Assembly (NCBI GenBank): GCA_903840355.1
Contig: CAIMFJ010000002.1
Span: 62,001-126,000, forward strand
From: an uncultured Opitutia bacterium
Lineage (GTDB): Bacteria > Verrucomicrobiota > Verrucomicrobiia > Opitutales > UBA953
Length of the DNA stretch: 64,000 bases
Reading direction: 5' to 3'
In this document: in pieces, positions 1 to 64,000 of the stretch
Layout of the letters: each line of letters starts with the position of its first letter
Position numbering within the stretch: position 1 is the stretch's first letter
Translations under genes and position numbers: made by a program
Notes under the pieces: model-generated
Databases searched by the model: none
What the model saw: only the letters and a program-made list of their open reading frames with translations
What the model was told of the DNA's origin: nothing

Positions 1-566
1 TTCACGCGTTGCACCATGATTTCCGACGCGCGGAATTTATCGCGACGGTGCACTAAATAAACCTTCGAAGCAAAACGCGTCAGAAAGAGCGCCTCTTCGC
101 AAGCCGAGTCGCCGCCACCCACCACGGCCACGGGCACATCGCGGTAAAAAGCGCCATCGCACGTCGCACAGGTCGTGACGCCATTGCCGCCGTAGTATTG
201 TTTTTCGCCCGGGATACCCATGAAGCGAGGCGAAGCCCCGGTGGCGATGATGACCGCCTGGGCTTCGTAGGTCGCTTCGCCACCGACCAGTTTCTTGACC
301 GGACCCGAGAAATCCACCCGCTCGATACGATCGAAGGCAAAACGAGTCCCAAAACGCTCGGCCTGTGCTTTCATATTAGAAATCAGTTCGCTGCCATCCA
401 CCCCGTGGACAAAGCCCGGGAAGTTCTCGACCTCCGAGGTCGTGGTTAATTGACCGCCCGGCTGGGCACCTTCGAGGACGAGGGGGGTCAGCCCCGCCCG
501 GGCTGCATAAATCGCGGCGGTGAGGCCTGCACAGCCCGTACCAAGGATTAAAACGTGTTCTGCCAT
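1..566 (-). CDS. trxB: Thioredoxin reductase, C-terminus beyond window edge
   Basis: Flavoprotein that reduces thioredoxin with NADPH in the cytoplasm. The visible N-terminal part opens with the FAD dinucleotide fold ([13 protein letters not shown]). The redox-active CATC pair in [12 protein letters not shown] follows, and the NADPH-fold glycine motif VVGGGDSA comes next. The frame runs open through the left edge, so about 40% of the protein is missing. The start is the ATG at 566 because the FAD motif follows within three residues; an in-frame ATG at 581 would add five residues. Neither has a good ribosome site. It is divergent from secA. Identity is firm from the CATC motif between the two dinucleotide folds. 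Confidence 0.93.
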
Positions 567-692
567 GGGTGTAACTACCATCTTGAGGTCTCTAGGCCCA
601 TCGCAAGGCCGAAAATCCCATCGTGAACAACCTCAGACAAGGCTTGCCCCAGGGGGGCGGGTCGGGGTTTGCTCCTGCCTGCGACCGGACCT

Positions 693-3600
693 ATGTTTCT
701 CAGCATCCTCAAGCTCTTTGCAGGCAGCCACAATCGGAGTTTCCTCCGGAAGTGCGCGCCCCTCGTCAAGCGCATCAACGCCCTCGAAGTCGAGTACCAA
801 GGTCTCTCCGATGAGGCCTTACGTTCTAAGACGACCGAGTTCAAAAATCGCCTGGCCCAAGGCGAAACGTTAGATGACCTCTTGCCCGAAGCGTTTGCCG
901 TCGTCAAAAACGCCGCCCGCCGCTTGTGCGGTACGAAGGCCATCGTCTGCGAACATGAACTGACCTGGCAAATGGTGCACTTCGATGTGCAACTCATCGG
1001 CGGGATGGCCCTCCACCAAAAGATGATCGCCGAAATGGCGACGGGTGAAGGTAAAACGCTGGTCGCCACCCTCCCCCTCTACCTCAACGCGCTGACGGGG
1101 CGTAATTGCCAATTGGTGACGGTGAATGATTACCTCGCCCGACGCGACTCGGAGTGGATGGGGCACTTGTTCCGCTGGTTAGGCCTCACGGTGGGTTGTA
1201 TCCAAAATCAGATGCCCCCCGAAGAGCGGCAACAAGCCTACGCGTGCGATATCACCTACGGCACGGCTTCGGAATTTGGTTTCGATTACCTGCGCGATAA
1301 CGGCATGGCACTCTCGCAAGGCGAACAAGTCCAACGCGAGCACTACTACTGCATCGTCGACGAAATCGACTCCATCCTCATCGACGAAGCCCGCACGCCG
1401 CTGATTATTTCCGGCCCCGTCGCCGAAGAACGCGAACCCGCTTTCCCCCGCCTCAAAGACGCGGTGAAAATGCTCTTCGAACATCAGATGCGCTTGATCA
1501 CGCGCTTGATCAACGAAGCCTCACAAGAATTAAGCCAAGTTCCCGATAACAAAGACCCCGAGCCCGACACGCTCGATAAACTCTGGCTCGCCGCCAACGG
1601 CATGCCGCGCAACCGCGTATTCCTGCGTCTGATGGAAAATGGCCGCTGGCGCAAACTGCTCGAGAAATACGAAGGGATTCTCGCGAGCGAAATGGAAAAG
1701 GATCGCCGCTACCACCTCAAGGAGCGCCTCTACTTCACCGTCAGCGAACGCAACCACGAGTCCGACTTAACGCAACTCGGTCGCGACACCTTGCGACCCG
1801 GCAACCCCGATGCGTTCGTCTTGCCCGACCTGCCCACGCGCTACGTCGAACTAGACAAAGACGAATCCCTCACGCCCGAACAACGCAGCGCCCTGCGCTC
1901 CGAAGCGGAAGCGGCTTACATTCAAGTCTCTGAAGAAATTCACGCCATCGGCCAACTCCTCAAGGCCTACGGCCTCTACGAACGCGACAAGCATTACGTC
2001 GTGCACGAGGGTAAAGTTAAAATCGTCGACGAGAACACGGGTCGCATCATGGAAGGTCGGCGCTGGAGCGATGGCTTGCACCAAGCCGTGGAAACCAAGG
2101 AAGGCGTGCCCCTGGAAAAAGAAAATAAGACCTACGCCACCATCACGATTCAGAATTATTTCCGGATGTATGAAAAGTTGGCCGGGATGACGGGTACGGC
2201 CGAAACCGAAGCGTCCGAGTTCCACGACATCTACCGCCTCACGGTCGTCACCATCCCCACGCACCAACCGTGCATTCGGGTGGATGACAACGACATCGTG
2301 TTCAAAACGCGCCGCGAAAAATACCAATTTGCGATTAAAGAAATCAGCGAAGCTTACCAACGCGGCCAACCAGTGCTCGTGGGTACGGCCTCGGTCGAAG
2401 CTTCCGAAACCTTAGGTCGCATGCTGGCCATGGCCCGCGTGCCGCACAAAATCCTCAACGCCAAACACCACGAACAAGAGGCTGACATTGTCGCCCTCGC
2501 TGGCCAACGCGGGGCGGTGACGATTGCCACCAACATGGCCGGTCGCGGTACGGACATCCGTCTCGGCGAAGGCGTACGTGAATTAGGTGGTTTGTATGTC
2601 TTGGGCACCGAACGCCACGAATCGCGTCGCGTCGACCGCCAGCTCCGCGGTCGTTGCTCGCGCCAAGGCGACCCAGGTCGTTCGCGCTTCTTAGTTTCAC
2701 TCGAAGACGACTTAATGCGTCTCTTCGCCAACGCGGGCATCATCTCCTCGATGCTGGAGAAATCTTTCAAGGAAGGTGAACCGCTCGAACACCCGCTACT
2801 GAATCGTTCGATCGGCACGGCGCAAAAGCGCGTGGAAGGTCAAAACTACACGATGCGCAAGCGTCTGTTGCAATATGACGACGTGCTCAATCAACAGCGC
2901 AAAATCGTCTACGCCCTCCGCAATCGTACCCTCTCGGCTCCCGATAGCCGCACCACGATCCTCGATGTCGTGGGCGAAGAGATTGAAAGTCGCTTAAGCC
3001 TGGCCTTCCCCGATCCCAAGGGTTCGGCCGACGCCAAGAGCGTCGGGGCTTTCACGCAATGGTATATGGCGACGTTCCACCTGAGCCTTACCGCGGACGA
3101 AATCCTCAGCCGCACGTTGATCCAAGCGACGGAGTTTGCGCTCAAGAAAGTAGCCGACCTGCAAAACAGCCGCGAGGCGCATGAGGATAAGGCCATTTTG
3201 GAATATTTAGAGCGTCACATCTTGTTGCGCGCCATCGACCGCAATTGGCAAAACCACCTGACCGAGATGGACGAACTCCGTCGCGGCGTGGGCTTGCGCG
3301 GCTACGCCCAGAAAGATCCGTTGAACGAGTATAAAGCGGAAGCCTTCAAGGCCTTCGAGCTGCTCATGCAACAACTGCGCGAAGACACCTGCCGCGGCCT
3401 CTTCCGCACGGCTTCTTCCATGGAAGCGTTGGAATCGTTGATGCGCCGGGCCCAAGGCCAAGTCATCGCTTCCGGTCCCGCGGAACCGACGCAACCCATC
3501 GCCGCCAGCAGCCCCAGTGCCACTCCGGCCGCCGCCCCCGCCGCCAAACCTGAAAAGACCCGTGCGGGCGTCCCCAAGATTGGTCGCAACGCCGTGGTGC

Positions 3601-3701
3601 GCATTCGCAAAGGCTCCGAGAGTTTGGAAATTAAGTGGAAGAAAGCGGAAGCCATGGTGCGCGACGAGGGTTGGGAATACGTTGAAACCGTGTCGGAATG
3701 A
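693..3701 (+). CDS. secA: Preprotein translocase ATPase SecA
   Basis: Motor ATPase that drives preproteins through SecYEG at the inner membrane. The 1002-residue protein has Walker A MATGEGKT near residues 115-122, Walker B DEID near 223-226, the IVDENTGR segment near 444-451 and a helicase motif VI-like QLRGRCSRQGD. About 100 more residues than in E. coli SecA lie between residues 250 and 420, an insertion typical of Bacteroidetes and PVC bacteria. The C-terminus has an Ala/Pro-rich linker, and in place of the usual cysteine-rich zinc motif a basic KIGRNAVVRIRKG tail without cysteine. ATG 693 was preferred to an upstream TTG at 669 because it gives a normal N-terminus. Its stop overlaps lnt. 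Confidence 0.97.
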   Translation: MFLSILKLFAGSHNRSFLRKCAPLVKRINALEVEYQGLSDEALRSKTTEFKNRLAQGETLDDLLPEAFAVVKNAARRLCGTKAIVCEHELTWQMVHFDVQLIGGMALHQKMIAEMATGEGKTLVATLPLYLNALTGRNCQLVTVNDYLARRDSEWMGHLFRWLGLTVGCIQNQMPPEERQQAYACDITYGTASEFGFDYLRDNGMALSQGEQVQREHYYCIVDEIDSILIDEARTPLIISGPVAEEREPAFPRLKDAVKMLFEHQMRLITRLINEASQELSQVPDNKDPEPDTLDKLWLAANGMPRNRVFLRLMENGRWRKLLEKYEGILASEMEKDRRYHLKERLYFTVSERNHESDLTQLGRDTLRPGNPDAFVLPDLPTRYVELDKDESLTPEQRSALRSEAEAAYIQVSEEIHAIGQLLKAYGLYERDKHYVVHEGKVKIVDENTGRIMEGRRWSDGLHQAVETKEGVPLEKENKTYATITIQNYFRMYEKLAGMTGTAETEASEFHDIYRLTVVTIPTHQPCIRVDDNDIVFKTRREKYQFAIKEISEAYQRGQPVLVGTASVEASETLGRMLAMARVPHKILNAKHHEQEADIVALAGQRGAVTIATNMAGRGTDIRLGEGVRELGGLYVLGTERHESRRVDRQLRGRCSRQGDPGRSRFLVSLEDDLMRLFANAGIISSMLEKSFKEGEPLEHPLLNRSIGTAQKRVEGQNYTMRKRLLQYDDVLNQQRKIVYALRNRTLSAPDSRTTILDVVGEEIESRLSLAFPDPKGSADAKSVGAFTQWYMATFHLSLTADEILSRTLIQATEFALKKVADLQNSREAHEDKAILEYLERHILLRAIDRNWQNHLTEMDELRRGVGLRGYAQKDPLNEYKAEAFKAFELLMQQLREDTCRGLFRTASSMEALESLMRRAQGQVIASGPAEPTQPIAASSPSATPAAAPAAKPEKTRAGVPKIGRNAVVRIRKGSESLEIKWKKAEAMVRDEGWEYVETVSE

Positions 3702-5335
3702 CCGCACCTGCCGCGAAGGAAAACGCTCGGGACGCTGCCCTGATTTGGGGCAGCACGAGCCTCACCGCGGTCCTGCTGTTTTTTTCGTTCGGTCCGGTCG
3801 GCCATCCGTTCCTCGCCTTCATCGCCCTGTTGCCCGTCTGCTTCGCCGTCACGCGTCAACCCGCGTGGGCGAGTTGGCGCCGGGCCGCCTTCCTCACGTC
3901 GTGGATCCTGTGGATCGCCCTGCTTATTTGGTTGCGTCACGTCTACCCTCCGCTCGGCTGGTTGGGGCTGATTTTATTAACCGCCTACTGCGCCCTGTTT
4001 AATACCGCGTGGCTCATCTTACTGCGCTGGATTTTACCGACGCTGCAGGGGCAAGCCGTCTTCTGGCGTTTATTAGCGATGCTGGGACTCGCGGGAGCCT
4101 GGGGGTTGGGAGAATGGGTACGGGCTAATTTTCTAACCGGCTTCGGATGGCTCCCCTTCGCCGCCAGCCAAGAGAGCAACGTCGTCATGCTCACGCTCTG
4201 TAGCTGGGTGGGACCTTACGGACTCTCCATGGCACTGGTGCTCATCAACCTTGGCTTGGCGCGCTGGGTGCACCGTTTCCTGAGTCAGCGTTCCACCGAC
4301 CAATCCCTCGCCCCGCTCGGCCCAGCGGCTTGGCTCCAAGGGCTCACGCCCGAACTCTACCTCGGACTGAGCACCATTGCGGCCGCGTTTTACGGCCTGA
4401 TCACGCAACCGTTACCGACCGCACGCGATACCATCACGCTACAGATGGTCGCAGTGCAAACCAACTTCGACCCGAATGCGAAGTGGGACCAAGCGTTGCT
4501 CAACCAACACATCAGCGAGATCACGCAACACACCTTAGGGGGCGCCAAAGCCAAACCGGATTTGATCTTGTGGCCCGAGGCCGCGATTCCGTTGACGCTT
4601 GAAAATGCCCCGTGGCAAAGTCACCTGAAAGCGCTGACGCAAAATACCGGCACGACCTTGGTGATCGGCACGATAGAGAAACGCGAACAAGGCTACACCA
4701 ACGGCGTTGCCGTCATCGGGCCCGAAGGCTTGCGGACACCGACTTATGCCAAGCGCCACTTAGTGCCTTTTGGCGAATACGTCCCCTTGGCGAATTTCTT
4801 GCCCCTGCGTAAGGTCGTACCCATCGCCGAAGATTGCGTCGCCGGCGATAGCGTGTCGCTCCTCCCGCTGCGCACGTTAAAAGGCCAAAGCCTTTCGGCG
4901 GGGGCCTTGGTGTGCTACGAAGACGTGTTTCCCGAGCTCGCCCGCGAACACGCCCGCGCCGGAGCCGACCTGCTCATCGTCATCACCAACGACGCTTGGT
5001 ACGGACAAGAAGCCGGAGCCTACCAACACGCCGCCCATTCGACGCTCCTCGCAGCCTCGACCGGCCTACCCCTCTTGCGCTGTGGTAATGCCGGCTGGAG
5101 TGGCACCATCGACCGCCACGGACGCACCCAGGCCATGGTCAACCCGGCCAACCAATCGATTTACTTTGCGGGCTTTTCCGCCCCGCTCACCGCCCAAGTG
5201 ACCTTGCCCGAATACCGTGAGCCCACCTTCTGGGTGCAGCACGGGGAATGGGCCGTCGGGTTAGGCGGGCTTTGCTTGGCCCTGACCTACCTGTGGCGGC
5301 GCCGGTGGTATCGCGAAAAGTCCTTGTCGACCTAG
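3698..5335 (+). CDS. lnt: Apolipoprotein N-acyltransferase
   Basis: Transfers the third acyl chain to the N-terminal cysteine of lipoproteins in the inner membrane. The 545-residue protein has an N-terminal half with several membrane helices (about residues 15-235) and a C-terminal nitrilase domain. The expected triad is visible: E294 in LWPEAAIP, K352 in YAKRHLVPFGEY and C406 in GALVCYEDV. A last hydrophobic helix lies near 515-530. The start overlaps the secA stop as ATGA, so the two are probably translationally coupled. With the lolC and lolD genes further on, it points to a full outer-membrane lipoprotein route. Confidence 0.95.
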   Translation: MTAPAAKENARDAALIWGSTSLTAVLLFFSFGPVGHPFLAFIALLPVCFAVTRQPAWASWRRAAFLTSWILWIALLIWLRHVYPPLGWLGLILLTAYCALFNTAWLILLRWILPTLQGQAVFWRLLAMLGLAGAWGLGEWVRANFLTGFGWLPFAASQESNVVMLTLCSWVGPYGLSMALVLINLGLARWVHRFLSQRSTDQSLAPLGPAAWLQGLTPELYLGLSTIAAAFYGLITQPLPTARDTITLQMVAVQTNFDPNAKWDQALLNQHISEITQHTLGGAKAKPDLILWPEAAIPLTLENAPWQSHLKALTQNTGTTLVIGTIEKREQGYTNGVAVIGPEGLRTPTYAKRHLVPFGEYVPLANFLPLRKVVPIAEDCVAGDSVSLLPLRTLKGQSLSAGALVCYEDVFPELAREHARAGADLLIVITNDAWYGQEAGAYQHAAHSTLLAASTGLPLLRCGNAGWSGTIDRHGRTQAMVNPANQSIYFAGFSAPLTAQVTLPEYREPTFWVQHGEWAVGLGGLCLALTYLWRRRWYREKSLST

Positions 5336-5407
5336 GTCCGTTTTCCCGCACAGTAGGGGGCGTTGCTCAGACGAATCGGGCGACCTGCTTCGCTCCCCAG
5401 ACGCGCC

Positions 5408-6292
5408 ATGAAATTCCTTTCGACCCTCCTGCTCCTGACTTGGTTCAGCTCGCTTTGCGCCCAAGAAATCAAGAAGCCGAAAACGGAATTGCCGCCCAAT
5501 GGCATCGCGACGTTCAAGTTGCACCTGCGCTCGATCCCCACGATTCGGGTCAAAATTAATGGCAAAGATTTAGTCCTCGGCGTGGACACGGGTTGCCAAG
5601 GCCCGGGCGTACTCACGCCCCAAGCCGCCCTCCACTGCGGGGTGCAAGAAGCGTTCTCGACGCCGAGCATGGGAAACTCCGGCCGCAGTGAAACGGTCTT
5701 TGGTTACATCAAAGAAATCTCCGCCGGCGGTGCGAAGTGGAAAGATTTTCATATTTCCATTATGCCGCTCGACGGCATGGACATCGATGGCCTGCTGGGC
5801 GCTGATATTTTATTCGAGCACGCGTTCTACATGGACCTCACCAATCGCGTGATGATTTTAGGCAAGACACCTGATACCAGCTCCGCCCATGAGGTGTCCT
5901 GCTACAGCCGCGGCGGACACTGCGGCGTGAACATCGAAGTCGAAGGGCAAAAGGTCCCGATGATTGTCGATTCCGGGGCGTCGAAGTCGTACATGAGCTC
6001 TTTGAAATTTAAGGGTGAGACCAAGTTCCAGGGCTTCTTGCCCGTGGCCTCAGTCCGCGGCGTCGGCCTCACCCGCGTCGAGGTTTGCGACATTCACTCC
6101 CTGCGCCTCGGCGGGGCCCCCTTGACGGGCGTGGAATTCATTCGCGACAAAGAGCACAACTTACTGGGTGATGATTTCTTGATGGCTCACCCGATCGCCG
6201 TCGACATGCCCTCGCGGCGCTTGTGGTTGTTTGAAGCCCAAAAAAGCACTCCAACCCCGGCGGCCGAGGCGAGTGCTCCTAAGACTAAATAA
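5408..6292 (+). CDS. Secreted retropepsin-like aspartic protease family protein
   Basis: A 294-residue protein with a signal peptide (MKFLSTLLLLTWFSSLCA, cleavage probably near residue 18). Two copies of the aspartic protease signature are seen: VDTG near residues 59-62 and VDSGAS near 187-192. This two-lobe arrangement in one chain resembles bacterial gag-asp/retropepsin-like proteins. Substrate is unknown; periplasmic location is inferred. The ATG at 5408 was chosen because it begins the signal peptide; an upstream TTG at 5363 would place charged residues ahead of it. It follows lnt by 72 bases and converges on the next gene. Confidence 0.75.
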   Translation: MKFLSTLLLLTWFSSLCAQEIKKPKTELPPNGIATFKLHLRSIPTIRVKINGKDLVLGVDTGCQGPGVLTPQAALHCGVQEAFSTPSMGNSGRSETVFGYIKEISAGGAKWKDFHISIMPLDGMDIDGLLGADILFEHAFYMDLTNRVMILGKTPDTSSAHEVSCYSRGGHCGVNIEVEGQKVPMIVDSGASKSYMSSLKFKGETKFQGFLPVASVRGVGLTRVEVCDIHSLRLGGAPLTGVEFIRDKEHNLLGDDFLMAHPIAVDMPSRRLWLFEAQKSTPTPAAEASAPKTK

Positions 6293-6304
6293 ACCCTTTA
6301 GGTT

Positions 6305-7069
6305 TTAGCGGCGCGAACGCGAACCACCTGAGCCCCCTTCGCGGTCACCACGCTCGCGGTTGCCGCCTTCGCCATCTTCTTCGCCTTCGGGAGCTTCTTC
6401 TTCATCATCCCAGCGCAGGTTCTTTTCCATGTCCTTGTCGACGTCTTCGACTTCAGGGAGGTCGACTAAGTCTTCTGGAGCGGAGGAAGGACGGGCGGGC
6501 TTATCATCATCGTCATCATCCGTGGGCAACTCGTGACCTTGCGGTACGAATTCTAAAATGTCGGTGATTTCTTGGAAGGGGTGAATATCGCGACCTTCGA
6601 TCAAGGCTTGGTTGCGGATTTCGCTGAGTTGTTCATCCACATCCTCCACCGTGAGTTTCTGCTCCAACTTGATGGTGTCGTTGATGAGCTTCACGCGCAG
6701 GCGCATGATGTGCTCTAAGAAGTCGGCGTAAGCTCCCTTGTCGCCGTCTTTAATATTCGGCAGGGCGAAGAGTTGTTCTTCCGAATCTAAAATATGCTCG
6801 GCCACGCGAGCGAGGCGCACGGTGTTTTCCTTGTCGATGTCTTGGACTTGGAAAGGCACGAAGGCGGCTTCGAGGACTTCGTTGGAGAGGCCGAACTCGC
6901 GCAGGGGGTCGAGGGCATCCAGAATCCAGGGGAACTGATAGGGGTCCAGAATACCTAAACCGTCTGGCTCGTAGTGCTTGGGATCAGAATTGTCCTTCAC
7001 CCACCAAGTGCCGTCCTTTTCTTGGTAGCGGATGGTGCACCAGAGCAATTTAGAGGTCGTCACAGCCAT
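6305..7069 (-). CDS. Unknown protein with acidic disordered C-terminal tail
   Basis: I do not recognise a family. The 254-residue product starts with a compact segment rich in Trp, Tyr and Pro (roughly residues 1-85), followed by a charged helical stretch (85-165). It ends in a low-complexity tail with an Asp run near residue 187, many Glu-Asp pairs, and a Gly/Arg/Ser-rich end. The tail is probably disordered. No signal peptide or membrane helix is seen, so it is probably cytoplasmic. ATG 7069 is used; a TTG at 7105 is also in frame. It stands alone, convergent with the aspartic protease gene and divergent from pyrD. Confidence 0.7.
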   Translation of the reverse strand: MAVTTSKLLWCTIRYQEKDGTWWVKDNSDPKHYEPDGLGILDPYQFPWILDALDPLREFGLSNEVLEAAFVPFQVQDIDKENTVRLARVAEHILDSEEQLFALPNIKDGDKGAYADFLEHIMRLRVKLINDTIKLEQKLTVEDVDEQLSEIRNQALIEGRDIHPFQEITDILEFVPQGHELPTDDDDDDKPARPSSAPEDLVDLPEVEDVDKDMEKNLRWDDEEEAPEGEEDGEGGNRERGDREGGSGGSRSRR

Positions 7070-7178
7070 GGCAGGGTGATTTGCCCAAGTCTGGGCGGGA
7101 GTCAAGAGGGGTTGATGCTCAATGTAAGTCGTTTGTTCTCCGCTTTCCTTCCCCCAATTAGTCGGCTAAACCCTAAGC

Positions 7179-8231
7179 ATGTCTTTTTTGTATGAAAAAG
7201 TGATTGCCCGGGGTCTTTTTGCTATGGACCCCGAAAAAGCCCACCAGTGGGGACTCCGGGGGATGGGTCTGCTGGGGTCGATTGCTCCGTTACGATTCTG
7301 CCTCGAACGCCAGTTACTCCCTCGCGGGGCTCGGCCGATTGAGCTCTTCGGATTAAAATTCCCCAACCACGTCGGCCTGGCAGCGGGGTTCGACAAGGAT
7401 GGCCTCGGGTGGCGCGGGGCGGCAGCCCTGGGATTTGGTCACGTCGAAATCGGCACGGTCACCCAACACGCCCAACCGGGCAATGAACGTCCCCGCGTCT
7501 TCCGCTACCCTGCCCTCAAAGCGGTGGTGAACTCTTACGGTTTCCCGAACGCGGGAGCGGCGGCGTTGCAAGCGAAGCTCGCGGGCTTGCCCGGTCGCGG
7601 TCAACGCGCCTGCCCGCTCGGCATCAACATCGGTAAATCCAAAATCACGCCCGCGGAAACGGCCCCCGAAGACTATTTAGATTCTTTTAAGAAACTCGCC
7701 CCGTTGGCCGACTACTTAGTCATCAACATCAGCAGCCCCAACACGCCCGGCTTACGCAGCCTGCAAGATCGCGCCCCGTTGTTGCGCCTGTTGCAAACCC
7801 TCAGCCAAGAAAATCGCCACACCGCGGGCGGCCCCGTGCCGTTGTTGCTCAAAATCGCTCCGGATTTAAACGCTTACCAATTAGCGGACATCGTGAACGT
7901 GGTCGGCGAATGCGGCCTCGCGGGCATCATCGCCACGAACACGACCATCACGCGTCCGCCGGGCACAGAAGCGTGCGTGACCAAAGGTGGCCTGAGCGGC
8001 GCGCCCTTACTGGAACGTTCCTTGCAAGTCGTTCGTTTCTTAGCCCAAGAATCGCGCGGTCGCATTCCCATTATCGGTTGCGGAGGGATTTTAAAGGGTG
8101 CCGACGCAGGTCGCTTCATGGATGAAGGGGCCTCGCTGGTGCAAGTCTACTCGGGCTTAGTCTTCCGCGGCCCCGCCCTCGCCCGCGAAATTTCCACCGC
8201 CCTCGCTTGGCGTCAACGCACATGGATCTAA
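7179..8231 (+). CDS. pyrD: Dihydroorotate dehydrogenase (quinone), class 2
   Basis: Oxidises dihydroorotate to orotate in pyrimidine synthesis, passing electrons to membrane quinone through FMN. The 350-residue protein has the class 2 N-terminal helical region (MSFLYEKVIARGLFAMDPEKAH), the GLAAGFDKDG motif, the substrate loop NSYGFPN, the active-site INISSPNTPGLR, the FMN-site IIATNTTI, and GGLSGAPL followed by IIGCGGI. Length is normal for class 2. The ATG at 7179 gives the expected membrane-associating N-terminus. Its last ten bases overlap the next gene. Confidence 0.96.
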   Translation: MSFLYEKVIARGLFAMDPEKAHQWGLRGMGLLGSIAPLRFCLERQLLPRGARPIELFGLKFPNHVGLAAGFDKDGLGWRGAAALGFGHVEIGTVTQHAQPGNERPRVFRYPALKAVVNSYGFPNAGAAALQAKLAGLPGRGQRACPLGINIGKSKITPAETAPEDYLDSFKKLAPLADYLVINISSPNTPGLRSLQDRAPLLRLLQTLSQENRHTAGGPVPLLLKIAPDLNAYQLADIVNVVGECGLAGIIATNTTITRPPGTEACVTKGGLSGAPLLERSLQVVRFLAQESRGRIPIIGCGGILKGADAGRFMDEGASLVQVYSGLVFRGPALAREISTALAWRQRTWI

Positions 8232-8968
8232 AAAAACTGCTCCTCCTCGCCTGCTTCACCGTCGTTGCGACGTTGAGTGCCGCGACTCGCCCCAATGCGA
8301 AAAAAGGCGACCCCATGGCCGCCGATACGTGGCGCGCCGCACCCAGTGCGTGGGAAAATAAAGACGTCAAAACAGCGGTCTTAGAAGTCCTCGACTTCGG
8401 CGTTACCACCAGCGACGCCCCCGCCGCCGCCGTCCGCATCCAAACGGGCACGACGCAGGATGAAAACGGCGGCGTCATCATCGTGCTCCTCCCGCCGGAA
8501 CGTTTCAGCGACTTCATCAGTAACTTCTCGGCCCGCGAACTGGGTGGCAACCGCAGCGGCTTCGGGGCCCTGTCCCACGCCAAGACTTTCACGGGAACGT
8601 ATGTGACCGTCCAAGGCGAAGGGGCGGTGTGTTATCAGCTCGACCCCAAAGTCGCCGCGAAACTACCGAAGCCGAGCGTGCTTTTACAAAATCAATTAAA
8701 AGCGGATAAGGGCAATCCGCCGCCCGCAACGCCCGAGCGTCCGGGTTGGAAACAAAAAGAGTTTAACGTCGCTCAAATCGGCAAGCCCGGCGCGCCTGAA
8801 ACCGCCCGCGAATGGGATCGTTTGCAAGGGATCTTAGCCCAACAAACCGCGAAAGAAAAACAGCCCCGCTGGAAAACCAAGGAGCTGCAAGAAACCCTCC
8901 ACGACGGCCGCAACATCATCGTGAACGATGAGAATGCGAAAGTGGAGTGGACCTTAGTCTGGCGCTAA
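8222..8968 (+). CDS. Secreted protein of unknown function
   Basis: A 248-residue product with a clear signal peptide (MDLKKLLLLACFTVVATLSA). The mature part begins with about 130 residues of mixed strand and helix character, then has a Pro/Lys-rich linker around residues 145-165 and a charged C-terminal part. I do not recognise a domain. The start ATG at 8222 lies inside the end of pyrD (10-base overlap), which suggests translational coupling although no shared role is obvious. Downstream is a short CGC-TAA-GCG element followed by a T-run, a possible weak terminator at its stop. Confidence 0.75.
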   Translation: MDLKKLLLLACFTVVATLSAATRPNAKKGDPMAADTWRAAPSAWENKDVKTAVLEVLDFGVTTSDAPAAAVRIQTGTTQDENGGVIIVLLPPERFSDFISNFSARELGGNRSGFGALSHAKTFTGTYVTVQGEGAVCYQLDPKVAAKLPKPSVLLQNQLKADKGNPPPATPERPGWKQKEFNVAQIGKPGAPETAREWDRLQGILAQQTAKEKQPRWKTKELQETLHDGRNIIVNDENAKVEWTLVWR

Positions 8969-8971
8969 GCG

Positions 8972-9538
8972 TTATTTTTTCTCGGCCGGGGGCACGGCTT
9001 TCTGGTTCACCGGAATGTGCACTTCCGATTGCTTCAAGAAGAACGGTACAAAGGGACTATTCCAATAGACGCCATAGGGTTCGCCGGTGGCTTGATACTC
9101 GGGGTGCTGCGTCAACCAAGTCCGCAATTTGCCGAGGGCTTCGTTGAAATTTTCTTGGCTGTAAGAACCGCGAATCCCGATGGCCGCAACCCAGCGCTCG
9201 GGGACGGTGCTTAATTTCACTTGGTCGGTCGCCGTCAGGTCTTGGCGTTGGGCGGATTTAGCATCGACGTAAAAAACCATCACGCCTGGTTGCACCCGGG
9301 CTTCCACCGGAGCGGTCATCGGGATTTGGTGGCTGTCAATGTAACGGAACAATCGCATGAAGAGCCCGTTGTTGGCTTCGAAGTAACCCTTGGGCGATTC
9401 AGCCAATAACAGACGGGCGGCCGGAAGTTTTTTGACTTCCATTTCCCCCGGCGAAGTGCGCGGGTACGCTTCTTCAACCCCACGTAACCCAGCAGGAAGC
9501 AACGCAGCCATGAGTAATAAGATAGGGGCGATTCTCAT
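8972..9538 (-). CDS. SOUL-family haem-binding-like protein, exported
   Basis: A 188-residue product beginning with a signal peptide (MRIAPILLLMAALLPAGLRG). The mature domain matches the SOUL/HBP pattern: a first strand (VKKLPAARLLLAE), GYFEANNGLFMRLFRYI, then the IPMTAPVEARV motif, and toward the end a strand around GEPYGVYWNSPFVP. Members of this family bind haem or other hydrophobic ligands in some organisms; the ligand here is unknown. The frame stays open far upstream to 9892, but that part runs over the leader and start of the divergent DUF502 gene, so the signal-peptide ATG at 9538 is used. Confidence 0.85.
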   Translation of the reverse strand: MRIAPILLLMAALLPAGLRGVEEAYPRTSPGEMEVKKLPAARLLLAESPKGYFEANNGLFMRLFRYIDSHQIPMTAPVEARVQPGVMVFYVDAKSAQRQDLTATDQVKLSTVPERWVAAIGIRGSYSQENFNEALGKLRTWLTQHPEYQATGEPYGVYWNSPFVPFFLKQSEVHIPVNQKAVPPAEKK

Positions 9539-9632
9539 AAATGCCATTAAAAGCAGTCCGCCCCAAAATAGCAAACGCCAGAAAGCGCGGACCGCCCTTG
9601 CCAGCGAGGGCAAAGGGGCTTTCCTAAGGTCC

Positions 9633-10316
9633 ATGAGCGACCCAGCCGAAAAACCGACCCTCGGTTCGCGAATTGGCCACAACTTCCTCACCGGCATGTT
9701 CCTGCTCTTGCCGATTGGGCTGACATTATACGTGGTCTCGGTCCTGCTCGACCTGATCGGCAAGTTCGCCCAACCGCTGGCCGAATGGTTGCTCACCAAG
9801 CTCTGGCAAAACGCCCAAGCCCCGGTCCCTAATTTCGACGTTGGCCTGCCCCACCAATTGCTGGTCTTGGGCTCGGCCTTCATGATGGCCATCCTGCTGA
9901 CCTTGGCCGGCTACCTGTCCAAACGACTCTTCGGCAAACTGCTCCACAGCTGGTTCGTCGGTTTGGTCGAACACACCCCGGGCTTGGGTTACCTCTATAA
10001 TTCTATTAGACAAATTGTCGACGCCCTCAGTGGCCGCAACAAAGAGATGTTCCGGCGCGTGGTCTTGGTCGAATACCCTCGGGCCGGGAGTTGGAGCATT
10101 GCGTTCGTGACCCACGATCAACCCACGATCTTCTCCGAAGCGTTGCAGCAAAAAGTGGTCAACGTGTTCGTCCCCACCTCGCCCACCCCGACCTCGGGCT
10201 TCGTGCTGCAAGTGCCGCCGGAATCTTTACGCGAAACCAGCCTGACGGTTTCCGAAGCCATCGGTCTGTTAGTCAGTTTCGGTGCGGTCATGCCTAAAGG
10301 CACCGCCAAGCTTTAA
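9633..10316 (+). CDS. DUF502 family membrane protein
   Basis: A 227-residue inner-membrane protein of the DUF502 family, whose function is unknown. It has two hydrophobic segments (about residues 15-40 and 70-90), the family segment FVGLVEHTPGLGYLYNSIRQIVD, and a soluble C-terminal half with VVLVEYPRAGSWSIAFVT and FVPTSPTPTSGF, all typical of the family. The ATG at 9633 is preceded by AAGG at a good distance. The stop is five bases before the RecO-like gene, so it probably heads that operon. Confidence 0.88.
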   Translation: MSDPAEKPTLGSRIGHNFLTGMFLLLPIGLTLYVVSVLLDLIGKFAQPLAEWLLTKLWQNAQAPVPNFDVGLPHQLLVLGSAFMMAILLTLAGYLSKRLFGKLLHSWFVGLVEHTPGLGYLYNSIRQIVDALSGRNKEMFRRVVLVEYPRAGSWSIAFVTHDQPTIFSEALQQKVVNVFVPTSPTPTSGFVLQVPPESLRETSLTVSEAIGLLVSFGAVMPKGTAKL

Positions 10317-10321
10317 GCGGG

Positions 10322-10924
10322 ATGGCGGCGACGACGTTACGATGCCTCGTGCTAGGATGCGACCCGTCAGGGGAATCGCACCGCTTGCTCACGTTGCTCG
10401 AACCGGCCGAGGGTTTGCTGCGGTGTTTAGTCCGCGTGCAACGGAGTAAAACCGCCACGACGCCGGACTTGTTTGACGAAGCGGAAATCATGCTCGATCC
10501 AGCCAAGGACAGCGGCACGCGCTTCGTGCGCGAATACCGTTTGCTGACGCGCCGCCAAGGCATCGCCCGTCATCATCGCACGTTGGAACGCGCCAGTCGG
10601 CTCGCCACGTTGCTCCGCAAAAACCCGCCACCCCCGGAGTCGGCCGAGGTTTGCTATCAAATCACCCATGAGACTTTAGAAGCGATGACCCACCGCCCCC
10701 GGCCCGATGCGGCCTACTTCAAGGGCCTGTGGTTAATCCTCAAAGATGGGGGCTGGCCATTGCACGAACATTGGTTCGTGCGCCTGGGCGCCCAACGCGA
10801 CGACGCCACGGCCATCCTCACCCAACCCCTCGACGCCCAAACGACTCCCGAAGCCACCGTGGCTCGTCTGTCGACCGACCTCGAAAAGTGGGCCACGCAA
10901 GAAGCTCACTTCATCCTGCCTTAA
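10322..10924 (+). CDS. RecO-like DNA repair protein (divergent)
   Basis: A 200-residue protein whose N-terminal 80 residues fit the RecO OB-fold pattern: a first strand LRCLVLGCDPSGESHRLLTL, then EGLLRCLVRVQRSK, then FDEAEIML. The helical remainder also fits RecO, but the zinc-binding cysteines found in many RecO proteins are absent. RecO loads RecA on gaps together with RecR. The stop overlaps the start of the nuclease-helicase gene (TAATG), which supports a recombination or repair role. Weak sequence identity makes the family call tentative. Confidence 0.6.
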   Translation: MAATTLRCLVLGCDPSGESHRLLTLLEPAEGLLRCLVRVQRSKTATTPDLFDEAEIMLDPAKDSGTRFVREYRLLTRRQGIARHHRTLERASRLATLLRKNPPPPESAEVCYQITHETLEAMTHRPRPDAAYFKGLWLILKDGGWPLHEHWFVRLGAQRDDATAILTQPLDAQTTPEATVARLSTDLEKWATQEAHFILP

Positions 10925-13218
10925 TGCGCATCGACATCGCGGCCCGGCGCGTCGAAGTGAGCGCCCAAGAATTCGCCACCTTCCGTCCTGGTCCTGGCGC
11001 AGGTGCCGGCAGTGCGCCCTGGCGTGCCGAAGCGGGACGGCAATGGCATGAGAACTTGCGCCGCGAGGCCGAGCAAACCAACGAGGGTTGGGAATTTGAA
11101 AAAGCGCTCACCTGCGAAATTCGTGCCCTGAGTTGGACCATCGCCATCACGGGTCGGGTGGATCAATGGCGGCACGACGAACAAACTCGCCACATTCGCG
11201 AAATCAAAACGGTGCAGGTGTCCTTGCCGCGTAAACCTGAATTCCTCGCGCAACGCTACCCACACCACTTCCTGCAACTCGCCGCTTACTGCCACGCGGC
11301 ACGCTTGCTCCCGGACACACAAACCGTGCAAGGGGATTTAGTTTTCGTCGACCCCACCTCGGGCCTGCGACAAATCCTACCCCTACCCGACTCGGCCGAA
11401 GCCGATTTATTAACCCAAGCGGAAACTTTAGCGGCCCACGCCGAGAACCGTCGCGCCAGCCACGCGCGTCTCCTCAACCTACCGACGCGCCTGCCATTTC
11501 AAAACCCACGACCTGAGTGGCTCCAAGGGTGTGCCGATTTAGATCAAGCGGGCTGGGATAGTTCGCTGCGTCTGCTGATTGCCCCGACGGGCTTTGGCAA
11601 AACGTCCGCGGCCTTGCACCATGGGTTGAGTTTATTGCGCAGTGGACGAGCGGGTCGCTTGGTTTACTTGACCGGCAAAGGCACGGGGCAATTGCAAGTG
11701 CTGCAAGAATTACGCCGCCTCGCCCGCCCGGAAGAACTGCGTGGCTTGGTACTGCGGCCGCGAGCGGAACATGAAATCACGGGGCTCAGCGATGACCCCG
11801 AAGAAATTCGCCGCAATTGGTTTCGTGCTAAAATCGACCCCGCCAGTCTTTTGGAAGAAGGAGCTGACTTAAGACGCCTTAAAGAACTTGGTCGCTTCGC
11901 GGGCGTGCCACCTTGGGACATTACCAAAGCGATGTTAGGCCACGCCGAAGTCATCATCTGCGATTACAATTACGTCTTCTCGCCCCGCAATCAGTCCGCC
12001 CTCAAAACCGTCCCCGGCTGGGACGAAGGCGACACGGTGCTGATTGTCGACGAAGCCCATAATTTGCCCGAACGCGCCGCCGAGTGCTTATCGCTGCGCG
12101 ATGATCATACTTCCGCCTTAGAGTTCACGGAAATCCTCAGCCAAATGCACGCACCGCCAGCGTGGGTGCAAGCCACCCAAGCGTGGGCCAATTTCTTAGC
12201 GCATTTACCCGCGGCCGAAAGCCTCTCCCCCGACGACCGGATGGAAGCCATGGCCCTCGCGGATAAATTAGCGTCATTGGCGTTGGAGGAACCTTTTAAC
12301 ACGGACGACTTACCCGAGGTCGCGAAACAAGCGGTGTGGAATGCGGCGGCGTGGAGCGAACGACTCGAAAAAGCCGACCTAGGTTGGCTGCTGTGGTCGC
12401 CGAAACCAGGGATGTTAAACCTCGATTGCCTCACCGCCGCCAAAGCCACCGGAGAACGTTTAAAAGCCTTTGGTCACGTCTTGCTCATGACCGCCACGCC
12501 CGGACCGCGTGGGTCGCTGGCGACGGAATGCGGTCTCGATCCAGATGAGCTACGCTTGGTCGAAGCCCTCGCCCCTTGGCGTCAAGGAGCCTACACTGTG
12601 GCGATTGATGGACGCGTGGACACGCGGTTGAAAACGCGCGAGGGACACTTAGCCCTCACCGCCGACGCCTTGTCTCAGCTCGCGGCTGAGGGTCCAGTGG
12701 CGGCATTTTTCCCGTCGTATAAATACGCCGAGAGTGTGGTGGAACGTTTGCAAAAAAATAATCCGAACGTCGACGTCGCCTTGCAACCGCGAGGGCTGGG
12801 ACCCGAAGGGACGGCGCGTTTCGTCGAAGAATCGCTGCAGCGTTTTACCATCCTGTGTTTAATCTTAGGCGGCTCACTGGGCGAAGGGGTCGACATGTTA
12901 GGCGGGCGCATTCGTTCCGCGGTGGTCGTGGGACCCGCGCTGCCCGAAGTAAACGCGTTGCAAGAAGCGCGGCGAAAAATGTTTTTGGCCGATGGCTCAG
13001 AGGATGCGTTCACCCTCGCTTACATCCGTCCCGGCATGCGCAAAGTAAACCAAGCGCTCGGACGACTCGTCCGGGCGCCAGGGCATTCCGCGCGCGTCCT
13101 GCTCCATTGCCGGAGGTTTGCCGATGATGCTTATCGGCAATTCCTCTCGAACGAATACGGCGATCCGGAAGTCCTCACGGATAATGAAGACTTCCAGCGC
13201 TGGACCTTACGCAGTTAG
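10924..13218 (+). CDS. PD-(D/E)XK nuclease fused to Rad3/DinG-type helicase
   Basis: A 764-residue fusion. The N-terminal part (about 1-180) shows a RecB/Cas4-like nuclease core: D80 in ITGRVDQW, E93 and K95 in REIKTVQ, and the QLAAY motif near 118-122. The rest is a superfamily 2 helicase with Walker A APTGFGKT (220-227), DEAH at 376-379, and a motif VI-like QALGRLVRAPG. The layout resembles DinG/XPD proteins, but between Walker A and DEAH only one cysteine (C346) is present, so the usual four-cysteine iron-sulfur site is missing. It overlaps the upstream RecO-like gene by one base. A DNA repair or end-processing role is inferred. Confidence 0.85.
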   Translation: MRIDIAARRVEVSAQEFATFRPGPGAGAGSAPWRAEAGRQWHENLRREAEQTNEGWEFEKALTCEIRALSWTIAITGRVDQWRHDEQTRHIREIKTVQVSLPRKPEFLAQRYPHHFLQLAAYCHAARLLPDTQTVQGDLVFVDPTSGLRQILPLPDSAEADLLTQAETLAAHAENRRASHARLLNLPTRLPFQNPRPEWLQGCADLDQAGWDSSLRLLIAPTGFGKTSAALHHGLSLLRSGRAGRLVYLTGKGTGQLQVLQELRRLARPEELRGLVLRPRAEHEITGLSDDPEEIRRNWFRAKIDPASLLEEGADLRRLKELGRFAGVPPWDITKAMLGHAEVIICDYNYVFSPRNQSALKTVPGWDEGDTVLIVDEAHNLPERAAECLSLRDDHTSALEFTEILSQMHAPPAWVQATQAWANFLAHLPAAESLSPDDRMEAMALADKLASLALEEPFNTDDLPEVAKQAVWNAAAWSERLEKADLGWLLWSPKPGMLNLDCLTAAKATGERLKAFGHVLLMTATPGPRGSLATECGLDPDELRLVEALAPWRQGAYTVAIDGRVDTRLKTREGHLALTADALSQLAAEGPVAAFFPSYKYAESVVERLQKNNPNVDVALQPRGLGPEGTARFVEESLQRFTILCLILGGSLGEGVDMLGGRIRSAVVVGPALPEVNALQEARRKMFLADGSEDAFTLAYIRPGMRKVNQALGRLVRAPGHSARVLLHCRRFADDAYRQFLSNEYGDPEVLTDNEDFQRWTLRS

Positions 13219-13220
13219 GC

Positions 13221-13871
13221 TTAGATGCGACCGAAGACGCGCTGCTCGGGGAAGCGGATCTTCTTGAACGACGCATACTTGTCGTCCGCCGCACGGTAAC
13301 CCGCAGCGCAAGCGACGAGGGTTTGGTAGCCCGAACCTTGGAGGCCCAAGATTTCGTCGTACTTCGCAGGGTCGATGCCTTCTAATGCGCAGGTATCGAT
13401 ACCCAAGACCGCAGCGGCGGCCATGAATTGACCGAGGGCGATGTAAACCTGACGGGCGGCCCACTCGCGCTGACCGGCCAAGTCCTTACCTTGCACAATC
13501 CCGCCGAGCATCATCTGACGGTAGGGCTCGAGCTTGGTGGCGTCGGCACCGCGCTCCGCAACCATTTGATTAAAGAAAGCGTTCACGTCGGCTTCCGTCA
13601 TTTCCGTACGACGGGTGAAGACCACGAGGTGCGAAGCGTCGGTAACTTGCGTTTGATTCCAGGAGTGGGGACGCAATTGAGCGCGCACGGCGGGATTCGA
13701 AACGACGAAGAACTTCCAAGGTTGGAGACCGTAAGAAGAAGGGGCGAGTTGCAACGAATGCTCTAACGCCTTCCAGGTTTCGGCGGGAATGGGATTAGTC
13801 GCAAAAGCTTTGGTCGCGTAGCGCCATTGCAAGGCAGCGGTCAGTTGGGCAGGAGAGAGAGCAGGTTGCAT
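13221..13871 (-). CDS. Nitroreductase family NAD(P)H-dependent oxidoreductase
   Basis: A 216-residue flavoprotein of the nitroreductase superfamily (NfsB-like). Seen are the FMN phosphate-binding RYATKAF near residues 17-23, the LAPSSYGLQPWKFFVV segment, and the C-terminal flavin-site region LGIDTCALEGIDP with LVACAAGYRAADD. Such enzymes reduce quinones, nitroaromatics or flavins in the cytoplasm; the natural substrate cannot be told. The ATG at 13871 has a GAGGG stretch upstream. It converges on the helicase gene with only two bases between stops. Confidence 0.9.
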   Translation of the reverse strand: MQPALSPAQLTAALQWRYATKAFATNPIPAETWKALEHSLQLAPSSYGLQPWKFFVVSNPAVRAQLRPHSWNQTQVTDASHLVVFTRRTEMTEADVNAFFNQMVAERGADATKLEPYRQMMLGGIVQGKDLAGQREWAARQVYIALGQFMAAAAVLGIDTCALEGIDPAKYDEILGLQGSGYQTLVACAAGYRAADDKYASFKKIRFPEQRVFGRI

Positions 13872-13910
13872 AGGAACCCTCAGCGAAAAGGGCTTCCCCG
13901 CTTTGTCAAA

Positions 13911-14579
13911 TTATGCGGGCACTAAAACCCCACCCGATAAAACGTAGCGTTGCTGGGTGCGGGAGGCGAATTCGACGCTATGCGTCACCAGCACTAATGC
14001 CAACCCCCGGGCGGCCACGAGGCTTAACAGGAGCTGCATAACCTCTTCGGCCGTCCGTTCATCGAGGTTGCCCGTCGGCTCATCCGCCAACAGCAACGCG
14101 GGCTGATTCACCAAAGCCCGCGCCAGCGCCACGCGCTGACATTCACCACCCGACAATTTAGCCGGCAAATGCGTCCGTCGCTCGGCTAAGCCAACTTGCT
14201 GTAATAATTCTTCCGCCGCTTGCCGAGCTTGGGCGTCGCTCTTGCCCGCAATCTTCGCCGCTAAGGCGACATTCTCGAGAGCGTTCAACTCCGGCATCAA
14301 TTGGTAATTCTGAAAGACAAACCCCTGTGCTTTACCTAACCGACGCGCCGGTGACACCATCACGTCACCGTCTAACACTTCAACTTTTCCACGATCGGGC
14401 ACATCGAGCCCGCCTAAAAGTTGCAACAGCGTCGTCTTGCCCGAACCCGAAGCCCCGCGAATGGAAACCGACACTCCGGCGGCAACCTCCAAGTCCACCC
14501 CGCGCAAAACTTCGAGCGGACCCGAAGGGCTGGAAAAGACTTTGGTCAACTGCCGGGCTTGGAGAACGAGTTTAGACAT
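13911..14579 (-). CDS. lolD: Lipoprotein-releasing ABC transporter, ATPase LolD
   Basis: ATP-binding subunit that powers release of outer-membrane lipoproteins from the inner membrane. The 222-residue protein has Walker A GASGSGKTT (about 42-50), the Q-loop FVFQNYQLMPELNALENV, the signature LSGGECQRVALARAL and Walker B LLLADEPTGNLDE, then the switch histidine in VLVTHS. The spacing fits the LolD/MacB branch. Its start overlaps the end of lolC by eight bases, so both are read as one unit behind lysS. Confidence 0.93.
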   Translation of the reverse strand: MSKLVLQARQLTKVFSSPSGPLEVLRGVDLEVAAGVSVSIRGASGSGKTTLLQLLGGLDVPDRGKVEVLDGDVMVSPARRLGKAQGFVFQNYQLMPELNALENVALAAKIAGKSDAQARQAAEELLQQVGLAERRTHLPAKLSGGECQRVALARALVNQPALLLADEPTGNLDERTAEEVMQLLLSLVAARGLALVLVTHSVEFASRTQQRYVLSGGVLVPA

Positions 14580-15792
14580 CGCGCATAGCCTCCGAGGGTT
14601 TACGACGAGCCGCCCACAACGCGGGCACCAACCCAGCGAGCGTGGTCACCAACAAGGTGAAGGCGGCCGCAATGATAAAATCATGCGCGTCGTAGTGTAA
14701 GGGAACTTTAGAAAATTGGTAAATATTGGCCACCATGTCGCCGTCGCCAAAGGTGTGATTGATGGCTCCCAAAATCCCTTCGCGGAAAAAGAGAATCAGC
14801 CACGTTAAGATGAACCCAAGCAAAATTCCGAGGGCCCCAATCAACCAGCCCTGCAAGCCAAAGAGGGCGATGATTTGCCACCTTTGCGCCCCCATCGCCA
14901 CCAACACACCCACTTCGCGCGTGCGGCGAATTACCGCCGAGAACAGCGTGCTCCCAATAGAGAACGACGCCACCAGGGTGATAATAAACATCAAGAAGAA
15001 GAGCATCGTCTTCTCGAAGCGGATCGCCTCTAAAAAATTCTTCTTCAACTCCTGCCACGGGACAAACCGCAACCCACTGCGACCGATACTTAAACGATCC
15101 GCGGTGTCAGGTGCCTTGGCGGGATCTTTTAAACGTAAGATTAAACCATGGGCACGCGGACCGAGATTCCACAGCGCTTGAAAACGGCGCAGGGGAATTA
15201 ATGCCGCGCGGTCATCGACCTCGGTAAAACCGGTGCGCAGGATCGCACAGACTTCAAAATCGGCTGGCAACGGTGCCTTCCCCTTCTCCGCTCGCTCAGC
15301 CATCGCGGGAGACCAGAGTTCGACGTGGTCGCCCACGCGCACGCGGAGTTGTCGGGCCAAGCCCAACCCGAGAATCACGCGGCCGTCATCTAAATCATCA
15401 AACGCGCCCAAGACGACGTAGTTGCGGGCGGGTTGATGCAAATCACCAACTTCAATCCCGCGCACCGCGGCGACGGCGGAATAATCTCCTTGGCGTAACA
15501 GCGCGGGCCCTTCGGCATAACTCGTCGCCGACGACACGGCGGAGTCCGCTCGCAAGGTTTGCAATAGTTTCTCGGGTTGTTCGAGCGGACGCTGCCCCAC
15601 AATGACGCAATCGCCAAACGATTCGCGAATGCGCAGGCGATGTTCTTCGCCGAAACCATTCATCACCGTTTGCACTACTAAGAGCGAGGCCACGCCCAAG
15701 CCCACGCCCAAAATCGAGACCATGGCAAAAGCCGGAAAGCGTTTCCCCGGAGGGAAAAGCTGACGCAGGGCGAGTTGCAGGTACCAGGGCAA
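14572..15792 (-). CDS. lolC: Lipoprotein-releasing ABC transporter permease LolC/E
   Basis: Membrane subunit of the Lol exporter. The 406-residue protein has the MacB/FtsX layout: a first helix (about 22-45) with the family segment VVQTVMNGFGEEHRLRIRE, a large periplasmic domain (about 45-265), and three C-terminal helices around 270-295, 315-340 and 370-395. It ends in the usual ALWAARRKPSEAMRDV. The start is TTG at 15792, the only usable one: an in-frame TAA, which is also the lysS stop, lies three codons upstream. No ribosome site is seen, so translation probably depends on lysS. A single permease gene is present, which may act as a homodimer or with a second one elsewhere. Confidence 0.9.
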   Translation of the reverse strand: MPWYLQLALRQLFPPGKRFPAFAMVSILGVGLGVASLLVVQTVMNGFGEEHRLRIRESFGDCVIVGQRPLEQPEKLLQTLRADSAVSSATSYAEGPALLRQGDYSAVAAVRGIEVGDLHQPARNYVVLGAFDDLDDGRVILGLGLARQLRVRVGDHVELWSPAMAERAEKGKAPLPADFEVCAILRTGFTEVDDRAALIPLRRFQALWNLGPRAHGLILRLKDPAKAPDTADRLSIGRSGLRFVPWQELKKNFLEAIRFEKTMLFFLMFIITLVASFSIGSTLFSAVIRRTREVGVLVAMGAQRWQIIALFGLQGWLIGALGILLGFILTWLILFFREGILGAINHTFGDGDMVANIYQFSKVPLHYDAHDFIIAAAFTLLVTTLAGLVPALWAARRKPSEAMRDV

Positions 15793-15801
15793 GGGAACCG
15801 C

Positions 15802-17286
15802 TTAAGCGGGAAGTTCAGGAGCGAGCGTGGGGAATAAAATCACGTCCCGGATATTGGCCGCCCCGGTTAAGAGGATGACCAAACGGTCGATGCCCACGCC
15901 TAAACCACCGGCCGGAGGCATCCCGTGTTCTAAGGCCAATAAAAAGTCTTCGTCGATTTTTTGCGTCTCAGCGCCGGCTTGAATTTCCAGCATCTTGCGC
16001 TGCTCGTTCGGGTCGTTTTGTTCCGAGTAAGCCGGGGCAATTTCTTGGCCGTTGATGCAGAGTTCGAAGACATCAATCGTCGAGTCATCACCCTGCGTGA
16101 CTTTAGCCAACGGGCACAATTCCTTGGGCAAGTGCGTCACGAAAGTAGGCTGCAACAAGTGCGGCTCGATCAACTTGCCGAAAACTTCATTGGTCACTTC
16201 ATGGTCTTCCCAATCCGCGCGCGGTTCTTCTAAACCCAAGCGATGACACGCGGCGATTTTTTCTTCCTTGGTGCGCGTGAACCACTGGGGATCACCCGTG
16301 CGTTCGATGATTAAATCCTTATACTTCGCTTCGCGCCAAGTGCCGCCTAACTCAATCACCACGCCATCCGGACGCGTCACGCTCGTCGTGCCAAACACTT
16401 CGCGACAGACCGTTTGAATCATCGTTTGCACGAGTTCCATCATCCCGCGGAAATCCGAGTAAGCTTGATAAACTTCGAGCATCGTGAACTCGGGGCTGTG
16501 CTTGACCGAAATGCCTTCATTGCGGAAAACGCGACCGATTTCAAAGACCCGATCCATGCCGCCGACCAAGCACCGCTTCAAGTGCAACTCGAGGGCAATG
16601 CGCAGGTAGAAATCGCAATCCAACGCGTTGGAATGCGTCACGAAGGGACGCGCGGCGGCCCCGCCGGCCACGCCGTGCAAGGCAGGCGTTTCGACTTCGG
16701 TGAATTGACGGCTCCACAAGAACTTGCGGATGGACGCAATCACTTGGCTGCGAGCGAAGAGGCGACGACGCGACTCTTCGTTCACCACTAAATCCAAGTA
16801 ACGCTGCCGGTAAATTTTTTCGGCATCAGTGAGACCTGCCCATTTTTCGGGCAAGGGACGCAGGGCCTTGGCCACTAAGCGATAAGCCGCGGCGCGCACC
16901 GTGACCTCGCCGGTCTTCGTGCGGAAAAGTTTACCGCGCACCCCGATGAAGTCGCCCAAGTCGACCTTCTTCTTAAAATGGGTGTCGTAAGCGTCGCCCA
17001 GCGCATCGCGCGTCAGGTAGGTTTGGATCACGCCCCCACGGTCGAGGATTTTGACAAAGCTCGCCTTACCCATCACGCGGAGGGCAACGACCCGACCGGC
17101 GACCGAGACCTCGGGACCTTCCTCGACCCCCTCGGGCATCAAGGCCGGGCACTCTTGCGAAACGTGGGTTTGATCCCACTCCGCACGGAAGGGGTCCTCG
17201 CCCGCGGCTTTCAGTTGGGCAAGTTTCTCCCGCCGAACGGCGGCAAGGTCATGAGAAATGGCATTAAGGTCGGGCTTTTCGCTCAT
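15802..17286 (-). CDS. lysS: Lysyl-tRNA synthetase, class II
   Basis: Charges tRNA-Lys in the cytoplasm. The 494-residue protein has the N-terminal OB-fold anticodon domain (VSVAGRVVALRVMGKASFVKI), class II motif 1 region (RYLDLVVNEESRRRLFARSQ), motif 2 (FRNEGISVKHSPEFTMLE) and motif 3 (GLGVGIDRLVILLTG). ATG 17286 is chosen because a normal N-terminus follows; the open frame extends to 17478 over the thyA start region on the other strand. A CACCC/GGGTG hairpin lies just upstream of the ATG. It leads the lysS-lolC-lolD unit and is divergent from thyA. Confidence 0.97.
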   Translation of the reverse strand: MSEKPDLNAISHDLAAVRREKLAQLKAAGEDPFRAEWDQTHVSQECPALMPEGVEEGPEVSVAGRVVALRVMGKASFVKILDRGGVIQTYLTRDALGDAYDTHFKKKVDLGDFIGVRGKLFRTKTGEVTVRAAAYRLVAKALRPLPEKWAGLTDAEKIYRQRYLDLVVNEESRRRLFARSQVIASIRKFLWSRQFTEVETPALHGVAGGAAARPFVTHSNALDCDFYLRIALELHLKRCLVGGMDRVFEIGRVFRNEGISVKHSPEFTMLEVYQAYSDFRGMMELVQTMIQTVCREVFGTTSVTRPDGVVIELGGTWREAKYKDLIIERTGDPQWFTRTKEEKIAACHRLGLEEPRADWEDHEVTNEVFGKLIEPHLLQPTFVTHLPKELCPLAKVTQGDDSTIDVFELCINGQEIAPAYSEQNDPNEQRKMLEIQAGAETQKIDEDFLLALEHGMPPAGGLGVGIDRLVILLTGAANIRDVILFPTLAPELPA

Positions 17287-17292
17287 ATTTAA

Positions 17293-17306
17293 CACCCTAA
17301 GGGGTG
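17293..17306 (-). promoter_or_regulatory. Hairpin just upstream of lysS start
   Basis: On the minus strand the sequence reads CACCC-CTTA-GGGTG, a perfect five-base stem with a four-base loop. It ends six bases before the lysS ATG. A fold here could affect ribosome access, but this is inference. A very similar fold occurs before the gene at 43689. Confidence 0.35.
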
Positions 17307-17399
17307 CCTTTCCTTCGCCCATGAGGCAAGGGAGAAAGGTTTGGCCTCGGCGTGGTTTCCGTATTGCCGAAGACCCTTTCCAGCCAATAACCAAGAAGC

Positions 17400-18245
17400 A
17401 TGAAGGCGTACCTTGACCTGCTTCGCCACGTTCGGCAGCACGGAGAAATCCGACAAGACCGCACGGGCACGGGCACACTCGGTATTTTCGGGGCCCAATT
17501 ACGATTTGATTTAGCCGACGGGTTTCCCTTGGTGACGACTAAGAAAGTCCACCTCAAATCCATCATCCATGAGTTGCTCTGGTTCCTCTCGGGCAGCACT
17601 CAAAACAGTTGGCTCACGGAGCGCGGCGTGACGATTTGGAACGAGTGGGCCACGGCGGAACAGTGTGCCAAATTTGGCCGTAAAGAGGGGGATTTAGGCC
17701 CAGTTTACGGACATCAATGGCGTCGCTTCGGAGCCCATCAACTACCCGACGGCACGTATGCCCCTGATGGCATCGACCAAATTAAGCGCCTCTTAGAAGA
17801 GATTCGCCGCAACCCGGCCAGCCGCCGTCTGATTGTCACTGGCTGGAACCCCCGCGAAGCGGATCAAGTCGCCCTCCCCCCCTGCCACACGTTGTTCCAG
17901 TTCCACGTCTCCACGGACCAACGCTTAAGCTGCCAACTTTACCAGCGCAGTGCGGACCTCTTCCTCGGCGTGCCCTTCAACATCGCCAGTTATGCCCTCC
18001 TGACGCACATGATTGCACAAGTTTCGGGCCTAAAACCGGGGCATTTCGTGCATACCTTTGGCGACGCCCACATTTACTCGAACCACCTCGAGCAAGTCGA
18101 TTTACAGCTCACACGCGACCCCCGGCCGCTGCCTCAATTAAAATTAAACCCTGCAGTCACGGACCTTTTCGCCTTTAAATTCGAGGATATTAGCATCGAA
18201 GGCTACGACCCGCACCCGGCCATCAAGGCCCCGGTAGCCATCTAA
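17400..18245 (+). CDS. thyA: Thymidylate synthase
   Basis: Methylates dUMP to dTMP using methylene-tetrahydrofolate. The 281-residue protein carries the N-terminal [14 protein letters not shown], the catalytic cysteine in [11 protein letters not shown], the [20 protein letters not shown] nucleotide and folate site, and ends with the usual PAIKAPVAI. It lies two bases ahead of folA, which recycles the dihydrofolate this enzyme produces, so the pair forms a functional operon. The 113-base gap to divergent lysS must hold both promoters; I see no strong consensus in it. Confidence 0.98.
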
Positions 18246-18247
18246 CC

Positions 18248-18727
18248 GTGCACTGGGATCGACCGCTCATCGCCATCGCCGCCGTGGCCGAAAACCGCGG
18301 GATTGGCTGGCAAAACAAGCTCCCCTGGCGCCTGCCCGAGGACTTCGCTTTCTTCAAAAGCACCACCATGGGCCAGGTGCTCATCATGGGCCGTAAAACC
18401 TATGAATCCATCGGCCGACCCCTCCCCGGGCGCACCACCGTCGTCCTCTCCCGGTCCAACTTCCAGGCCCCCGGGGTAATTTCGGTGTCGGACTGGTCAG
18501 AAATACCCAAAATTGAGCCCTCGAAGACCCTCTACCTCGCCGGGGGGGCCGCCCTCTACGCCGAGGCCCTACCTTGGTGCTCGGAACTGCTCTTGACCCA
18601 CGTCCACCAGTCCCCGGTCTGCGACGCCTTTTTCCCCGACTGGCGGGGGCGGTTCGACGACGGGGAGGTCATCGCCCAACACCCGACCTGCACCATGCGA
18701 CGCCACCGGGTGCTCCCTGGGCAGTGA
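18248..18727 (+). CDS. folA: Dihydrofolate reductase
   Basis: Reduces dihydrofolate to tetrahydrofolate with NADPH. The 159-residue protein has the typical opening IAIAAVAENRGIGWQNKLPWRLPEDFAFFK, with the substrate-binding acid in the LPED segment, then MGRKTYESIGRPLPGRTTVVLSR and YLAGGAALYAEAL. The start is GTG at 18248, two bases after the thyA stop. Slightly short at the C-terminus relative to E. coli but complete in motifs. Confidence 0.95.
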   Translation: MHWDRPLIAIAAVAENRGIGWQNKLPWRLPEDFAFFKSTTMGQVLIMGRKTYESIGRPLPGRTTVVLSRSNFQAPGVISVSDWSEIPKIEPSKTLYLAGGAALYAEALPWCSELLLTHVHQSPVCDAFFPDWRGRFDDGEVIAQHPTCTMRRHRVLPGQ

Positions 18728-18733
18728 GTCAAG

Positions 18734-18767
18734 GTTAAGGGAAACGTTTTTGCCCTAACAGCAGGGC
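18734..18767 (+). promoter_or_regulatory. Two short inverted repeats ahead of nuoJ
   Basis: GTTAAGGG at 18734-18741 pairs, with one bulged base, with CCCTAAC at 18753-18759. A second fold, GCCCT (18752-18756) with AGGGC (18763-18767), is mutually exclusive with it. Neither is followed by a T-run. They could end folA transcription weakly or shape the nuoJ leader; function is not shown by sequence. Confidence 0.25.
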
Positions 18768-18843
18768 TTAAAAACTCCGAAAAAAGGGGTGTTAAGTGCG
18801 TTTTGTCCTTTCCAAGGCTTTCCCCCGCCCTACTTTCCGCACT

Positions 18844-19380
18844 ATGCCCGACGGCTTATTTATCTTCTTCGCTGCCCTCACCTTAGGGGCGGCGGCGTTA
18901 CTCGTCCTCAGTCGCAACCCGGTCACCTCGGCCATGGGGATGATTTTGGCCCTCGTCGGGGTCGCGGCCGACTTCTTCCTGCTGGATGCCTACTTCCTCG
19001 GGGTGCTCCAAGTTTTGGTCTACGCAGGGGCGGTCATGGTGCTCTTCTTGTTCATCATCATGCTGATGAACTCGGACGACCCCACGGGGGCTTACCCTTG
19101 GAAAACCTTGGCTCTGGGTTTGGCGACTTTCTTCCTGCTCAGCGCCGGCGTGCTTTGGCTGTTCCAATGGTCGGGTGCCGTCCCGTCGATCGCCACGGGC
19201 CCAACGCCTCCTGAACTCTCGAATGTGCCGAGTGAGTTCACCACTTCGGCCAAATCTTTTGGTCGCTTATTATACAGTAAGTACCTGCTGCCTTTAGAAA
19301 TCGCTGGTTTCCTCCTCTTGGTCGCCCTCGTGGGTGTCGTCTCCTTGAGCAAAGATTCCAACTCCACCGCCCAAAACTAA
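18844..19380 (+). CDS. nuoJ: NADH-quinone oxidoreductase subunit J
   Basis: Membrane-arm subunit of respiratory complex I. The 178-residue protein has five predicted helices and the family segment [35 protein letters not shown], which holds the conserved pi-bulge helix. ATG 18844 is preferred to a GTG at 18796 because the first helix follows directly. It opens the nuoJKLMN set; nuoA to nuoI are not in the window. Confidence 0.95.
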
Positions 19381-19385
19381 ACGCC

Positions 19386-19694
19386 ATGGAACACACCACG
19401 CTGGCTCATCACCTCCTCTTAGCGGGCTTGCTCTTCGTCATCGGCCTGACGGGCGTTTTAATCCGCCGCAACTTACTCGTGGTCTACATGTGCCTCGAGT
19501 TAATGCTCACGGCAGCGACCTTAGCGCTCGTGGCGTTTTCGCGCTTTAATCACCTGATGGATGGAGCGGTGTTGGTCTTCTTCGTCATCACCGTCGCCGC
19601 GGCCGAAGTCGCCGTCGGCCTCGCCCTCATCGTGGCCCTTTTCCGTCAACGTGGCACGGTGCAATCCGACGCCCTCAACTCCCTGCACGACTAA
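19386..19694 (+). CDS. nuoK: NADH-quinone oxidoreductase subunit K
   Basis: Small membrane subunit of complex I, related to antiporter subunit MrpC. The 102-residue protein has three helices and the buried glutamates expected for proton transfer, in [15 protein letters not shown] and in [20 protein letters not shown]. Five bases separate it from nuoJ and nine from nuoL. Confidence 0.96.
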
Positions 19695-19703
19695 TCTTTT
19701 CCA

Positions 19704-21545
19704 ATGTCACCCGACCTTAGTTGCCTCGTTCACTGGATCCTCTTTCTCCCGCTCGTCGTCGCCGCTTTCTCCGCTGTAGTCTTGCGCCGTGCGGGCACGA
19801 TTGCCGCGTGGCTTTCGACGGCGACGGCCTTCGTCATCGCCTACTTGGCTTGGATAGTTTTAAGCCAAGTCCCCGGCGACTTGGTGTGGCACGTGAAGTT
19901 AGCGAATTTTGGTCAAATGGAGTTAGGGTTTGGCTACTTGCTCAACGCCCACGCACGTTTGATGTTATTTGTGGTGTCCTTCGTAGCGGCGTGGATTCAC
20001 TTATTCTCCATCGGGTACATGGCTGATGATGAGGCGAAGGGGCGTTTCTTCGCAGGGCTCTCGATCTTCATGTTCTCGATTTTGGGGATCGTGGTGGCCG
20101 ACAACTTGCTGATGACGTTTATTTTCTGGGAGCTGGTGGGCTTCAGTTCCTACATGCTCATCGCCCACTACTTTGATAAAGATTTTGCCGCCGCTGCGTC
20201 CAAAAAAGCGTTCATCACGAACCGCGTCGGTGACTTGGGTTTCATCCTGGGTTTAGCGTTCTGCTTACAGCATTTTGGCACGTTGAACTTTGCCGACCTC
20301 GCCGCGCATCAGCCTGCCGGTGGTTGGCCCATCGCGTTAGGTGCGCTGTTGATGTGCGGCTTCTTGGGTAAGTCGGCACAATTCCCCTTACACGTTTGGC
20401 TCACGGACGCGATGGCGGGTCCGACGCCGGTTTCGGCCTTAATCCACGCGGCCACGATGGTGGCGGCCGGGGTTTATTTCATGGCACGAATTTTCTTCCT
20501 GATGACGCCTGAAGTGCTCGAGATCATCGCGATTTCGGGAGCCAGCATGGCGGCCTTAGGCGGTCTGTGTGCCTTGGCCCAAACGGATATCAAAAAGTCT
20601 TTGGCTTACTCGACGTTAGCCCACTTAGGCATCATGGCCTGTGCGTTGGGCTTAGGTCATCCGGAATTGGCGCTGTTGCACATGACGATGCACGCGTTCT
20701 TCAAGGCGACGTTGTTCTTGGGTGCCGGCTCGGTAATCCACGGCTGCCACCACGAACAAAACATGCTCCAGATGGGCGGCCTCTTGAAGAAGATGCCCAT
20801 CACGGCCACGGCCTTCATCATCGCCACGCTTTCGAATTGTGCCGTGCCTTTCTTCGCCGGCTGGTACTCCAAAGACGCCATCATCGAAGCGGCGTTCCAT
20901 GGTCACCACTACGTGGCGTTTGGCTTGCTCGCCATCGCCGCGCTCGCGACGTGCTTATACAGCGCCCGCATGGTGCGTTTAGTCTTCTTGGGTTCGGCTC
21001 AATCGGAAGCCGCCGAGCATGCCCATGAATCCCCTTGGACGATGACGGTGCCGCTCGTCATCCTCGGCGTGGTCTTCTCGTTAGCCGCTGGGTTTGCGAC
21101 GTCGTTCTTAATCCCCGCCAACGCGACGGTTTCGATTGCGGAACCCTTACATGAAATGGCGTTCTCGTTCACCGCACCGGCCACTTGGGTGGGCTTGCTT
21201 TCACTGCTCGCTGGTTGGGCTGCTTTGAAATTCTACGGTATCTTCCCCGGCAAGGATTCGCTCCAAGTTTTCTCACCTCGCACCTACCACCTCCTCGAAC
21301 ACCGCTGGGTGGATAGCTTCTACGAATGGTACCTCCATAAGGTCCAACGTCGTGCGGCCGAGTTCATCGCCTTCCTGGATTTACTCCTCATCAACGGCGT
21401 CATCGGCCGCTGGATTGCCGCAGGCATTCCCGCCGTGCTGGGTTACTTCACGGGGCGCACGCTCCACCGCGGTCAAACCCGAGGCTACGCGCTTTGGATC
21501 ATCCTCGGCACGCTCCTTTTAGCTTGGTGCTTCCTCGCTCGCTAA
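19704..21545 (+). CDS. nuoL: NADH-quinone oxidoreductase subunit L
   Basis: Antiporter-like proton-pumping subunit of complex I. The 613-residue protein has many helices, the FIFWELVGFSSYMLI segment with the key glutamate, FLGKSAQFPLHVWLTDAMAGPTPVSALIHAATMVAAGVY with the key lysine, and a long C-terminal extension (after about residue 460) that fits the lateral helix and last transmembrane helix. Only one base separates it from nuoM. Confidence 0.97.
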   Translation: MSPDLSCLVHWILFLPLVVAAFSAVVLRRAGTIAAWLSTATAFVIAYLAWIVLSQVPGDLVWHVKLANFGQMELGFGYLLNAHARLMLFVVSFVAAWIHLFSIGYMADDEAKGRFFAGLSIFMFSILGIVVADNLLMTFIFWELVGFSSYMLIAHYFDKDFAAAASKKAFITNRVGDLGFILGLAFCLQHFGTLNFADLAAHQPAGGWPIALGALLMCGFLGKSAQFPLHVWLTDAMAGPTPVSALIHAATMVAAGVYFMARIFFLMTPEVLEIIAISGASMAALGGLCALAQTDIKKSLAYSTLAHLGIMACALGLGHPELALLHMTMHAFFKATLFLGAGSVIHGCHHEQNMLQMGGLLKKMPITATAFIIATLSNCAVPFFAGWYSKDAIIEAAFHGHHYVAFGLLAIAALATCLYSARMVRLVFLGSAQSEAAEHAHESPWTMTVPLVILGVVFSLAAGFATSFLIPANATVSIAEPLHEMAFSFTAPATWVGLLSLLAGWAALKFYGIFPGKDSLQVFSPRTYHLLEHRWVDSFYEWYLHKVQRRAAEFIAFLDLLLINGVIGRWIAAGIPAVLGYFTGRTLHRGQTRGYALWIILGTLLLAWCFLAR

Positions 21546-21546
21546 T

Positions 21547-23112
21547 ATGCAAATCTCTCCTTCCGTCCTCCTGCTGATCGCCGTCTACACGCCGATCCTT
21601 ACCGGCTTAATCCTACTCACGCTCCGCAAGTTGCCGCAGAGTTTTGCTTCGGGCTTTGCCTTAGGTGGCTTTGCGATTCCGGGTGTCATCGCTCCTTGGT
21701 TGCTGGCCAAATGGCTTTCCCCTAACACCGAGATTCAACAATTCATCTCCGAAGGTCCTTGGGGCTTTGGCATGGGTTTGAATGGTTTAGGTGCGCCGCT
21801 CTTAGCGATGACTGCCTTCGTGGGTTTAGCCGCGGGTATCAAAGCGCTCACGCAAGAAGTCGAAGCCCGTAACACCTACCTCGGTCTGATTTTATTCATG
21901 TTCGGGGGCACGCTCGGCGTGTTTGCGACGACGCACCTCATCGGTTTCTACTTCTTCCACGAATTCGCCTTAGTGCCTACGTTCATCCTGACGCTCTTCT
22001 GGGGCGGCGAAGGTCGTCGTTCGGCGGCGATGCAAATGGCACTTTACCTGACCGCTGGGGCCATGGCTTCGTTGGCAGGTTTATTAATCGCCCTCGATGC
22101 TTCGGGTTTAAGCTTCAATGAAGCGACGCTCGTGCGGGTGGTCGAAGCGTTGGCCGAAGGTCCGCACCTTCCGCAAGCGACGGCGGCTTTAATCCTCTTT
22201 GGTTTGGGCACGCTGGCCTCGCTCTTCCCCTTCCACTCTTGGGCTGCTCCAGGTTACTCGGCCGCTCCGACGCCGGTCTCGATGTTACACGCGGGGGCTT
22301 TGAAGAAATTTGGTTTATACGGCATCATCCTTCTCGGTGCCAGCTCGCTCCACCTCTCGCAAGGCACCTTGGGCAACTGGTTCTTAGGCCTGGCAGTGGC
22401 GAATGTCTTCGTAGTGGGTTTAATCTGCTTAGTGCAACGCGACTTGAAGCAATTGCTGTCGTGGAGCTCGGTGGCCCACATGGGTCCGATCTTCCTCGGG
22501 ATCTGGGTCGCAGGGACGAATGGTAAAGCGGCGGGCTTAGATGCCGCGGCGTTCTTAATGGTTGCCCACGGTCTTTCGTGTGCGGCGTTATTCTTGCTCG
22601 GCAATGCCGTCCGCACGCGCGCAGGGACGTATCGCTTGGACTCGCTTGGTGGCATGGCCTCGCGCAGTCCGATCTTAGCCGCCTTGTTCATCGCCGCCAC
22701 GATGGCTTCGATTGGCTTGCCAGGCTTTGGTAATTTCTGGGGCGAAATCGGCGTGTTCCTTTCCCTCGGTGGTCTGCCCCTCTGGTTGCAAGCCATCGTG
22801 GCTTCGACCGTGGTGATTTCGGCAGTGTATTCCTTGCGCGCCGTGGCGGCGACTTTCTTTGGCCCCGCGACGGAAGCGCTAGAAGAGCGTTACCGGGTCG
22901 CACCGTTTGGGGATTTGGGTTTAGCCGAAATCGGCGCCGCGAGTTTTTTGCTCGGGGCTTCGTTGGTCATCGGTTTCTGTCCTGCGATCATCACGCGCTC
23001 CACGAATCCAGTGATGACGGATATCGCGGCGTACTCGCAACGTGCTGAAATCAAACTTTCCAAACCTGCACCGCAACGTGCACCTCAATCTCCTGCAACT
23101 CCTGCCCGATGA
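21547..23112 (+). CDS. nuoM: NADH-quinone oxidoreductase subunit M
   Basis: Second antiporter-like subunit of complex I. The 521-residue protein has the glutamate segment IGFYFFHEFALVPTFIL, the FPFHSWAAPGYSAAPTPVSMLHAGALKKFGLYG segment with its lysine and histidine, and SWSSVAHMGPIFLG. Its end, after about residue 500, is a Pro/Ala/Gln-rich tail. The last four bases overlap nuoN. Confidence 0.96.
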   Translation: MQISPSVLLLIAVYTPILTGLILLTLRKLPQSFASGFALGGFAIPGVIAPWLLAKWLSPNTEIQQFISEGPWGFGMGLNGLGAPLLAMTAFVGLAAGIKALTQEVEARNTYLGLILFMFGGTLGVFATTHLIGFYFFHEFALVPTFILTLFWGGEGRRSAAMQMALYLTAGAMASLAGLLIALDASGLSFNEATLVRVVEALAEGPHLPQATAALILFGLGTLASLFPFHSWAAPGYSAAPTPVSMLHAGALKKFGLYGIILLGASSLHLSQGTLGNWFLGLAVANVFVVGLICLVQRDLKQLLSWSSVAHMGPIFLGIWVAGTNGKAAGLDAAAFLMVAHGLSCAALFLLGNAVRTRAGTYRLDSLGGMASRSPILAALFIAATMASIGLPGFGNFWGEIGVFLSLGGLPLWLQAIVASTVVISAVYSLRAVAATFFGPATEALEERYRVAPFGDLGLAEIGAASFLLGASLVIGFCPAIITRSTNPVMTDIAAYSQRAEIKLSKPAPQRAPQSPATPAR

Positions 23113-24614
23113 CCCCCTTGCTCGCTAGCCTTGATGTCACCTTTAAAGCCCTCGCCCCGCGCTCGGGCGATTGGCAAGCCATCCTGCCCGAAATCTGCGT
23201 CGCCGGATTGGGGCTGCTCTGCCTGCTCCAGGCGTTGATCCTGCCCGCCACCCAACGTTGGTTGATTCCAGCCACCACGCGCGTGGGCTTGGCCTTGATC
23301 ATGGTCATGAGCTTGGTGCCGGTGTCGTATTGGAACAGCTCCGAACCAACCTTTGCCGGCTTACTCATGCCGCACCTTCCCCTCATCGGCGTGCGTCTGG
23401 TGTTTCTATTCTCGGCCTTGCTGACAAGTTTATTGGCCGAGAGTTTCTTGCGGGAACGCCAAGCGTCGGTGCCCGACTACCACCACGTGCTGCTCATCAT
23501 CACGTCGGCCTTGATGTTGCTGGGCCAAGCGAATCACTTCGTGACGTTCTTCGTGTGCCTCGAAACGGCCGCCGTGGGTTTGTATATCTTGGTCGGCTAC
23601 TTACGTCGCAGTGCGGCGTCGCTCGAAGCGGGTGTGAAATACTTGGTCATGGGTGGTTTGAGTTCGGCCCTTTTACTGATGGGCATCGTGCTCGTCTACG
23701 GTTCGCTCGGCTCCTTGGGCGTGAAAGACCCGCTCAACTTCGTTGAAATCCAAGTCGCCATCGAAGCGGGCAAATTCACCGCCCTCACGCTCGTCGGCAC
23801 AGCCCTCATCCTCGGTGGTGCCGCTTTCAAACTGGGTGCCTTCCCCTTCCACACCTGGATTCCTGATGTGTATCAAGGTGCGCCCACGCCCACGACGGCG
23901 CTCTTGGCGACGGCTTCCAAGGCGGCGGGTGCCTTTAGCTTATTCCTCTTGGTCAACGTACCCTTCCACGGTCTCGCCGTGCGCACGGCCCCGCTCTTAG
24001 CTGTCCTGACCGTGATCACCATCTTGGTCGGCAACCTCGGAGCCTTAGCCACCACGAACATCAAGCGCGTCTTGGCCTTGTCGGGGGTTTCCCACGCAGG
24101 GTTCTTGCTCGCCATCATCACGGTGTCCTTGGTGCAACCTGAAGCCAGCGCCATCAAGTGGTCGGCTGCCGACACGCTCTGGGTTTACTTGCTCGCCTAC
24201 ATCGTGGGCACGTTCCTCACGACTCAAGCGCTTCTGGCCATGCCCACGGCGGAAGACCACCACCGCCCCATCTTGGCCCTGCGCAAACTGTTCCGTCGCT
24301 CGCCCATCCTCGCCGGGGCTCTCGGCTTTGGCTTAAGCTCGCTCGCGGGCGTGCCTCCCACAGTAGGATTTGCCGCCAAGTTACTGGTGCTCATCTTACT
24401 CGTTCAAGCGAAACTCTGGTGGGTGCTCGGCGCTGCCCTCATCGGCGTGACGATTAGCATCCATTACTACTTCTCAATCTTACGCGAAGCGGTGATTCGT
24501 CCGAGCGACGATAATGAAGAAGTGGCGGTCTTGCCCACGAGCGGCCTCGTCCGCTTCATCATCGGGTTCTTGGCCGCGGTGACAGTGCTCGGGAGTTTGT
24601 TGATTTTTATCTAA
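23109..24614 (+). CDS. nuoN: NADH-quinone oxidoreductase subunit N
   Basis: Third antiporter-like subunit of complex I. The 501-residue protein has the CLETAAVGLYILVGY glutamate segment, FKLGAFPFHTWIPDVYQGAPTPTTALLATASKAAG with the conserved lysine, and LALSGVSHAGFLL. It begins in the last bases of nuoM (ATGA overlap). It closes the cluster and its stop overlaps the convergent xerD stop by four bases. Confidence 0.96.
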   Translation: MTPLLASLDVTFKALAPRSGDWQAILPEICVAGLGLLCLLQALILPATQRWLIPATTRVGLALIMVMSLVPVSYWNSSEPTFAGLLMPHLPLIGVRLVFLFSALLTSLLAESFLRERQASVPDYHHVLLIITSALMLLGQANHFVTFFVCLETAAVGLYILVGYLRRSAASLEAGVKYLVMGGLSSALLLMGIVLVYGSLGSLGVKDPLNFVEIQVAIEAGKFTALTLVGTALILGGAAFKLGAFPFHTWIPDVYQGAPTPTTALLATASKAAGAFSLFLLVNVPFHGLAVRTAPLLAVLTVITILVGNLGALATTNIKRVLALSGVSHAGFLLAIITVSLVQPEASAIKWSAADTLWVYLLAYIVGTFLTTQALLAMPTAEDHHRPILALRKLFRRSPILAGALGFGLSSLAGVPPTVGFAAKLLVLILLVQAKLWWVLGAALIGVTISIHYYFSILREAVIRPSDDNEEVAVLPTSGLVRFIIGFLAAVTVLGSLLIFI

Positions 24615-25558
24615 GCTTTGGGCGGGCGACTCCGCGGGTGGTACTTTTGGTGATTAGCACTTAAAGCGGACCGCTCGACGGAGGCGTAAATCTGGGTCGT
24701 CGCAATGTCGGCGTGGCCCAGCATTTCTTGAATGGAACGCAAATCTGCCCCGCCGGCTAAAAGGTGGGTGGCAAAGGCGTGCCGCAATAAGTGCGGCTTC
24801 ACCGCCAAGCCGATGCCCGCGCGCTCCGCAGCTTGCTTGACGCTCAGCCAAAAAGTTTTGCGCGAGATTGCCACCCCGCGCGCACTCAAAAACAACGCAC
24901 TGCCGGTCTTCGGACGCACCAACTTCGGACGTCCCTGACTCAAATAAGCCCGCAAGGCGACCAAGGAGGTTTCGCTGACGGGGACGATGCGGTCCTTCGA
25001 GCCCTTACCGCGGACGCGCAACATCTCGGACTCGGCATCAAGGGCTTGGAGTTCCAAGCCGCACAACTCCGAAATCCGCAGGCCCGAACCGTACATCAAC
25101 TCCAACATCGCCCGATCCCGCAGCCCTTGAGGCGTCGAGGTGTCGGGGGCCGTCACGACTTTGGCCATTTGCTCCGGCGTAATGGTCCCGGGCAACTTCC
25201 GCTTAAGCTTCGGACCGTGGGCCAACTCGCTAAAATCATCCCGCCGCATTCCAGAACGCACGAGGTGCGCGGCAAAAGAACGCACCGCGGCCAGACGGCG
25301 GGCTAAGGAAGCGGCGGCATGACCTCGGCTATCTTGCACCATCACCCAGGATTCCACGTCGGCCAACCCCACCTCGTCCCAACTCCCACGACCGGCACGC
25401 TGGCAGTGAGCCGTAAAACGGGTCAGGTCGGCCTCGTAAGCCTCAATCGTGAGCTTAGCCAAACCGCGCTCCAAAGACAAATGAGCCAGAAAGGCCTCCA
25501 CGGGCTCCATCAAGGCGGGAGAGAGTTGAGCTTGAGGCACTCGAGGCGGACGAGGCAT
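24611..25558 (-). CDS. xerD: Tyrosine recombinase XerD
   Basis: Site-specific recombinase that, with XerC, resolves chromosome dimers at dif. The 315-residue protein has the N-terminal core-binding domain (ERGLAKLTIEAYEADLTRF) and a catalytic domain with Arg in YGSGLRISELCGL, Lys in RGKGSKDRIVPV, HLLRHAFATHLL, the second His in LGHADIATTQIYA and the tyrosine nucleophile in the same segment. The branch assignment (XerD rather than XerC) rests on general resemblance. A second such gene lies at 49415. Confidence 0.9.
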   Translation of the reverse strand: MPRPPRVPQAQLSPALMEPVEAFLAHLSLERGLAKLTIEAYEADLTRFTAHCQRAGRGSWDEVGLADVESWVMVQDSRGHAAASLARRLAAVRSFAAHLVRSGMRRDDFSELAHGPKLKRKLPGTITPEQMAKVVTAPDTSTPQGLRDRAMLELMYGSGLRISELCGLELQALDAESEMLRVRGKGSKDRIVPVSETSLVALRAYLSQGRPKLVRPKTGSALFLSARGVAISRKTFWLSVKQAAERAGIGLAVKPHLLRHAFATHLLAGGADLRSIQEMLGHADIATTQIYASVERSALSANHQKYHPRSRPPKA

Positions 25559-25606
25559 GCCTCATCAGTATTGCCCAAGACGGCAAGGAGTCCATAAGGA
25601 TTAACT

Positions 25607-26932
25607 ATGAGTAGTCAGCGCGAACGCACTATCAAGCCCACCGACCTGCGGGGCATCCTGCGTTATGTTCCGATGTTTCGCGACCATGTGTTCGTGATCG
25701 CCGTCGATGGCTCCATCGTGAGCCATGAAAATTTTCCGAACATTGTCACCGACATCGCGGTCTTGCGCAGCCTCTCCATCAAGGTCGTGCTCGTGCACGG
25801 CATTGGTCACCAATTAGTCGAACTCGCCGGCGAAGATAACATCGCGCTCTCCGACATCCAAGGCGAAGGTCCCACGGATGTGACGACCATGTCGCTCGCG
25901 CGCGAAGCGTCGGCGTTGGTTTCGCAATCCGTCCTCGAACACCTTTCGCAAGCGGGCTTGCGTTGCGCGATCACGAATGCCGTGCGGGCCACTAAAGTGG
26001 GCGTGATTAAAGGCAAAAATCACCTCTTCACGGGCAAAGTTGAAAAGGTCGATGCCCCGTTGCTCAAGACGATGTTGGCGCAAGATATCTTGCCGCTGGT
26101 GACGCCGATTGTGTGCGACCGCGAAGGTCAATCGCTGCGCGTGAATAGCGACCACTTGGCGATGGAACTCGCCGTGGCCCTCGGGGCTTCGAAATTAATT
26201 TACCTCACGCCCTTCCCTGGTCTGCAAGTGGATGGCGTGGTGAAAGTGAATTTACCGGAAGACGAATTGAACGCGCTCTTAGCGAACAAACAAGTGAAGC
26301 TCGACCCGCGCATTCGCAGTAAAGCGATGCAAGCGGCGAAAGCCCTCGATGAAGACGTCCCCCGAGCTCACATCTTGGACGGACGCGTGTTTGGCGGCCT
26401 GTTGACCGAGATCTTCGATAAAGTCGGCCTCGGCACGATGGTGCACGCCAATGATTACGACCGCATTCGCCAAGCGAAGAAGAAAGACGCTCAAGCTTTG
26501 TATAACCTCGCCAAGAACGGGGCCAAAACCGATGCCTTGGTCAGCCGGACGCGGCAACAAATCGAGACTTCGATCAACGACTTTTACGTCTACGAAATCG
26601 ACGACAGCATCATCGGCTGCGCCGCCTTGCGGCCCTACGCGGGCACCAAGGCCATGGAAGTTTGCGCCGTCTACGTGCAACCTTTTTACCATGGTCGCGG
26701 GGTTGGACGGAAACTGGTCGAATTCACGAAACGCCGCGCCAAAGAACTCGGGGCCAAAAAATTAATTGCGCTCACGACGCAAACCCAAGGGTTCTTCCAA
26801 TCGGCGTGCGGCTTCCAGCCGGGTACGCAAGCCGACCTCCCCGCCGAGCGGCGCCAAGAGTTAAAGTCCAGCGGACGGAACTCCGTGGTGCTGACTTTTT
26901 CTTTAAGCCGCTTACAAGAATCGGTGCGCTGA
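25607..26932 (+). CDS. argA: Amino-acid N-acetyltransferase (N-acetylglutamate synthase)
   Basis: First step of arginine synthesis: acetyl-CoA plus glutamate gives N-acetylglutamate. The 441-residue protein has an amino-acid-kinase domain (about 25-290, with VVLVHGIGHQL and VNSDHLAMELAVALGASKLIYLT) followed by a GNAT domain (about 300-435, with EVCAVYVQPFYHGRGVGRKLVEF as acetyl-CoA loop). This matches ArgA. AAGGA stands eight bases before the ATG, one of the better ribosome sites here. Its stop codon directly abuts the stop of the convergent gene at 26933. Confidence 0.94.
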   Translation: MSSQRERTIKPTDLRGILRYVPMFRDHVFVIAVDGSIVSHENFPNIVTDIAVLRSLSIKVVLVHGIGHQLVELAGEDNIALSDIQGEGPTDVTTMSLAREASALVSQSVLEHLSQAGLRCAITNAVRATKVGVIKGKNHLFTGKVEKVDAPLLKTMLAQDILPLVTPIVCDREGQSLRVNSDHLAMELAVALGASKLIYLTPFPGLQVDGVVKVNLPEDELNALLANKQVKLDPRIRSKAMQAAKALDEDVPRAHILDGRVFGGLLTEIFDKVGLGTMVHANDYDRIRQAKKKDAQALYNLAKNGAKTDALVSRTRQQIETSINDFYVYEIDDSIIGCAALRPYAGTKAMEVCAVYVQPFYHGRGVGRKLVEFTKRRAKELGAKKLIALTTQTQGFFQSACGFQPGTQADLPAERRQELKSSGRNSVVLTFSLSRLQESVR

Positions 26933-27844
26933 TTACTTCGTCGTGAAGAAGGCGCGTTGCTTCTCCGAAATCGGCCGGCCTAATTTTTCGAGGATCAACA
27001 AGAAGTCTTCCCACACGGTGCGCTTCGCCGTGGCACTGGGATTGTGCAATAAATAGTTGGGGTGGAAGGTGGGCATCACGTCGAACCCTTCGAGTTTCGT
27101 CCATTTGCCGCGCGCTTGCGTGATGGTCACGCCTTTGCCCAAGAGCGACTCGTAAGCGTGCGCCCCGAGGGCGACGACGACTTGGGGTTTCACAATGGCT
27201 AACTGAGCTTTCAGGTAGGGCAAATTAAAGGCCAACTCGCGGGCCGTGGGCGGACGTTTGCCTTGTGGCGTGGGCGGCTCGGGACGCCAACCCATGACGG
27301 GCGCAAAGTAAACGTGGGCGTGATCAATCGCGGCCGCTTTAAGAATTTTTTCTAACAGCTCACCCGAAGCTCCGACGAAGGGGCGACCGGCTTCGGCTTC
27401 TTCCAGAACGGGGGCTTCACCGACGAAGAACACTTCGGCTTCTAAAGCTCCAAACCCTAAAACCGGGCGGTGCTTCGGCTCCAAGTGGCGCTTGGTTTCG
27501 GGGCAGGCTTTAATCAACTCCTGCAACCACGCCATCTGTTCAGCCTTGGTGCCTGGCGGCACCGTGACCGTGGGAGGTGGCGGAATGGATTCGGCCACGG
27601 GCGCGACCTTCGGTTCGACCTTTACCGACGGCGTAGGCGTAAATGCCACCACGGGGGCCACGGCGGGCTTGATGACCTTCGGAGCTAAGGGAGCTACTGG
27701 AGCCGAACTCGCCGGAGCAGATTGACCTGCCAGTTGACGTAAGGCTTTTAAATTTTCCTCAGAAATACTCACTAGGCGCACCCCTTCGGCCTTTTGGCGC
27801 TTCAATTCTGCCACGACGGCATCGAAAGCCTGAGCGGGATCCAT
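26933..27844 (-). CDS. Uracil-DNA glycosylase family protein lacking Fe-S cysteines
   Basis: A 303-residue protein with a Pro/Ala/Val-rich N-terminal third (residues 40-100), then a family 4/5-type uracil-DNA glycosylase fold. Seen are VGEAPVLEEAEAGRPFVGASGELL (about 141-164), PQVVVALGAHAYESLLG, and the FHPNYLL motif. In classical family 4 enzymes four cysteines bind a 4Fe-4S cluster; here only C114 remains of the first pair, KCRP is GWRP, and the last cysteine is absent. Base excision of uracil is likely but unproven with this change. It stands alone, convergent with argA. Confidence 0.8.
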   Translation of the reverse strand: MDPAQAFDAVVAELKRQKAEGVRLVSISEENLKALRQLAGQSAPASSAPVAPLAPKVIKPAVAPVVAFTPTPSVKVEPKVAPVAESIPPPPTVTVPPGTKAEQMAWLQELIKACPETKRHLEPKHRPVLGFGALEAEVFFVGEAPVLEEAEAGRPFVGASGELLEKILKAAAIDHAHVYFAPVMGWRPEPPTPQGKRPPTARELAFNLPYLKAQLAIVKPQVVVALGAHAYESLLGKGVTITQARGKWTKLEGFDVMPTFHPNYLLHNPSATAKRTVWEDFLLILEKLGRPISEKQRAFFTTK

Positions 27845-27863
27845 GGTGCGGGTGCTAAATTTG

Positions 27864-27888
27864 CAAGTGATTGTTAATCAAGTGATTG
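27864..27888. repeat. Direct repeat CAAGTGATTG x2 upstream of udg
   Basis: Two exact ten-base copies with a 15-base period, 20 bases upstream of the minus-strand udg start. The same ten bases occur in reverse orientation at 47727-47736, also upstream of a small gene and in the same orientation relative to it. This could be an operator; the protein is unknown. Confidence 0.5.
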
Positions 27889-28068
27889 CCTTTAAAACAA
27901 TCCACGAAATAGAGCGGGGTTGGGCAAGGAAACGCGGCGATTCCAAGGTCCGATCATGCGGGGACTATCTTTTAGGTCGTTTCTGATGTCAACCCGCGGC
28001 CTAGCTGAAATCCAAATTGTGAATAAACTTGCACTGCCCCTGCAAAGCCTCCTTATCGGGGGTCAGGT

Positions 28069-28100
28069 TTGTCTCGGAAAATAACCAAATTAAGAGACAA
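28069..28100 (+). promoter_or_regulatory. Inverted repeat in leader of RRM gene
   Basis: TTGTCTC and GAGACAA form a perfect seven-base stem around an 18-base AT-rich loop, with two more G-C pairs after one mismatch. No T-run follows, so it is not an intrinsic terminator. It may be a structured element of the leader or a protein site. Confidence 0.35.
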
Positions 28101-28203
28101 CCCCGCAGTAATCCGGTGAGTTGACGGTCGTTAAGACGGCAAATCGAAATCCGAAGGTCGGAAACGGGCAATGCGGTGTTAGTACTAAAGCAAAACAAAA
28201 GAT

Positions 28204-28644
28204 ATGGAAAACAAACTGTTCGTGGGCAATCTGCCCTGGGCCGCAACCGAAGCCGACATCCGCGCTCACTTCTCCCAAGCTGGTGAAGTTGTGTCCGTGG
28301 AAGTCATGATGGATAAGTTCACGGGTCGTCCTCGTGGCTTCGCCTTCGTGACGATGGGCAACGCGCAGCAAGCTCAGGATGCGATCGCGAAGACTGAAAA
28401 CGTTGATTTCATGGGTCGCCCCTTGAAGGTCAATGTGGCTCGTCCTCGTGAAGAGCGCCCCTCCTTCGGTGGCGGTGAACGTCGTTCTGGTGGCTTCGGC
28501 GGCGGTGAGCGTCGCGGTGGCTTCGGCGGCGGCAATCGTGGTGGCTTCGGTGGCGGTCGTGGTGGCTTCGGCGGCGGTGAGCGTCGCGGCGGCTTCGGCG
28601 GCGGCGACCGTGGTAGCTTCGGTGGCGACCGTGGTGGTTACTAA
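28204..28644 (+). CDS. RRM-type RNA-binding protein with Gly/Arg-rich tail
   Basis: A 146-residue protein with one RNA recognition motif: RNP2 LFVGNLPW (residues 5-12) and RNP1 RGFAFVTM (about 44-51). The last 60 residues are repeats of Gly-Gly-Phe-Gly-Gly-Gly with Glu-Arg-Arg or Asp-Arg. Similar short RRM proteins are widespread in cyanobacteria and PVC bacteria and are thought to act on RNA in cold or stress conditions; the targets are unknown. The start has no Shine-Dalgarno site but the RNP2 spacing fixes it. A strong terminator follows. Confidence 0.93.
   Translation: MENKLFVGNLPWAATEADIRAHFSQAGEVVSVEVMMDKFTGRPRGFAFVTMGNAQQAQDAIAKTENVDFMGRPLKVNVARPREERPSFGGGERRSGGFGGGERRGGFGGGNRGGFGGGRGGFGGGERRGGFGGGDRGSFGGDRGGY
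28465..28637 (+). repeat. In-gene tandem repeats coding Gly/Arg-rich tail
   Basis: Repeated units close to ggtggcttcggcggcggtga code for GGFGGG blocks. Units differ by small indels and third-base changes. They are part of the RRM protein gene and are expected to vary in copy number between strains. Confidence 0.7.
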
Positions 28645-28674
28645 TCATCGGATTATTCATCCCACTTTTAACAA

Positions 28675-28699
28675 GGGCACCTTTAGGTGCCCTTTTTTT
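28675..28699 (+). terminator. Intrinsic terminator after RRM gene
   Basis: GGGCACC (28675-28681), loop TTTA, GGTGCCC (28686-28692), then seven T. This is a perfect G-C-rich stem with a T-run, 30 bases after the RRM stop, and is the clearest plus-strand terminator in the window. Confidence 0.92.
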
Positions 28700-28783
28700 G
28701 TGCCCGTAGGGTTAAATCGATACCCCATTACACTTGAGGGGGATGCTGAGTAACCTAGGATGCCCTGACGCCTCCCCCAACCT

Positions 28784-29812
28784 ATGAAAAGCCTTCTCGG
28801 ACTTCTCCTCGTCTGCGCCTCGTGCCTAGTTGCCCGGGCCGACAACGCCCTCAACACGCAAGGCCTGCCCGAGGGGGCGGTGGGCGTGATTCAACTAAAC
28901 GTAACCAATTTCAATGAGACCAAGGTCGGCCAAGCGATCAAGGATGCGATCCCCGACAACCAAGAGGCGGCCTTGCTGAAACAAGAACTGGGGATCGAAC
29001 CTTCGACTGATATCAAGGAACTGATTTTTGGCGTATACCCCGGCCCCGATGGCAAAGTCGCCCAAAAAGACCCGTTCATCGCCGGCTTGATCCGCGGCAA
29101 CTTCCAACCGAAGCAGATTGAATCCTTCGCTCAATCCAACGGTCTCCGACCCAAAGCCATCGGTAATTGCAACGGTTGGGATATCGCCGAAATTCAAAAA
29201 GCCCTCGGAAGCGAAACGGCTAAAAAAGCCGCGGCCAACGAAGGGATGCTCCTCACGGGTCCCACGAACGCCCTCGGCTTTGCCTCGATGAGCCTGGTCG
29301 AGCGCACGGTAGAGGCTTTGGGTCAAACAACCGGCACGGTAAAAATTCCTGCAGGCAGTGAAGCCTACTTGGCTAAAGCGCAAAAGCCCTGGGCCTTCAT
29401 GGCCTTTGATGGGACGAAGATGGAAGACGTCGATAAAGCCGGTATCAAAACGGTAACGGTCGTCGCAGGTGAAAGTCCTACCCACGTGCAAGTGGGCGTT
29501 TACTTACAATTTAAATCCAAAGACCTAGCAGCCGATACGGCCAATAAAATCAAGGGTCTGCAAATGATGGCGACCTTAGCTACATCGACGAGTGAAGAGG
29601 GCAAAACGGCCGAACAAATTAATCAACAACACCTAGTCGCGGACTTACTTCAGGGGATTAAAGTCGATAGCCAAGACGACCTCATTTCCATCAACTTCGA
29701 GTTCCCCGTGGATAAAGCGATTCAAGCCATCAAGGCGGCCATTGATAAAGCCCAAGCTCAAGCCCAAGCGGGCCAAGCCACGACCCCATTTTTAAAAGTT
29801 AAGAAAAAGTGA
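28784..29812 (+). CDS. Secreted protein of unknown function, first gene of nagB operon
   Basis: A 342-residue product with a signal peptide (MKSLLGLLLVCASCLVARA). The mature part alternates strands and helices and has no family I can name. It contains VGVYLQFKSKDLAADTANKI and, close to the end, LISINFEFPVDKAIQAIKAAI, before a Gln/Ala-rich and Lys-rich tail. A similar pair of segments occurs in the third gene of this operon. The last four bases overlap the GTG of nagB (GTGA), so the two are coupled. Confidence 0.75.
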   Translation: MKSLLGLLLVCASCLVARADNALNTQGLPEGAVGVIQLNVTNFNETKVGQAIKDAIPDNQEAALLKQELGIEPSTDIKELIFGVYPGPDGKVAQKDPFIAGLIRGNFQPKQIESFAQSNGLRPKAIGNCNGWDIAEIQKALGSETAKKAAANEGMLLTGPTNALGFASMSLVERTVEALGQTTGTVKIPAGSEAYLAKAQKPWAFMAFDGTKMEDVDKAGIKTVTVVAGESPTHVQVGVYLQFKSKDLAADTANKIKGLQMMATLATSTSEEGKTAEQINQQHLVADLLQGIKVDSQDDLISINFEFPVDKAIQAIKAAIDKAQAQAQAGQATTPFLKVKKK

Positions 29813-30594
29813 AGTTGGGCCGGAAATTTTTAGCGGATCACCTCGTCGTTGAAACTCATCGCGATCGCGCCGCCTTAGGCCAAGCGGCGGCCCATGGAGT
29901 GGCCCAATACTTACGTGCCTTACTCGCCGACCAAGACGGGGCACGTGTCATCTTCGCGTGTGCTCCTTCACAAAATGAATTCTTAGCCGCCCTCCTGCAA
30001 ACTAGTCGCCAACCTGCCACCGCGTTTGCGTGGCAAAGGTTGACGGTGTTTCACATGGATGACTACGCGGGCTTCACCGCGAAGCACCCTCAGAGTTTTC
30101 GCGCCTACCTCCACGAACACCTCCTGCGCCACGTAGAAGTGGGCGAGTTTCACCCGTTAGAAGCAGAGCTACCCCCCGCCGTCGCCTGCGAGCGCTATAG
30201 TGCCCTGCTCTCCGCCGCACCCATCGATTTGATTTGTCTAGGGATCGGCGAGAATGGACACCTGGCTTTCAATGACCCCCCAGTGGCCGATTTTCATGAC
30301 CCGGCTTTGGTGAAACTCATTCCCCTCGACCCCGCCTGCCGCACTCAGCAAGTCCACGATGGGTGCTTTGACCGCATCGAAGAGGTCCCCCTGCACGCCC
30401 TCACCCTGACGTTGCCGGTCTTTCGTCAGGCTCGCAAATTAAGCGTCCAAGTGCCCGGCCTGCGCAAGGCCGCAGCCGTCCGCTCCACCGTGCGCGACCC
30501 GATCGGGACGGCTTGTCCCGCGACCTTACTACGCACGCACCCCGACGCGGTCTTACACCTCGACGAAGCCTCCGCTTCCCTCCTGCATTCATGA
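29809..30594 (+). CDS. nagB: NagB-family glucosamine-6-phosphate deaminase-like protein
   Basis: A 261-residue member of the NagB/6-phosphogluconolactonase family. The HMDDYAGF segment (about 82-89) carries the catalytic Asp of glucosamine-6-phosphate deaminases. LICLGIGENGHLAFNDPP matches their active-site loop. This would turn glucosamine-6-phosphate into fructose-6-phosphate and ammonia. The first 20 residues and the end are less typical, so a related sugar-phosphate isomerase is possible. The start is GTG overlapping the upstream stop, and its own stop overlaps the next start (ATGA). Confidence 0.8.
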   Translation: MKLGRKFLADHLVVETHRDRAALGQAAAHGVAQYLRALLADQDGARVIFACAPSQNEFLAALLQTSRQPATAFAWQRLTVFHMDDYAGFTAKHPQSFRAYLHEHLLRHVEVGEFHPLEAELPPAVACERYSALLSAAPIDLICLGIGENGHLAFNDPPVADFHDPALVKLIPLDPACRTQQVHDGCFDRIEEVPLHALTLTLPVFRQARKLSVQVPGLRKAAAVRSTVRDPIGTACPATLLRTHPDAVLHLDEASASLLHS

Positions 30595-31325
30595 AACGCG
30601 GAGCCATCTTCATGGGTGGCGCCTTCGGCCTCGTGGCACTGCTTTGGTTGGTTGTCTTCCCCTCGACCTACGCCCTGCACGTTGCCCCAACGAGTCCAGT
30701 CTTTGGAATCATCGACCTGTCGGCGACATCTGGACTCACCACCGCCCCGCGCTTGCTGACGTCGGTGGCCTTACTGGCTGCGCCGGAAACGCGTCGCACC
30801 GTTCAAACCCAACTTGAAAAAACCTGCCAAACCTCCGCAGGTAAAATCGAATTTGGATTTCAGCCCGACTTTCGGGCCCTAGAAATCATCCTAGAAAATG
30901 AACGTACCGAGCGACCCCCCACGAAAGTCCTTCCGTCCGCGGCGATGCTACAATTAAGCAACACCCCTCATGGGTATTTATTAGTTCGCGCGGAGCCTGG
31001 AAAAAACCTGCTCACCACCCTCGCGCCTCGGCGCTGGCTCGGCACTTCCCTGCGCGAGATTATCTCGCAAGCCACCGCCGCGTCGGTCGTGCTCGGCGAA
31101 AGCGACGATCATCAACAAGCCATCCTCACCTTAGCGTTGGAATTTGCGACCAGTGATCAAGCCGAGGCGGCCTTGAACTTAATCACGAGCAAGCAAGGCG
31201 ACTTCGACGCCCTCGGCTTCGTAGCTCAACCCGGTGCCCACACTCTCACGCGGCAAAGCAAAGCCGTCGTCATCCGCGTCGCCCTCGCCCGCGAAGTGAT
31301 CACCGAAGCGGTGCGAACGCGTTAG
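30591..31325 (+). CDS. Membrane-anchored protein of unknown function
   Basis: A 244-residue product with one N-terminal hydrophobic segment (about residues 4-26), either an anchor or an uncleaved signal. No domain is recognised. The ending, with LTLALEFATSDQAEAALNLI and then AVVIRVALAREVITEAVRT, has the same strand-helix order as the end of the first gene of this operon, so the two may be distant relatives. The start ATG at 30591 overlaps the nagB stop. Confidence 0.7.
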   Translation: MKRGAIFMGGAFGLVALLWLVVFPSTYALHVAPTSPVFGIIDLSATSGLTTAPRLLTSVALLAAPETRRTVQTQLEKTCQTSAGKIEFGFQPDFRALEIILENERTERPPTKVLPSAAMLQLSNTPHGYLLVRAEPGKNLLTTLAPRRWLGTSLREIISQATAASVVLGESDDHQQAILTLALEFATSDQAEAALNLITSKQGDFDALGFVAQPGAHTLTRQSKAVVIRVALAREVITEAVRTR

Positions 31326-31328
31326 TCC

Positions 31329-31736
31329 TTAAACTTTTTCCAAAGTGCCATCCTCGCGTAACCGGCGGTAGTAGCACCCCGAGCGAGCTTTACCATTTTC
31401 TTTCGTATGGCAGGCCCCTTGGCCGGCCGGGCGGACTTTGTAGAGAATCGAGTTCTGCTCACAATTCACCCGGACTTCTAATAATTCTAAAAAGTCGCCC
31501 GAAGTCAGACCTTTGATCCAAAGTTCATTGCGCGAAGTACTCCAAAACGTGGCTTTCTTCTCTTTTAGCGCCGTGGCTAAGGCCAATTCGTTCACATAAC
31601 CCAGAATCAGGACTTCGCCGGTATGGGCATCTTGAGCCACTGCGGGAATCACATCCGCCGCCCCGGAAGCGATTTTACGCAACTTTTTGAAATCTAGGCG
31701 AAGGGTTGAACCTTCTTCAAGTTCTGGGTTCGACAT
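31329..31736 (-). CDS. hisI: Phosphoribosyl-AMP cyclohydrolase
   Basis: Third step of histidine synthesis, opening the adenine ring of PR-AMP. The 135-residue protein is the stand-alone form without the HisE domain. Seen are AQDAHTGEVLILGYVNELAL, FWSTSRNELWIKGLTSG, and the zinc-site cysteines in VNCEQNSILY and GACHT with CYYRRL. The linker between GACHT and CYYR is somewhat longer than usual. No other his gene is nearby. It converges on the operon at 28784-31325 and is divergent from tkt. Confidence 0.94.
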   Translation of the reverse strand: MSNPELEEGSTLRLDFKKLRKIASGAADVIPAVAQDAHTGEVLILGYVNELALATALKEKKATFWSTSRNELWIKGLTSGDFLELLEVRVNCEQNSILYKVRPAGQGACHTKENGKARSGCYYRRLREDGTLEKV

Positions 31737-31813
31737 ACCCCACTCTGGCAGACCTAGAGGGGTTCATTCAAGGCTGGAATCCCCGCCATCTTTTCCCTTA
31801 CGCATAAGGCATC

Positions 31814-33808
31814 ATGTCCCTGCAAAACTCTGCCGACCTCTCACGCGCCGCCACCGAATCCCGTGGTCTCTCCATGGATGCCGTGGCTGCCTGCCATTCT
31901 GGCCACCTCGGTCTTCCCCTCGGTGCCGCCGAAATCGGCGCCGTCCTCTTCGGTAATTTCCTCCGTCAAAACCCCGCCGAACCACTCTGGTTGAACCGCG
32001 ATCGTTTCGTGCTCTCTGCAGGCCACGGCTCGATGTTCATCTACAGCTGGTTGCACCTGTCGGGTTACAACCTCCCACTCGAAGAATTAAAAGCCTTCCG
32101 CAAACTGCACTCCAAGACCCCAGGTCACCCAGAGTTTGGCGAAACCCCTGGCGTGGAAGCCACAACGGGCCCTCTCGGCCAAGGCACGGGCAACATCGTC
32201 GGTATGGCCGTGGCTGCCAAAATGGCGGCGGCTCATTTCAACACCGCCGAGCACCAAATCTTTGACCACATGATCGTCGGCCTCGCCGGCGATGGTTGCC
32301 TCCAAGAAGGCATTTCCCACGAAGCCGCCTCGTTTGCAGGTCGCTTCGGTTTGGATAACTTAATCATGCTCTACGATTCGAATGACGTGACGCTCGACGC
32401 CATGGCCTCGAAGACGCAGAACGAAGACACGGCTAAGCGCTACGAAGCCGCTAATTGGGAAGTGTTCAAGGTCGCTCAAGGGAACGAACTCGCCCCGATT
32501 GCCGCGGCCCTCGATCAAGCTCGGGCGAGCAAAAACGGTAAGCCTAAATTAATCATCTGCAAAACGACCATCGCCAAAGGCATCCCCGAAGTTCAAGGCA
32601 CGAGCAAGGGCCACGGTGAAGCGGGCGTGAAGTTTATCGACGCAGCACGCACGGCCTTAGGCTTGCCCGCTGAAAAGTTCTACGTCTCGCCAGCCACGCG
32701 TGCGTTCTTCGCCGAACGTCAAAAGCAACAAGCCGCCGCCTATGCCCAGTGGCAAAAAACTTTCCAAGCCTGGAGCCAAGCCAATCCCGCGAAAGCGAAG
32801 TTGCTCTCCGAAGCCCAAGCTGGTCGCCACGGCTCGGTCGAAAGCCTCCTCGCCGCCGTACCTGAATTCGGCAAGAACGCCCTCGCGACTCGCGTCTCGG
32901 GCGAAACCTGCCTCAACGCCGTCGCCAAAGCTTCGCCCCTCGTGGTGTCGGGTTCGGCTGACTTGCATGGTTCGACGAAGAACTACCTCAAGGATCTCGG
33001 TGACTTCGACCTCGCCACACCTCAAGGCCGCAACTTGTACTTCGGAATCCGTGAACACGTGATGGGCGCCATCCTCAACGGTATGGCCTACCACGGCATC
33101 TTCAAGGGTTCGGGTGCAACGTTCTTAACGTTCTCCGATTACCTCCGTCCTTCCATCCGCGTCGCGGCTCTGGCCAAATTGCAAACGTTCTATATCTTCA
33201 CCCACGACTCGATTGGCGTTGGTGAAGACGGCCCTACGCACCAACCAGTGGAAACGGTCAGCGCCCTGCGTTGCATTCCGAACCTCGACGTGATTCGTCC
33301 CGCTGATGCGGAAGAAACCGCGGCGGCCTTCGCCCTCGCCGTAGCGCGTCAAGATGGTCCCGTGGCCTTAATTCTCTCGCGTCAAAACGTGCCTTCGCTC
33401 GACAGCATCCCTGTGGCCACCCGCCGTCAAGGCACGCTCAAGGGTGCTTACATCGCCCGTCGCGAAACGTCCGCCCTCACCCACATCCTCCTCGGCACGG
33501 GTAGCGAACTGCAACTCGCCCTCAGCGCCGCCGAAGAATTAGGTAGCGGTGTCCGCGTGGTTTCGGTGCCTTCGATGGAAATTTTCGCTCGTCAGCCTAA
33601 GGCTTACCAAGAAGAGGTCTTACCCTCGAGCTGCACCAAGCGCGTGAGCATCGAAGCCGGCGTCACGATTTCGTGGGGTCGCTTCGTGGGTACGGCTGGT
33701 AAAGCCATCGGTACGGATCGTTTCGGTCTCTCGGCTCCTGGCGACGTGGTCATGCGCGAGATGGGCATCACCAAGGAGGCCGTCGTGGCGGCCGCTAAGA
33801 GTCTCTAA
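31814..33808 (+). CDS. tkt: Transketolase
   Basis: Thiamine-diphosphate enzyme that moves two-carbon units in the pentose phosphate pathway. The 664-residue protein has the substrate-binding [21 protein letters not shown], the cofactor motif [13 protein letters not shown], the glutamate in [17 protein letters not shown], and the [17 protein letters not shown] loop. The ATG at 31814 is preceded by AAGG. It converges on the following gene with seven bases between stops. Confidence 0.97.
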
Positions 33809-33815
33809 GCGTCCG

Positions 33816-34727
33816 TTACTTCGCTTCTCGTAGGTCAGACAGGGGGACTTGATAAAGGTCCCCTTGCTCTGACCCGAGGAGGAGTTTTTGGCTATTTAAC
33901 CAAGCACAGCCTTCTAACTGCCAAGAAGTAAGCGGTGGGGCGAGCGGAGCGACCCACGCTGGCCCAGCGAAAATGTCTTCGCCCTGAGTCGGCAAGGTCA
34001 GCACCCAAAGCATGCGGTAAGTTAAGACCGCCAACTTCTTACCGTCCGGCGAAAGCGCGGCGTCGGTAACCATCCCATGGGCATCAAAGCGATAAAGTTT
34101 GGTGGCCACGGCTTTGTCGCCCTGCACGGGCAAATCAATCCGCCAAAAATCGGTTAAGGTGTCGCGGCGATGTTTGGTGAGGAGGTAAAGTTTTTGCTGC
34201 CAGATAAAAGCGGCTTCGCAGTCGTGTGCTAAATCGGGATCAGGAAAAACTTTTTGGTCCGGCCAACTGAAAGTGTATTTCTTAAAATTCGTCACCTCCG
34301 CGGCTCCTAATTCTGGCTCCGGAAAAACGTAGATTTGCAGTTCTTTGCGCCGAGAAACGTTATTCCCCACATCACACACCATCATCCGCGTGGCATCGCC
34401 GGTTAAGGCTTCCCAGTCGTGATTCACCGCGCCTTTCAACACCACGTGATTCCACAAGCCCGCAGGAGTAACGGGAAACGTGCCATCCGCTTTAATGGGC
34501 ACGATGTGCGGCGGGTTGCCGGAATCAGAAAGCGTCCAGAAAATGCCGGGATGCTTTAAGCTCGCCCATAATGCCGAACATTCGGGAATCACTTTAAGAT
34601 CGATCTTCGCCTGGGGCTTTAAAACCAGCGGGTCCATCTCGGGTACCTCTTTAGTTCGCAAAGCGACCTCTTGGCTCCACAGGCCTGCCGTGGTTACCAA
34701 GAAGAGGCTATAAACCCAGAGCTTCAT
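33816..34727 (-). CDS. Secreted beta-propeller-like protein
   Basis: A 303-residue product with a signal peptide (MKLWVYSLFLVTTAGLWS). The body has propeller-like strand repeats, such as IFWTLSDSGN, DWEALTGDATRMMVCDVGNN, CEAAFIWQQKLYLLTKHR and TDAALSPDGKKLAVLTYRM. The segment with WEAL..CDVGNN resembles a family of periplasmic propellers in which similar Asp/Asn clusters sit on the blades. No enzymatic role can be assigned. It stands alone, divergent from ruvC. Confidence 0.65.
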   Translation of the reverse strand: MKLWVYSLFLVTTAGLWSQEVALRTKEVPEMDPLVLKPQAKIDLKVIPECSALWASLKHPGIFWTLSDSGNPPHIVPIKADGTFPVTPAGLWNHVVLKGAVNHDWEALTGDATRMMVCDVGNNVSRRKELQIYVFPEPELGAAEVTNFKKYTFSWPDQKVFPDPDLAHDCEAAFIWQQKLYLLTKHRRDTLTDFWRIDLPVQGDKAVATKLYRFDAHGMVTDAALSPDGKKLAVLTYRMLWVLTLPTQGEDIFAGPAWVAPLAPPLTSWQLEGCAWLNSQKLLLGSEQGDLYQVPLSDLREAK

Positions 34728-34824
34728 CGCGGGAGCAACCTAAAGCCCACGAGGGTGAGTGCAATCTCCATACACGAAGCACTTTAGAGTCGAAGCCCCT
34801 AGCCGCTTGCGTCAAAACAGCCTC

Positions 34825-35415
34825 ATGGCCCGCAACTCGGCACGTTCCCTTTGGACGGCTAAAATCCTGCAAGGCAACCTGTCGGTAAAAAAGCAAGTGG
34901 CCCTGCCACGCACGTCGAAGATTCCCGAAACCCGGCGCGGGGTTCGCGGGATTATCTTAGGCATCGACCCTTCCTTGCGCGGCACGGGCTTGGCCGTGAT
35001 TGATACCCGCGAGGCCAAGCCGAAACTACTCGCCAGCCGCACGCTCAAACTATCGGCTAAATTAGCGGTCTACGAGTGCTTAGGCCAAATCGCCGCCGCG
35101 GTCGAAGCCCTCGCCACGACTTACCAACCTTCGCACGTGGCGATTGAAGCAACGATTTACGTGCAAAACTTTCGCACCGCTCAGGCCATGGGTGCTTCGC
35201 GCGGGGCGGCCCTCAGTGTCGTCGCCCGCCAAGGAATCAAAGTCAGTGAATACGCCCCGAAGCGGATTAAAATGGCCGTCACGGGCCACGGAAGTGCCTC
35301 GAAAGAGCAAGTCGCCCGCATGATTCAAACCGTGTTTCAGCTTCCAGCCGCCCTACCCTGGGATGAATCCGACGCTGCGGCCATCGCCCTCTGCCACGCC
35401 TACACCGGACGCTAA
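34825..35415 (+). CDS. ruvC: Holliday junction endonuclease RuvC
   Basis: Cuts Holliday junctions in recombination. The 196-residue protein has the first catalytic Asp in IILGIDPSLRGTG, the Glu in VAIEATIYVQN and the last two Asp in PWDESDAAAIALCHAY, which is the RuvC set. A basic tail of about 40 residues precedes the core. The ATG at 34825 was chosen; an upstream in-frame start at 34759 would lengthen the tail. RuvA and RuvB are not in the window. Confidence 0.9.
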   Translation: MARNSARSLWTAKILQGNLSVKKQVALPRTSKIPETRRGVRGIILGIDPSLRGTGLAVIDTREAKPKLLASRTLKLSAKLAVYECLGQIAAAVEALATTYQPSHVAIEATIYVQNFRTAQAMGASRGAALSVVARQGIKVSEYAPKRIKMAVTGHGSASKEQVARMIQTVFQLPAALPWDESDAAAIALCHAYTGR

Positions 35416-35484
35416 CGATGGGTCAGGAGGGGCCCCGGAGAAAGCGAGATTGCTCTTCAATAATTTTAAAATAAAAAGCGCACC

Positions 35485-36309
35485 ATGAAGTTCCCCAAAT
35501 TCTGGTCGCTGGCTAAGTCGGGCTCAGGCACGGCCTGGGGCTGGTCGGATACGTCCGCCGAGGAAGCCCAACAAAACGCCCAACAACGGGCCGCCAAAGT
35601 TGCGGATTTACTACGAGCCGGCGGATCACCCGCAGCAAATCAGGGATACTACATCGATCGACCAATCCGCGAACAGGTGCTACGCGAACTCGATGCCTCG
35701 ACCATCCTTTCCCGGAACGCTTATGGTGCAGAAGTGCTGAACACCACCACGGGGTTCTTCATCGACGTCGACTTACCCGCCCCCAAAAATCCCGGGCTGA
35801 TAGCTCGACTCTTGGGTGCCAAACCCGCCGCTAAATCCGAACCTTCACCCGCTGAAATCGCCGCGCTCCACGCCGCCGAAAATTGGGCGAAGGCACACCC
35901 TGGTTGGTCATGGCGCATCTACCGCACGGCGGCCGGCTTACGCCTCCTCGCCACCCACGCGGTCTTTAACTTTGATGATGCTCTAGTAGCCAAGGCTTTC
36001 GAAGCCTTGGGGTCCGACCCGCTTTACCGCCAATTGTGCTACGCTCAACAATGCTTCCGCGCGCGACTCACGCCCAAACCCTGGCGCGTAGGTATCAAAG
36101 CTAAAACGCCACGCTGGCCTTGGATCACGACCCGGGAAGAACAAGCTTTTGGGCAGTGGGATCGCTCTTATCGCCAAGCCTGTCAGGCTTACGCTACTTG
36201 TGAATTAATCCTTACCATCGGTTCATCTGAGATCCATCCCAGCCTGCGCACCCTCGTCGCCGTTCACGACGAAGTCAGTGGTTGCGGTAGTGGTCGTCCG
36301 TTAGCCTAA
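35485..36309 (+). CDS. Conserved protein of unknown function
   Basis: A 274-residue cytoplasmic protein. It resembles uncharacterised proteins in other Gram-negatives that start with a FWSLAKSGSGTAWGWSD-like segment and carry NAYGAEVLNTTTGFFIDVD, WRIYRTAAGLRLLATHAVF and CYAQQCFRARLTPKPWR, ending in YATCELI. The pattern of conserved Trp, Arg, Asp and Cys suggests an enzyme or nucleotide-binding role, but no fold is known to me. An AT-rich stretch (AATAATTTTAAAATAAAAAG) directly before the ATG may be part of its promoter, which would make the mRNA nearly leaderless. Confidence 0.75.
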   Translation: MKFPKFWSLAKSGSGTAWGWSDTSAEEAQQNAQQRAAKVADLLRAGGSPAANQGYYIDRPIREQVLRELDASTILSRNAYGAEVLNTTTGFFIDVDLPAPKNPGLIARLLGAKPAAKSEPSPAEIAALHAAENWAKAHPGWSWRIYRTAAGLRLLATHAVFNFDDALVAKAFEALGSDPLYRQLCYAQQCFRARLTPKPWRVGIKAKTPRWPWITTREEQAFGQWDRSYRQACQAYATCELILTIGSSEIHPSLRTLVAVHDEVSGCGSGRPLA

Positions 36310-36318
36310 ACCATCTAC

Positions 36319-38952
36319 TTACTTTTCGTTCACGGCGAATTCATCGCCGCGACCGCGCGCCTGACTCCAGCGCGCCACGACTTCCTCGATGGGCACGGGG
36401 CGAACCTTCTGCTTTAAATTATAAGCACCGGCTTCTAAACAGGCCTTCAACTGCAGCCACACGGCCGTGTACGAACGGCTAAAGCGCAAGGAACTATCGC
36501 GCAAGAGACTGGAAACGTGACAGCACCCGCCGACTTCGGTGCAAATAAAGCGCCCGGCTTTTAATTCCTCATCCGACGTGGCTCGCAAATCGAAACGAGC
36601 AAAATGCAACGCCGGAAAACGTTTCGCAAAAGCGGTCACGGCGGCAGTTAGGGCAGGCGTCGACAAGTCAGGACGGTGCAAGCAGCGCGCCCCGTGACCG
36701 TAACTTCCCGTGGGATTTAACACCACCGTCTGCCCCGCAGGGATGACGTTATTTAACTCTAAGTCGTGGCACTGTAAAAAGAGTTCCGCACGTGAAACCG
36801 CCACTTCATCGAGCCAAATCAATTCTTCCAAAGTCTGCTCGCCATCGCCCATCACGACCACATCGAGCTTTTGTAAAATCGCCATGATGCGACCATCGTC
36901 TTTGCCCGGGCTGCGACGCCACACGACCTCATACTCTAGGCCGCCGACTTTCTTTTGTAATAAGAAATCTTCTTTTACCAAACGTACAAAGCGTTCGAGT
37001 TGCTCGTCATTCTGGACAAACCGTAGACCAGCCCCATCTTCTGCCACTTCGGGCTTAAAAACTAAGGGGAAGCCGTGACAAGCCGCGAAGGCCTTAGCCT
37101 CTTTCACCCGCTGTTCGATGTCATCATCCTGCGACAATGCCAAGGTTGGCACGCAACGTGAGTCGCGCTGGAACGGACGCAACAAAAGCGATTTCGTATC
37201 CCCAATAAAACCACCAATGGTGCCAAAGGCGGGATTCGCTGAAGCAAACGCCGTAAGACTCAAGTGACGCAAGCTCAGCAACACGATACCGAGACGGATC
37301 GGCATGTATAAGACCCAGGAAGGCCACAGCGAAGGTTGCAAGAAATTGCGGACCTTCATCACGATCTGCCGACGTCCGCGCCAAGTGAGTGCCGGCACCA
37401 GCCAGTGGGTGACGATGTGCAACGCCACGAACAGTCCTAAAATCACCCACAAGGCATTGCTCTTAAAGTGAGCCAAGATTTCCATTCCTTGGGCGCCAAA
37501 ACGATAACCGACATACATCAGCGGCGGCGTCCAAATCAATGCCGCCAATAAAAGCAGCATGCCTAACTTTAAAAAGTTCAGGCGCATGATGCCAGCCGTG
37601 ATAAACGTCGGCACGCGACTGGCGGGCACGAAACGCGAACTGACGACAATCAACATCCCCTTCGGCGTCGAGAACCAGCCGGCCCATTGATTGACTTTGT
37701 GTTCTTGAATAAACCATTTCAGCGGGGCACGCGTGATAGCTTTGCGACCTAAAATGCGTCCCGCCGAATACAGGAAAATATCCCCCATGAAGATGCCCAC
37801 CGTACAAGCGATGCCTGCCGACCAAGCATCTAGAATCCCCACCGAAACCATTAAGCCCGTGGCCAAGCACGTTGGGTCTTCGGCCAAACAGGTACAAACC
37901 AAGATAATCAAAAGTAACATCCAGTAACGCATCCCTTCGGCCTGCGGAATGGGCGGATCTTCGGTGCTGCTAATGGGCGTGACGGTGCCGGTGGTTTCTT
38001 TCCAAAACGTGTGTAAACGGGCAATGACCGCATCCGTGTTTTCAAAGACCGCATCGCGCCCCCCGTTGAGAATTTCTAATTGAGCTTGGGGGACGATTTT
38101 AGCCGTGTAACGGGCGGCTTCTACGGTCGTCATCCAGTCATCTTGACCGTGAAGCAATAACAAGGGCTTCCGCCAGGCTTTGAGGATTTTGCGGTTATCA
38201 GCCAAATCGGTATCAAACACCGTCTTCGCATAGTCCCGATCCCAGGGGAGCAAATCTGCCGCACCAAAATTAGGCGTTAACTGCGAGATGGTCCAAAAGA
38301 AAGCCCCCTGAAAACCGTACACGATTTTATTCACCAACGGATTACCCAAGAATTCAAACTCCTGCACGCCGGGTGCCGAGATCAACGTCAATGACTGCAC
38401 GCGGTCGGGATGCGCCAGCGACAGCTCTAAAGCGGCCACGCCGCCAAAGCCCTGCCCAATGACATGGTATTCTTTAAGACGGTAGTGTTCCAACAAACTG
38501 GCCACGACTTCGGCATTGGCCTCCATCGAGTGACTGGGAACTTCGCCTGGCGAGGTATGGAAGCCCGGCAAAAAGACTTCGACCACCGAGACATTATTTT
38601 CCCGCGCTAAGGCATCACAGAAGGCACTACCTTGATCATCCCAAGGAATGCGGTGGAGGTAGACAATGACGTCCTTGCGAAAAATCGGCAGCGAACCCTC
38701 CATGGCTTCTTCCTGCCCCTCAACCCCATGCAAGTGCGCCCGGACGGGAATGGTGTAATTCTGTCGCACGACTTTATCACCCCGAAAGTCGTAAGCAGGC
38801 ACCTGAATCGGCACGCCTTTCGCCCGTCGTTCAATCGCACTGAAAAAGGGGAACGAAATCGAGAGGACCAGCAGCACGAAATAAATGAGCACGCCCCACC
38901 ATTTGCCGGGTACTCGACCTAAAAGTCGCTTGCGGTCACGGGACGTGGGCAT
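36319..38952 (-). CDS. Three-domain membrane protein: hydrolase-like, DedA/VTT, ATP-grasp-like
   Basis: An 877-residue product. A first helix (about 19-40) is followed by an alpha/beta-hydrolase fold (about 90-320). Its nucleophile elbow reads IGQGFGG, with Gly168 where Ser is expected, and the catalytic His position reads GGRDAVFE, with Arg299. The acid is kept in LLLHGQDDW, so the domain looks catalytically dead. Residues 340-520 form a DedA/VTT membrane domain with GDIFLYSAGRILGR and SSRFVPASRVPTF. Residues 590-860 resemble an ATP-grasp fold: FPLVFKPEVAEDGAG, GGLEYEVVW, NPTGSYGHGARC and FARFDLR...CTEVGG. DedA proteins can move lipids; a lipid- or envelope-related role is inference. Confidence 0.82.
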   Translation of the reverse strand: MPTSRDRKRLLGRVPGKWWGVLIYFVLLVLSISFPFFSAIERRAKGVPIQVPAYDFRGDKVVRQNYTIPVRAHLHGVEGQEEAMEGSLPIFRKDVIVYLHRIPWDDQGSAFCDALARENNVSVVEVFLPGFHTSPGEVPSHSMEANAEVVASLLEHYRLKEYHVIGQGFGGVAALELSLAHPDRVQSLTLISAPGVQEFEFLGNPLVNKIVYGFQGAFFWTISQLTPNFGAADLLPWDRDYAKTVFDTDLADNRKILKAWRKPLLLLHGQDDWMTTVEAARYTAKIVPQAQLEILNGGRDAVFENTDAVIARLHTFWKETTGTVTPISSTEDPPIPQAEGMRYWMLLLIILVCTCLAEDPTCLATGLMVSVGILDAWSAGIACTVGIFMGDIFLYSAGRILGRKAITRAPLKWFIQEHKVNQWAGWFSTPKGMLIVVSSRFVPASRVPTFITAGIMRLNFLKLGMLLLLAALIWTPPLMYVGYRFGAQGMEILAHFKSNALWVILGLFVALHIVTHWLVPALTWRGRRQIVMKVRNFLQPSLWPSWVLYMPIRLGIVLLSLRHLSLTAFASANPAFGTIGGFIGDTKSLLLRPFQRDSRCVPTLALSQDDDIEQRVKEAKAFAACHGFPLVFKPEVAEDGAGLRFVQNDEQLERFVRLVKEDFLLQKKVGGLEYEVVWRRSPGKDDGRIMAILQKLDVVVMGDGEQTLEELIWLDEVAVSRAELFLQCHDLELNNVIPAGQTVVLNPTGSYGHGARCLHRPDLSTPALTAAVTAFAKRFPALHFARFDLRATSDEELKAGRFICTEVGGCCHVSSLLRDSSLRFSRSYTAVWLQLKACLEAGAYNLKQKVRPVPIEEVVARWSQARGRGDEFAVNEK

Positions 38953-39058
38953 GTCTCCCCATCAAAAGGGTCTCCCCCTGTGGTGCAATTAAAGAAAGGT
39001 CGAGAACCCTCGATTTATGGCTTCCTCTCTGCGATGAAGCCCTCTTTGTTAACTACCC

Positions 39059-39454
39059 GTGGAATCAACCAGTCAGGAACTTCTCGGTCTCCGGGTCAAT
39101 ATCGACAAGGTCTTGCATCATTTCGACGAGAACTTCCCGCCCGAGACCCCCCACGCGTTTGTCTATTTCATAACAATCTCTAATGTCTCCCAAGAAACGG
39201 TGCGGCTTTTAGGGAGAAAATGGATTTTGCAGCACCCCCGCACCGGAGAAGTTGAAGTGGTCGAAGGCGATGGTATCGTCGGCCAGACACCTTCCCTCCC
39301 TCCCGGCGAATCTTTTACTTATAATAGTTATCATTTAACGGGTGACACCGTGATCGCTTCTGGTGCCTTCCATGGGGTCACCGCCGACGGCAAGCGTATC
39401 TTCGTCCGCATCCCAAGCTTTAAAATGACGCCGCCCGGCCCTCCCCCTTCTTAA
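39059..39454 (+). CDS. apaG: ApaG domain protein
   Basis: A 131-residue ApaG (DUF525) protein with the fibronectin-like fold: FVYFITISNVSQETVRLLGRKWIL, the glycine-rich GDGIVGQTPSLPPGESFTYNSY and MTPPGPPPS near the end. ApaG proteins bind pyrophosphate or nucleotides; the role is not clear. The start is GTG at 39059; an in-frame stop lies three codons upstream, so no longer product is possible. Its stop overlaps the next start (TAATG). Confidence 0.9.
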   Translation: MESTSQELLGLRVNIDKVLHHFDENFPPETPHAFVYFITISNVSQETVRLLGRKWILQHPRTGEVEVVEGDGIVGQTPSLPPGESFTYNSYHLTGDTVIASGAFHGVTADGKRIFVRIPSFKMTPPGPPPS

Positions 39455-40812
39455 TGCGTTTCACTGATCTTAATTCTGGCCGCGAAATCGGCGCCAATTG
39501 CATGCTCGCCGAATTCGGCAACGTGCGGCTCATCGTCGACTGCGGACTGCACCCGAAATTGGATGGAAAAAAGGCCCTGCCGCAGTTGGACAAAATTCAA
39601 GGGGCCGTCGATGGAGTAATCCTCACGCACTGCCACTTAGACCACTTAGGCTCCCTGCCGGTTTTACTCCGTCAACAACCGCAAGCCCGCGTCTACACTT
39701 CCGCCGCCAACACGCTCTTTGTCCGCCGTCTCTTGAATAATTCGATTCAAGTGATGAAACGCCAAAAAGAAGAAACAGGGAATCAAGACTACCCTTTGTA
39801 TGTCGAAACGGATGTGGAGCGCGTTGAAAATGCCCTCACCACCGTCCCCCTCGCCAACCCACGCACCATCGGCCGCGGCGGCGAAGAAGTGACGTTCTCC
39901 TTCCACCTCGCAGGCCACGTAGCTGGAGCCGTGGGTTGCCTCTTCGAACATCGTCGGAAAAAAGTTTTCTTCACGGGTGACGTGCACTTCCAAGCCCAAC
40001 ACACCGTGGCCGGAGCCAATTTCCCTCGTCAACCCGTCGACACCTTAGTCATGGAATGCACCCGCGGTGCCACCACCACGGTGCCAGCGCAAAACCGGGC
40101 CCGCGAAGAAAAGCGCCTGTTGGCCGCCATCAACCGCATCGCTGACCAAGGTGGCTCCATCTTGCTACCTGCTTTTGCCTTCGGGCGCATGCAGGAGATT
40201 TTAATTTTCCTCCAAGAAGCAGCCGATGCCGGCGATTTGGCCGATGTGCCCATCTTCTGCTCAGGCCTCGGCATGGATTTGTGCGATTATTTAGACGCCG
40301 CGAGCAAGAAGACGAAACAGGTAAAATTTAGTCGCCAAACGTTGCGCGACCTCGGCGTGCTCCCACTCTCCCGTCGCTACACGCCTCCAGGCAAAAACCT
40401 ACCCCAAGCTGGCATCTACTTACTTTCTAGTGGCATGCTCATCGAAAAGACGCCCGCTTGGCGCATTGCCGCTAACATCCTTGATCACGAAGAAAATGCC
40501 GTGTTCTTTGTGGGCTACTGCGACCCCGAAACGCCCGGCGGCGAACTGATCGGTTTACCACCCGGAGGCTCGTTTAAATTCACGGGACTCGACCACACGT
40601 CGACCTTGCGCGCCGAAGTTGACCGTTTCCACCTGAGTGGACACGCCGACCGCGAAGAGCTCATCGACTTCGCGCGCGACCTCGCCCCCAAAGATTTAAT
40701 TTTAACCCACGGCGACCCGCCCGCTCGGGCGTGGATGAAAGAAACACTGACTAAATTAATGCCCGCCACGCGCATCCACGACCCGGTGCCTGGCGAACCG
40801 TTGTCGTTGTGA
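39454..40812 (+). CDS. Beta-CASP metallo-beta-lactamase-fold RNA nuclease-like protein
   Basis: A 452-residue protein with the metal site THCHLDHLG (58-66), a further His in FHLAGHVAGA, an Asp in FFTGDVHFQ, and the beta-CASP part with SILLPAFAFGRMQEIL, YLLSSGMLIEK, and HLSGHADREELIDF. This order matches the YSH1/CPSF73-like nucleases, which process RNA. The target is unknown. It lies between apaG and the amidase, overlapping both by one to four bases. Confidence 0.88.
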   Translation: MRFTDLNSGREIGANCMLAEFGNVRLIVDCGLHPKLDGKKALPQLDKIQGAVDGVILTHCHLDHLGSLPVLLRQQPQARVYTSAANTLFVRRLLNNSIQVMKRQKEETGNQDYPLYVETDVERVENALTTVPLANPRTIGRGGEEVTFSFHLAGHVAGAVGCLFEHRRKKVFFTGDVHFQAQHTVAGANFPRQPVDTLVMECTRGATTTVPAQNRAREEKRLLAAINRIADQGGSILLPAFAFGRMQEILIFLQEAADAGDLADVPIFCSGLGMDLCDYLDAASKKTKQVKFSRQTLRDLGVLPLSRRYTPPGKNLPQAGIYLLSSGMLIEKTPAWRIAANILDHEENAVFFVGYCDPETPGGELIGLPPGGSFKFTGLDHTSTLRAEVDRFHLSGHADREELIDFARDLAPKDLILTHGDPPARAWMKETLTKLMPATRIHDPVPGEPLSL

Positions 40813-42086
40813 GTTCATTTCCGCTTTCCATCGAAGATTGGCGTGAGTTTACGCTCACGCGCGGCCCGCGGATGGCGGCGGAAAAATTTTTACTTAACCT
40901 CGGCGAATTAAGCCCCGCAGAACAACGCGCCGCCCTCTGCGGCTTGCCACACGCTCCCGCCCTCATCCAACGCTTTGAGAAAGCTTGGCACTTGCGCGAA
41001 CGCAACCTCGGCGGCGTCCCGTTTTTATCAAAGGATTTATTTTTCCGGGCCGGTCACCCCACCTTAGCTGGTTCTACTTTTCTCTCCGAAGAAATCGGCC
41101 TGCCCCGCACGTCTTCCACCTTGCCACAAGCATTTGAACAAGATGCGGGGGCGATTGAATGCGGGCGGACGCAACTCAATGAGTTCGCCTTTGGCCTGAC
41201 AGGCGAGAATCCCCATTTTGGCGACTGCCCTCACCCGCAAGACGCTCAACTTCTAGCGGGCGGTTCGAGTTCGGGATCAGCTTTCGCCGTCGCGCGTGGC
41301 GTCGTGCCTTTTGCTTTGGCCACCGACACCGTGGGTTCGATTCGCGTGCCCTGCGGTTATTGTGGAGTCTGGGGCTTGCGACTTTCGCCCGACACCGCAC
41401 CCATAGGCGATCACTTTCCGCTCTCGCCAGGTTACGACACGCAGGGCTGGATGACGCGCACGGCGAAAGACTTAATGGCGGTATCGGCCGCCGTCCTCGG
41501 CGAAGCTCCGCCTGCTGGGGCGGGCTTATGGGCAGGTGATTTAGGCTTAGGCCTCGACACCGAAACGTTAAATCCCATGCAAACGCTGGCGATGAAAGCC
41601 GGTGCCCAATTAGACTCCTCGGCGAGTGAACTCTTGCGCCGGGCCTGTCTGGAGGCGGCCCAAGCCTACCCCGTGCTCGGCGGGCATGCGGCGTCGCGCG
41701 TTCACGCGGCGTGGCTCGATCGACGCCAATCCGACTATGACCCCGTTGTGTGGCAGCGTCTCAACGCCGGCCGACAACGCACCCCCGAAGCCTTACGCGA
41801 AGCCGAAGCGGTGCGAGCGCGCGTGACGGATGCTTTCCGGACGATTTTCCGCCGACATCACTTCATCGCCCTCCCCTGCACCACGGGACCAGCGGTGAGC
41901 AAAAGCGCTTGTACCGATGAGCATCGCCAAGGCTTGCTCGCCCTCAATGCCCCTGCGTCGTTAGCGGGTCTCCCCGTGATTGCCGCTCCGGCCCAACGGC
42001 GCGACGGACGCACGGTGGGCGTGCAATTTATTTTCCCAGACTTACCGAACTTTGGTTGGGCTTCGATCCTGCAACGATTGAACTAA
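40809..42086 (+). CDS. Amidase signature family protein
   Basis: A 425-residue protein with the Ser-cisSer-Lys triad of this family: Lys in GVPFLSKDLF, Ser in the GGSSSGSAFAVA loop and Ser in DTVGSIRVPCGYCG. It resembles AtzF/allophanate hydrolase-like amidases more than GatA, but the substrate cannot be told. The start is GTG overlapping the stop of the upstream gene (GTGA), so it is probably translated together with apaG and the MBL protein. Confidence 0.88.
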   Translation: MSSFPLSIEDWREFTLTRGPRMAAEKFLLNLGELSPAEQRAALCGLPHAPALIQRFEKAWHLRERNLGGVPFLSKDLFFRAGHPTLAGSTFLSEEIGLPRTSSTLPQAFEQDAGAIECGRTQLNEFAFGLTGENPHFGDCPHPQDAQLLAGGSSSGSAFAVARGVVPFALATDTVGSIRVPCGYCGVWGLRLSPDTAPIGDHFPLSPGYDTQGWMTRTAKDLMAVSAAVLGEAPPAGAGLWAGDLGLGLDTETLNPMQTLAMKAGAQLDSSASELLRRACLEAAQAYPVLGGHAASRVHAAWLDRRQSDYDPVVWQRLNAGRQRTPEALREAEAVRARVTDAFRTIFRRHHFIALPCTTGPAVSKSACTDEHRQGLLALNAPASLAGLPVIAAPAQRRDGRTVGVQFIFPDLPNFGWASILQRLN

Positions 42087-42103
42087 GAGTGCGTTCACAA
42101 GGC

Positions 42104-43555
42104 TTAGAGCCTTTGCTTGCGCATGTGGGCGGGAGGTTGCCCCAAGGCCTCGCGATACTTTGCCACCGTGCGGCGCGCAATTTGCACGCCACGCTTCTTC
42201 AATTCAGCAGTGATGGCTTCATCGGCCAAAGGCGCCGCCGGGTTTTCGCGCGCTAAGAGGTCGGCTATCATTTCTTGCACCCCCTCTTGGGCCACAGTGC
42301 CACCATCGGTGGTCGATACCCCCGAAGTGAAGAACCACCGAAATTCGCGCAGGCCATGCGGCGTGAGCATCCATTTGTTCGCTACGGCACGACCGACGGT
42401 CGTTTCGTGCACGTTCATTTCTTTGGCGACCTCGGTCATGGTCAGCGGCTTTAAACGCGACGGACCATGCTCGAAGAAATCTTGTTGGTGTTCTAAAATA
42501 ATGTGCGCGAGCTTTTCGACGGTGCGTTGGCGTTCCTCAATCGCCCCAATCAAAAACTTCCCTTGGCGCATACGCTCCAAAATGTAATGCCGTTCTTTAT
42601 CCCCGAGGGCATTGCCGGCTAACATGTCCTTGTAGGCGGGCACTAAACGCAACCGCGGCACATGCCGGTCATCCATCACAATCTTCCAGTTGCCATGTTC
42701 ACCGCGGGTCACGGTGGCATCAGGCACCACCACCCGGTTCTCATCACGCTCAAAGCGGCGGGCAGGCACGGTTTCTAATTTAGCTAACTCAACCAAAGCT
42801 TCGCGTACTTCATCGAGGCTGACCTTTAAAAGGCGGGCACACTCTTCGAGCCGACGACCCATCATGGGTTCCCAGCATTCACTAACTAAACGAGCTGCCG
42901 TCGAGAGGCCACGTTGGTTCAAGCGCAACTGTGCCAAGAAGCATTCGCGGAGGTCGCGGGCCCCGATTCCCGGCGGATCAAAACTTAATAAAAGCGTGTG
43001 GGCCGTGATCACGGCCTCGTAGGGCTGACCCGAGCGTAAAGCAATCGAGGAGAGGTCTTCTTCGAGAAAACCGCGTTCGTCCAACGAGGCGATGAGCAGC
43101 TTTAAAGCCTCTTGAACCTCGGGCGTTTCGGCGGCCGTACGGGCTTGGTCTTCTAAATGCTCCGATAACGAGGCCTCGCCCGTGGCGGACTCCAACATAT
43201 GCCGGCGACGTTCCTCGTCCTCTTGCGTGTACCCCTGGGAGCGGATTTCTTCGTAATAACTATCGTCCCAATCTTCCTTCATCCGCTTCAGGGCATCAAA
43301 ATCATCCTCGCCTAAACTCAATTCGCGCGGGCCGTCCTCCTCCGAGTCTTCCGCCGTCGGGCCAGTTTGCTCTAAAGGCTCGACGTTGGTAGGTTCCACC
43401 TCTTCAAGCAAGGGGTTGGCGGCTAACTCATCGGAGATCTCCCGTAACAATTCGGTGGCGGGCACTTGCAAGATGCGCAACGACTGACGCAGTTGCGGTG
43501 TCAGGATAAGACCCTGCACTTGCTTCTGCGACTGATTCATTCCTTGGTTAGACAT
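42104..43555 (-). CDS. rpoN: RNA polymerase sigma-54 factor
   Basis: Alternative sigma factor that needs an AAA+ enhancer-binding activator. The 483-residue protein has the Gln/Leu-rich region I at the N-terminus (MSNQGMNQSQKQVQGLILTP), an acidic region II around residues 55-110, the core-binding domain, and the RpoN box ARRTVAKYREAL near 460-471, followed by a short tail. The box binds the -24 element. No activator gene is in view, although the last gene of the window is part of a histidine kinase. It stands alone between convergent and divergent neighbours. Confidence 0.96.
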   Translation of the reverse strand: MSNQGMNQSQKQVQGLILTPQLRQSLRILQVPATELLREISDELAANPLLEEVEPTNVEPLEQTGPTAEDSEEDGPRELSLGEDDFDALKRMKEDWDDSYYEEIRSQGYTQEDEERRRHMLESATGEASLSEHLEDQARTAAETPEVQEALKLLIASLDERGFLEEDLSSIALRSGQPYEAVITAHTLLLSFDPPGIGARDLRECFLAQLRLNQRGLSTAARLVSECWEPMMGRRLEECARLLKVSLDEVREALVELAKLETVPARRFERDENRVVVPDATVTRGEHGNWKIVMDDRHVPRLRLVPAYKDMLAGNALGDKERHYILERMRQGKFLIGAIEERQRTVEKLAHIILEHQQDFFEHGPSRLKPLTMTEVAKEMNVHETTVGRAVANKWMLTPHGLREFRWFFTSGVSTTDGGTVAQEGVQEMIADLLARENPAAPLADEAITAELKKRGVQIARRTVAKYREALGQPPAHMRKQRL

Positions 43556-43660
43556 CGAGCTTTGCCTATTAAAAACGAATAAAGGACAACTTGCAAAGGG
43601 TATAAATGGGATTCCAATGGGCTTGCTTCGAGGCTCAAATGGGCAACATTAATGAAACGC

Positions 43661-43677
43661 TAACCCCTTAAGGGTTA
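43661..43677 (+). promoter_or_regulatory. Hairpin upstream of GYF-domain gene
   Basis: TAACCC, loop CTTAA, GGGTTA form a perfect six-base stem that ends 11 bases before the ATG at 43689. It is close in sequence to the fold before lysS (ACCCCTTAGGGT against ACCCCTTAAGGGT). A role in translation is possible, not shown. Confidence 0.35.
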
Positions 43678-43688
43678 ATCGTGCCGCC

Positions 43689-45353
43689 ATGCGCCAATTT
43701 TCCCTTTTTATTGATAACGAAGTCCGGGGACCTCTCTCGGAATACGATATTCAAGACCTCATCCAACAAGGCAGTGTGGATGCAGAAACCCTTTGTGCAC
43801 CGGCTGGCTCCACAGAATGGGAACCGCTGAGCAATCACTTCACCTTTGGGAGCTCGCTCAAACTCAACCGCACCAGCAGCAACGTTAAGACCGAAGAGGA
43901 GACCGTGGCTCAAACCAACCGGCTCGACCCTAGCCTACGCCAAAAATTGCTGATGTATGGTTTGGCTAATGCCGCGACCGTCGACCAGCTTTCCCAAACC
44001 CAAGGGGAAATGGCCGTACAGGCCCATGAAGAAGAAATCTCGAGCGTCTTGCGCACCCGTAAAATCGGAGGCATCGCGACTTTCTTCGTCGTACTGGGTT
44101 TAGCCTTGGTACTGGGCCTGACCGATAATTTCGTAAGTCATGGCCTCGGTGCCCTTGCCAAACACTTTGCCAAGGACGACCCTGTTATTGCCGAAAAACA
44201 AAAGCGCTTCGAAGTAGAATTAAAACGCTTTGAAGATGCTAAAATCGAGGCAGCCCAAGCCATCTTCCCCAAACCTCCTGGTGCCCAAAACGCCCGCAAC
44301 ATCTTACTCAGCCGCGTTAAAGTCACCGACGGTAAAGGCTATAAGGTTTCCGGCGTCGTCGATGCCAGCCCCTTGGCGAACCAAGTCAGTAAGTGGAATA
44401 TTAAATTAGATGATAAACTTAAAGTCTACGTCCTGCCGTTCGCGATTCCGGAAAACATTGCCCAAAAAATGACCGATCAAGCCAACGTGCTTGATATCAT
44501 CCTATCGCCCCTGCTCAGCGACGCGGCCTTCGAAAACTTAAAAGGCGAAATCATCCGCAGTTTCCCTGATGCCCCAGCGGTTCCTGAAGCCGCTCGCCTG
44601 AAGACGGAAATGGAAGTGCTCAAAATTCCCGAAGTTAAGAACGCCATTTCCCGCGTTGAATTCTACATTCGCAACGCCGAACAACCTACCGCCCCCCAGC
44701 CCAACAAACAATGGGCCACGGAGTTAAAAGCTTTTGCCGATAAATTGCGCGACTTAGAAAGTCGCATGCGGATCAACGTTGATCCCAACGCCCGCAAACA
44801 GCGCTGGAGCGAATTCAACCAAGGTCCAGGGGCCGAGTTAGCCGCTTGGGTACTAGCCTCCACGGCCAAAGAAATCAAAGTAGCTGAGGACGGCGCCTTT
44901 CTCATCGATGAAACGGGTAAAATCGATCCCGCTAACGCCGGCCAGCGAGTCCTCGTTACGGTGCAAATCAATGGTGACACGCTCTACTTACCTTGGGGTT
45001 CAAAATACCTCCGCGCCAGCGACCTGCGCTCAGAAGAAATCGCTAAAGACATCCTCTTGGTGAAAGAAAAATACAAGGTCATGGATAAGCCCATCGTGGG
45101 CGGCAAACGCACTTGGATTAAATTCCGCGTGGGTAGCCGCGACATGACCTACGAACGCACCTCGCCACAGTGGTTCTACTTCTTCGTGGCCCGCGAGCAT
45201 GAAACCGACACCATCTGCGTCATGGTCGACCGAGAAACCCATGCGAAATACAGCACGGGCGATGTCCTCCCCTTCGAGCTTTTGAGTAAACTAGAAGTTT
45301 ACCCCAAGCCCACCGAATCGTCGATTCCTCCGCCCTTAAGTTTGGCGGAGTAA
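43689..45353 (+). CDS. GYF_2/DUF4339-domain membrane protein of unknown function
   Basis: A 554-residue product. Residues 1-55 fit the GYF_2 (DUF4339) domain, with FIDNEVRGPLSEYDIQDLIQQG and STEWEPLSNHF; such domains often bind proline-rich partners. One membrane helix lies at about 126-144. A charged helical segment follows (165-195), then about 350 residues of mixed fold that I do not recognise. The topology would put the GYF domain in the cytoplasm and the large part in the periplasm. It converges on the TolB-like gene. Confidence 0.75.
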   Translation: MRQFSLFIDNEVRGPLSEYDIQDLIQQGSVDAETLCAPAGSTEWEPLSNHFTFGSSLKLNRTSSNVKTEEETVAQTNRLDPSLRQKLLMYGLANAATVDQLSQTQGEMAVQAHEEEISSVLRTRKIGGIATFFVVLGLALVLGLTDNFVSHGLGALAKHFAKDDPVIAEKQKRFEVELKRFEDAKIEAAQAIFPKPPGAQNARNILLSRVKVTDGKGYKVSGVVDASPLANQVSKWNIKLDDKLKVYVLPFAIPENIAQKMTDQANVLDIILSPLLSDAAFENLKGEIIRSFPDAPAVPEAARLKTEMEVLKIPEVKNAISRVEFYIRNAEQPTAPQPNKQWATELKAFADKLRDLESRMRINVDPNARKQRWSEFNQGPGAELAAWVLASTAKEIKVAEDGAFLIDETGKIDPANAGQRVLVTVQINGDTLYLPWGSKYLRASDLRSEEIAKDILLVKEKYKVMDKPIVGGKRTWIKFRVGSRDMTYERTSPQWFYFFVAREHETDTICVMVDRETHAKYSTGDVLPFELLSKLEVYPKPTESSIPPPLSLAE

Positions 45354-45362
45354 GCGCGCAGT

Positions 45363-46553
45363 TTAGTTACGACGCATCCAGCAATCGGGTTCGGAACACT
45401 CTCCGAGGTTGCTGTCGGTGAGGCGTGTGACTTTACCTGTCACGCTGTCCACGACGACGAGCCAAGAGTTATTGCTGCTCGCCTGCGTGGCCACTAAGTG
45501 ACGTCCATCCGCACACCACGAGGCGTGCGAGAGGTTCAAGGGCGCGACGACTGGCACCACCGTCACGGCGCGAGTCTTCAAGTCATACACACCCAAGCTC
45601 AAACGGCCGGACTGGAAAGTGAACGCAATTTGATCAGGAAACACGGGGTTCCAATGAGGCTCGGTGCAATAGTTATACTCGGTTGCCAGTCGGGTCATCC
45701 CGCTGCCGCTTGCCGACGAAATATAAATTCCGGGGCGACCAATCGGGCCACTGGTGAAAGCCAAACGTTGACTATCAGGCGACCACGAAGGATCGGCGTC
45801 GACATCGGGCGTGGCAATCACGCGGTGGGGAGCTTGGCCTTGGGTGCCTGAAACATAAATATCCATCGAGCCTTTATTGGAAGACGCAAAAGCCAGGTAT
45901 TGGCCGTCGGGCGAAGCACTCGCCGAACCGAGCGCCCCACGCACATCGGTAATCACTTTTTGGGGATTACCAATTCCGTTGCTCGAAAAGATTTCGGGGA
46001 AGCCCGTGCGGGCCGAAGTGATAAAGTAAACGCGCGTTCCATCCGCCGACCAGCGCGGTCCAATGGAAGTGTTTTCTAAATTCGTCACACGCATCGTACG
46101 CGAGCGGGCTAAATTCGTGATGTAAATTTCTTGGTGCCCGGTGTAGCGCGACGTGAAGGCGACCTTGGTGCCAGCGAACAGGGGCTTTAATTGCCACCGT
46201 TGACCCAGTCCGACGAGCACGGCGTCCGCAACTTTTAAAAACAAGTCATGCTCATTAGCCGCTTCGACATTAGTCTGAAAGGCACAACGAGCATTGTCAC
46301 AAGCTACTACCGCCGTGAGCGCACTGCGTCCCAGGCGCACCCGCACCGAAGAACTGGGACTAATCGTGATGGCCCCGTGCGTGGACAAAGCAAAAGACAC
46401 ACGCTCACCTAAAACTGGGTCATCGCTCACGACGGCCACGGGAATCTGTCCACGTTGCAACGAGGCATCGATATTCTCGTTGATGACAACTCGATCTTGA
46501 GCTCCAACGAAATTAAAGGTCAAAAGACAAACTAACCAAGCAAGGTAACGCAT
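45363..46553 (-). CDS. TolB-like periplasmic beta-propeller
   Basis: A 396-residue product with a signal peptide (MRYLAWLVCLLTFNFVGA), a small N-terminal domain (about 20-130) and a six-bladed propeller made of PD40 repeats such as VAFTSRYTGHQEIYITNL, GPRWSADGTRVYFIT, SASASPDGQYLAFAS and DPSWSPDSQRLAFTS. The layout is that of TolB, part of the Tol-Pal envelope system. No tolQ, tolR, tolA or pal is next to it, so the exact partner set is open. A cysteine pair lies in the last fifteen residues. Confidence 0.85.
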   Translation of the reverse strand: MRYLAWLVCLLTFNFVGAQDRVVINENIDASLQRGQIPVAVVSDDPVLGERVSFALSTHGAITISPSSSVRVRLGRSALTAVVACDNARCAFQTNVEAANEHDLFLKVADAVLVGLGQRWQLKPLFAGTKVAFTSRYTGHQEIYITNLARSRTMRVTNLENTSIGPRWSADGTRVYFITSARTGFPEIFSSNGIGNPQKVITDVRGALGSASASPDGQYLAFASSNKGSMDIYVSGTQGQAPHRVIATPDVDADPSWSPDSQRLAFTSGPIGRPGIYISSASGSGMTRLATEYNYCTEPHWNPVFPDQIAFTFQSGRLSLGVYDLKTRAVTVVPVVAPLNLSHASWCADGRHLVATQASSNNSWLVVVDSVTGKVTRLTDSNLGECSEPDCWMRRN

Positions 46554-46634
46554 GTGGGGAAAGACGATGAGTAGAAAATTTATTTTAGGCGATAGCAGTT
46601 TGACCTAAATGCGGGGCGGAGTTCAATCCCACTC

Positions 46635-47714
46635 ATGGCCATTAATCAGGAAACGGTACAACGTGCCCTCACCAAAGTTCGCTACCCCGGGTACAGCCGC
46701 GACATCATTTCCTTTGGGCTACTAAAAGGCATCGAGGTCAACGCCCAGGGCCAAGTCACGGTCGGCCTAGCCGTCACGACTGCGGACCCCGAAATCCCCA
46801 AGCGACTCTACGCCGACATCGAAAGTGCCCTGCAAGCGATTGGCGTCCCCACCCCCGTCATCAGTATCGCGGTTACGGTGCCCAAGAACACCCCCGCCGC
46901 CACGAGCACGGCCGCCAACCCACCCCCGGCCAACGCCGGCGTCCACCAAGTTAAACACATCATCGCCGTGGCGAGCGGTAAAGGTGGCGTGGGTAAATCG
47001 ACTTTCGCCGTCAACTTGGCCTGTGCCCTCGCCCGCTCCGCCCCCCACCAACAACCCCTGCGCGTGGGGCTGATGGATTGCGATATCTACGGTCCCTCTG
47101 TCCCCCTGATGATTGGGGTGAGTGGTCGACCTGAGATTGAAGGCGATGTCCTCATCCCGCTCGAAAACTTTGGCGTTAAAGTCATTTCCATGGGGCTGCT
47201 GATCGACGAGAACGCCCCCGTCATCTGGCGCGGTCCGATGATCATGAAAACCATCTCCCAATTTGCGACCAATGTGCGCTGGGGAGAACTCGATGTGCTC
47301 CTGATCGATCTCCCCCCAGGCACGGGCGATGCCCAACTTTCGATGGCCCAATCGATGGCCCTCAGCGGTGCCATCATCGTCACCACCCCCCAAACGGCCG
47401 CCGTCAGCGTAGCCCTGCGCGGGGCGTCGATGTTTGAAAAAGTCAGCGTCCCCATCCTGGGAGTCGCCGAAAACATGAGTTTCCTCGAAGATGCCACGGG
47501 GCACCGGCAATACCTCTTCGGCCAAGGGGGTGGTCTTAAAGTAGCTACCGCCCTAAAAACCGAACTTTTGGGCGAAGTCCCCCTAGACGCCTCCATCCGC
47601 CAAGGCGGCGACCATGGTATCCCGGTCGTGATTAGCCACCCGGACAGCAACCCTGCTCGGGTATTTAAATCCATCGCCTGGACCGTTTGGCAAAAACTTG
47701 CCACCCGGGCGTGA
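46635..47714 (+). CDS. mrp: Mrp/ApbC family iron-sulfur carrier ATPase
   Basis: P-loop ATPase that carries iron-sulfur clusters in the cytoplasm. The 359-residue protein has an N-terminal MIP18/FeS-assembly domain (about 1-85), a Pro/Ala linker, then the deviant Walker A ASGKGGVGKST (about 113-123), MDCDIYGPSVP, and DLPPGTGDAQLS. The cluster-binding CxxC near ENMSFLEDATGHRQYLFG is missing, as in a known subset of these proteins. A cysteine in DCDIYG is the only clear one in the domain. It stands alone. Confidence 0.92.
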   Translation: MAINQETVQRALTKVRYPGYSRDIISFGLLKGIEVNAQGQVTVGLAVTTADPEIPKRLYADIESALQAIGVPTPVISIAVTVPKNTPAATSTAANPPPANAGVHQVKHIIAVASGKGGVGKSTFAVNLACALARSAPHQQPLRVGLMDCDIYGPSVPLMIGVSGRPEIEGDVLIPLENFGVKVISMGLLIDENAPVIWRGPMIMKTISQFATNVRWGELDVLLIDLPPGTGDAQLSMAQSMALSGAIIVTTPQTAAVSVALRGASMFEKVSVPILGVAENMSFLEDATGHRQYLFGQGGGLKVATALKTELLGEVPLDASIRQGGDHGIPVVISHPDSNPARVFKSIAWTVWQKLATRA

Positions 47715-47726
47715 CTTTTCCGCAAC

Positions 47727-47737
47727 CAATCACTTGC
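47727..47737 (+). repeat. CAATCACTTGC element upstream of small gene
   Basis: CAATCACTTGC is the exact reverse complement of GCAAGTGATTG at 27863-27873. Both lie in the same orientation relative to the gene that follows. It stands 37 bases upstream of the ATG at 47775 and may be an operator or promoter element. Confidence 0.4.
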
Positions 47738-47774
47738 CTTGTGGGCTAAAAATCGTCAAAGTTAGGGAAGTAAG

Positions 47775-47999
47775 ATGAGTGATTCGCCTGTAGATCGTAA
47801 TAAGGAAATTTCCGACCTCGCGGCTCGGTCTTCTCTTTACGCCGAGTTCCGTGCGGAACGTGAAGAGATTTTGCGCCATAAGTGGATCGAGTCTGAAAAG
47901 GCTGGTCGCGATATTGGTTTTGAGCGTGCCCTGATTGACTGGACTCGCCATCACCGTGCCCAGTGGCGCTTAGAGCGTCGCGGCGGTAATCCAGCCTAA
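47775..47999 (+). CDS. Small conserved protein, 74 residues
   Basis: A short helical, charged protein with the segment SLYAEFRAEREEILRHKW followed by IESEKAGRDIGFERAL and WTRHHRAQWRLERRG. This pattern of Glu-Lys-rich helix and closing Trp-Arg motif is found in small proteins of many bacteria (DUF4032-like resemblance, uncertain). GGGAAG stands upstream of the ATG. It follows mrp by 60 bases and is followed by a shared terminator. Confidence 0.75.
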   Translation: MSDSPVDRNKEISDLAARSSLYAEFRAEREEILRHKWIESEKAGRDIGFERALIDWTRHHRAQWRLERRGGNPA

Positions 48000-48017
48000 T
48001 AAGCTCGAGGCACAAAA

Positions 48018-48040
48018 AAACCGCCGAACTCCAGCGGTTT
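48018..48040 (-). terminator. Intrinsic terminator shared by small gene and rpmG
   Basis: AAACCGC (48018-48024) and GCGGTTT (48034-48040) pair around a nine-base loop. On the minus strand the stem is followed by a T-run, making a good terminator for rpmG; on the plus strand it can end the small gene as well. Confidence 0.85.
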
Positions 48041-48063
48041 CTTAAAGAGGTTAAACCTAGAGC

Positions 48064-48234
48064 TTAACCCTTGATCTCTTTGTGCAAGCTATGACGGCGC
48101 AACGAAGGGTTGTACTTCTTCTTTTCAACTTTCTCTTGGGAAAGCTTCTTGTTGCGAGTAGTCATGTAACGGGAGGGGCGTTTGCCTTCCTTCCGAGCTT
48201 CAGTGCACTCAATGATAACGATTTCGCGGGCCAT
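48064..48234 (-). CDS. rpmG: Ribosomal protein bL33
   Basis: Large-subunit ribosomal protein of 56 residues: [20 protein letters not shown], then [11 protein letters not shown], and a basic ending with [17 protein letters not shown]. Only one cysteine is present, so it is the zinc-free form of L33. The ATG is at 48234. A terminator follows it. It lies among other small basic genes on the same strand. Confidence 0.95.
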
Positions 48235-48302
48235 GGTTTAGAGGTTGGTGAAGGTTGAGGATTGAGAGAGGCACGGGGGGTGAGCAAGCCCGAAAAAACA
48301 AA

Positions 48303-48322
48303 GGGCGACCCCAAGGTCGCCC
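48303..48322 (-). terminator. Intrinsic terminator after COX24-like gene
   Basis: GGGCGACC (48303-48310), loop CCAA, GGTCGCCC (48315-48322) form a perfect eight-base stem. On the minus strand it is followed by TTTGTTTTTT, so it ends the gene at 48347-48445. Confidence 0.9.
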
Positions 48323-48346
48323 AATTTCACCGAAAAGAGGGTTAAA

Positions 48347-48445
48347 TCAACCCCACAAACGCTTCTTGTGACGATGATTCTTCGAGCGCTTACGGCGCTT
48401 GTGCTTATTCATCTTCAGACGACGTTTTTTCTTAAGGCTTCCCAT
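48347..48445 (-). CDS. AURKAIP1/COX24-like very small basic protein
   Basis: A 32-residue protein, nearly half Lys and Arg: [20 protein letters not shown], then [12 protein letters not shown]. It resembles the AURKAIP1/COX24 family, whose mitochondrial member mS38 is a small-subunit ribosomal protein. Small bacterial counterparts are thought to be ribosome-bound. It lies between rpmG and ispE, with a terminator directly behind it. The short length makes the family call moderate, but the coding frame with its own terminator is convincing. Confidence 0.75.
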
Positions 48446-48499
48446 AGTTGAGTAGTGGGATGCATCTAGGGGATGCCGAGGGGGACAGTAAAGCAGAAA

Positions 48500-49369
48500 T
48501 TAACTCAAAATACGGGTTTCTACGACCCAAGCTCCCGAGCCCCACCAGGCTCGGAGTGCTTGCTGAATCGGAGCCAATGGCACCGCTGGCTCAACCAAAG
48601 CGAAACAAGCACTGCCACTTCCGGTCATGCGGAACGTCACGCCCTGCTCTCGTGCCAAGCGTTCACACGCGGTCGCCAACGCTAGATGTTTCTGAAAAAC
48701 GGGCCCACTCAAATCATTCCCCAAAACCGAGGGATCACTGGTCGGATGCTGTAACCATGCCTGCCAAGCCGCCCGGGCTTGTGCGATACTTTGATACTGC
48801 TGCGTCTTCGCCAACGCAGCATAAGCCTCAGGTGTCGCCACGCCAAACGGAGGCTTGATTAAAAACACTCGGCGACCGGCTAAAGCCGCGGCGGCCGCAG
48901 GTGGTACCGGTTCTAAAATCTCCCCCCGGCCCCGCATCAACTGCTTTCCCCCAGCCACGAAGTAGGGACAATCAGAGCCCACTTCGGCCGCGATTTTTTC
49001 CAATGCACCCACCGTGAAAGGCTGACCTTCCGCTTGATTCAATAAACGCAACGTCGCGGCGGCGTCGGCACTGCCACCGCCCAAGCCCGCCCCCATGGGG
49101 ACTTTTTTATCTAAATGAAATCTCCCTGCTTTTACCTGAGGGTAATGCTTAGCAAAAGCCTTCGCGGCCTTTAACACCAAATTAGTATCATCGCACGGCA
49201 TCGCGGCCTCAGCACTCGTCAAACTCCACGGCCCACCTGGAATGAAACTCAGGTGATCGGCTAGTTCGAGGTCGACGACCAAACTCCACAATTCATGAAA
49301 GCCATCAGGGCGACGTCCGGTGACGGCCAGGGTGAGGTTTAGTTTGGCGTGGGCAACGGCAACGAACAC
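48500..49369 (-). CDS. ispE: 4-diphosphocytidyl-2-C-methyl-D-erythritol kinase
   Basis: GHMP kinase of the MEP isoprenoid pathway. The 289-residue protein has the opening AHAKLNLTLAVTGRRPDGFHEL, the ATP loop KKVPMGAGLGGGSADAAATLRLLN and the C-terminal FRMTGSGSACFALV. The start is GTG at 49369, fixed by the position of the AKLNL motif; no Shine-Dalgarno site is seen. Other MEP genes in the window are dxr, ispG and ispH. Confidence 0.95.
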   Translation of the reverse strand: MFVAVAHAKLNLTLAVTGRRPDGFHELWSLVVDLELADHLSFIPGGPWSLTSAEAAMPCDDTNLVLKAAKAFAKHYPQVKAGRFHLDKKVPMGAGLGGGSADAAATLRLLNQAEGQPFTVGALEKIAAEVGSDCPYFVAGGKQLMRGRGEILEPVPPAAAAALAGRRVFLIKPPFGVATPEAYAALAKTQQYQSIAQARAAWQAWLQHPTSDPSVLGNDLSGPVFQKHLALATACERLAREQGVTFRMTGSGSACFALVEPAVPLAPIQQALRAWWGSGAWVVETRILS

Positions 49370-49414
49370 GAGAGGTAAAATGTTTTTTCGTAGTGCCGTG
49401 GCGAGGTCAAAGCA

Positions 49415-50359
49415 TCACGCCCGCGGGTGTGCTTTGCGATGCACCTCGCGCAAACGGGCGACGGTTAAGTGCGTGTAAATTTGCGTCGTGGATAACGAGG
49501 CATGGCCCAACTGCTCTTGGACTAAACGCAAGTCCGCCCCATTCGCCAATAAATGTGTAGCACAAGCGTGCCGTAATTTATGCGGGGTTAAATCCTCCGG
49601 TAAACCAGCGGCGCGCAACTTCTGCTTTAACATCAACTGCACCGCTCGCGGGTGCAAGGGACCACCGCGAGAAGCCAATAAAAGAGGTTCCTCGGCCGCC
49701 GGCTCGCCGCGATGGCTAAAGTAAGTGCGCAAGGCTTGAAGGGCTTTTTCGCCCACGGGGACGACGCGTTCTTTATTCCCTTTGCCCAAGACGCGCACCA
49801 AGCCCGTCGCCCACGTGACATCTTGGCCCCGCAAACCACACAACTCGGCGACCCGCAAACCACCCCCATATAAGAGTTCTAAAATAGCCTGATCCCGGGC
49901 CTGCAACTGCGGGCTAGCAGACGTCGGGGCGGGGGCTTGATCGAGCAGGGTCTCGGCTTGGAGTTCGGTTAAAAACTTGGGTAAGTTGCGGGCGAGTTTG
50001 GGCAGAATCAACCCGGCTGCCGGCGAGGCTTTCAACGCCCCGCGTTCGCGTAAATCCGTGAGTAGGGCCCGCAACGCTGAGACTTGATTATGAATCGAGG
50101 TTCGCTGGTGCGTGCGTTGGCGTTCGATGACAAAGTCGCGCAAGTGCCGAGCTGTGAGCGCCGTCCAATCCCCCTCCCACCCCGCGTTCGCCTGGAGCCA
50201 AAGGGCAAAGCCTTTGAGGGCCCGGCCGTAGGTTAAACAAGTGCGCGGGGCTAAGCTCCGGGCCGTTAATTGACGCGTGAGAAAATCAGCTGCTTCTGGA
50301 GCCCCGGGCCAATCCTTGGGGCCGTCCTGGTCGTTAAACTGGACGGGCCGACGCTTCAC
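49415..50359 (-). CDS. xerC: Tyrosine recombinase XerC
   Basis: A 314-residue Xer recombinase: core-binding domain with SLAPRTCLTYGRALKGFALW, then Arg in YGGGLRVAELCGL, Lys in LGKGNKERVVPV, HKLRHACATHLL, and LGHASLSTTQIYTHL with the nucleophile tyrosine. It is likely the XerC partner of the gene at 24611. The start is GTG at 50359, overlapping the queF stop (GTGA), so it is probably translated after queF. Confidence 0.88.
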   Translation of the reverse strand: MKRRPVQFNDQDGPKDWPGAPEAADFLTRQLTARSLAPRTCLTYGRALKGFALWLQANAGWEGDWTALTARHLRDFVIERQRTHQRTSIHNQVSALRALLTDLRERGALKASPAAGLILPKLARNLPKFLTELQAETLLDQAPAPTSASPQLQARDQAILELLYGGGLRVAELCGLRGQDVTWATGLVRVLGKGNKERVVPVGEKALQALRTYFSHRGEPAAEEPLLLASRGGPLHPRAVQLMLKQKLRAAGLPEDLTPHKLRHACATHLLANGADLRLVQEQLGHASLSTTQIYTHLTVARLREVHRKAHPRA

Positions 50360-50769
50360 AAAGCGGGTTGCTTACCATGCGCAGCACGCACCGTAATCCC
50401 AATGCCACCACGCACGCCAAAGGCACCGATGACTTCGCACCAGAGCGGGTCAAGGGCTTGGACTAAATCATCCAAAATCTTATTGGTGAGGTGCTCGTGG
50501 AACATGCCTTGCTGGCGGTAGCTCCAAAAATAGAGTTTGAGCGACTTGGATTCCACGATGCGCGGACCGGGAACGTAGCGAATCGTAATTTTGGCAAAAT
50601 CGGGCTGACCAGTCGCCGGGCACAAGCAGGTGAACTCCTCGGTCGTTAATTCGACGACGTACGGACGACCTGCGTGACGATTGGGAAAGGTTTCCAATGT
50701 CTGCTGCGGGGTGTTTTGGGTCTTTCCTAAGTGAGAAAGTCCGGTGAGATCCTGAGGCTGAGTGGCCAT
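50356..50769 (-). CDS. queF: NADPH-dependent 7-cyano-7-deazaguanine reductase
   Basis: Reduces preQ0 to preQ1 in queuosine synthesis. The 137-residue protein is the short, unimodular form with EFTCLCPATGQPDFAKI (catalytic cysteine in the CPxTGQPD motif), the ESKSLKLYFWSYR substrate motif and WCEVIGAFGVRGGI. The ATG at 50769 is used; a TTG at 50781 is also in frame. It overlaps xerC and is divergent from dxr. Confidence 0.95.
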   Translation of the reverse strand: MATQPQDLTGLSHLGKTQNTPQQTLETFPNRHAGRPYVVELTTEEFTCLCPATGQPDFAKITIRYVPGPRIVESKSLKLYFWSYRQQGMFHEHLTNKILDDLVQALDPLWCEVIGAFGVRGGIGITVRAAHGKQPAL

Positions 50770-50892
50770 GCAAGTAGGCAAACAGAGCCACCCAAAGAGA
50801 CAAGCGGAGAAAGCATTTTATCGAACTCATCACAGGAAACCGGCTTGCCACTTTGCCCGGGCAAGGTTGCCTAACTCAGACTACCTCAGGGC

Positions 50893-52062
50893 ATGGAACC
50901 TAGGGCTATCGCTATTCTCGGAGCCACGGGCTCCATCGGCACGACCACCCTGCAGGTCGTGAGAACCCACCCGACTCTATTAAAAATCGCCGGCTTGGCC
51001 GCCCACACTCGCTGGCGTGACTTAATTGCTCCCGTCCAAGAGTTCGGCGTCACGACCATCGCCCTCAGCGACCCCCAAGCCGCCCAAGAAGCCCGTCAAT
51101 CGGGCGCCTTCCCAGCTTCCACCCGTATCCTCGAAGGACCAGCGGGGCTGACCGAAATCGCCTGCCTCCCCGAAGTGCACACGGTGGTATCTGCCGTCGT
51201 GGGGACGGCTGGCTTGGTGCCCACATTAGCCGCCATTCAAAAGGGCAAAACCATCGCCCTCGCGAGCAAGGAACTCTTAGTTTTAGCCGGTAAATTTATC
51301 ACCGCCGCGGCCCGTCAATCGGGCTCGCAACTCTTGCCCGTGGATAGCGAACACAACGCCATCCACCAACTGTTGCGCGATAAGCCTGCCCACGACATCG
51401 ACCGCTTAATCCTCACCGCCTCGGGTGGGGCCTTTCGCGACACGCCCCTCGAAGCCCTCTCGCAAGTCACCCCCAAGCAAGCCCTGCAACACCCCAATTG
51501 GAGCATGGGGCCCAAGGTGACCATCGATTCGGCGACGATGGCGAACAAAGGTCTCGAACTGATCGAAGCCCAGTGGTTATTCCAAGTGCCGATGGACCGG
51601 CTCGATGTGGTCATCCACCCCCAAAGCATCATCCACTCTCTGATCGCCCTAACAGACGGCAGCCTGCAAGCCCAACTCTCGCCGCCGTCGATGGCTTACC
51701 CCATTCAAGACTGCCTGCTCTTCCCGCTCCGTCTGCCCTGCCCCGCCCCCCGCCTGAAGCTCAGCGAGGCCTTGACCCTACAGTTAACCCCTCCCGACCC
51801 ACGTCGCTACCCTTGCCTCGGACTGGCCCAAGCAGCCGCTCGCCAAGGGGGGATCGCCCCCGCCATTTTCAATGCGGCGAATGAAGTCGCGGTCGAAGCC
51901 TTCATGAAGGGACAACTGGCCTTCACGAGTATCAGCGCGATTATCTCGGAAACACTCTCGCAAAGCCCGCAACATGAACCTTCCTCTCTGGAAGACCTGT
52001 TGGCCTTCGAGTCGCAGAGTCGGCAACTCGCTTCCAGGCTCGCCCTAGGTCGCACCCCCTGA
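50893..52062 (+). CDS. dxr: 1-deoxy-D-xylulose 5-phosphate reductoisomerase
   Basis: Turns DXP into MEP with NADPH, the first committed step of the pathway. The 389-residue protein has the NADPH-binding ILGATGSIGTTTLQVV, ALASKELLVLAG, the metal site VDSEHNAIHQLL, the flexible loop TASGGAFRDTP with HPNWSMGPKVTIDSATMANKGLELIEA, and NAANEVAVEAF. It is followed by rseP after 22 bases, an arrangement common in bacteria (dxr-rseP). Confidence 0.97.
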   Translation: MEPRAIAILGATGSIGTTTLQVVRTHPTLLKIAGLAAHTRWRDLIAPVQEFGVTTIALSDPQAAQEARQSGAFPASTRILEGPAGLTEIACLPEVHTVVSAVVGTAGLVPTLAAIQKGKTIALASKELLVLAGKFITAAARQSGSQLLPVDSEHNAIHQLLRDKPAHDIDRLILTASGGAFRDTPLEALSQVTPKQALQHPNWSMGPKVTIDSATMANKGLELIEAQWLFQVPMDRLDVVIHPQSIIHSLIALTDGSLQAQLSPPSMAYPIQDCLLFPLRLPCPAPRLKLSEALTLQLTPPDPRRYPCLGLAQAAARQGGIAPAIFNAANEVAVEAFMKGQLAFTSISAIISETLSQSPQHEPSSLEDLLAFESQSRQLASRLALGRTP

Positions 52063-52084
52063 AATAAACTTTCTTCACCTCTTC

Positions 52085-53923
52085 ATGGACGTTCAATTTG
52101 TTAAAGACCTTATCGGTAGCGCTTGGGGCATCGCCCTGGTGATTATCTTCTTCGGAGGTTCCATCTTCGTTCACGAATTAGGGCACTTCCTCGCCGCTCG
52201 CCGCCGAGGGCTCAAAATCGAACGTTTCTCGATTGGCTTCGGACCTCGCATCTTCGGGTGGACGGGGAAAGATGGCGTCGATTACCGCGTGGCCTTAATT
52301 CCGCTCGGTGGCTATGTGGCCTTGCCCCAGTTAGCCGACATGGAAGGCATCGAGGGCACCAACAGCGAAGAGACCGAAGCGCTCCCCAAAATTTCCTACC
52401 CGGACAAGATGATCGTCGCCGTCATGGGGGCGGTTTTTAATGTTATCTTTGCTTTCGTCTTGGCCACGATTCTGTGGTTCACGGGCTTGCCCGTGCCCGA
52501 AGGAAGCGGCAACACGGTCATCGGCTATGTACCCGAACAAGTCGTCACGAGTTCAGACCACTTAGCGGAACTCGGTCTCGGCCAAACCGTCACGGGACCC
52601 GCCTTTAAAGCAGGCTTACGTGCTGGAGATAAAGTGATTTCCGTCGATGACAAACCAGTCGCTTCGTTCACCGATATCAGCAAAGCGGTGACGTTGGGGA
52701 ATCGTAAAGATGCTCAAGGCAACCCGACCTCAACCTTTATCATCGAACGTGATGGCAAGACGATGGAAGTCGTTCTGCAACCCGTACGCGTGGAAATGAA
52801 CGCCCGTACCGGCGATCGCGTGCGCTCCACCGCCATCCAACCGCGCATGTCGGTCATCCTCGACACCCCCATGAAAGGTTCTCCTGCCGAACAAGCAGGC
52901 CTGCGAGCGGGCGACCAAATTTTAGCGGTCGATCAAAAGCCGATTAATAATCCCACGGAGTTTCGGGAATTACTGCGCAAAGGGGGTGCGGGTCAGCACG
53001 AACTGCGCATTCGCCGTAATCAGAGAGAAGAATTAACGGTGAAAATCACCCCTAAAATCAATGCGATCGTGAACCCCGTGAGTGTGATTGCTTACGGCGA
53101 CAACGACCACCGTCACTCGCTCATCGTGGTCCCGGTGACCCGCAATTTATTAGATAAAAACCCCGAAGCGAAACGCGACCAATTGATGGTGCTCGGGGTT
53201 TCCCCCGAAGATCCAGCCTTCACGGAATCCCTTCGCATTGGTACCATCATCGACAAAATTGATGGGCGCGAATTAGTTGCCGTGCACTCGCTCGATGACC
53301 TCGACCACATCGCTACCTCGGGCACGCGCGACTTAACCCTCTACTGGCGCCGTCAAAATGGAGACGCGGGCAACTTGCCCTTGAAGAATGCCGAAATCCG
53401 TCGCGGCCAACCAGTCGAACACGCCCAAATCGGCACCCAGTTATTACTGCAAACCGAAACGGTTTACCAAAATCCTTGGAAGACCTGCATGGGCATCATC
53501 GGTGACACGTTTACGACTTTAGGTCGTCTGTTTGACCGCGGTTCGGACATTCAAGTGAAGCAATTGGCGTCGGTGATTTCGATCACCAAGGCTTATTATA
53601 ATCTCTCGGACGATGTGCGTCGCGTACTTTGGTTTACGGTACTCATCAACCTCAACCTCGCCGTGCTCAATTTACTCCCGATTCCCGTGCTCGACGGGGG
53701 ACACATGCTCATCGCGACGATTCAACGTCTGTGGAAGAACGCCCTGAGCTCCCAAGCAGTCATCATCCTGCAATACACCTTCATGGTCCTCCTGCTCAGC
53801 TTGATGGGCTACATCATCCTGCACGACGTCCGTCGTTGCTCGGGTGACAGCGAATTACAACTCCGCCAACAGATTTTAGAACGTCACGTTTACAAGCCTG
53901 TAGACTTCACGCCGTCGCGTTAA
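52085..53923 (+). CDS. rseP: RIP metalloprotease RseP, tandem PDZ
   Basis: Site-2 protease that cuts membrane-bound anti-sigma factors and signal-peptide remnants. The 612-residue protein has the HELGH zinc motif (30-34), PDZ-like regions around 160-240, 255-320 and 370-420, and the last metal-site segment NLLPIPVLDGGHM (529-541) followed by a membrane helix. It is about 150 residues longer than the E. coli enzyme because of an expanded periplasmic part. It follows dxr closely. Confidence 0.94.
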   Translation: MDVQFVKDLIGSAWGIALVIIFFGGSIFVHELGHFLAARRRGLKIERFSIGFGPRIFGWTGKDGVDYRVALIPLGGYVALPQLADMEGIEGTNSEETEALPKISYPDKMIVAVMGAVFNVIFAFVLATILWFTGLPVPEGSGNTVIGYVPEQVVTSSDHLAELGLGQTVTGPAFKAGLRAGDKVISVDDKPVASFTDISKAVTLGNRKDAQGNPTSTFIIERDGKTMEVVLQPVRVEMNARTGDRVRSTAIQPRMSVILDTPMKGSPAEQAGLRAGDQILAVDQKPINNPTEFRELLRKGGAGQHELRIRRNQREELTVKITPKINAIVNPVSVIAYGDNDHRHSLIVVPVTRNLLDKNPEAKRDQLMVLGVSPEDPAFTESLRIGTIIDKIDGRELVAVHSLDDLDHIATSGTRDLTLYWRRQNGDAGNLPLKNAEIRRGQPVEHAQIGTQLLLQTETVYQNPWKTCMGIIGDTFTTLGRLFDRGSDIQVKQLASVISITKAYYNLSDDVRRVLWFTVLINLNLAVLNLLPIPVLDGGHMLIATIQRLWKNALSSQAVIILQYTFMVLLLSLMGYIILHDVRRCSGDSELQLRQQILERHVYKPVDFTPSR

Positions 53924-53944
53924 ATTTAAGCATCCCAAGGGGCT

Positions 53945-53970
53945 CCCGAGCGATTTTTGTCGTCCTCGGG
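53945..53970 (+). promoter_or_regulatory. Inverted repeat between rseP and next gene
   Basis: CCCGAG-CGA and TCG-TC-CTCGGG form a stem of nine pairs with a two-base bulge around TTTTTG. Since no T-run follows, it is not a standard terminator. It may mark the end of the dxr-rseP mRNA or a leader fold for the Tat-exported protein. Confidence 0.35.
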
Positions 53971-54002
53971 AACTATCCAGTTTTCCTTAGGTCTTTCTTG
54001 TT

Positions 54003-55025
54003 ATGGACCAACCTGCCCCTCAACCCTCTCGTCGCGCTTTCCTCGGCACGGCCGCTGCTAGTTTGGCCGCTTTAGGCGTCGCCGCGCCGCTCCTCGCTGC
54101 CGACACCGCCAAGGCTCCGAGCAAAAAGAAAATCAGTGATCCGTATATTTATAAATTCTCCATCGGTAAGTTCGAAGCTTGGTCCATCAGCGATGGTTGG
54201 GGTACGTTTAAGAATTGCGTAACGAAGAAGATGTGGCCCCCCGAACACCGGGCGGAGATGACCCAAGCCCTCGTGGCCAAGGGCGAACGTCCCGATGATG
54301 TGACACTCTACATCAACATCCTCTTACTTCGCCGGGATAAAGAAGTCCTGCTCTTCGACGCTGGCTTCGGCCCTCACAACAATGCCACCTGGGGTTGGCT
54401 CGCTGAAGCGATGGCTTCCGACGCCGTCGGGATCACGCCCGAGCAAGTCACGCATGCTTTCCTTTCGCACTCCCACATCGACCACATCGGTGGCTTTGCA
54501 AATAATAATAAGATTCTTTACCCGAACGCCGCCGTCCACGTCCTCGAAACGGAAGTGAACTTCTGGCGCGGCCCGAAGCCCGACTTCAGCCACTCGCACC
54601 GCACCGATGACATCCAAGGGATGATTAAGAATGTCCGTAACTCGTTCGACACCCTTCAGCCTAATTTGGTGCTGCATAAAGACGGAGACCAAGTCCTCGA
54701 CGGCACCGTGACCATTATCGCCGCTCCAGGCCACACCGACGGCCATGCGATTTTCCGCATCAAATCCGATGGCAAGTCCCTCCTGCACATGTCGGACCTC
54801 GCCCACAACCACGTGCTGATGCTCGAGGATCCATCTTGGTTCATCGACTTCGACCACGTGCCCGAACAAGCCGTAGCGAGCCGCCGCAAAGTTTTTGCCG
54901 AGATCTCGGCCACCCGCGAACGGGCCTACGGCTTCCACTTGCCATGGCCGGGCCTCGGCGTGGTAACCTCCAACGGCAAGCAGGGCTACCAATGGTTGCC
55001 CGAAAGCTGGCGCTGGGATTTCTGA
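54003..55025 (+). CDS. Tat-exported metallo-beta-lactamase-fold hydrolase
   Basis: A 340-residue protein with a twin-arginine signal (SRRAFLG at 9-15, then a hydrophobic stretch to about residue 32). The mature part has the metal site HSHIDHIGG (156-164), a further His in APGHTDGHAIF, and Asp in LLHMSDLAHNHV. The substrate is unknown. Export in folded form fits the metal content. It lies between rseP and ispG, 41 bases upstream of the latter. Confidence 0.88.
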   Translation: MDQPAPQPSRRAFLGTAAASLAALGVAAPLLAADTAKAPSKKKISDPYIYKFSIGKFEAWSISDGWGTFKNCVTKKMWPPEHRAEMTQALVAKGERPDDVTLYINILLLRRDKEVLLFDAGFGPHNNATWGWLAEAMASDAVGITPEQVTHAFLSHSHIDHIGGFANNNKILYPNAAVHVLETEVNFWRGPKPDFSHSHRTDDIQGMIKNVRNSFDTLQPNLVLHKDGDQVLDGTVTIIAAPGHTDGHAIFRIKSDGKSLLHMSDLAHNHVLMLEDPSWFIDFDHVPEQAVASRRKVFAEISATRERAYGFHLPWPGLGVVTSNGKQGYQWLPESWRWDF

Positions 55026-55049
55026 CGCTCGTTGACGAAGCGGCTTAAA

Positions 55050-55066
55050 GGGGTTGAATTAACCCC
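55050..55066 (+). promoter_or_regulatory. Hairpin abutting ispG start codon
   Basis: GGGGTT, loop GAATT, AACCCC form a perfect six-base stem whose last base directly precedes the ATG at 55067. Any G-rich ribosome contact would lie in the 5' arm. This could limit ispG translation; not tested. Confidence 0.4.
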
Positions 55067-57076
55067 ATGTCTCGGGACTACTGCCTTTCGCGGTTTCAAA
55101 CCCTACGCCGCCCTACCCGGGAAGTGCGGGTGGGGTCGGTAGGCGTCGGCGGCTCTAACCCTTTACGCCTCCAATCAATGACGACGTCCGACACGGAGAA
55201 TGTCGCGGCGACGTTAAACCAATGCATCAAACTGGCCGAAGCGGGTTGCGAAATTATTCGCATCACCGCCCCCAATAAAGCCGCCGCAGCAGCCCTCAAA
55301 GACATTCACCGCGAATTCCGGGCCGCAGGTTTTTCGCAACCACTGGTCGCAGACATTCACTTTCTACCCGTCGCGGCGATGGAAGCGGTCGAGCACGTCG
55401 AAAAGGTGCGAGTTAATCCAGGCAACTACGCGGATAAAAAGAAATTTGCGGTCCATGAATACACCGACGCAGCTTACGCCGAAGAACTAGAGCGGCTTCA
55501 TCAGGCGTTTTCCCCGCTAGTCCTCCGAGCCAAAGCCTTGGGTCGTTGCCTCCGCATCGGCACCAACCACGGCTCGCTATCCGATCGCATCATGAATCGC
55601 TTCGGCGATACGCCCATGGGCATGGTGGAGTCTGCCTTGGAATTCATCCGCATCGCTGAATCACACGGGTTTAAAGACCTGATTCTTTCCATGAAAGCTT
55701 CGAACCCCAAGGTGATGGTCGAAGCCTATCGTCTCGCCGTTGCCCGCATGGAGGAGTTGCACATGGATTACCCGCTCCACCTCGGCGTCACCGAAGCGGG
55801 CGAAGGTGAAGATGCCCGCATTAAGTCTGCGATTGGCATCGGTGCCCTTCTTGCCGATGGATTGGGTGATACCCTGCGAGTTTCTTTAACTGAAGATCCT
55901 TGGTACGAAATCCCAGTCTGCCGGGAGTTAGCACAGCGCGCTGAAAAATCTTGGGAGCTTTACCCGCAAAAAATCGCCCGGCCCGCTGACGCGGTGGATC
56001 CTTTTAGCTACACGCGGCGGGCCACGGAAACAATTTCCCTGTCGTCTCAGTGCTCCGCGGGCGACAACGCCCCGCCCCGCGTCATCGTCCGTAGCCGACA
56101 ACCTCTAGCACGATGGGAAGCCGTGGCCAAAGAGTTGCTCGAGGCCCATCAACTCCAACGGGAAGCTCGCGCCGAAGGTCTTTTGGTTCGCTTAACGCAC
56201 GCCTCCGAAATTCCCGCCCTCCAATCACTCCGCAAAGCCCTCGGGCCAACCCTTCCCTCGCTTTGGGTCGAAACCGATTTAACCGCCGCTGAATTCCCGT
56301 TCGTTGGCACTGGCTCACGCCTAGTCGTCGTCAAAAATTTCTCGAGCGAGACGACCGCTGAAGTCGCTGCCTGGGTCCAGGCCTGCCAACAACACCAAAC
56401 GATTTTGGCCGTCGACCTTGATGGTCCTACGTTAGAAAAATTGGCCGAGACGTTGCGGCCGCTCCAACCGGGACAATTAATCATCACCTCTTCCCAACCC
56501 CAAAAGGACACGCACGCCATCGGAACCTACCGAGAATTAGTCCGGGTACTCCAAAAGCACGCCTTGCCTGCCCCACTCTGGCTGCGTGCCACCTACGCGA
56601 ACGCCACCCTCCTCGACGCCGGCTTCCAATCGCGTTTACTCGAAGCGTCCGTCTTTGCCGGCAGCTTGCTCATCGATGGCTATGGCGACTTCCTGTCGTG
56701 CGAAACCCCCACTACCGCCGCTAAGTCTCTGACATTAAGTTACGACATCCTGCAAGGGGCCCGCACGCGCCAAACTAAAACGGAATATGTAGCCTGCCCT
56801 TCGTGCGGTCGCACCTTATTCGACATTCAATCCACTACGCTCAAAATTAAAGAGCGCACGGGGCACCTGAAATCCGTCACCATCGCCGTCATGGGCTGCA
56901 TCGTGAATGGCCCAGGCGAAATGGCCGATGCTGATTTTGGCTACGTGGGCGGGGCTCCCGGTAAAATCAACCTCTACGTCGGAAAGACGCCGGTGAAGTT
57001 CAACATTCCCCAAGCCGAAGCCGTGGAGCGTTTAGTCGATTTGATTAAAGAAAAAGGGAAATGGGTCGACGCCTGA
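55067..57076 (+). CDS. ispG: 4-hydroxy-3-methylbut-2-enyl diphosphate synthase, long form
   Basis: Iron-sulfur enzyme for the sixth MEP step. At 669 residues it is the long form known from plants, Chlamydiae and Bacteroidetes, with an extra domain (about 290-540) between the TIM barrel and the cluster domain. Seen are GGSNPLRLQSMTTSDTEN, RVNPGNYADKKKF, and NHGSLSDRIMNRFGDT. The cluster ligands lie in ACPSCGRTLFD (C577, C580) and MGCIVNGPGE (C611, E618). A hairpin abuts the start codon. Confidence 0.96.
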   Translation: MSRDYCLSRFQTLRRPTREVRVGSVGVGGSNPLRLQSMTTSDTENVAATLNQCIKLAEAGCEIIRITAPNKAAAAALKDIHREFRAAGFSQPLVADIHFLPVAAMEAVEHVEKVRVNPGNYADKKKFAVHEYTDAAYAEELERLHQAFSPLVLRAKALGRCLRIGTNHGSLSDRIMNRFGDTPMGMVESALEFIRIAESHGFKDLILSMKASNPKVMVEAYRLAVARMEELHMDYPLHLGVTEAGEGEDARIKSAIGIGALLADGLGDTLRVSLTEDPWYEIPVCRELAQRAEKSWELYPQKIARPADAVDPFSYTRRATETISLSSQCSAGDNAPPRVIVRSRQPLARWEAVAKELLEAHQLQREARAEGLLVRLTHASEIPALQSLRKALGPTLPSLWVETDLTAAEFPFVGTGSRLVVVKNFSSETTAEVAAWVQACQQHQTILAVDLDGPTLEKLAETLRPLQPGQLIITSSQPQKDTHAIGTYRELVRVLQKHALPAPLWLRATYANATLLDAGFQSRLLEASVFAGSLLIDGYGDFLSCETPTTAAKSLTLSYDILQGARTRQTKTEYVACPSCGRTLFDIQSTTLKIKERTGHLKSVTIAVMGCIVNGPGEMADADFGYVGGAPGKINLYVGKTPVKFNIPQAEAVERLVDLIKEKGKWVDA

Positions 57077-57078
57077 GC

Positions 57079-57852
57079 TCACTTCGCCTCGCGACAAAGC
57101 AATTCAATCAGGGGCTTCGGATCTGGTAAACCGTGCGGGTGGTGATCGCCGCCTTCCTTCGGGAAGATTTGGAACCGCCCGCCCTGCTTAGTCCAATAAT
57201 CCACCACCACTTTAGCGTTATCCACATAGGGTACGACCGTGTCGGCCGTACCGTGTACCGAAATTAAGAAGACGCCAGCCTTGAGGGCCTTTTCTAAACC
57301 GTCCGTCGGCCGCACCGACTTCTCTTGGGCCTCTTCCTCCGTCTTAAAATTAAACTCATTCTTATAGAGCTTCCAATCTCCGGCACTGCCTTTGCCTTGG
57401 GCGTTTAACTTGCCCCCCCCTGGCCACGAGCGGATGTCGCACACCCCATTATCTAGATACAACACACTCAAACAATCAGGGTGTAAGCGGGCCCACGCGT
57501 TCACGTATAAACCCCCGCGCGAAATCCCGATGAGGGCGGGGCGGGCGGAGAGGTCGCGCTTCTCGTGTAATTCTTGATATAATTTTTCCCACACGGCCAT
57601 CGCCCGGGGCGAACCAAATTGATTGCTCACATTCACGTAAGCCACGTGCCAACCCCGGTCGACTAAGCCATCCTCGAGGCTCTTCAAATGCCCCGCGAAC
57701 TCTCCCACCCAAAGCCAGGGGTGCCCTTCTGCGGGCTTTTCCGGCACCTTCAACGTCACCGCATGATTATCGAGGGTAAACTTCTCAACCGTGCCCGCAG
57801 CCCCGAGCCCCGCGGAAGTTAATAATAAAAATAAGACTAAAAGACGACGCAT
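57079..57852 (-). CDS. Secreted alpha/beta hydrolase
   Basis: A 257-residue product with a signal peptide (MRRLLVLFLLLTSAGLGAA). The hydrolase motifs are complete: nucleophile in LIGISRGGLYV, acid in SVHGTADTVVPY and histidine in GDHHPHGLP. It resembles secreted esterases or peptidase-like enzymes of the DUF1749/prolyl oligopeptidase side; the substrate is unknown. Two bases separate its stop from the ispG stop. Confidence 0.85.
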   Translation of the reverse strand: MRRLLVLFLLLTSAGLGAAGTVEKFTLDNHAVTLKVPEKPAEGHPWLWVGEFAGHLKSLEDGLVDRGWHVAYVNVSNQFGSPRAMAVWEKLYQELHEKRDLSARPALIGISRGGLYVNAWARLHPDCLSVLYLDNGVCDIRSWPGGGKLNAQGKGSAGDWKLYKNEFNFKTEEEAQEKSVRPTDGLEKALKAGVFLISVHGTADTVVPYVDNAKVVVDYWTKQGGRFQIFPKEGGDHHPHGLPDPKPLIELLCREAK

Positions 57853-57991
57853 GGTCGGAAGTAAACACCCCGCCCCACCCCTTCCAACCCCAAAGCAGGG
57901 CTTTTCCTCCTTAAATCAACCGCCAACCAGCACCCTCAAGGGATTTGAATTCACAACACCTCCAAAATCCAACAAAACATCCCTTCATACT

Positions 57992-59545
<1,554 letters not shown>

Positions 59546-59557
59546 GCCACCAGGGCT

Positions 59558-61444
59558 TCAGTGCTCTAAGCCGGTTGCTAAACTGATGCCAATGGCATCG
59601 GAGACGGCCCGGAGTATCTCGACCTCCGCTGGCTCGGCTTGGTTGTCATATAATACCGCCACGCCACAAGCGTGTACAAAGTTGCGACGGTCGGCCACCT
59701 TCTGGGCGGCTAAAACAACCAAGGCCTCTTCTAGCAGTGCTAAATCAGCTAAAGGGTTTTCTGCGAGGGCGAGGCTCATCCCTCGGAAACCCGCTACGCC
59801 CACCGCACGTTTATAAGCCGCCAAGCGATCTTCGGGCGACTCACTAGAAGTCATCACCACCGCCGATAATACCAGTCCAGCCGCCGCTTCTAAACTCAAT
59901 GAAGGAGTGGTGGGCGAGGTGACTTCGATGCCTAAATAGCGATGCATGAGGGCTTCGAGGAGCAACAGTCTAAAACCGTCGGCTTCTTGATAAGCTACTT
60001 TTGACAACGCATCCCGGAAGGCTTGCAACTGCAAGGGCGACAGTCCCCGCAACGTCGGCAAAGCCAAATCCAAAAGCGGCAAGCGCGTCCCAGCTGGTAA
60101 ATGTTTGAGCAACGGCTCGAGGCGGAGTGCTTCGCTCACCACTTCGCCTCCCGCAATGGTTTGGGCGAGCTTTAATTGTTCCGCTTTCTGCCCAGGGTCC
60201 TGACGAAACACGAGCGCTAACACCAACCCCATCGCACTCACCAAATCGGTCGTGGCTGCTAACAACTCCGGCGGCAACTGGCCGTGAAAACCTACCGCAG
60301 CTTGAATGTCTAAATCACTTGGATAGACGCGCCGAGACGTGGGCGTCTGAACCGCGGCCACCGCTGGCAAAATGGCAGCGTTCAACTGCTGAACGGTAGC
60401 CTCTTGCGAAGATACGGGTGGCGGCGGAGTCGCAGCAATAACGGGGCGAATGACACCATCAAAGCTAGGATCAATGCGCTTAATACGGTCTTCAATCGGC
60501 GGGTGAGTCGAAAAAAGAAACTCCGCAAAGCCACCCGATGAAACCAAGAACATGTGCTGCGCTTCTAATTCAGCAGGTTTGGCTTCGCGCGCTACCTGTG
60601 TCATCCCGGCCACTTTTTTCAGAGCATTCGCCAAGCCCAAAGGATTGCGCGTGAACTGCACCGACGAAGCATCCGCGAGGTATTCGCGCTGACGCGAAAC
60701 GGAAGCCTGAATGAGGCGGGCGATGAAAACGCCCCCCAGACCGACGATGAAAACGACAAGTCCCATCACGATTAAAGCCCAACCCGCACGATTATCTTCG
60801 TCATCGCTAGCCACCATGATCCGCATTAATACATAACCTACCTGCGATAAGGCCGTTAAGCCCGCCACCGTGCCTATAATGCGCAAATTCAGTTGGGTGT
60901 CACCATGAGCGATGTGACTAAACTCATGCCCAACCACGCCCTGCAACTCATCGCGCGTCAGTTGCTCGAGCGCCCCACGGGTCACGGTGATGACGGCATC
61001 CTGTGGCGTGTGCCCCGCCGCAAAGGCGTTAATGCTCGAGTCTTGATCTAGCACCAAACATTGGGGCACCGGCATGGCCGAGGCTAACGCCATCTCTTGT
61101 ACGATGTTTAAAAATTTACGCTCATTTAAATCCTGCGTACTGGCCAAGACGGGACGCGCTCCCAACCGTAACGCCACGAGCAAGCCACCGCCTTCAAACT
61201 CGGCCATCCGTAAATAAGCCCCGCCCAAAACTACTGCCAAGGAGAGCCCAAAGGTCGTTAAGAACAAGATGGGGTGTACCCACGTGAAACCATGAAAATA
61301 ATGGATGTAAGTTAACACCAACACCGCCACGGCGTAGATTGATAGTGCCATCGCTAAGATGGCAAAAATCAACCACGCGACTAACTTCGTGGTGCGCCCC
61401 CGGGCCTCATCCTGAGCCCGGAAAAAATTCATCACTTCGGGCAT
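59558..61444 (-). CDS. M48 family zinc metalloprotease with long C-terminal domain
   Basis: A 628-residue inner-membrane protease of the HtpX/Ste24 type. It has N-terminal helices (about 20-45 and 58-78), the HEFSH zinc site (173-177), two more helices (about 185-210 and 222-246), and the third ligand Glu254 in REYLADASS. The last 280 residues form an additional helical domain not found in HtpX. It follows lemA with 31 bases between, a pairing common in bacteria. Confidence 0.9.
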   Translation of the reverse strand: MPEVMNFFRAQDEARGRTTKLVAWLIFAILAMALSIYAVAVLVLTYIHYFHGFTWVHPILFLTTFGLSLAVVLGGAYLRMAEFEGGGLLVALRLGARPVLASTQDLNERKFLNIVQEMALASAMPVPQCLVLDQDSSINAFAAGHTPQDAVITVTRGALEQLTRDELQGVVGHEFSHIAHGDTQLNLRIIGTVAGLTALSQVGYVLMRIMVASDDEDNRAGWALIVMGLVVFIVGLGGVFIARLIQASVSRQREYLADASSVQFTRNPLGLANALKKVAGMTQVAREAKPAELEAQHMFLVSSGGFAEFLFSTHPPIEDRIKRIDPSFDGVIRPVIAATPPPPVSSQEATVQQLNAAILPAVAAVQTPTSRRVYPSDLDIQAAVGFHGQLPPELLAATTDLVSAMGLVLALVFRQDPGQKAEQLKLAQTIAGGEVVSEALRLEPLLKHLPAGTRLPLLDLALPTLRGLSPLQLQAFRDALSKVAYQEADGFRLLLLEALMHRYLGIEVTSPTTPSLSLEAAAGLVLSAVVMTSSESPEDRLAAYKRAVGVAGFRGMSLALAENPLADLALLEEALVVLAAQKVADRRNFVHACGVAVLYDNQAEPAEVEILRAVSDAIGISLATGLEH

Positions 61445-61475
61445 GGGGTGACTGGTAATAGCGACCGCCTAAGGT

Positions 61476-62081
61476 TTAGCTGAAGCTAACCTTAGGAGCG
61501 TTCTTTTCCGCGGGGTCTTCGATCTTAAAGAATTCCGCAGCCTGGAAACCAAAGTTGTTGGCGACGAAAACTTGGGGGAAGGTTTCCCGGGAAGTGTTGT
61601 AATTCAGCACGGCGTCGTTGTAAGCCTGACGGGCAAAAGCGATGCGGTTTTCCGTGGACGTTAATTCTTCCATTAAACCCTTCATCGTGGAGTCGGCCTT
61701 TAACTGCGGGTAATTTTCGGAAACCACCAACAGGCGACTCAAGGCACCGCTCAAACCAGACTCGGCTTGATTCAACTCCTTCATCGCCGCGGGGTCCGCT
61801 GGGTTAGCGGCCACATTGACATTAGCCTGCGTAGCCCGAGCCCGGGCACTGACTACCGCCTCCAGCGTTTGGCGTTCGTGCGCCATGTAACCCTTGGCAG
61901 TTTCAACGAGGTTAGGGATTAAATCATAACGACGCTTCAGCTGCACATCAACCTGGGCAAAGGCGTTCTTCACCAAGTTGCGCAACGCCACTAGGCCATT
62001 GTAAATTCCGACGACGTATAAAGCTAAGGCAACCGCAGAAGCTAAGATGGCTACCAAGATAAAAAGGAAGATACTACTCAT
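61476..62081 (-). CDS. lemA: LemA family protein
   Basis: A 201-residue protein with one N-terminal helix (about 5-25) and the LemA pattern: YNGLVALRNLVKNAFAQVDVQLKRRYDLIPNLVETAKGYMAHE, ENYPQLKADSTM, LTSTENRIAFARQAYNDAVLNYN. The function is unknown; the usual partner is an M48 protease, which follows here. TATAAT at 62154-62159 on the minus strand may be its -10 box. Confidence 0.95.
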   Translation of the reverse strand: MSSIFLFILVAILASAVALALYVVGIYNGLVALRNLVKNAFAQVDVQLKRRYDLIPNLVETAKGYMAHERQTLEAVVSARARATQANVNVAANPADPAAMKELNQAESGLSGALSRLLVVSENYPQLKADSTMKGLMEELTSTENRIAFARQAYNDAVLNYNTSRETFPQVFVANNFGFQAAEFFKIEDPAEKNAPKVSFS

Positions 62082-62153
62082 AAAGACACGATAATGCCCC
62101 TCCCTAGAGGTGCAAGCAGGGAGCGAACGGTTCAGTGATAATTACCCCGGGGA

Positions 62154-62182
62154 ATTATAGCCCTAAGGGACACCCTTCTTGA
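62154..62182 (-). promoter_or_regulatory. Candidate promoter of lemA
   Basis: A perfect TATAAT at 62154-62159 on the minus strand stands 73 bases upstream of lemA. At 17 bases further, TCAAGA matches the -35 consensus in only three places. A CCCTTAGGG element lies between them. Confidence 0.3.
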
Positions 62183-62189
62183 AAAAACC

Positions 62190-63062
62190 TTATGGAAGGG
62201 CCTCTAATTGCTTACAGACCTCATCGATCAAAAAAGCTGGCGTCGAGGCCCCGGCGGTCACCCCCACCACGGTATAGCGCTGCAAAGCCTTCAAATCTAA
62301 CTCCGCGACGGTTTCGACGTGAAAACATGGCAGGCCTTGGAGTTCGACCAGCTTAGCGAGTTTAACCGTGTTAGCGGAATGGCGTCCTCCAATGACGATA
62401 ATCGCTTCGCACCCCTGACGATGTAATTCCACTACATCGGCTTGGCGGTCTTTGGTCGCCCCACAAATGGTATCGAAGACGAGGGCTTGCGGAAATCGTT
62501 GCTTTAAGTGCGCCCCTAAAATCTCAAATTCATCGGTGAACATCGTGGACTGCGACACCATGCAAACGTTCGAGCCCAAGTCGGGCAGCGCATCAATGTC
62601 GGCTTTCGAAGCCACCACGTGTCCGTGACCTTCGGTGTAGCCTAAAAGGCCAATCACCTCGGGGTGCTTGGCGTCACCAAAAATGACAGTGTGAAAGCCG
62701 CGCTTGGCATGCAGCCTCACTTTGCCGGCGATAATCCCCACGTCTGGGCAAGTGGCATCACGAAACTCCATACCTAAAGATTTTAAATACTGGCGGCGGT
62801 CAGGTGAAATCCCATGAGCCCGCACCACCATCACCGGATGCTCCCCGGCTCCAGCGGCGACATCCAGTTTCTCCTGTTTGCTGTAATCGCCCACTTCTCG
62901 AATGCCTTCGCCGGTTAACACTTCCATCATCTGGCGGTTATGGATCAAAGGGCCATCGGTATAAACTGGATGGCGACCCTTCTGGGCATACTCGCGGGCG
63001 ATGTCGATAGCACGCTCAACACCCCAACAAAAGCCCGCCGATTTGGCACGAATCACACGCAC
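62190..63062 (-). CDS. ispH: 4-hydroxy-3-methylbut-2-enyl diphosphate reductase
   Basis: Last MEP step, yielding IPP and DMAPP, with a 4Fe-4S cluster. The 290-residue protein has the three ligand cysteines C12 (GFCWGV), C105 (DATCPDV) and C200 (DTICGAT), plus the VVRAHGI and HPEVIG histidine motifs. The start is GTG at 63062. It is the fourth MEP gene in the window and stands apart from dxr and ispG by several genes. Confidence 0.96.
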   Translation of the reverse strand: MRVIRAKSAGFCWGVERAIDIAREYAQKGRHPVYTDGPLIHNRQMMEVLTGEGIREVGDYSKQEKLDVAAGAGEHPVMVVRAHGISPDRRQYLKSLGMEFRDATCPDVGIIAGKVRLHAKRGFHTVIFGDAKHPEVIGLLGYTEGHGHVVASKADIDALPDLGSNVCMVSQSTMFTDEFEILGAHLKQRFPQALVFDTICGATKDRQADVVELHRQGCEAIIVIGGRHSANTVKLAKLVELQGLPCFHVETVAELDLKALQRYTVVGVTAGASTPAFLIDEVCKQLEALP

Positions 63063-63110
63063 GACACCACGGTAAACAAGCCCGTCGACAACTCAAGCAA
63101 AGTCGCTGCT

Positions 63111-63758
63111 TTACTTGGAGGGCACGCCCCAGACTTCGGCTTCGACGTAATCATTCGAAGGCGTGGCGGAATTCCCCTTGGAGTAAAAACGCACGTAGCG
63201 TCCTTTAACACCTGCCACGGGCATCACGCGACCTTCATTGGACTCATAGTAAGCGTAGTCCTTCCCCTTCCCTAAACCTAATTCATTTTCGACGTCATTG
63301 TTATAAACCGTGGTCACGCCTTTTTTGAAATCAGGATCATCCGAGATTTGTACCACGACGCAGAAATAGACGCGGCGCTCGCGGTGGAAGTGCCACAGGG
63401 CAATGGCGTGGATGTCGACTTCTTTAGCGAGGTCGATTTGCATCCACTGCATCCCGCGAGGTAATTCGCACTCAAAACCTTCTTCGCCATTCTTATCCCC
63501 ATCGGTCAAGAAGGAGAAATCGCCCGCCGCTGCTTCCTTTGCACTGCACGTCACCGCACAACCTAAAGCCATATTTTTGGCGTCCGCAGGAACTTTAGGC
63601 AACACGCGCGGACCAGTAGGAGCAGGCTCTAAATTAGAAATCTTTAAGGGCTTGGGGGTACCCAAGGCCACCGACTTCGGCAACACCAGGGGCAAGGGCT
63701 TATCTTCCGCTAAACCTAAAGCAGCGAGACAGCAGAGACCAAAATAGAGTGGCTTCAT
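63111..63758 (-). CDS. Secreted discoidin (F5/8 type C)-like protein
   Basis: A 215-residue product with a signal peptide (MKPLYFGLCCLAALGLA), a Pro-rich linker (20-60) and a domain that fits the galactose-binding/discoidin fold: FLTDGDKNGEEGFECEL, MQWMQIDLAKEVDIHAIALW, VQISDDPDF, GRYVRFYSKGN and a last strand VEAEVWG. Such domains bind carbohydrates or surfaces. The ligand is unknown. Forty-eight bases separate it from ispH, so they may share an mRNA. Confidence 0.8.
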   Translation of the reverse strand: MKPLYFGLCCLAALGLAEDKPLPLVLPKSVALGTPKPLKISNLEPAPTGPRVLPKVPADAKNMALGCAVTCSAKEAAAGDFSFLTDGDKNGEEGFECELPRGMQWMQIDLAKEVDIHAIALWHFHRERRVYFCVVVQISDDPDFKKGVTTVYNNDVENELGLGKGKDYAYYESNEGRVMPVAGVKGRYVRFYSKGNSATPSNDYVEAEVWGVPSK

Positions 63759-63799
63759 AAAAGGTAGTCTTAATTAGACTGAGGCTCGGGAGATAAGTT

Positions 63800-64000
63800 T
63801 CAAGACTTTGGGGCATCCAAAGTGCGCACCCGGCGGTGCTTCAGCGGGAAACGCAAGGTAACGGTCGTTCCCACGCCCTCGGTGCTCTGAATTTCGACCC
63901 GCCCGCCATGAGAACGCATAATTCTTAATAAAATCAGCATCCCAATGCCCCCACCCGATTCCTTAGTCGTAAAGTAAGCATCGAAAACGCGCTTTAATTT
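63800..64000 (-). CDS. Histidine kinase, C-terminal end, 5' part beyond window
   Basis: The last 66 residues of a sensor kinase read in from the right edge. They hold the F-box FDAYFTTKESGGGIGM with the G2 loop, then MRSHGGRVEIQSTEGVGTTVTLRFPL, the end of the HATPase fold. The sensor part and partner response regulator are out of view. The TGA is at 63800-63802. Confidence 0.85.
   Translation of the reverse strand, partial: KLKRVFDAYFTTKESGGGIGMLILLRIMRSHGGRVEIQSTEGVGTTVTLRFPLKHRRVRTLDAPKS

Follow-up and report, generated by a model that had tools for sequence, protein, structure and literature searches.

A single gene joining three domains

The window, i.e., the whole stretch of 64,000 nucleotides analysed here, contains at positions 36319–38952 a single ATG-started open reading frame of 877 amino acids, encoded on the minus strand; translating the plus strand in frame over the same interval gives many stops. 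The encoded protein consists of a predicted periplasmic pseudo-hydrolase, a VTT/DedA membrane core, and a predicted cytosolic pseudo-ATP-grasp. Pfam, AlphaFold2, and fold matches bear out the three-domain fusion in one chain that had been proposed in a preliminary description of this DNA, and the AlphaFold2 model of the full chain (46-row alignment) reached a pLDDT of 84.7 and a pTM of 0.72. An operon at this locus was rejected, since the gene has no partner here: its neighbours are a convergent gene ending at 36309 and a divergent ApaG-domain gene starting at 39059.

The chain starts with a modelled membrane helix (residues 16–37, 38842–38907) with a K/R-rich front: the 15 residues ahead of the hydrophobic stretch include five K/R and no D/E. 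Across 82 aligned rows, the charge pattern of this helix was N-in in 62, N-out in three, and tied in three, the helix not being found in 14. This topology is predicted to place the following alpha/beta-hydrolase fold (about residues 45–321, 37990–38820; Pfam Abhydrolase_1, 1.4e-13) outside the cytoplasm. The model of residues 46–324 matched the esterase 4uhd with a Z of 24.4 and the membrane phospholipase A 6i8w with a Z of 22.2, and the Foldseek matches of the chain include Est816 (5egn) and a PE hydrolase (9l75), esterases and lipases with which the domain shares its fold. Full-length Foldseek and VIA comparisons gave, among the matches listed, only hydrolases and similar single-domain matches.

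The VTT/DedA membrane domain (residues 340–529, 37366–37935) matched Pfam VTT_dom (PF09335) at 6e-12 and 46.5 bits, against a gathering score of 33.9. Its Asp359, Arg440, and Arg446, present in 21/21 rows of the window's family, align with D51, R130, and R136 of E. coli YqjA, while E39 of YqjA falls in a gap of the alignment; these four YqjA residues are reported as essential (PMC10846249). The domain shares VTT_dom and three residue counterparts with the DedA/VTT family (UptA, E. coli YqjA/YghB), but differs in being fused to two further domains and in having no E39 counterpart in the alignment. The lipid link first suggested is supported, with the small correction that PopT is a member of the DUF368 family and not of DedA. 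DedA and DUF368, UptA-type and PopT-type, are named as separate kinds in the abstracts of two papers (PMC12893004, PMC11474028). The VTT domain may transport or bind a lipid, and VTT membership does not fix its substrate.

The C-terminal ATP-grasp domain, lead segment included (residues 540–872, 36337–37335), was recognised from the fold of the domain alone, Pfam giving only weak ATP-grasp matches (CPSase_L_D2, 1.4e-3). Modelled separately, it reached a pLDDT of 89.6 and a pTM of 0.88, and matched cyanophycin synthetase (Z 16.8, rmsd 4.6, 266 aligned) as well as LysX/ArgX and glutathione synthetase. Both enzyme folds of the preliminary description were therefore recovered (Z 24.4 and Z 16.8). 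The ATP-grasp fold is common to cyanophycin synthetase, LysX/ArgX, RimK, and GshF, and the profile of the relatives also shares with amino-acid ligase ATP-grasps a V-x-GDG-x-ST/TL stretch; it differs from them by a hydrophobic WP..NP..GG..K lead segment.

Residue losses and selection in the window's clade

In the hydrolase domain, Gly168 (38449–38451) occupies the position of the nucleophile Ser and Arg299 (38056–38058) that of the catalytic His, while the catalytic acid Asp272 (38137–38139) is retained, so that the nucleophile-acid-His triad reads Gly168, Asp272, Arg299. These three assignments had been made from the single sequence and are confirmed by the alignments. Among 81 aligned cross-phylum relatives, Ser is present in 76, Asp in 81, and His in 81. 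Gly168 is found in 33/33 and Arg299 in 29/33 rows of the genus, counts that cover the 30 best-scoring loci and three distant ones of the 52 genus genomes with the gene. The 30 best-scoring members have Gly168 in 30/30, Arg299 in 29/30, and Asp272 in 30/30, whereas the distant members L031, L032, and L066 carry Gly168 and Asp272 and retain His299. Within the family, of whose 42 loci 21 were compared, every row has Gly168 (21/21), Asp272 is kept in 20/21, and position 299 is Arg in 11/21 and His in 10/21. The conservation of Gly168, Arg299, and Asp272 across the genus excludes a frameshift or an error of sequencing as the source of the altered elbow (Gly168 30/30).

Relatives with intact Ser and His, which the preliminary description had named as a finding that would refute it, do exist outside the family (76/81 and 81/81), which indicates that the residue loss is a derived state of the window's clade. 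The earlier idea of a catalytically dead hydrolase is supported, and a role in binding instead of cutting is probable. The preliminary description had overlooked a further loss, Arg101 (38650–38652) in place of the Gly of the HG (oxyanion-hole) motif, which is Gly in 81/81 cross-phylum rows and Arg in 32/33 genus and 13/21 family rows. The window protein differs from alpha/beta-hydrolase esterases and lipases in its nucleophile, its His, and its oxyanion-motif Gly.

The ATP-grasp domain has a degenerate metal motif, E806-V-G808 (36529–36537), where relatives have E-x-N; this loss (N808G) had likewise been overlooked. The Asn is present in 98/98 non-family tree rows (94 distinct) and in 0/16 family rows, and Gly808 in 33/33 genus rows. 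Fodinibius has an unaltered ATP-grasp motif, while the Ser of its hydrolase is replaced by Gly. In contrast to amino-acid ligase ATP-grasps, with their metal-binding E-x-N, the window's family has lost the Asn in 21/21 rows, with Gly, Ser, Lys, or Glu instead, and Glu806 in 7/21. Lys633, Glu673, Lys695, and Asp788 are kept in 21/21 family rows, and given these residues, ATP binding or weak activity could persist. Next to the motif lies a Cys810-Cys811 pair (36520–36525), present in 33/33 genus rows.

The tree, a quick search with no mixture model, covered 16 of the 42 loci of the family, 18 of the 28 loci of the same order, and each of the 80 named loci; the same-order loci left off it were L041, L043, L044, L049, L051, and L061–L065, of which L061 is split into two ORFs and L062–L065 consist of the ATP-grasp alone. 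Positions conserved at ≥95% in 76 of the 81 relatives, with five Balneolota rows set apart, are kept in the 21 family rows at a mean of 57% in the hydrolase, 88% in the VTT domain, and 60% in the ATP-grasp, against 96, 99.5, and 97% in eight rows from this order that served as controls.

The chain is under purifying selection in the genus. Among 435 genus pairs, the closest 14 gave dN/dS values of 0.05–0.13 (hydrolase), 0.025–0.10 (VTT), and 0.02–0.09 (ATP-grasp). Medians over all genus pairs with dS <1.5 were higher (0.22, 0.20, and 0.12, respectively), these values being computed with dS near saturation and no neutral control gene. Median dN was lowest for the ATP-grasp, at 0.17 vs 0.20 and 0.29 for the other two domains. 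The gene is present in 74/79 family genomes, and the full-length matches listed in the family have no internal stops.

Relatives across phyla and their gene neighbourhoods

A scan recovered 290 related stretches, the best 80 of which come from eight phylum-level groups; the idea that the fusion is unique to the window was accordingly rejected. In the full-length alignment, the window protein is 29–33% identical to the 45 other rows, with the order hydrolase-VTT-ATP-grasp throughout. In the literature searched, outside which lie most subscription journals and preprints, we found no description of a VTT/DedA-ATP-grasp fusion, and the three-domain protein is in no Ols pathway described there. The earlier statement that no system of this layout had been described holds for that literature, and the three-domain fusion is apparently undescribed.

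The relatives' gene often lies downstream of OlsB/OlsA-like, DinB, and TANGO2 genes, the OlsB/OlsA-like genes being on the same strand, few genes upstream, in several phyla. The 80 named loci include OlsB-like genes in 51, OlsA-like in 42 (either in 55, both in 38), DinB in 52, TANGO2 in 39, and any of these four partners in 75, as counted with neighbour profiles trained on members from the same loci. More than 5 kb of upstream DNA was available in 52 of the 80, and 49 of those 52 carry one or more of the four partners. The best NCBIfam matches of the pair at L082 were OlsB (1.8e-36) and OlsA (3.2e-40), both below the models' cut-offs. In 20 genomes from the 80, chosen by hand and not at random, PF13444 was found in 20/20, as a single copy in 16, and an OlsB-like profile match lay inside the locus in 16; in 12 of the 16 single-copy genomes the PF13444 gene was inside the locus. 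Cerasicoccus frondis (L076) and the Planctomycetes Pla86 (L097) and Pla163 (L146) carry the intact form with an OlsB-like gene in each locus. This association recalls ornithine-lipid synthesis (OlsB, OlsA, OlsF), from which the window locus departs in having no OlsB/OlsA-like neighbour.

In the window's order outside the family, PF13444 is present in 27 of 30 genomes with the gene in any form vs 18 of 74 without it (Fisher p 5e-10, shared ancestry ignored); the same contrast gave 27 vs 5 for TANGO2 and 27 vs 6 for DinB. In four genomes without the gene (G101, G118, G130, G146), a PF13444 gene shares a contig with DinB or TANGO2, at a distance of no more than about 1.5 kb. At 23 loci of this order, DinB and TANGO2 adjoin the gene in 21, OlsB-like genes in two, and OlsA-like in one; at a further locus outside these 23 (L065), the adjacent gene is a fused OlsF-like one. 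Bacteroidota-phylum loci that have only the ATP-grasp (15 fetched of 21 short-form matches) contain DinB in 11, TANGO2 in eight, and OlsB/OlsA in none, which suggests that the ATP-grasp may act on something other than an ornithine-type lipid.

The window's family is uncoupled from these partners. No OlsB-like, OlsA-like, DinB, or TANGO2 gene was found at the 12 family loci searched with neighbour profiles, three of which are short contigs (4.8, 7.2, and 7.9 kb). TANGO2 and DinB are absent from 79/79 family genomes, an absence retested with purpose-built profiles because some of the DinB proteins concerned escape the Pfam DinB models. Genus g2 has retained the gene in 8/8 genomes, none of which contains PF13444. 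PF13444 does occur, away from this locus, in the genome carrying the window and in 46/55 genomes of its genus, so that a remaining aminolipid link is possible in this genus.

A proposed transporter derived from an aminolipid enzyme

Based on these results, we propose, with about even confidence, that the window protein is a transporter of the DedA/VTT type, or a lipid binder, that carries a pseudo-hydrolase on its periplasmic and a pseudo-ATP-grasp on its cytoplasmic face and derives from an OlsB/OlsA-associated three-domain ancestor. This ancestor would have been a widespread protein working with OlsB/OlsA-like aminolipid synthesis: after these enzymes had made an N-acyl-amino-acid lipid, the ATP-grasp at the cytoplasmic face would couple the lipid to an amine, such as an amino acid, the DedA core would carry it across the membrane, and the periplasmic hydrolase would trim or transacylate it. 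In the window's family, key residues of both catalytic ends and the operon partners would have been lost and the transport core retained, which is why the sites once used for catalysis most likely serve in binding and gating today. The hydrolase pocket, with its new Arg placed by sequence position, most likely binds and gates the lipid headgroup, and the former ATP-grasp site most likely binds a nucleotide or a partner. The coupled ATP-using ligase suggested earlier does not suit the window protein, where the ExN Asn is lost, but it is in keeping with the relatives from other phyla, in which both active sites are intact and OlsB/OlsA-like neighbours are frequent.

It is unlikely, in our view, that catalysis was changed instead of lost, with Arg101/Arg299, Cys810-Cys811, and the altered ATP-grasp loop performing another reaction. 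The new residues are near-invariant in the genus (Arg101 32/33, Cys810 and Cys811 33/33, Arg299 29/33), the ATP-grasp has the lowest median dN of the three domains (0.17), and Lys633, Glu673, Lys695, and Asp788 are retained in 21/21 rows, all of which would suit such chemistry; however, glycine cannot serve as a nucleophile, the His is gone in 29/33 genus rows, and the varied replacements of the ExN Asn (21/21 lost), together with the loss of Glu806 in 7/21, are unlike a single conserved new metal site. That the gene is merely decaying is highly improbable: many once-conserved positions are indeed lost in both enzyme domains, but conservation contradicts it, with the gene in 74/79 family genomes, no stops in the listed full-length matches, and dN/dS of 0.02–0.13 in the closest pairs.

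Somewhat unlikely, too, is that the relatives' link with OlsB/OlsA reflects co-regulation only (e.g., under phosphate limitation), the ATP-grasp acting on a different substrate as part of a DinB-TANGO2 module, with polyprenyl phosphate being moved by the DedA core as by UptA. UptA is the best NCBIfam VTT match of the window's domain (1.1e-13, far below the cut-off), and DinB, TANGO2, and the ATP-grasp occur together in Bacteroidota-phylum loci without OlsB/OlsA and in 21/23 loci of the window's order, OlsB-like genes adjoining in only two. On the other hand, the same-strand position of OlsB/OlsA-like genes a few genes upstream in several phyla, and the PF13444 gene inside the locus in 12/16 single-copy genomes, argue against this reading.

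For the eight phylum-level groups, we tentatively suggest, with more doubt than conviction, a one-protein machine in an OlsB-OlsA-DinB-TANGO2 operon, with a ligase inside, a DedA transporter, and an outer hydrolase/transacylase, that would build, move, and finish a new aminolipid; the window's clade would be a silent transporter or sensor, and the Balneolota would have lost the nucleophile separately. No established route for ornithine-type aminolipids through the inner membrane is known to us, and the DedA-type protein of the intact relatives, encoded few genes after OlsB/OlsA-like genes and carrying ligase-like and hydrolase-like domains of its own, is a concrete candidate. The window's clade, with both enzyme sites altered under strong selection, is a natural experiment that could part transport from chemistry.

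As a minor observation, a separate loss of the hydrolase nucleophile can be read in the Balneolota, which are represented by five rows.

Folds and altered residues of the three-domain protein

The three-domain gene (36319-38952, minus strand) is a single unbroken 877-codon ATG frame, and the plus strand contains many stops in the same register. A 274-aa ORF (35485-36309, plus strand), convergent with it, had no Pfam match at E 0.01. Pfam recognized an alpha/beta-hydrolase (1.4e-13) and, above cut-off, a VTT domain (6e-12), with weak ATP-grasp matches at the C-terminus. The AlphaFold2 model, obtained with an alignment of 45 relatives, had a pLDDT of 84.7, and residues 46-324 matched an esterase in structure comparison (Z 24.4, rmsd 2.6, 238 aligned). 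The C-terminal domain, modelled separately (pLDDT 89.6), matched cyanophycin synthetase (Z 16.8, rmsd 4.6, 266 aligned), followed by LysX/ArgX, glutathione synthetase and RimK, and its profile retrieved the same enzyme kinds from PDB sequences (7ta5, 2.8e-9). Based on these matches, the hydrolase, VTT/DedA and ATP-grasp folds assigned in the preliminary description are correct.

Alignment with relatives also bore out its reading of the hydrolase triad, with Gly168 at the nucleophile position, Arg299 at the His position and Asp272 retained. Two further changes had been overlooked: Arg replaces Gly101 of the HG (oxyanion-hole) motif, and the ATP-grasp metal motif E806-x-N808 reads E-V-G. Among 81 aligned relatives (80 named loci, the best cross-phylum matches, and L041), Ser is present in 76, and Asp, His and Gly101 in all 81. 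Gly168 and Arg299 are conserved among the best-scoring members of the window's genus (30/30 and 29/30) but not among these relatives. The unrooted tree, built on the columns of the VTT and ATP-grasp domains, comprised 114 rows, 110 of them distinct (L046 and L076, for instance, do not differ over these columns), and a branch with SH-aLRT 100 separates the window's family from the other rows. Ser168 and Asn808 are missing in 16/16 rows of this family, and E806 and N808 are present in all 98 rows outside it. Since the residues are intact outside the family, both elsewhere in the order and in further phyla, their loss is probably a derived state of the family.

Relatives in other phyla and their gene neighbourhood

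Scanning the genome collection yielded 290 related stretches. Record titles assign the top 80 of them to Verrucomicrobiota, Acidobacteriota, Planctomycetota, Gemmatimonadota, Balneolota/Rhodothermia, Calditrichota, KSB1 and Desulfobacterota-type bacteria. All 80 loci have full-length frames of at least 825 aa; the fusion, for which the preliminary description knew no described system, thus recurs among these best 80 of 290 stretches in several phyla. No description of the family or its operon was found in the literature searched, the coverage of which excludes most subscription journals, and both appear undescribed.

A profile search of all ORFs in the 80 loci detected DinB (52), GNAT (51), acyltransferase (42), TANGO2 (39) and ferric-reductase/Rieske (22) neighbours, with at least one of the first four in 75 loci. 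In the fullest locus, L107, OlsB-like GNAT, OlsA-like acyltransferase, DinB and TANGO2 genes lie upstream on the same strand, nearly gapless. The pair in L082 had OlsB (1.8e-36) and OlsA (3.2e-40) as top NCBIfam matches; because both score under the model cut-offs, the pair is OlsB/OlsA-like, not proven OlsB/OlsA. PF13444 occurs in all 20 genomes hand-picked among the 80, 16 of which have one copy, and an OlsB-like match lies inside the locus in 16/20, including 12 of the 16 with a single copy. According to PMC11867700, human TANGO2 in purified form binds acyl-CoA, in keeping with a lipid operon. A ferric-reductase/Rieske fusion protein is encoded upstream of the aminolipid genes in L104 (1455-3807), where the two flanking proteins lack Pfam and NCBIfam matches, and also in L095, L100, L119, L134 and L136.

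Among the 104 genomes of the window's order that lie outside its family, 30 carry the gene as the full chain, as VTT-ATP-grasp or as the ATP-grasp alone (E <= 1.3e-19). PF13444 occurs in 27/30 genomes with the gene versus 18/74 without (Fisher p 5e-10, shared ancestry ignored), TANGO2 in 27/30 versus 5/74 and DinB in 27/30 versus 6/74. Of 23 loci from this order, 21 have DinB and TANGO2 next to the gene, but only two an OlsB-like gene and one an OlsA-like gene. In most cases PF13444 belongs here to a fused OlsF-like frame of 600 aa located elsewhere. This fused gene neighbours the ATP-grasp gene of G080 (L065) and of G105 (L060), and OlsF-like frames of ~600-690 aa lie at most ~1.5 kb from DinB or TANGO2 in four genomes without the three-domain gene (G101 C95 and C138, G118 C121, G130 C143, G146 C88). 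Judged by gene content and arrangement, the aminolipid link thus extends to this order, though in looser form. The order also includes Cerasicoccus frondis (L076), which NCBI taxonomy places in Puniceicoccales, Opitutia, Verrucomicrobiota. The hydrolase is degenerate in L053, L054 and L057 and degenerate and shorter in L055, with E-x-N retained; L056 and L058-L060 have no recognizable hydrolase and keep the VTT domain and an ATP-grasp with intact E-x-N, which may be read as stepwise hydrolase loss.

Retention and possible role in the window's family

Profile searches detected no DinB, OlsB-like, OlsA-like or TANGO2 neighbours in 12 loci of the family, and profiles built from the operon's own proteins gave no TANGO2 or DinB match in any of its 79 genomes. 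PF13444 is present in 46/55 genomes of the window's genus and absent from all eight genomes of g2, another genus, each of which retains the three-domain gene; this implies that in g2 at least the protein would work without any OlsB-like enzyme. In the window's genome, a 601-aa PlsC-GNAT fusion (OlsF-like) lies on a different contig from the three-domain gene, ~11 kb from the only other VTT match (C5:359471-359770, L153; C5:370751-371143, L071).

Decay of the gene in the family is contradicted by fixed residues, by dN/dS and by its presence in 74/79 genomes; G010 and G063 gave no match and G012, G023 and G069 only weak partial ones, several genomes being incomplete. The 30 best-scoring genus members all have Arg101, Gly808, Cys810 and Cys811, and three more distant members also carry Gly168, Gly808 and the Cys pair but retain His299; one of them has Ala101. 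Nei-Gojobori dN/dS for the 14 closest of 435 genus pairs was 0.05-0.13 (hydrolase), 0.025-0.10 (VTT) and 0.02-0.09 (ATP-grasp), with medians of 0.22, 0.20 and 0.12 over all pairs with dS < 1.5. Of the positions with 95% or higher conservation across 76 relatives, an average of 57% (hydrolase), 88% (VTT) and 60% (ATP-grasp) is retained in 21 family rows, compared with 96%, 99.5% and 97% in eight same-order control rows and 80%, 100% and 94% in five Balneolota rows. The transport core is therefore preserved in the family, with both enzyme ends remodelled.

The helix at 16-37 is preceded by a K/R-rich N-terminus (N-in charge pattern in 62/82 rows), and an invariant RR (527-528) follows the membrane core, a charge pattern that predicts the hydrolase outside and the ATP-grasp inside. 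The fusion of the three parts, together with adjacent OlsB/OlsA-like genes, suggests that, in intact relatives, the cytosolic ligase-like domain would ligate a lipid, the transporter core transfer it and the periplasmic hydrolase trim it. For the window protein, the ATP-using ligase that the preliminary description considered conceivable is not supported, ligation being very unlikely with E-V-G in place of E-x-N; its dead hydrolase with a probable role in binding rather than cutting is supported, and cutting is likewise very unlikely. All 21 family rows keep Asp359, Arg440 and Arg446, the positions aligned with D51, R130 and R136 of E. coli YqjA, which PMC10846249 reports as essential; YqjA E39 has no counterpart. 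These conserved residues point to a putative role in transport or binding. Overall, the initial observation is confirmed and extended, and its interpretation is partly supported.

Balneolota and standalone ATP-grasp loci

Five rows from Balneolota (Fodinibius and its kin) group in a clade of their own; they carry Gly168, yet have Asp, His and the ATP-grasp motif intact. These loci (L113, L117, L127, L133, L138; Fodinibius/Aliifodinibius) still contain OlsB/OlsA-like genes, and the Ser-to-Gly loss at the elbow seems independent. Within the Fodinibius phylum (Bacteroidota), 39/198 genomes carry the ATP-grasp, as 18 frames of 812-905 aa and 21 of 342-397 aa. The 15 short-form loci examined (L167-L181, ATP-grasp alone) contain DinB (11) and TANGO2 (8) and no OlsB/OlsA; DinB-TANGO2-ATP-grasp therefore looks like the core, to which hydrolase, VTT and OlsB/OlsA may have been added in other lineages. 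These loci often have a DinB-TANGO2 cluster, with LysE-, DoxX- and YHS-like proteins that recur by eye; for L174, the locus run against Pfam, the matches of these proteins were weak and below cut-off. In L176 (5938-10280), the standalone ATP-grasp adjoins ORFs resembling, by eye, FAD oxidoreductase and ketosynthase.
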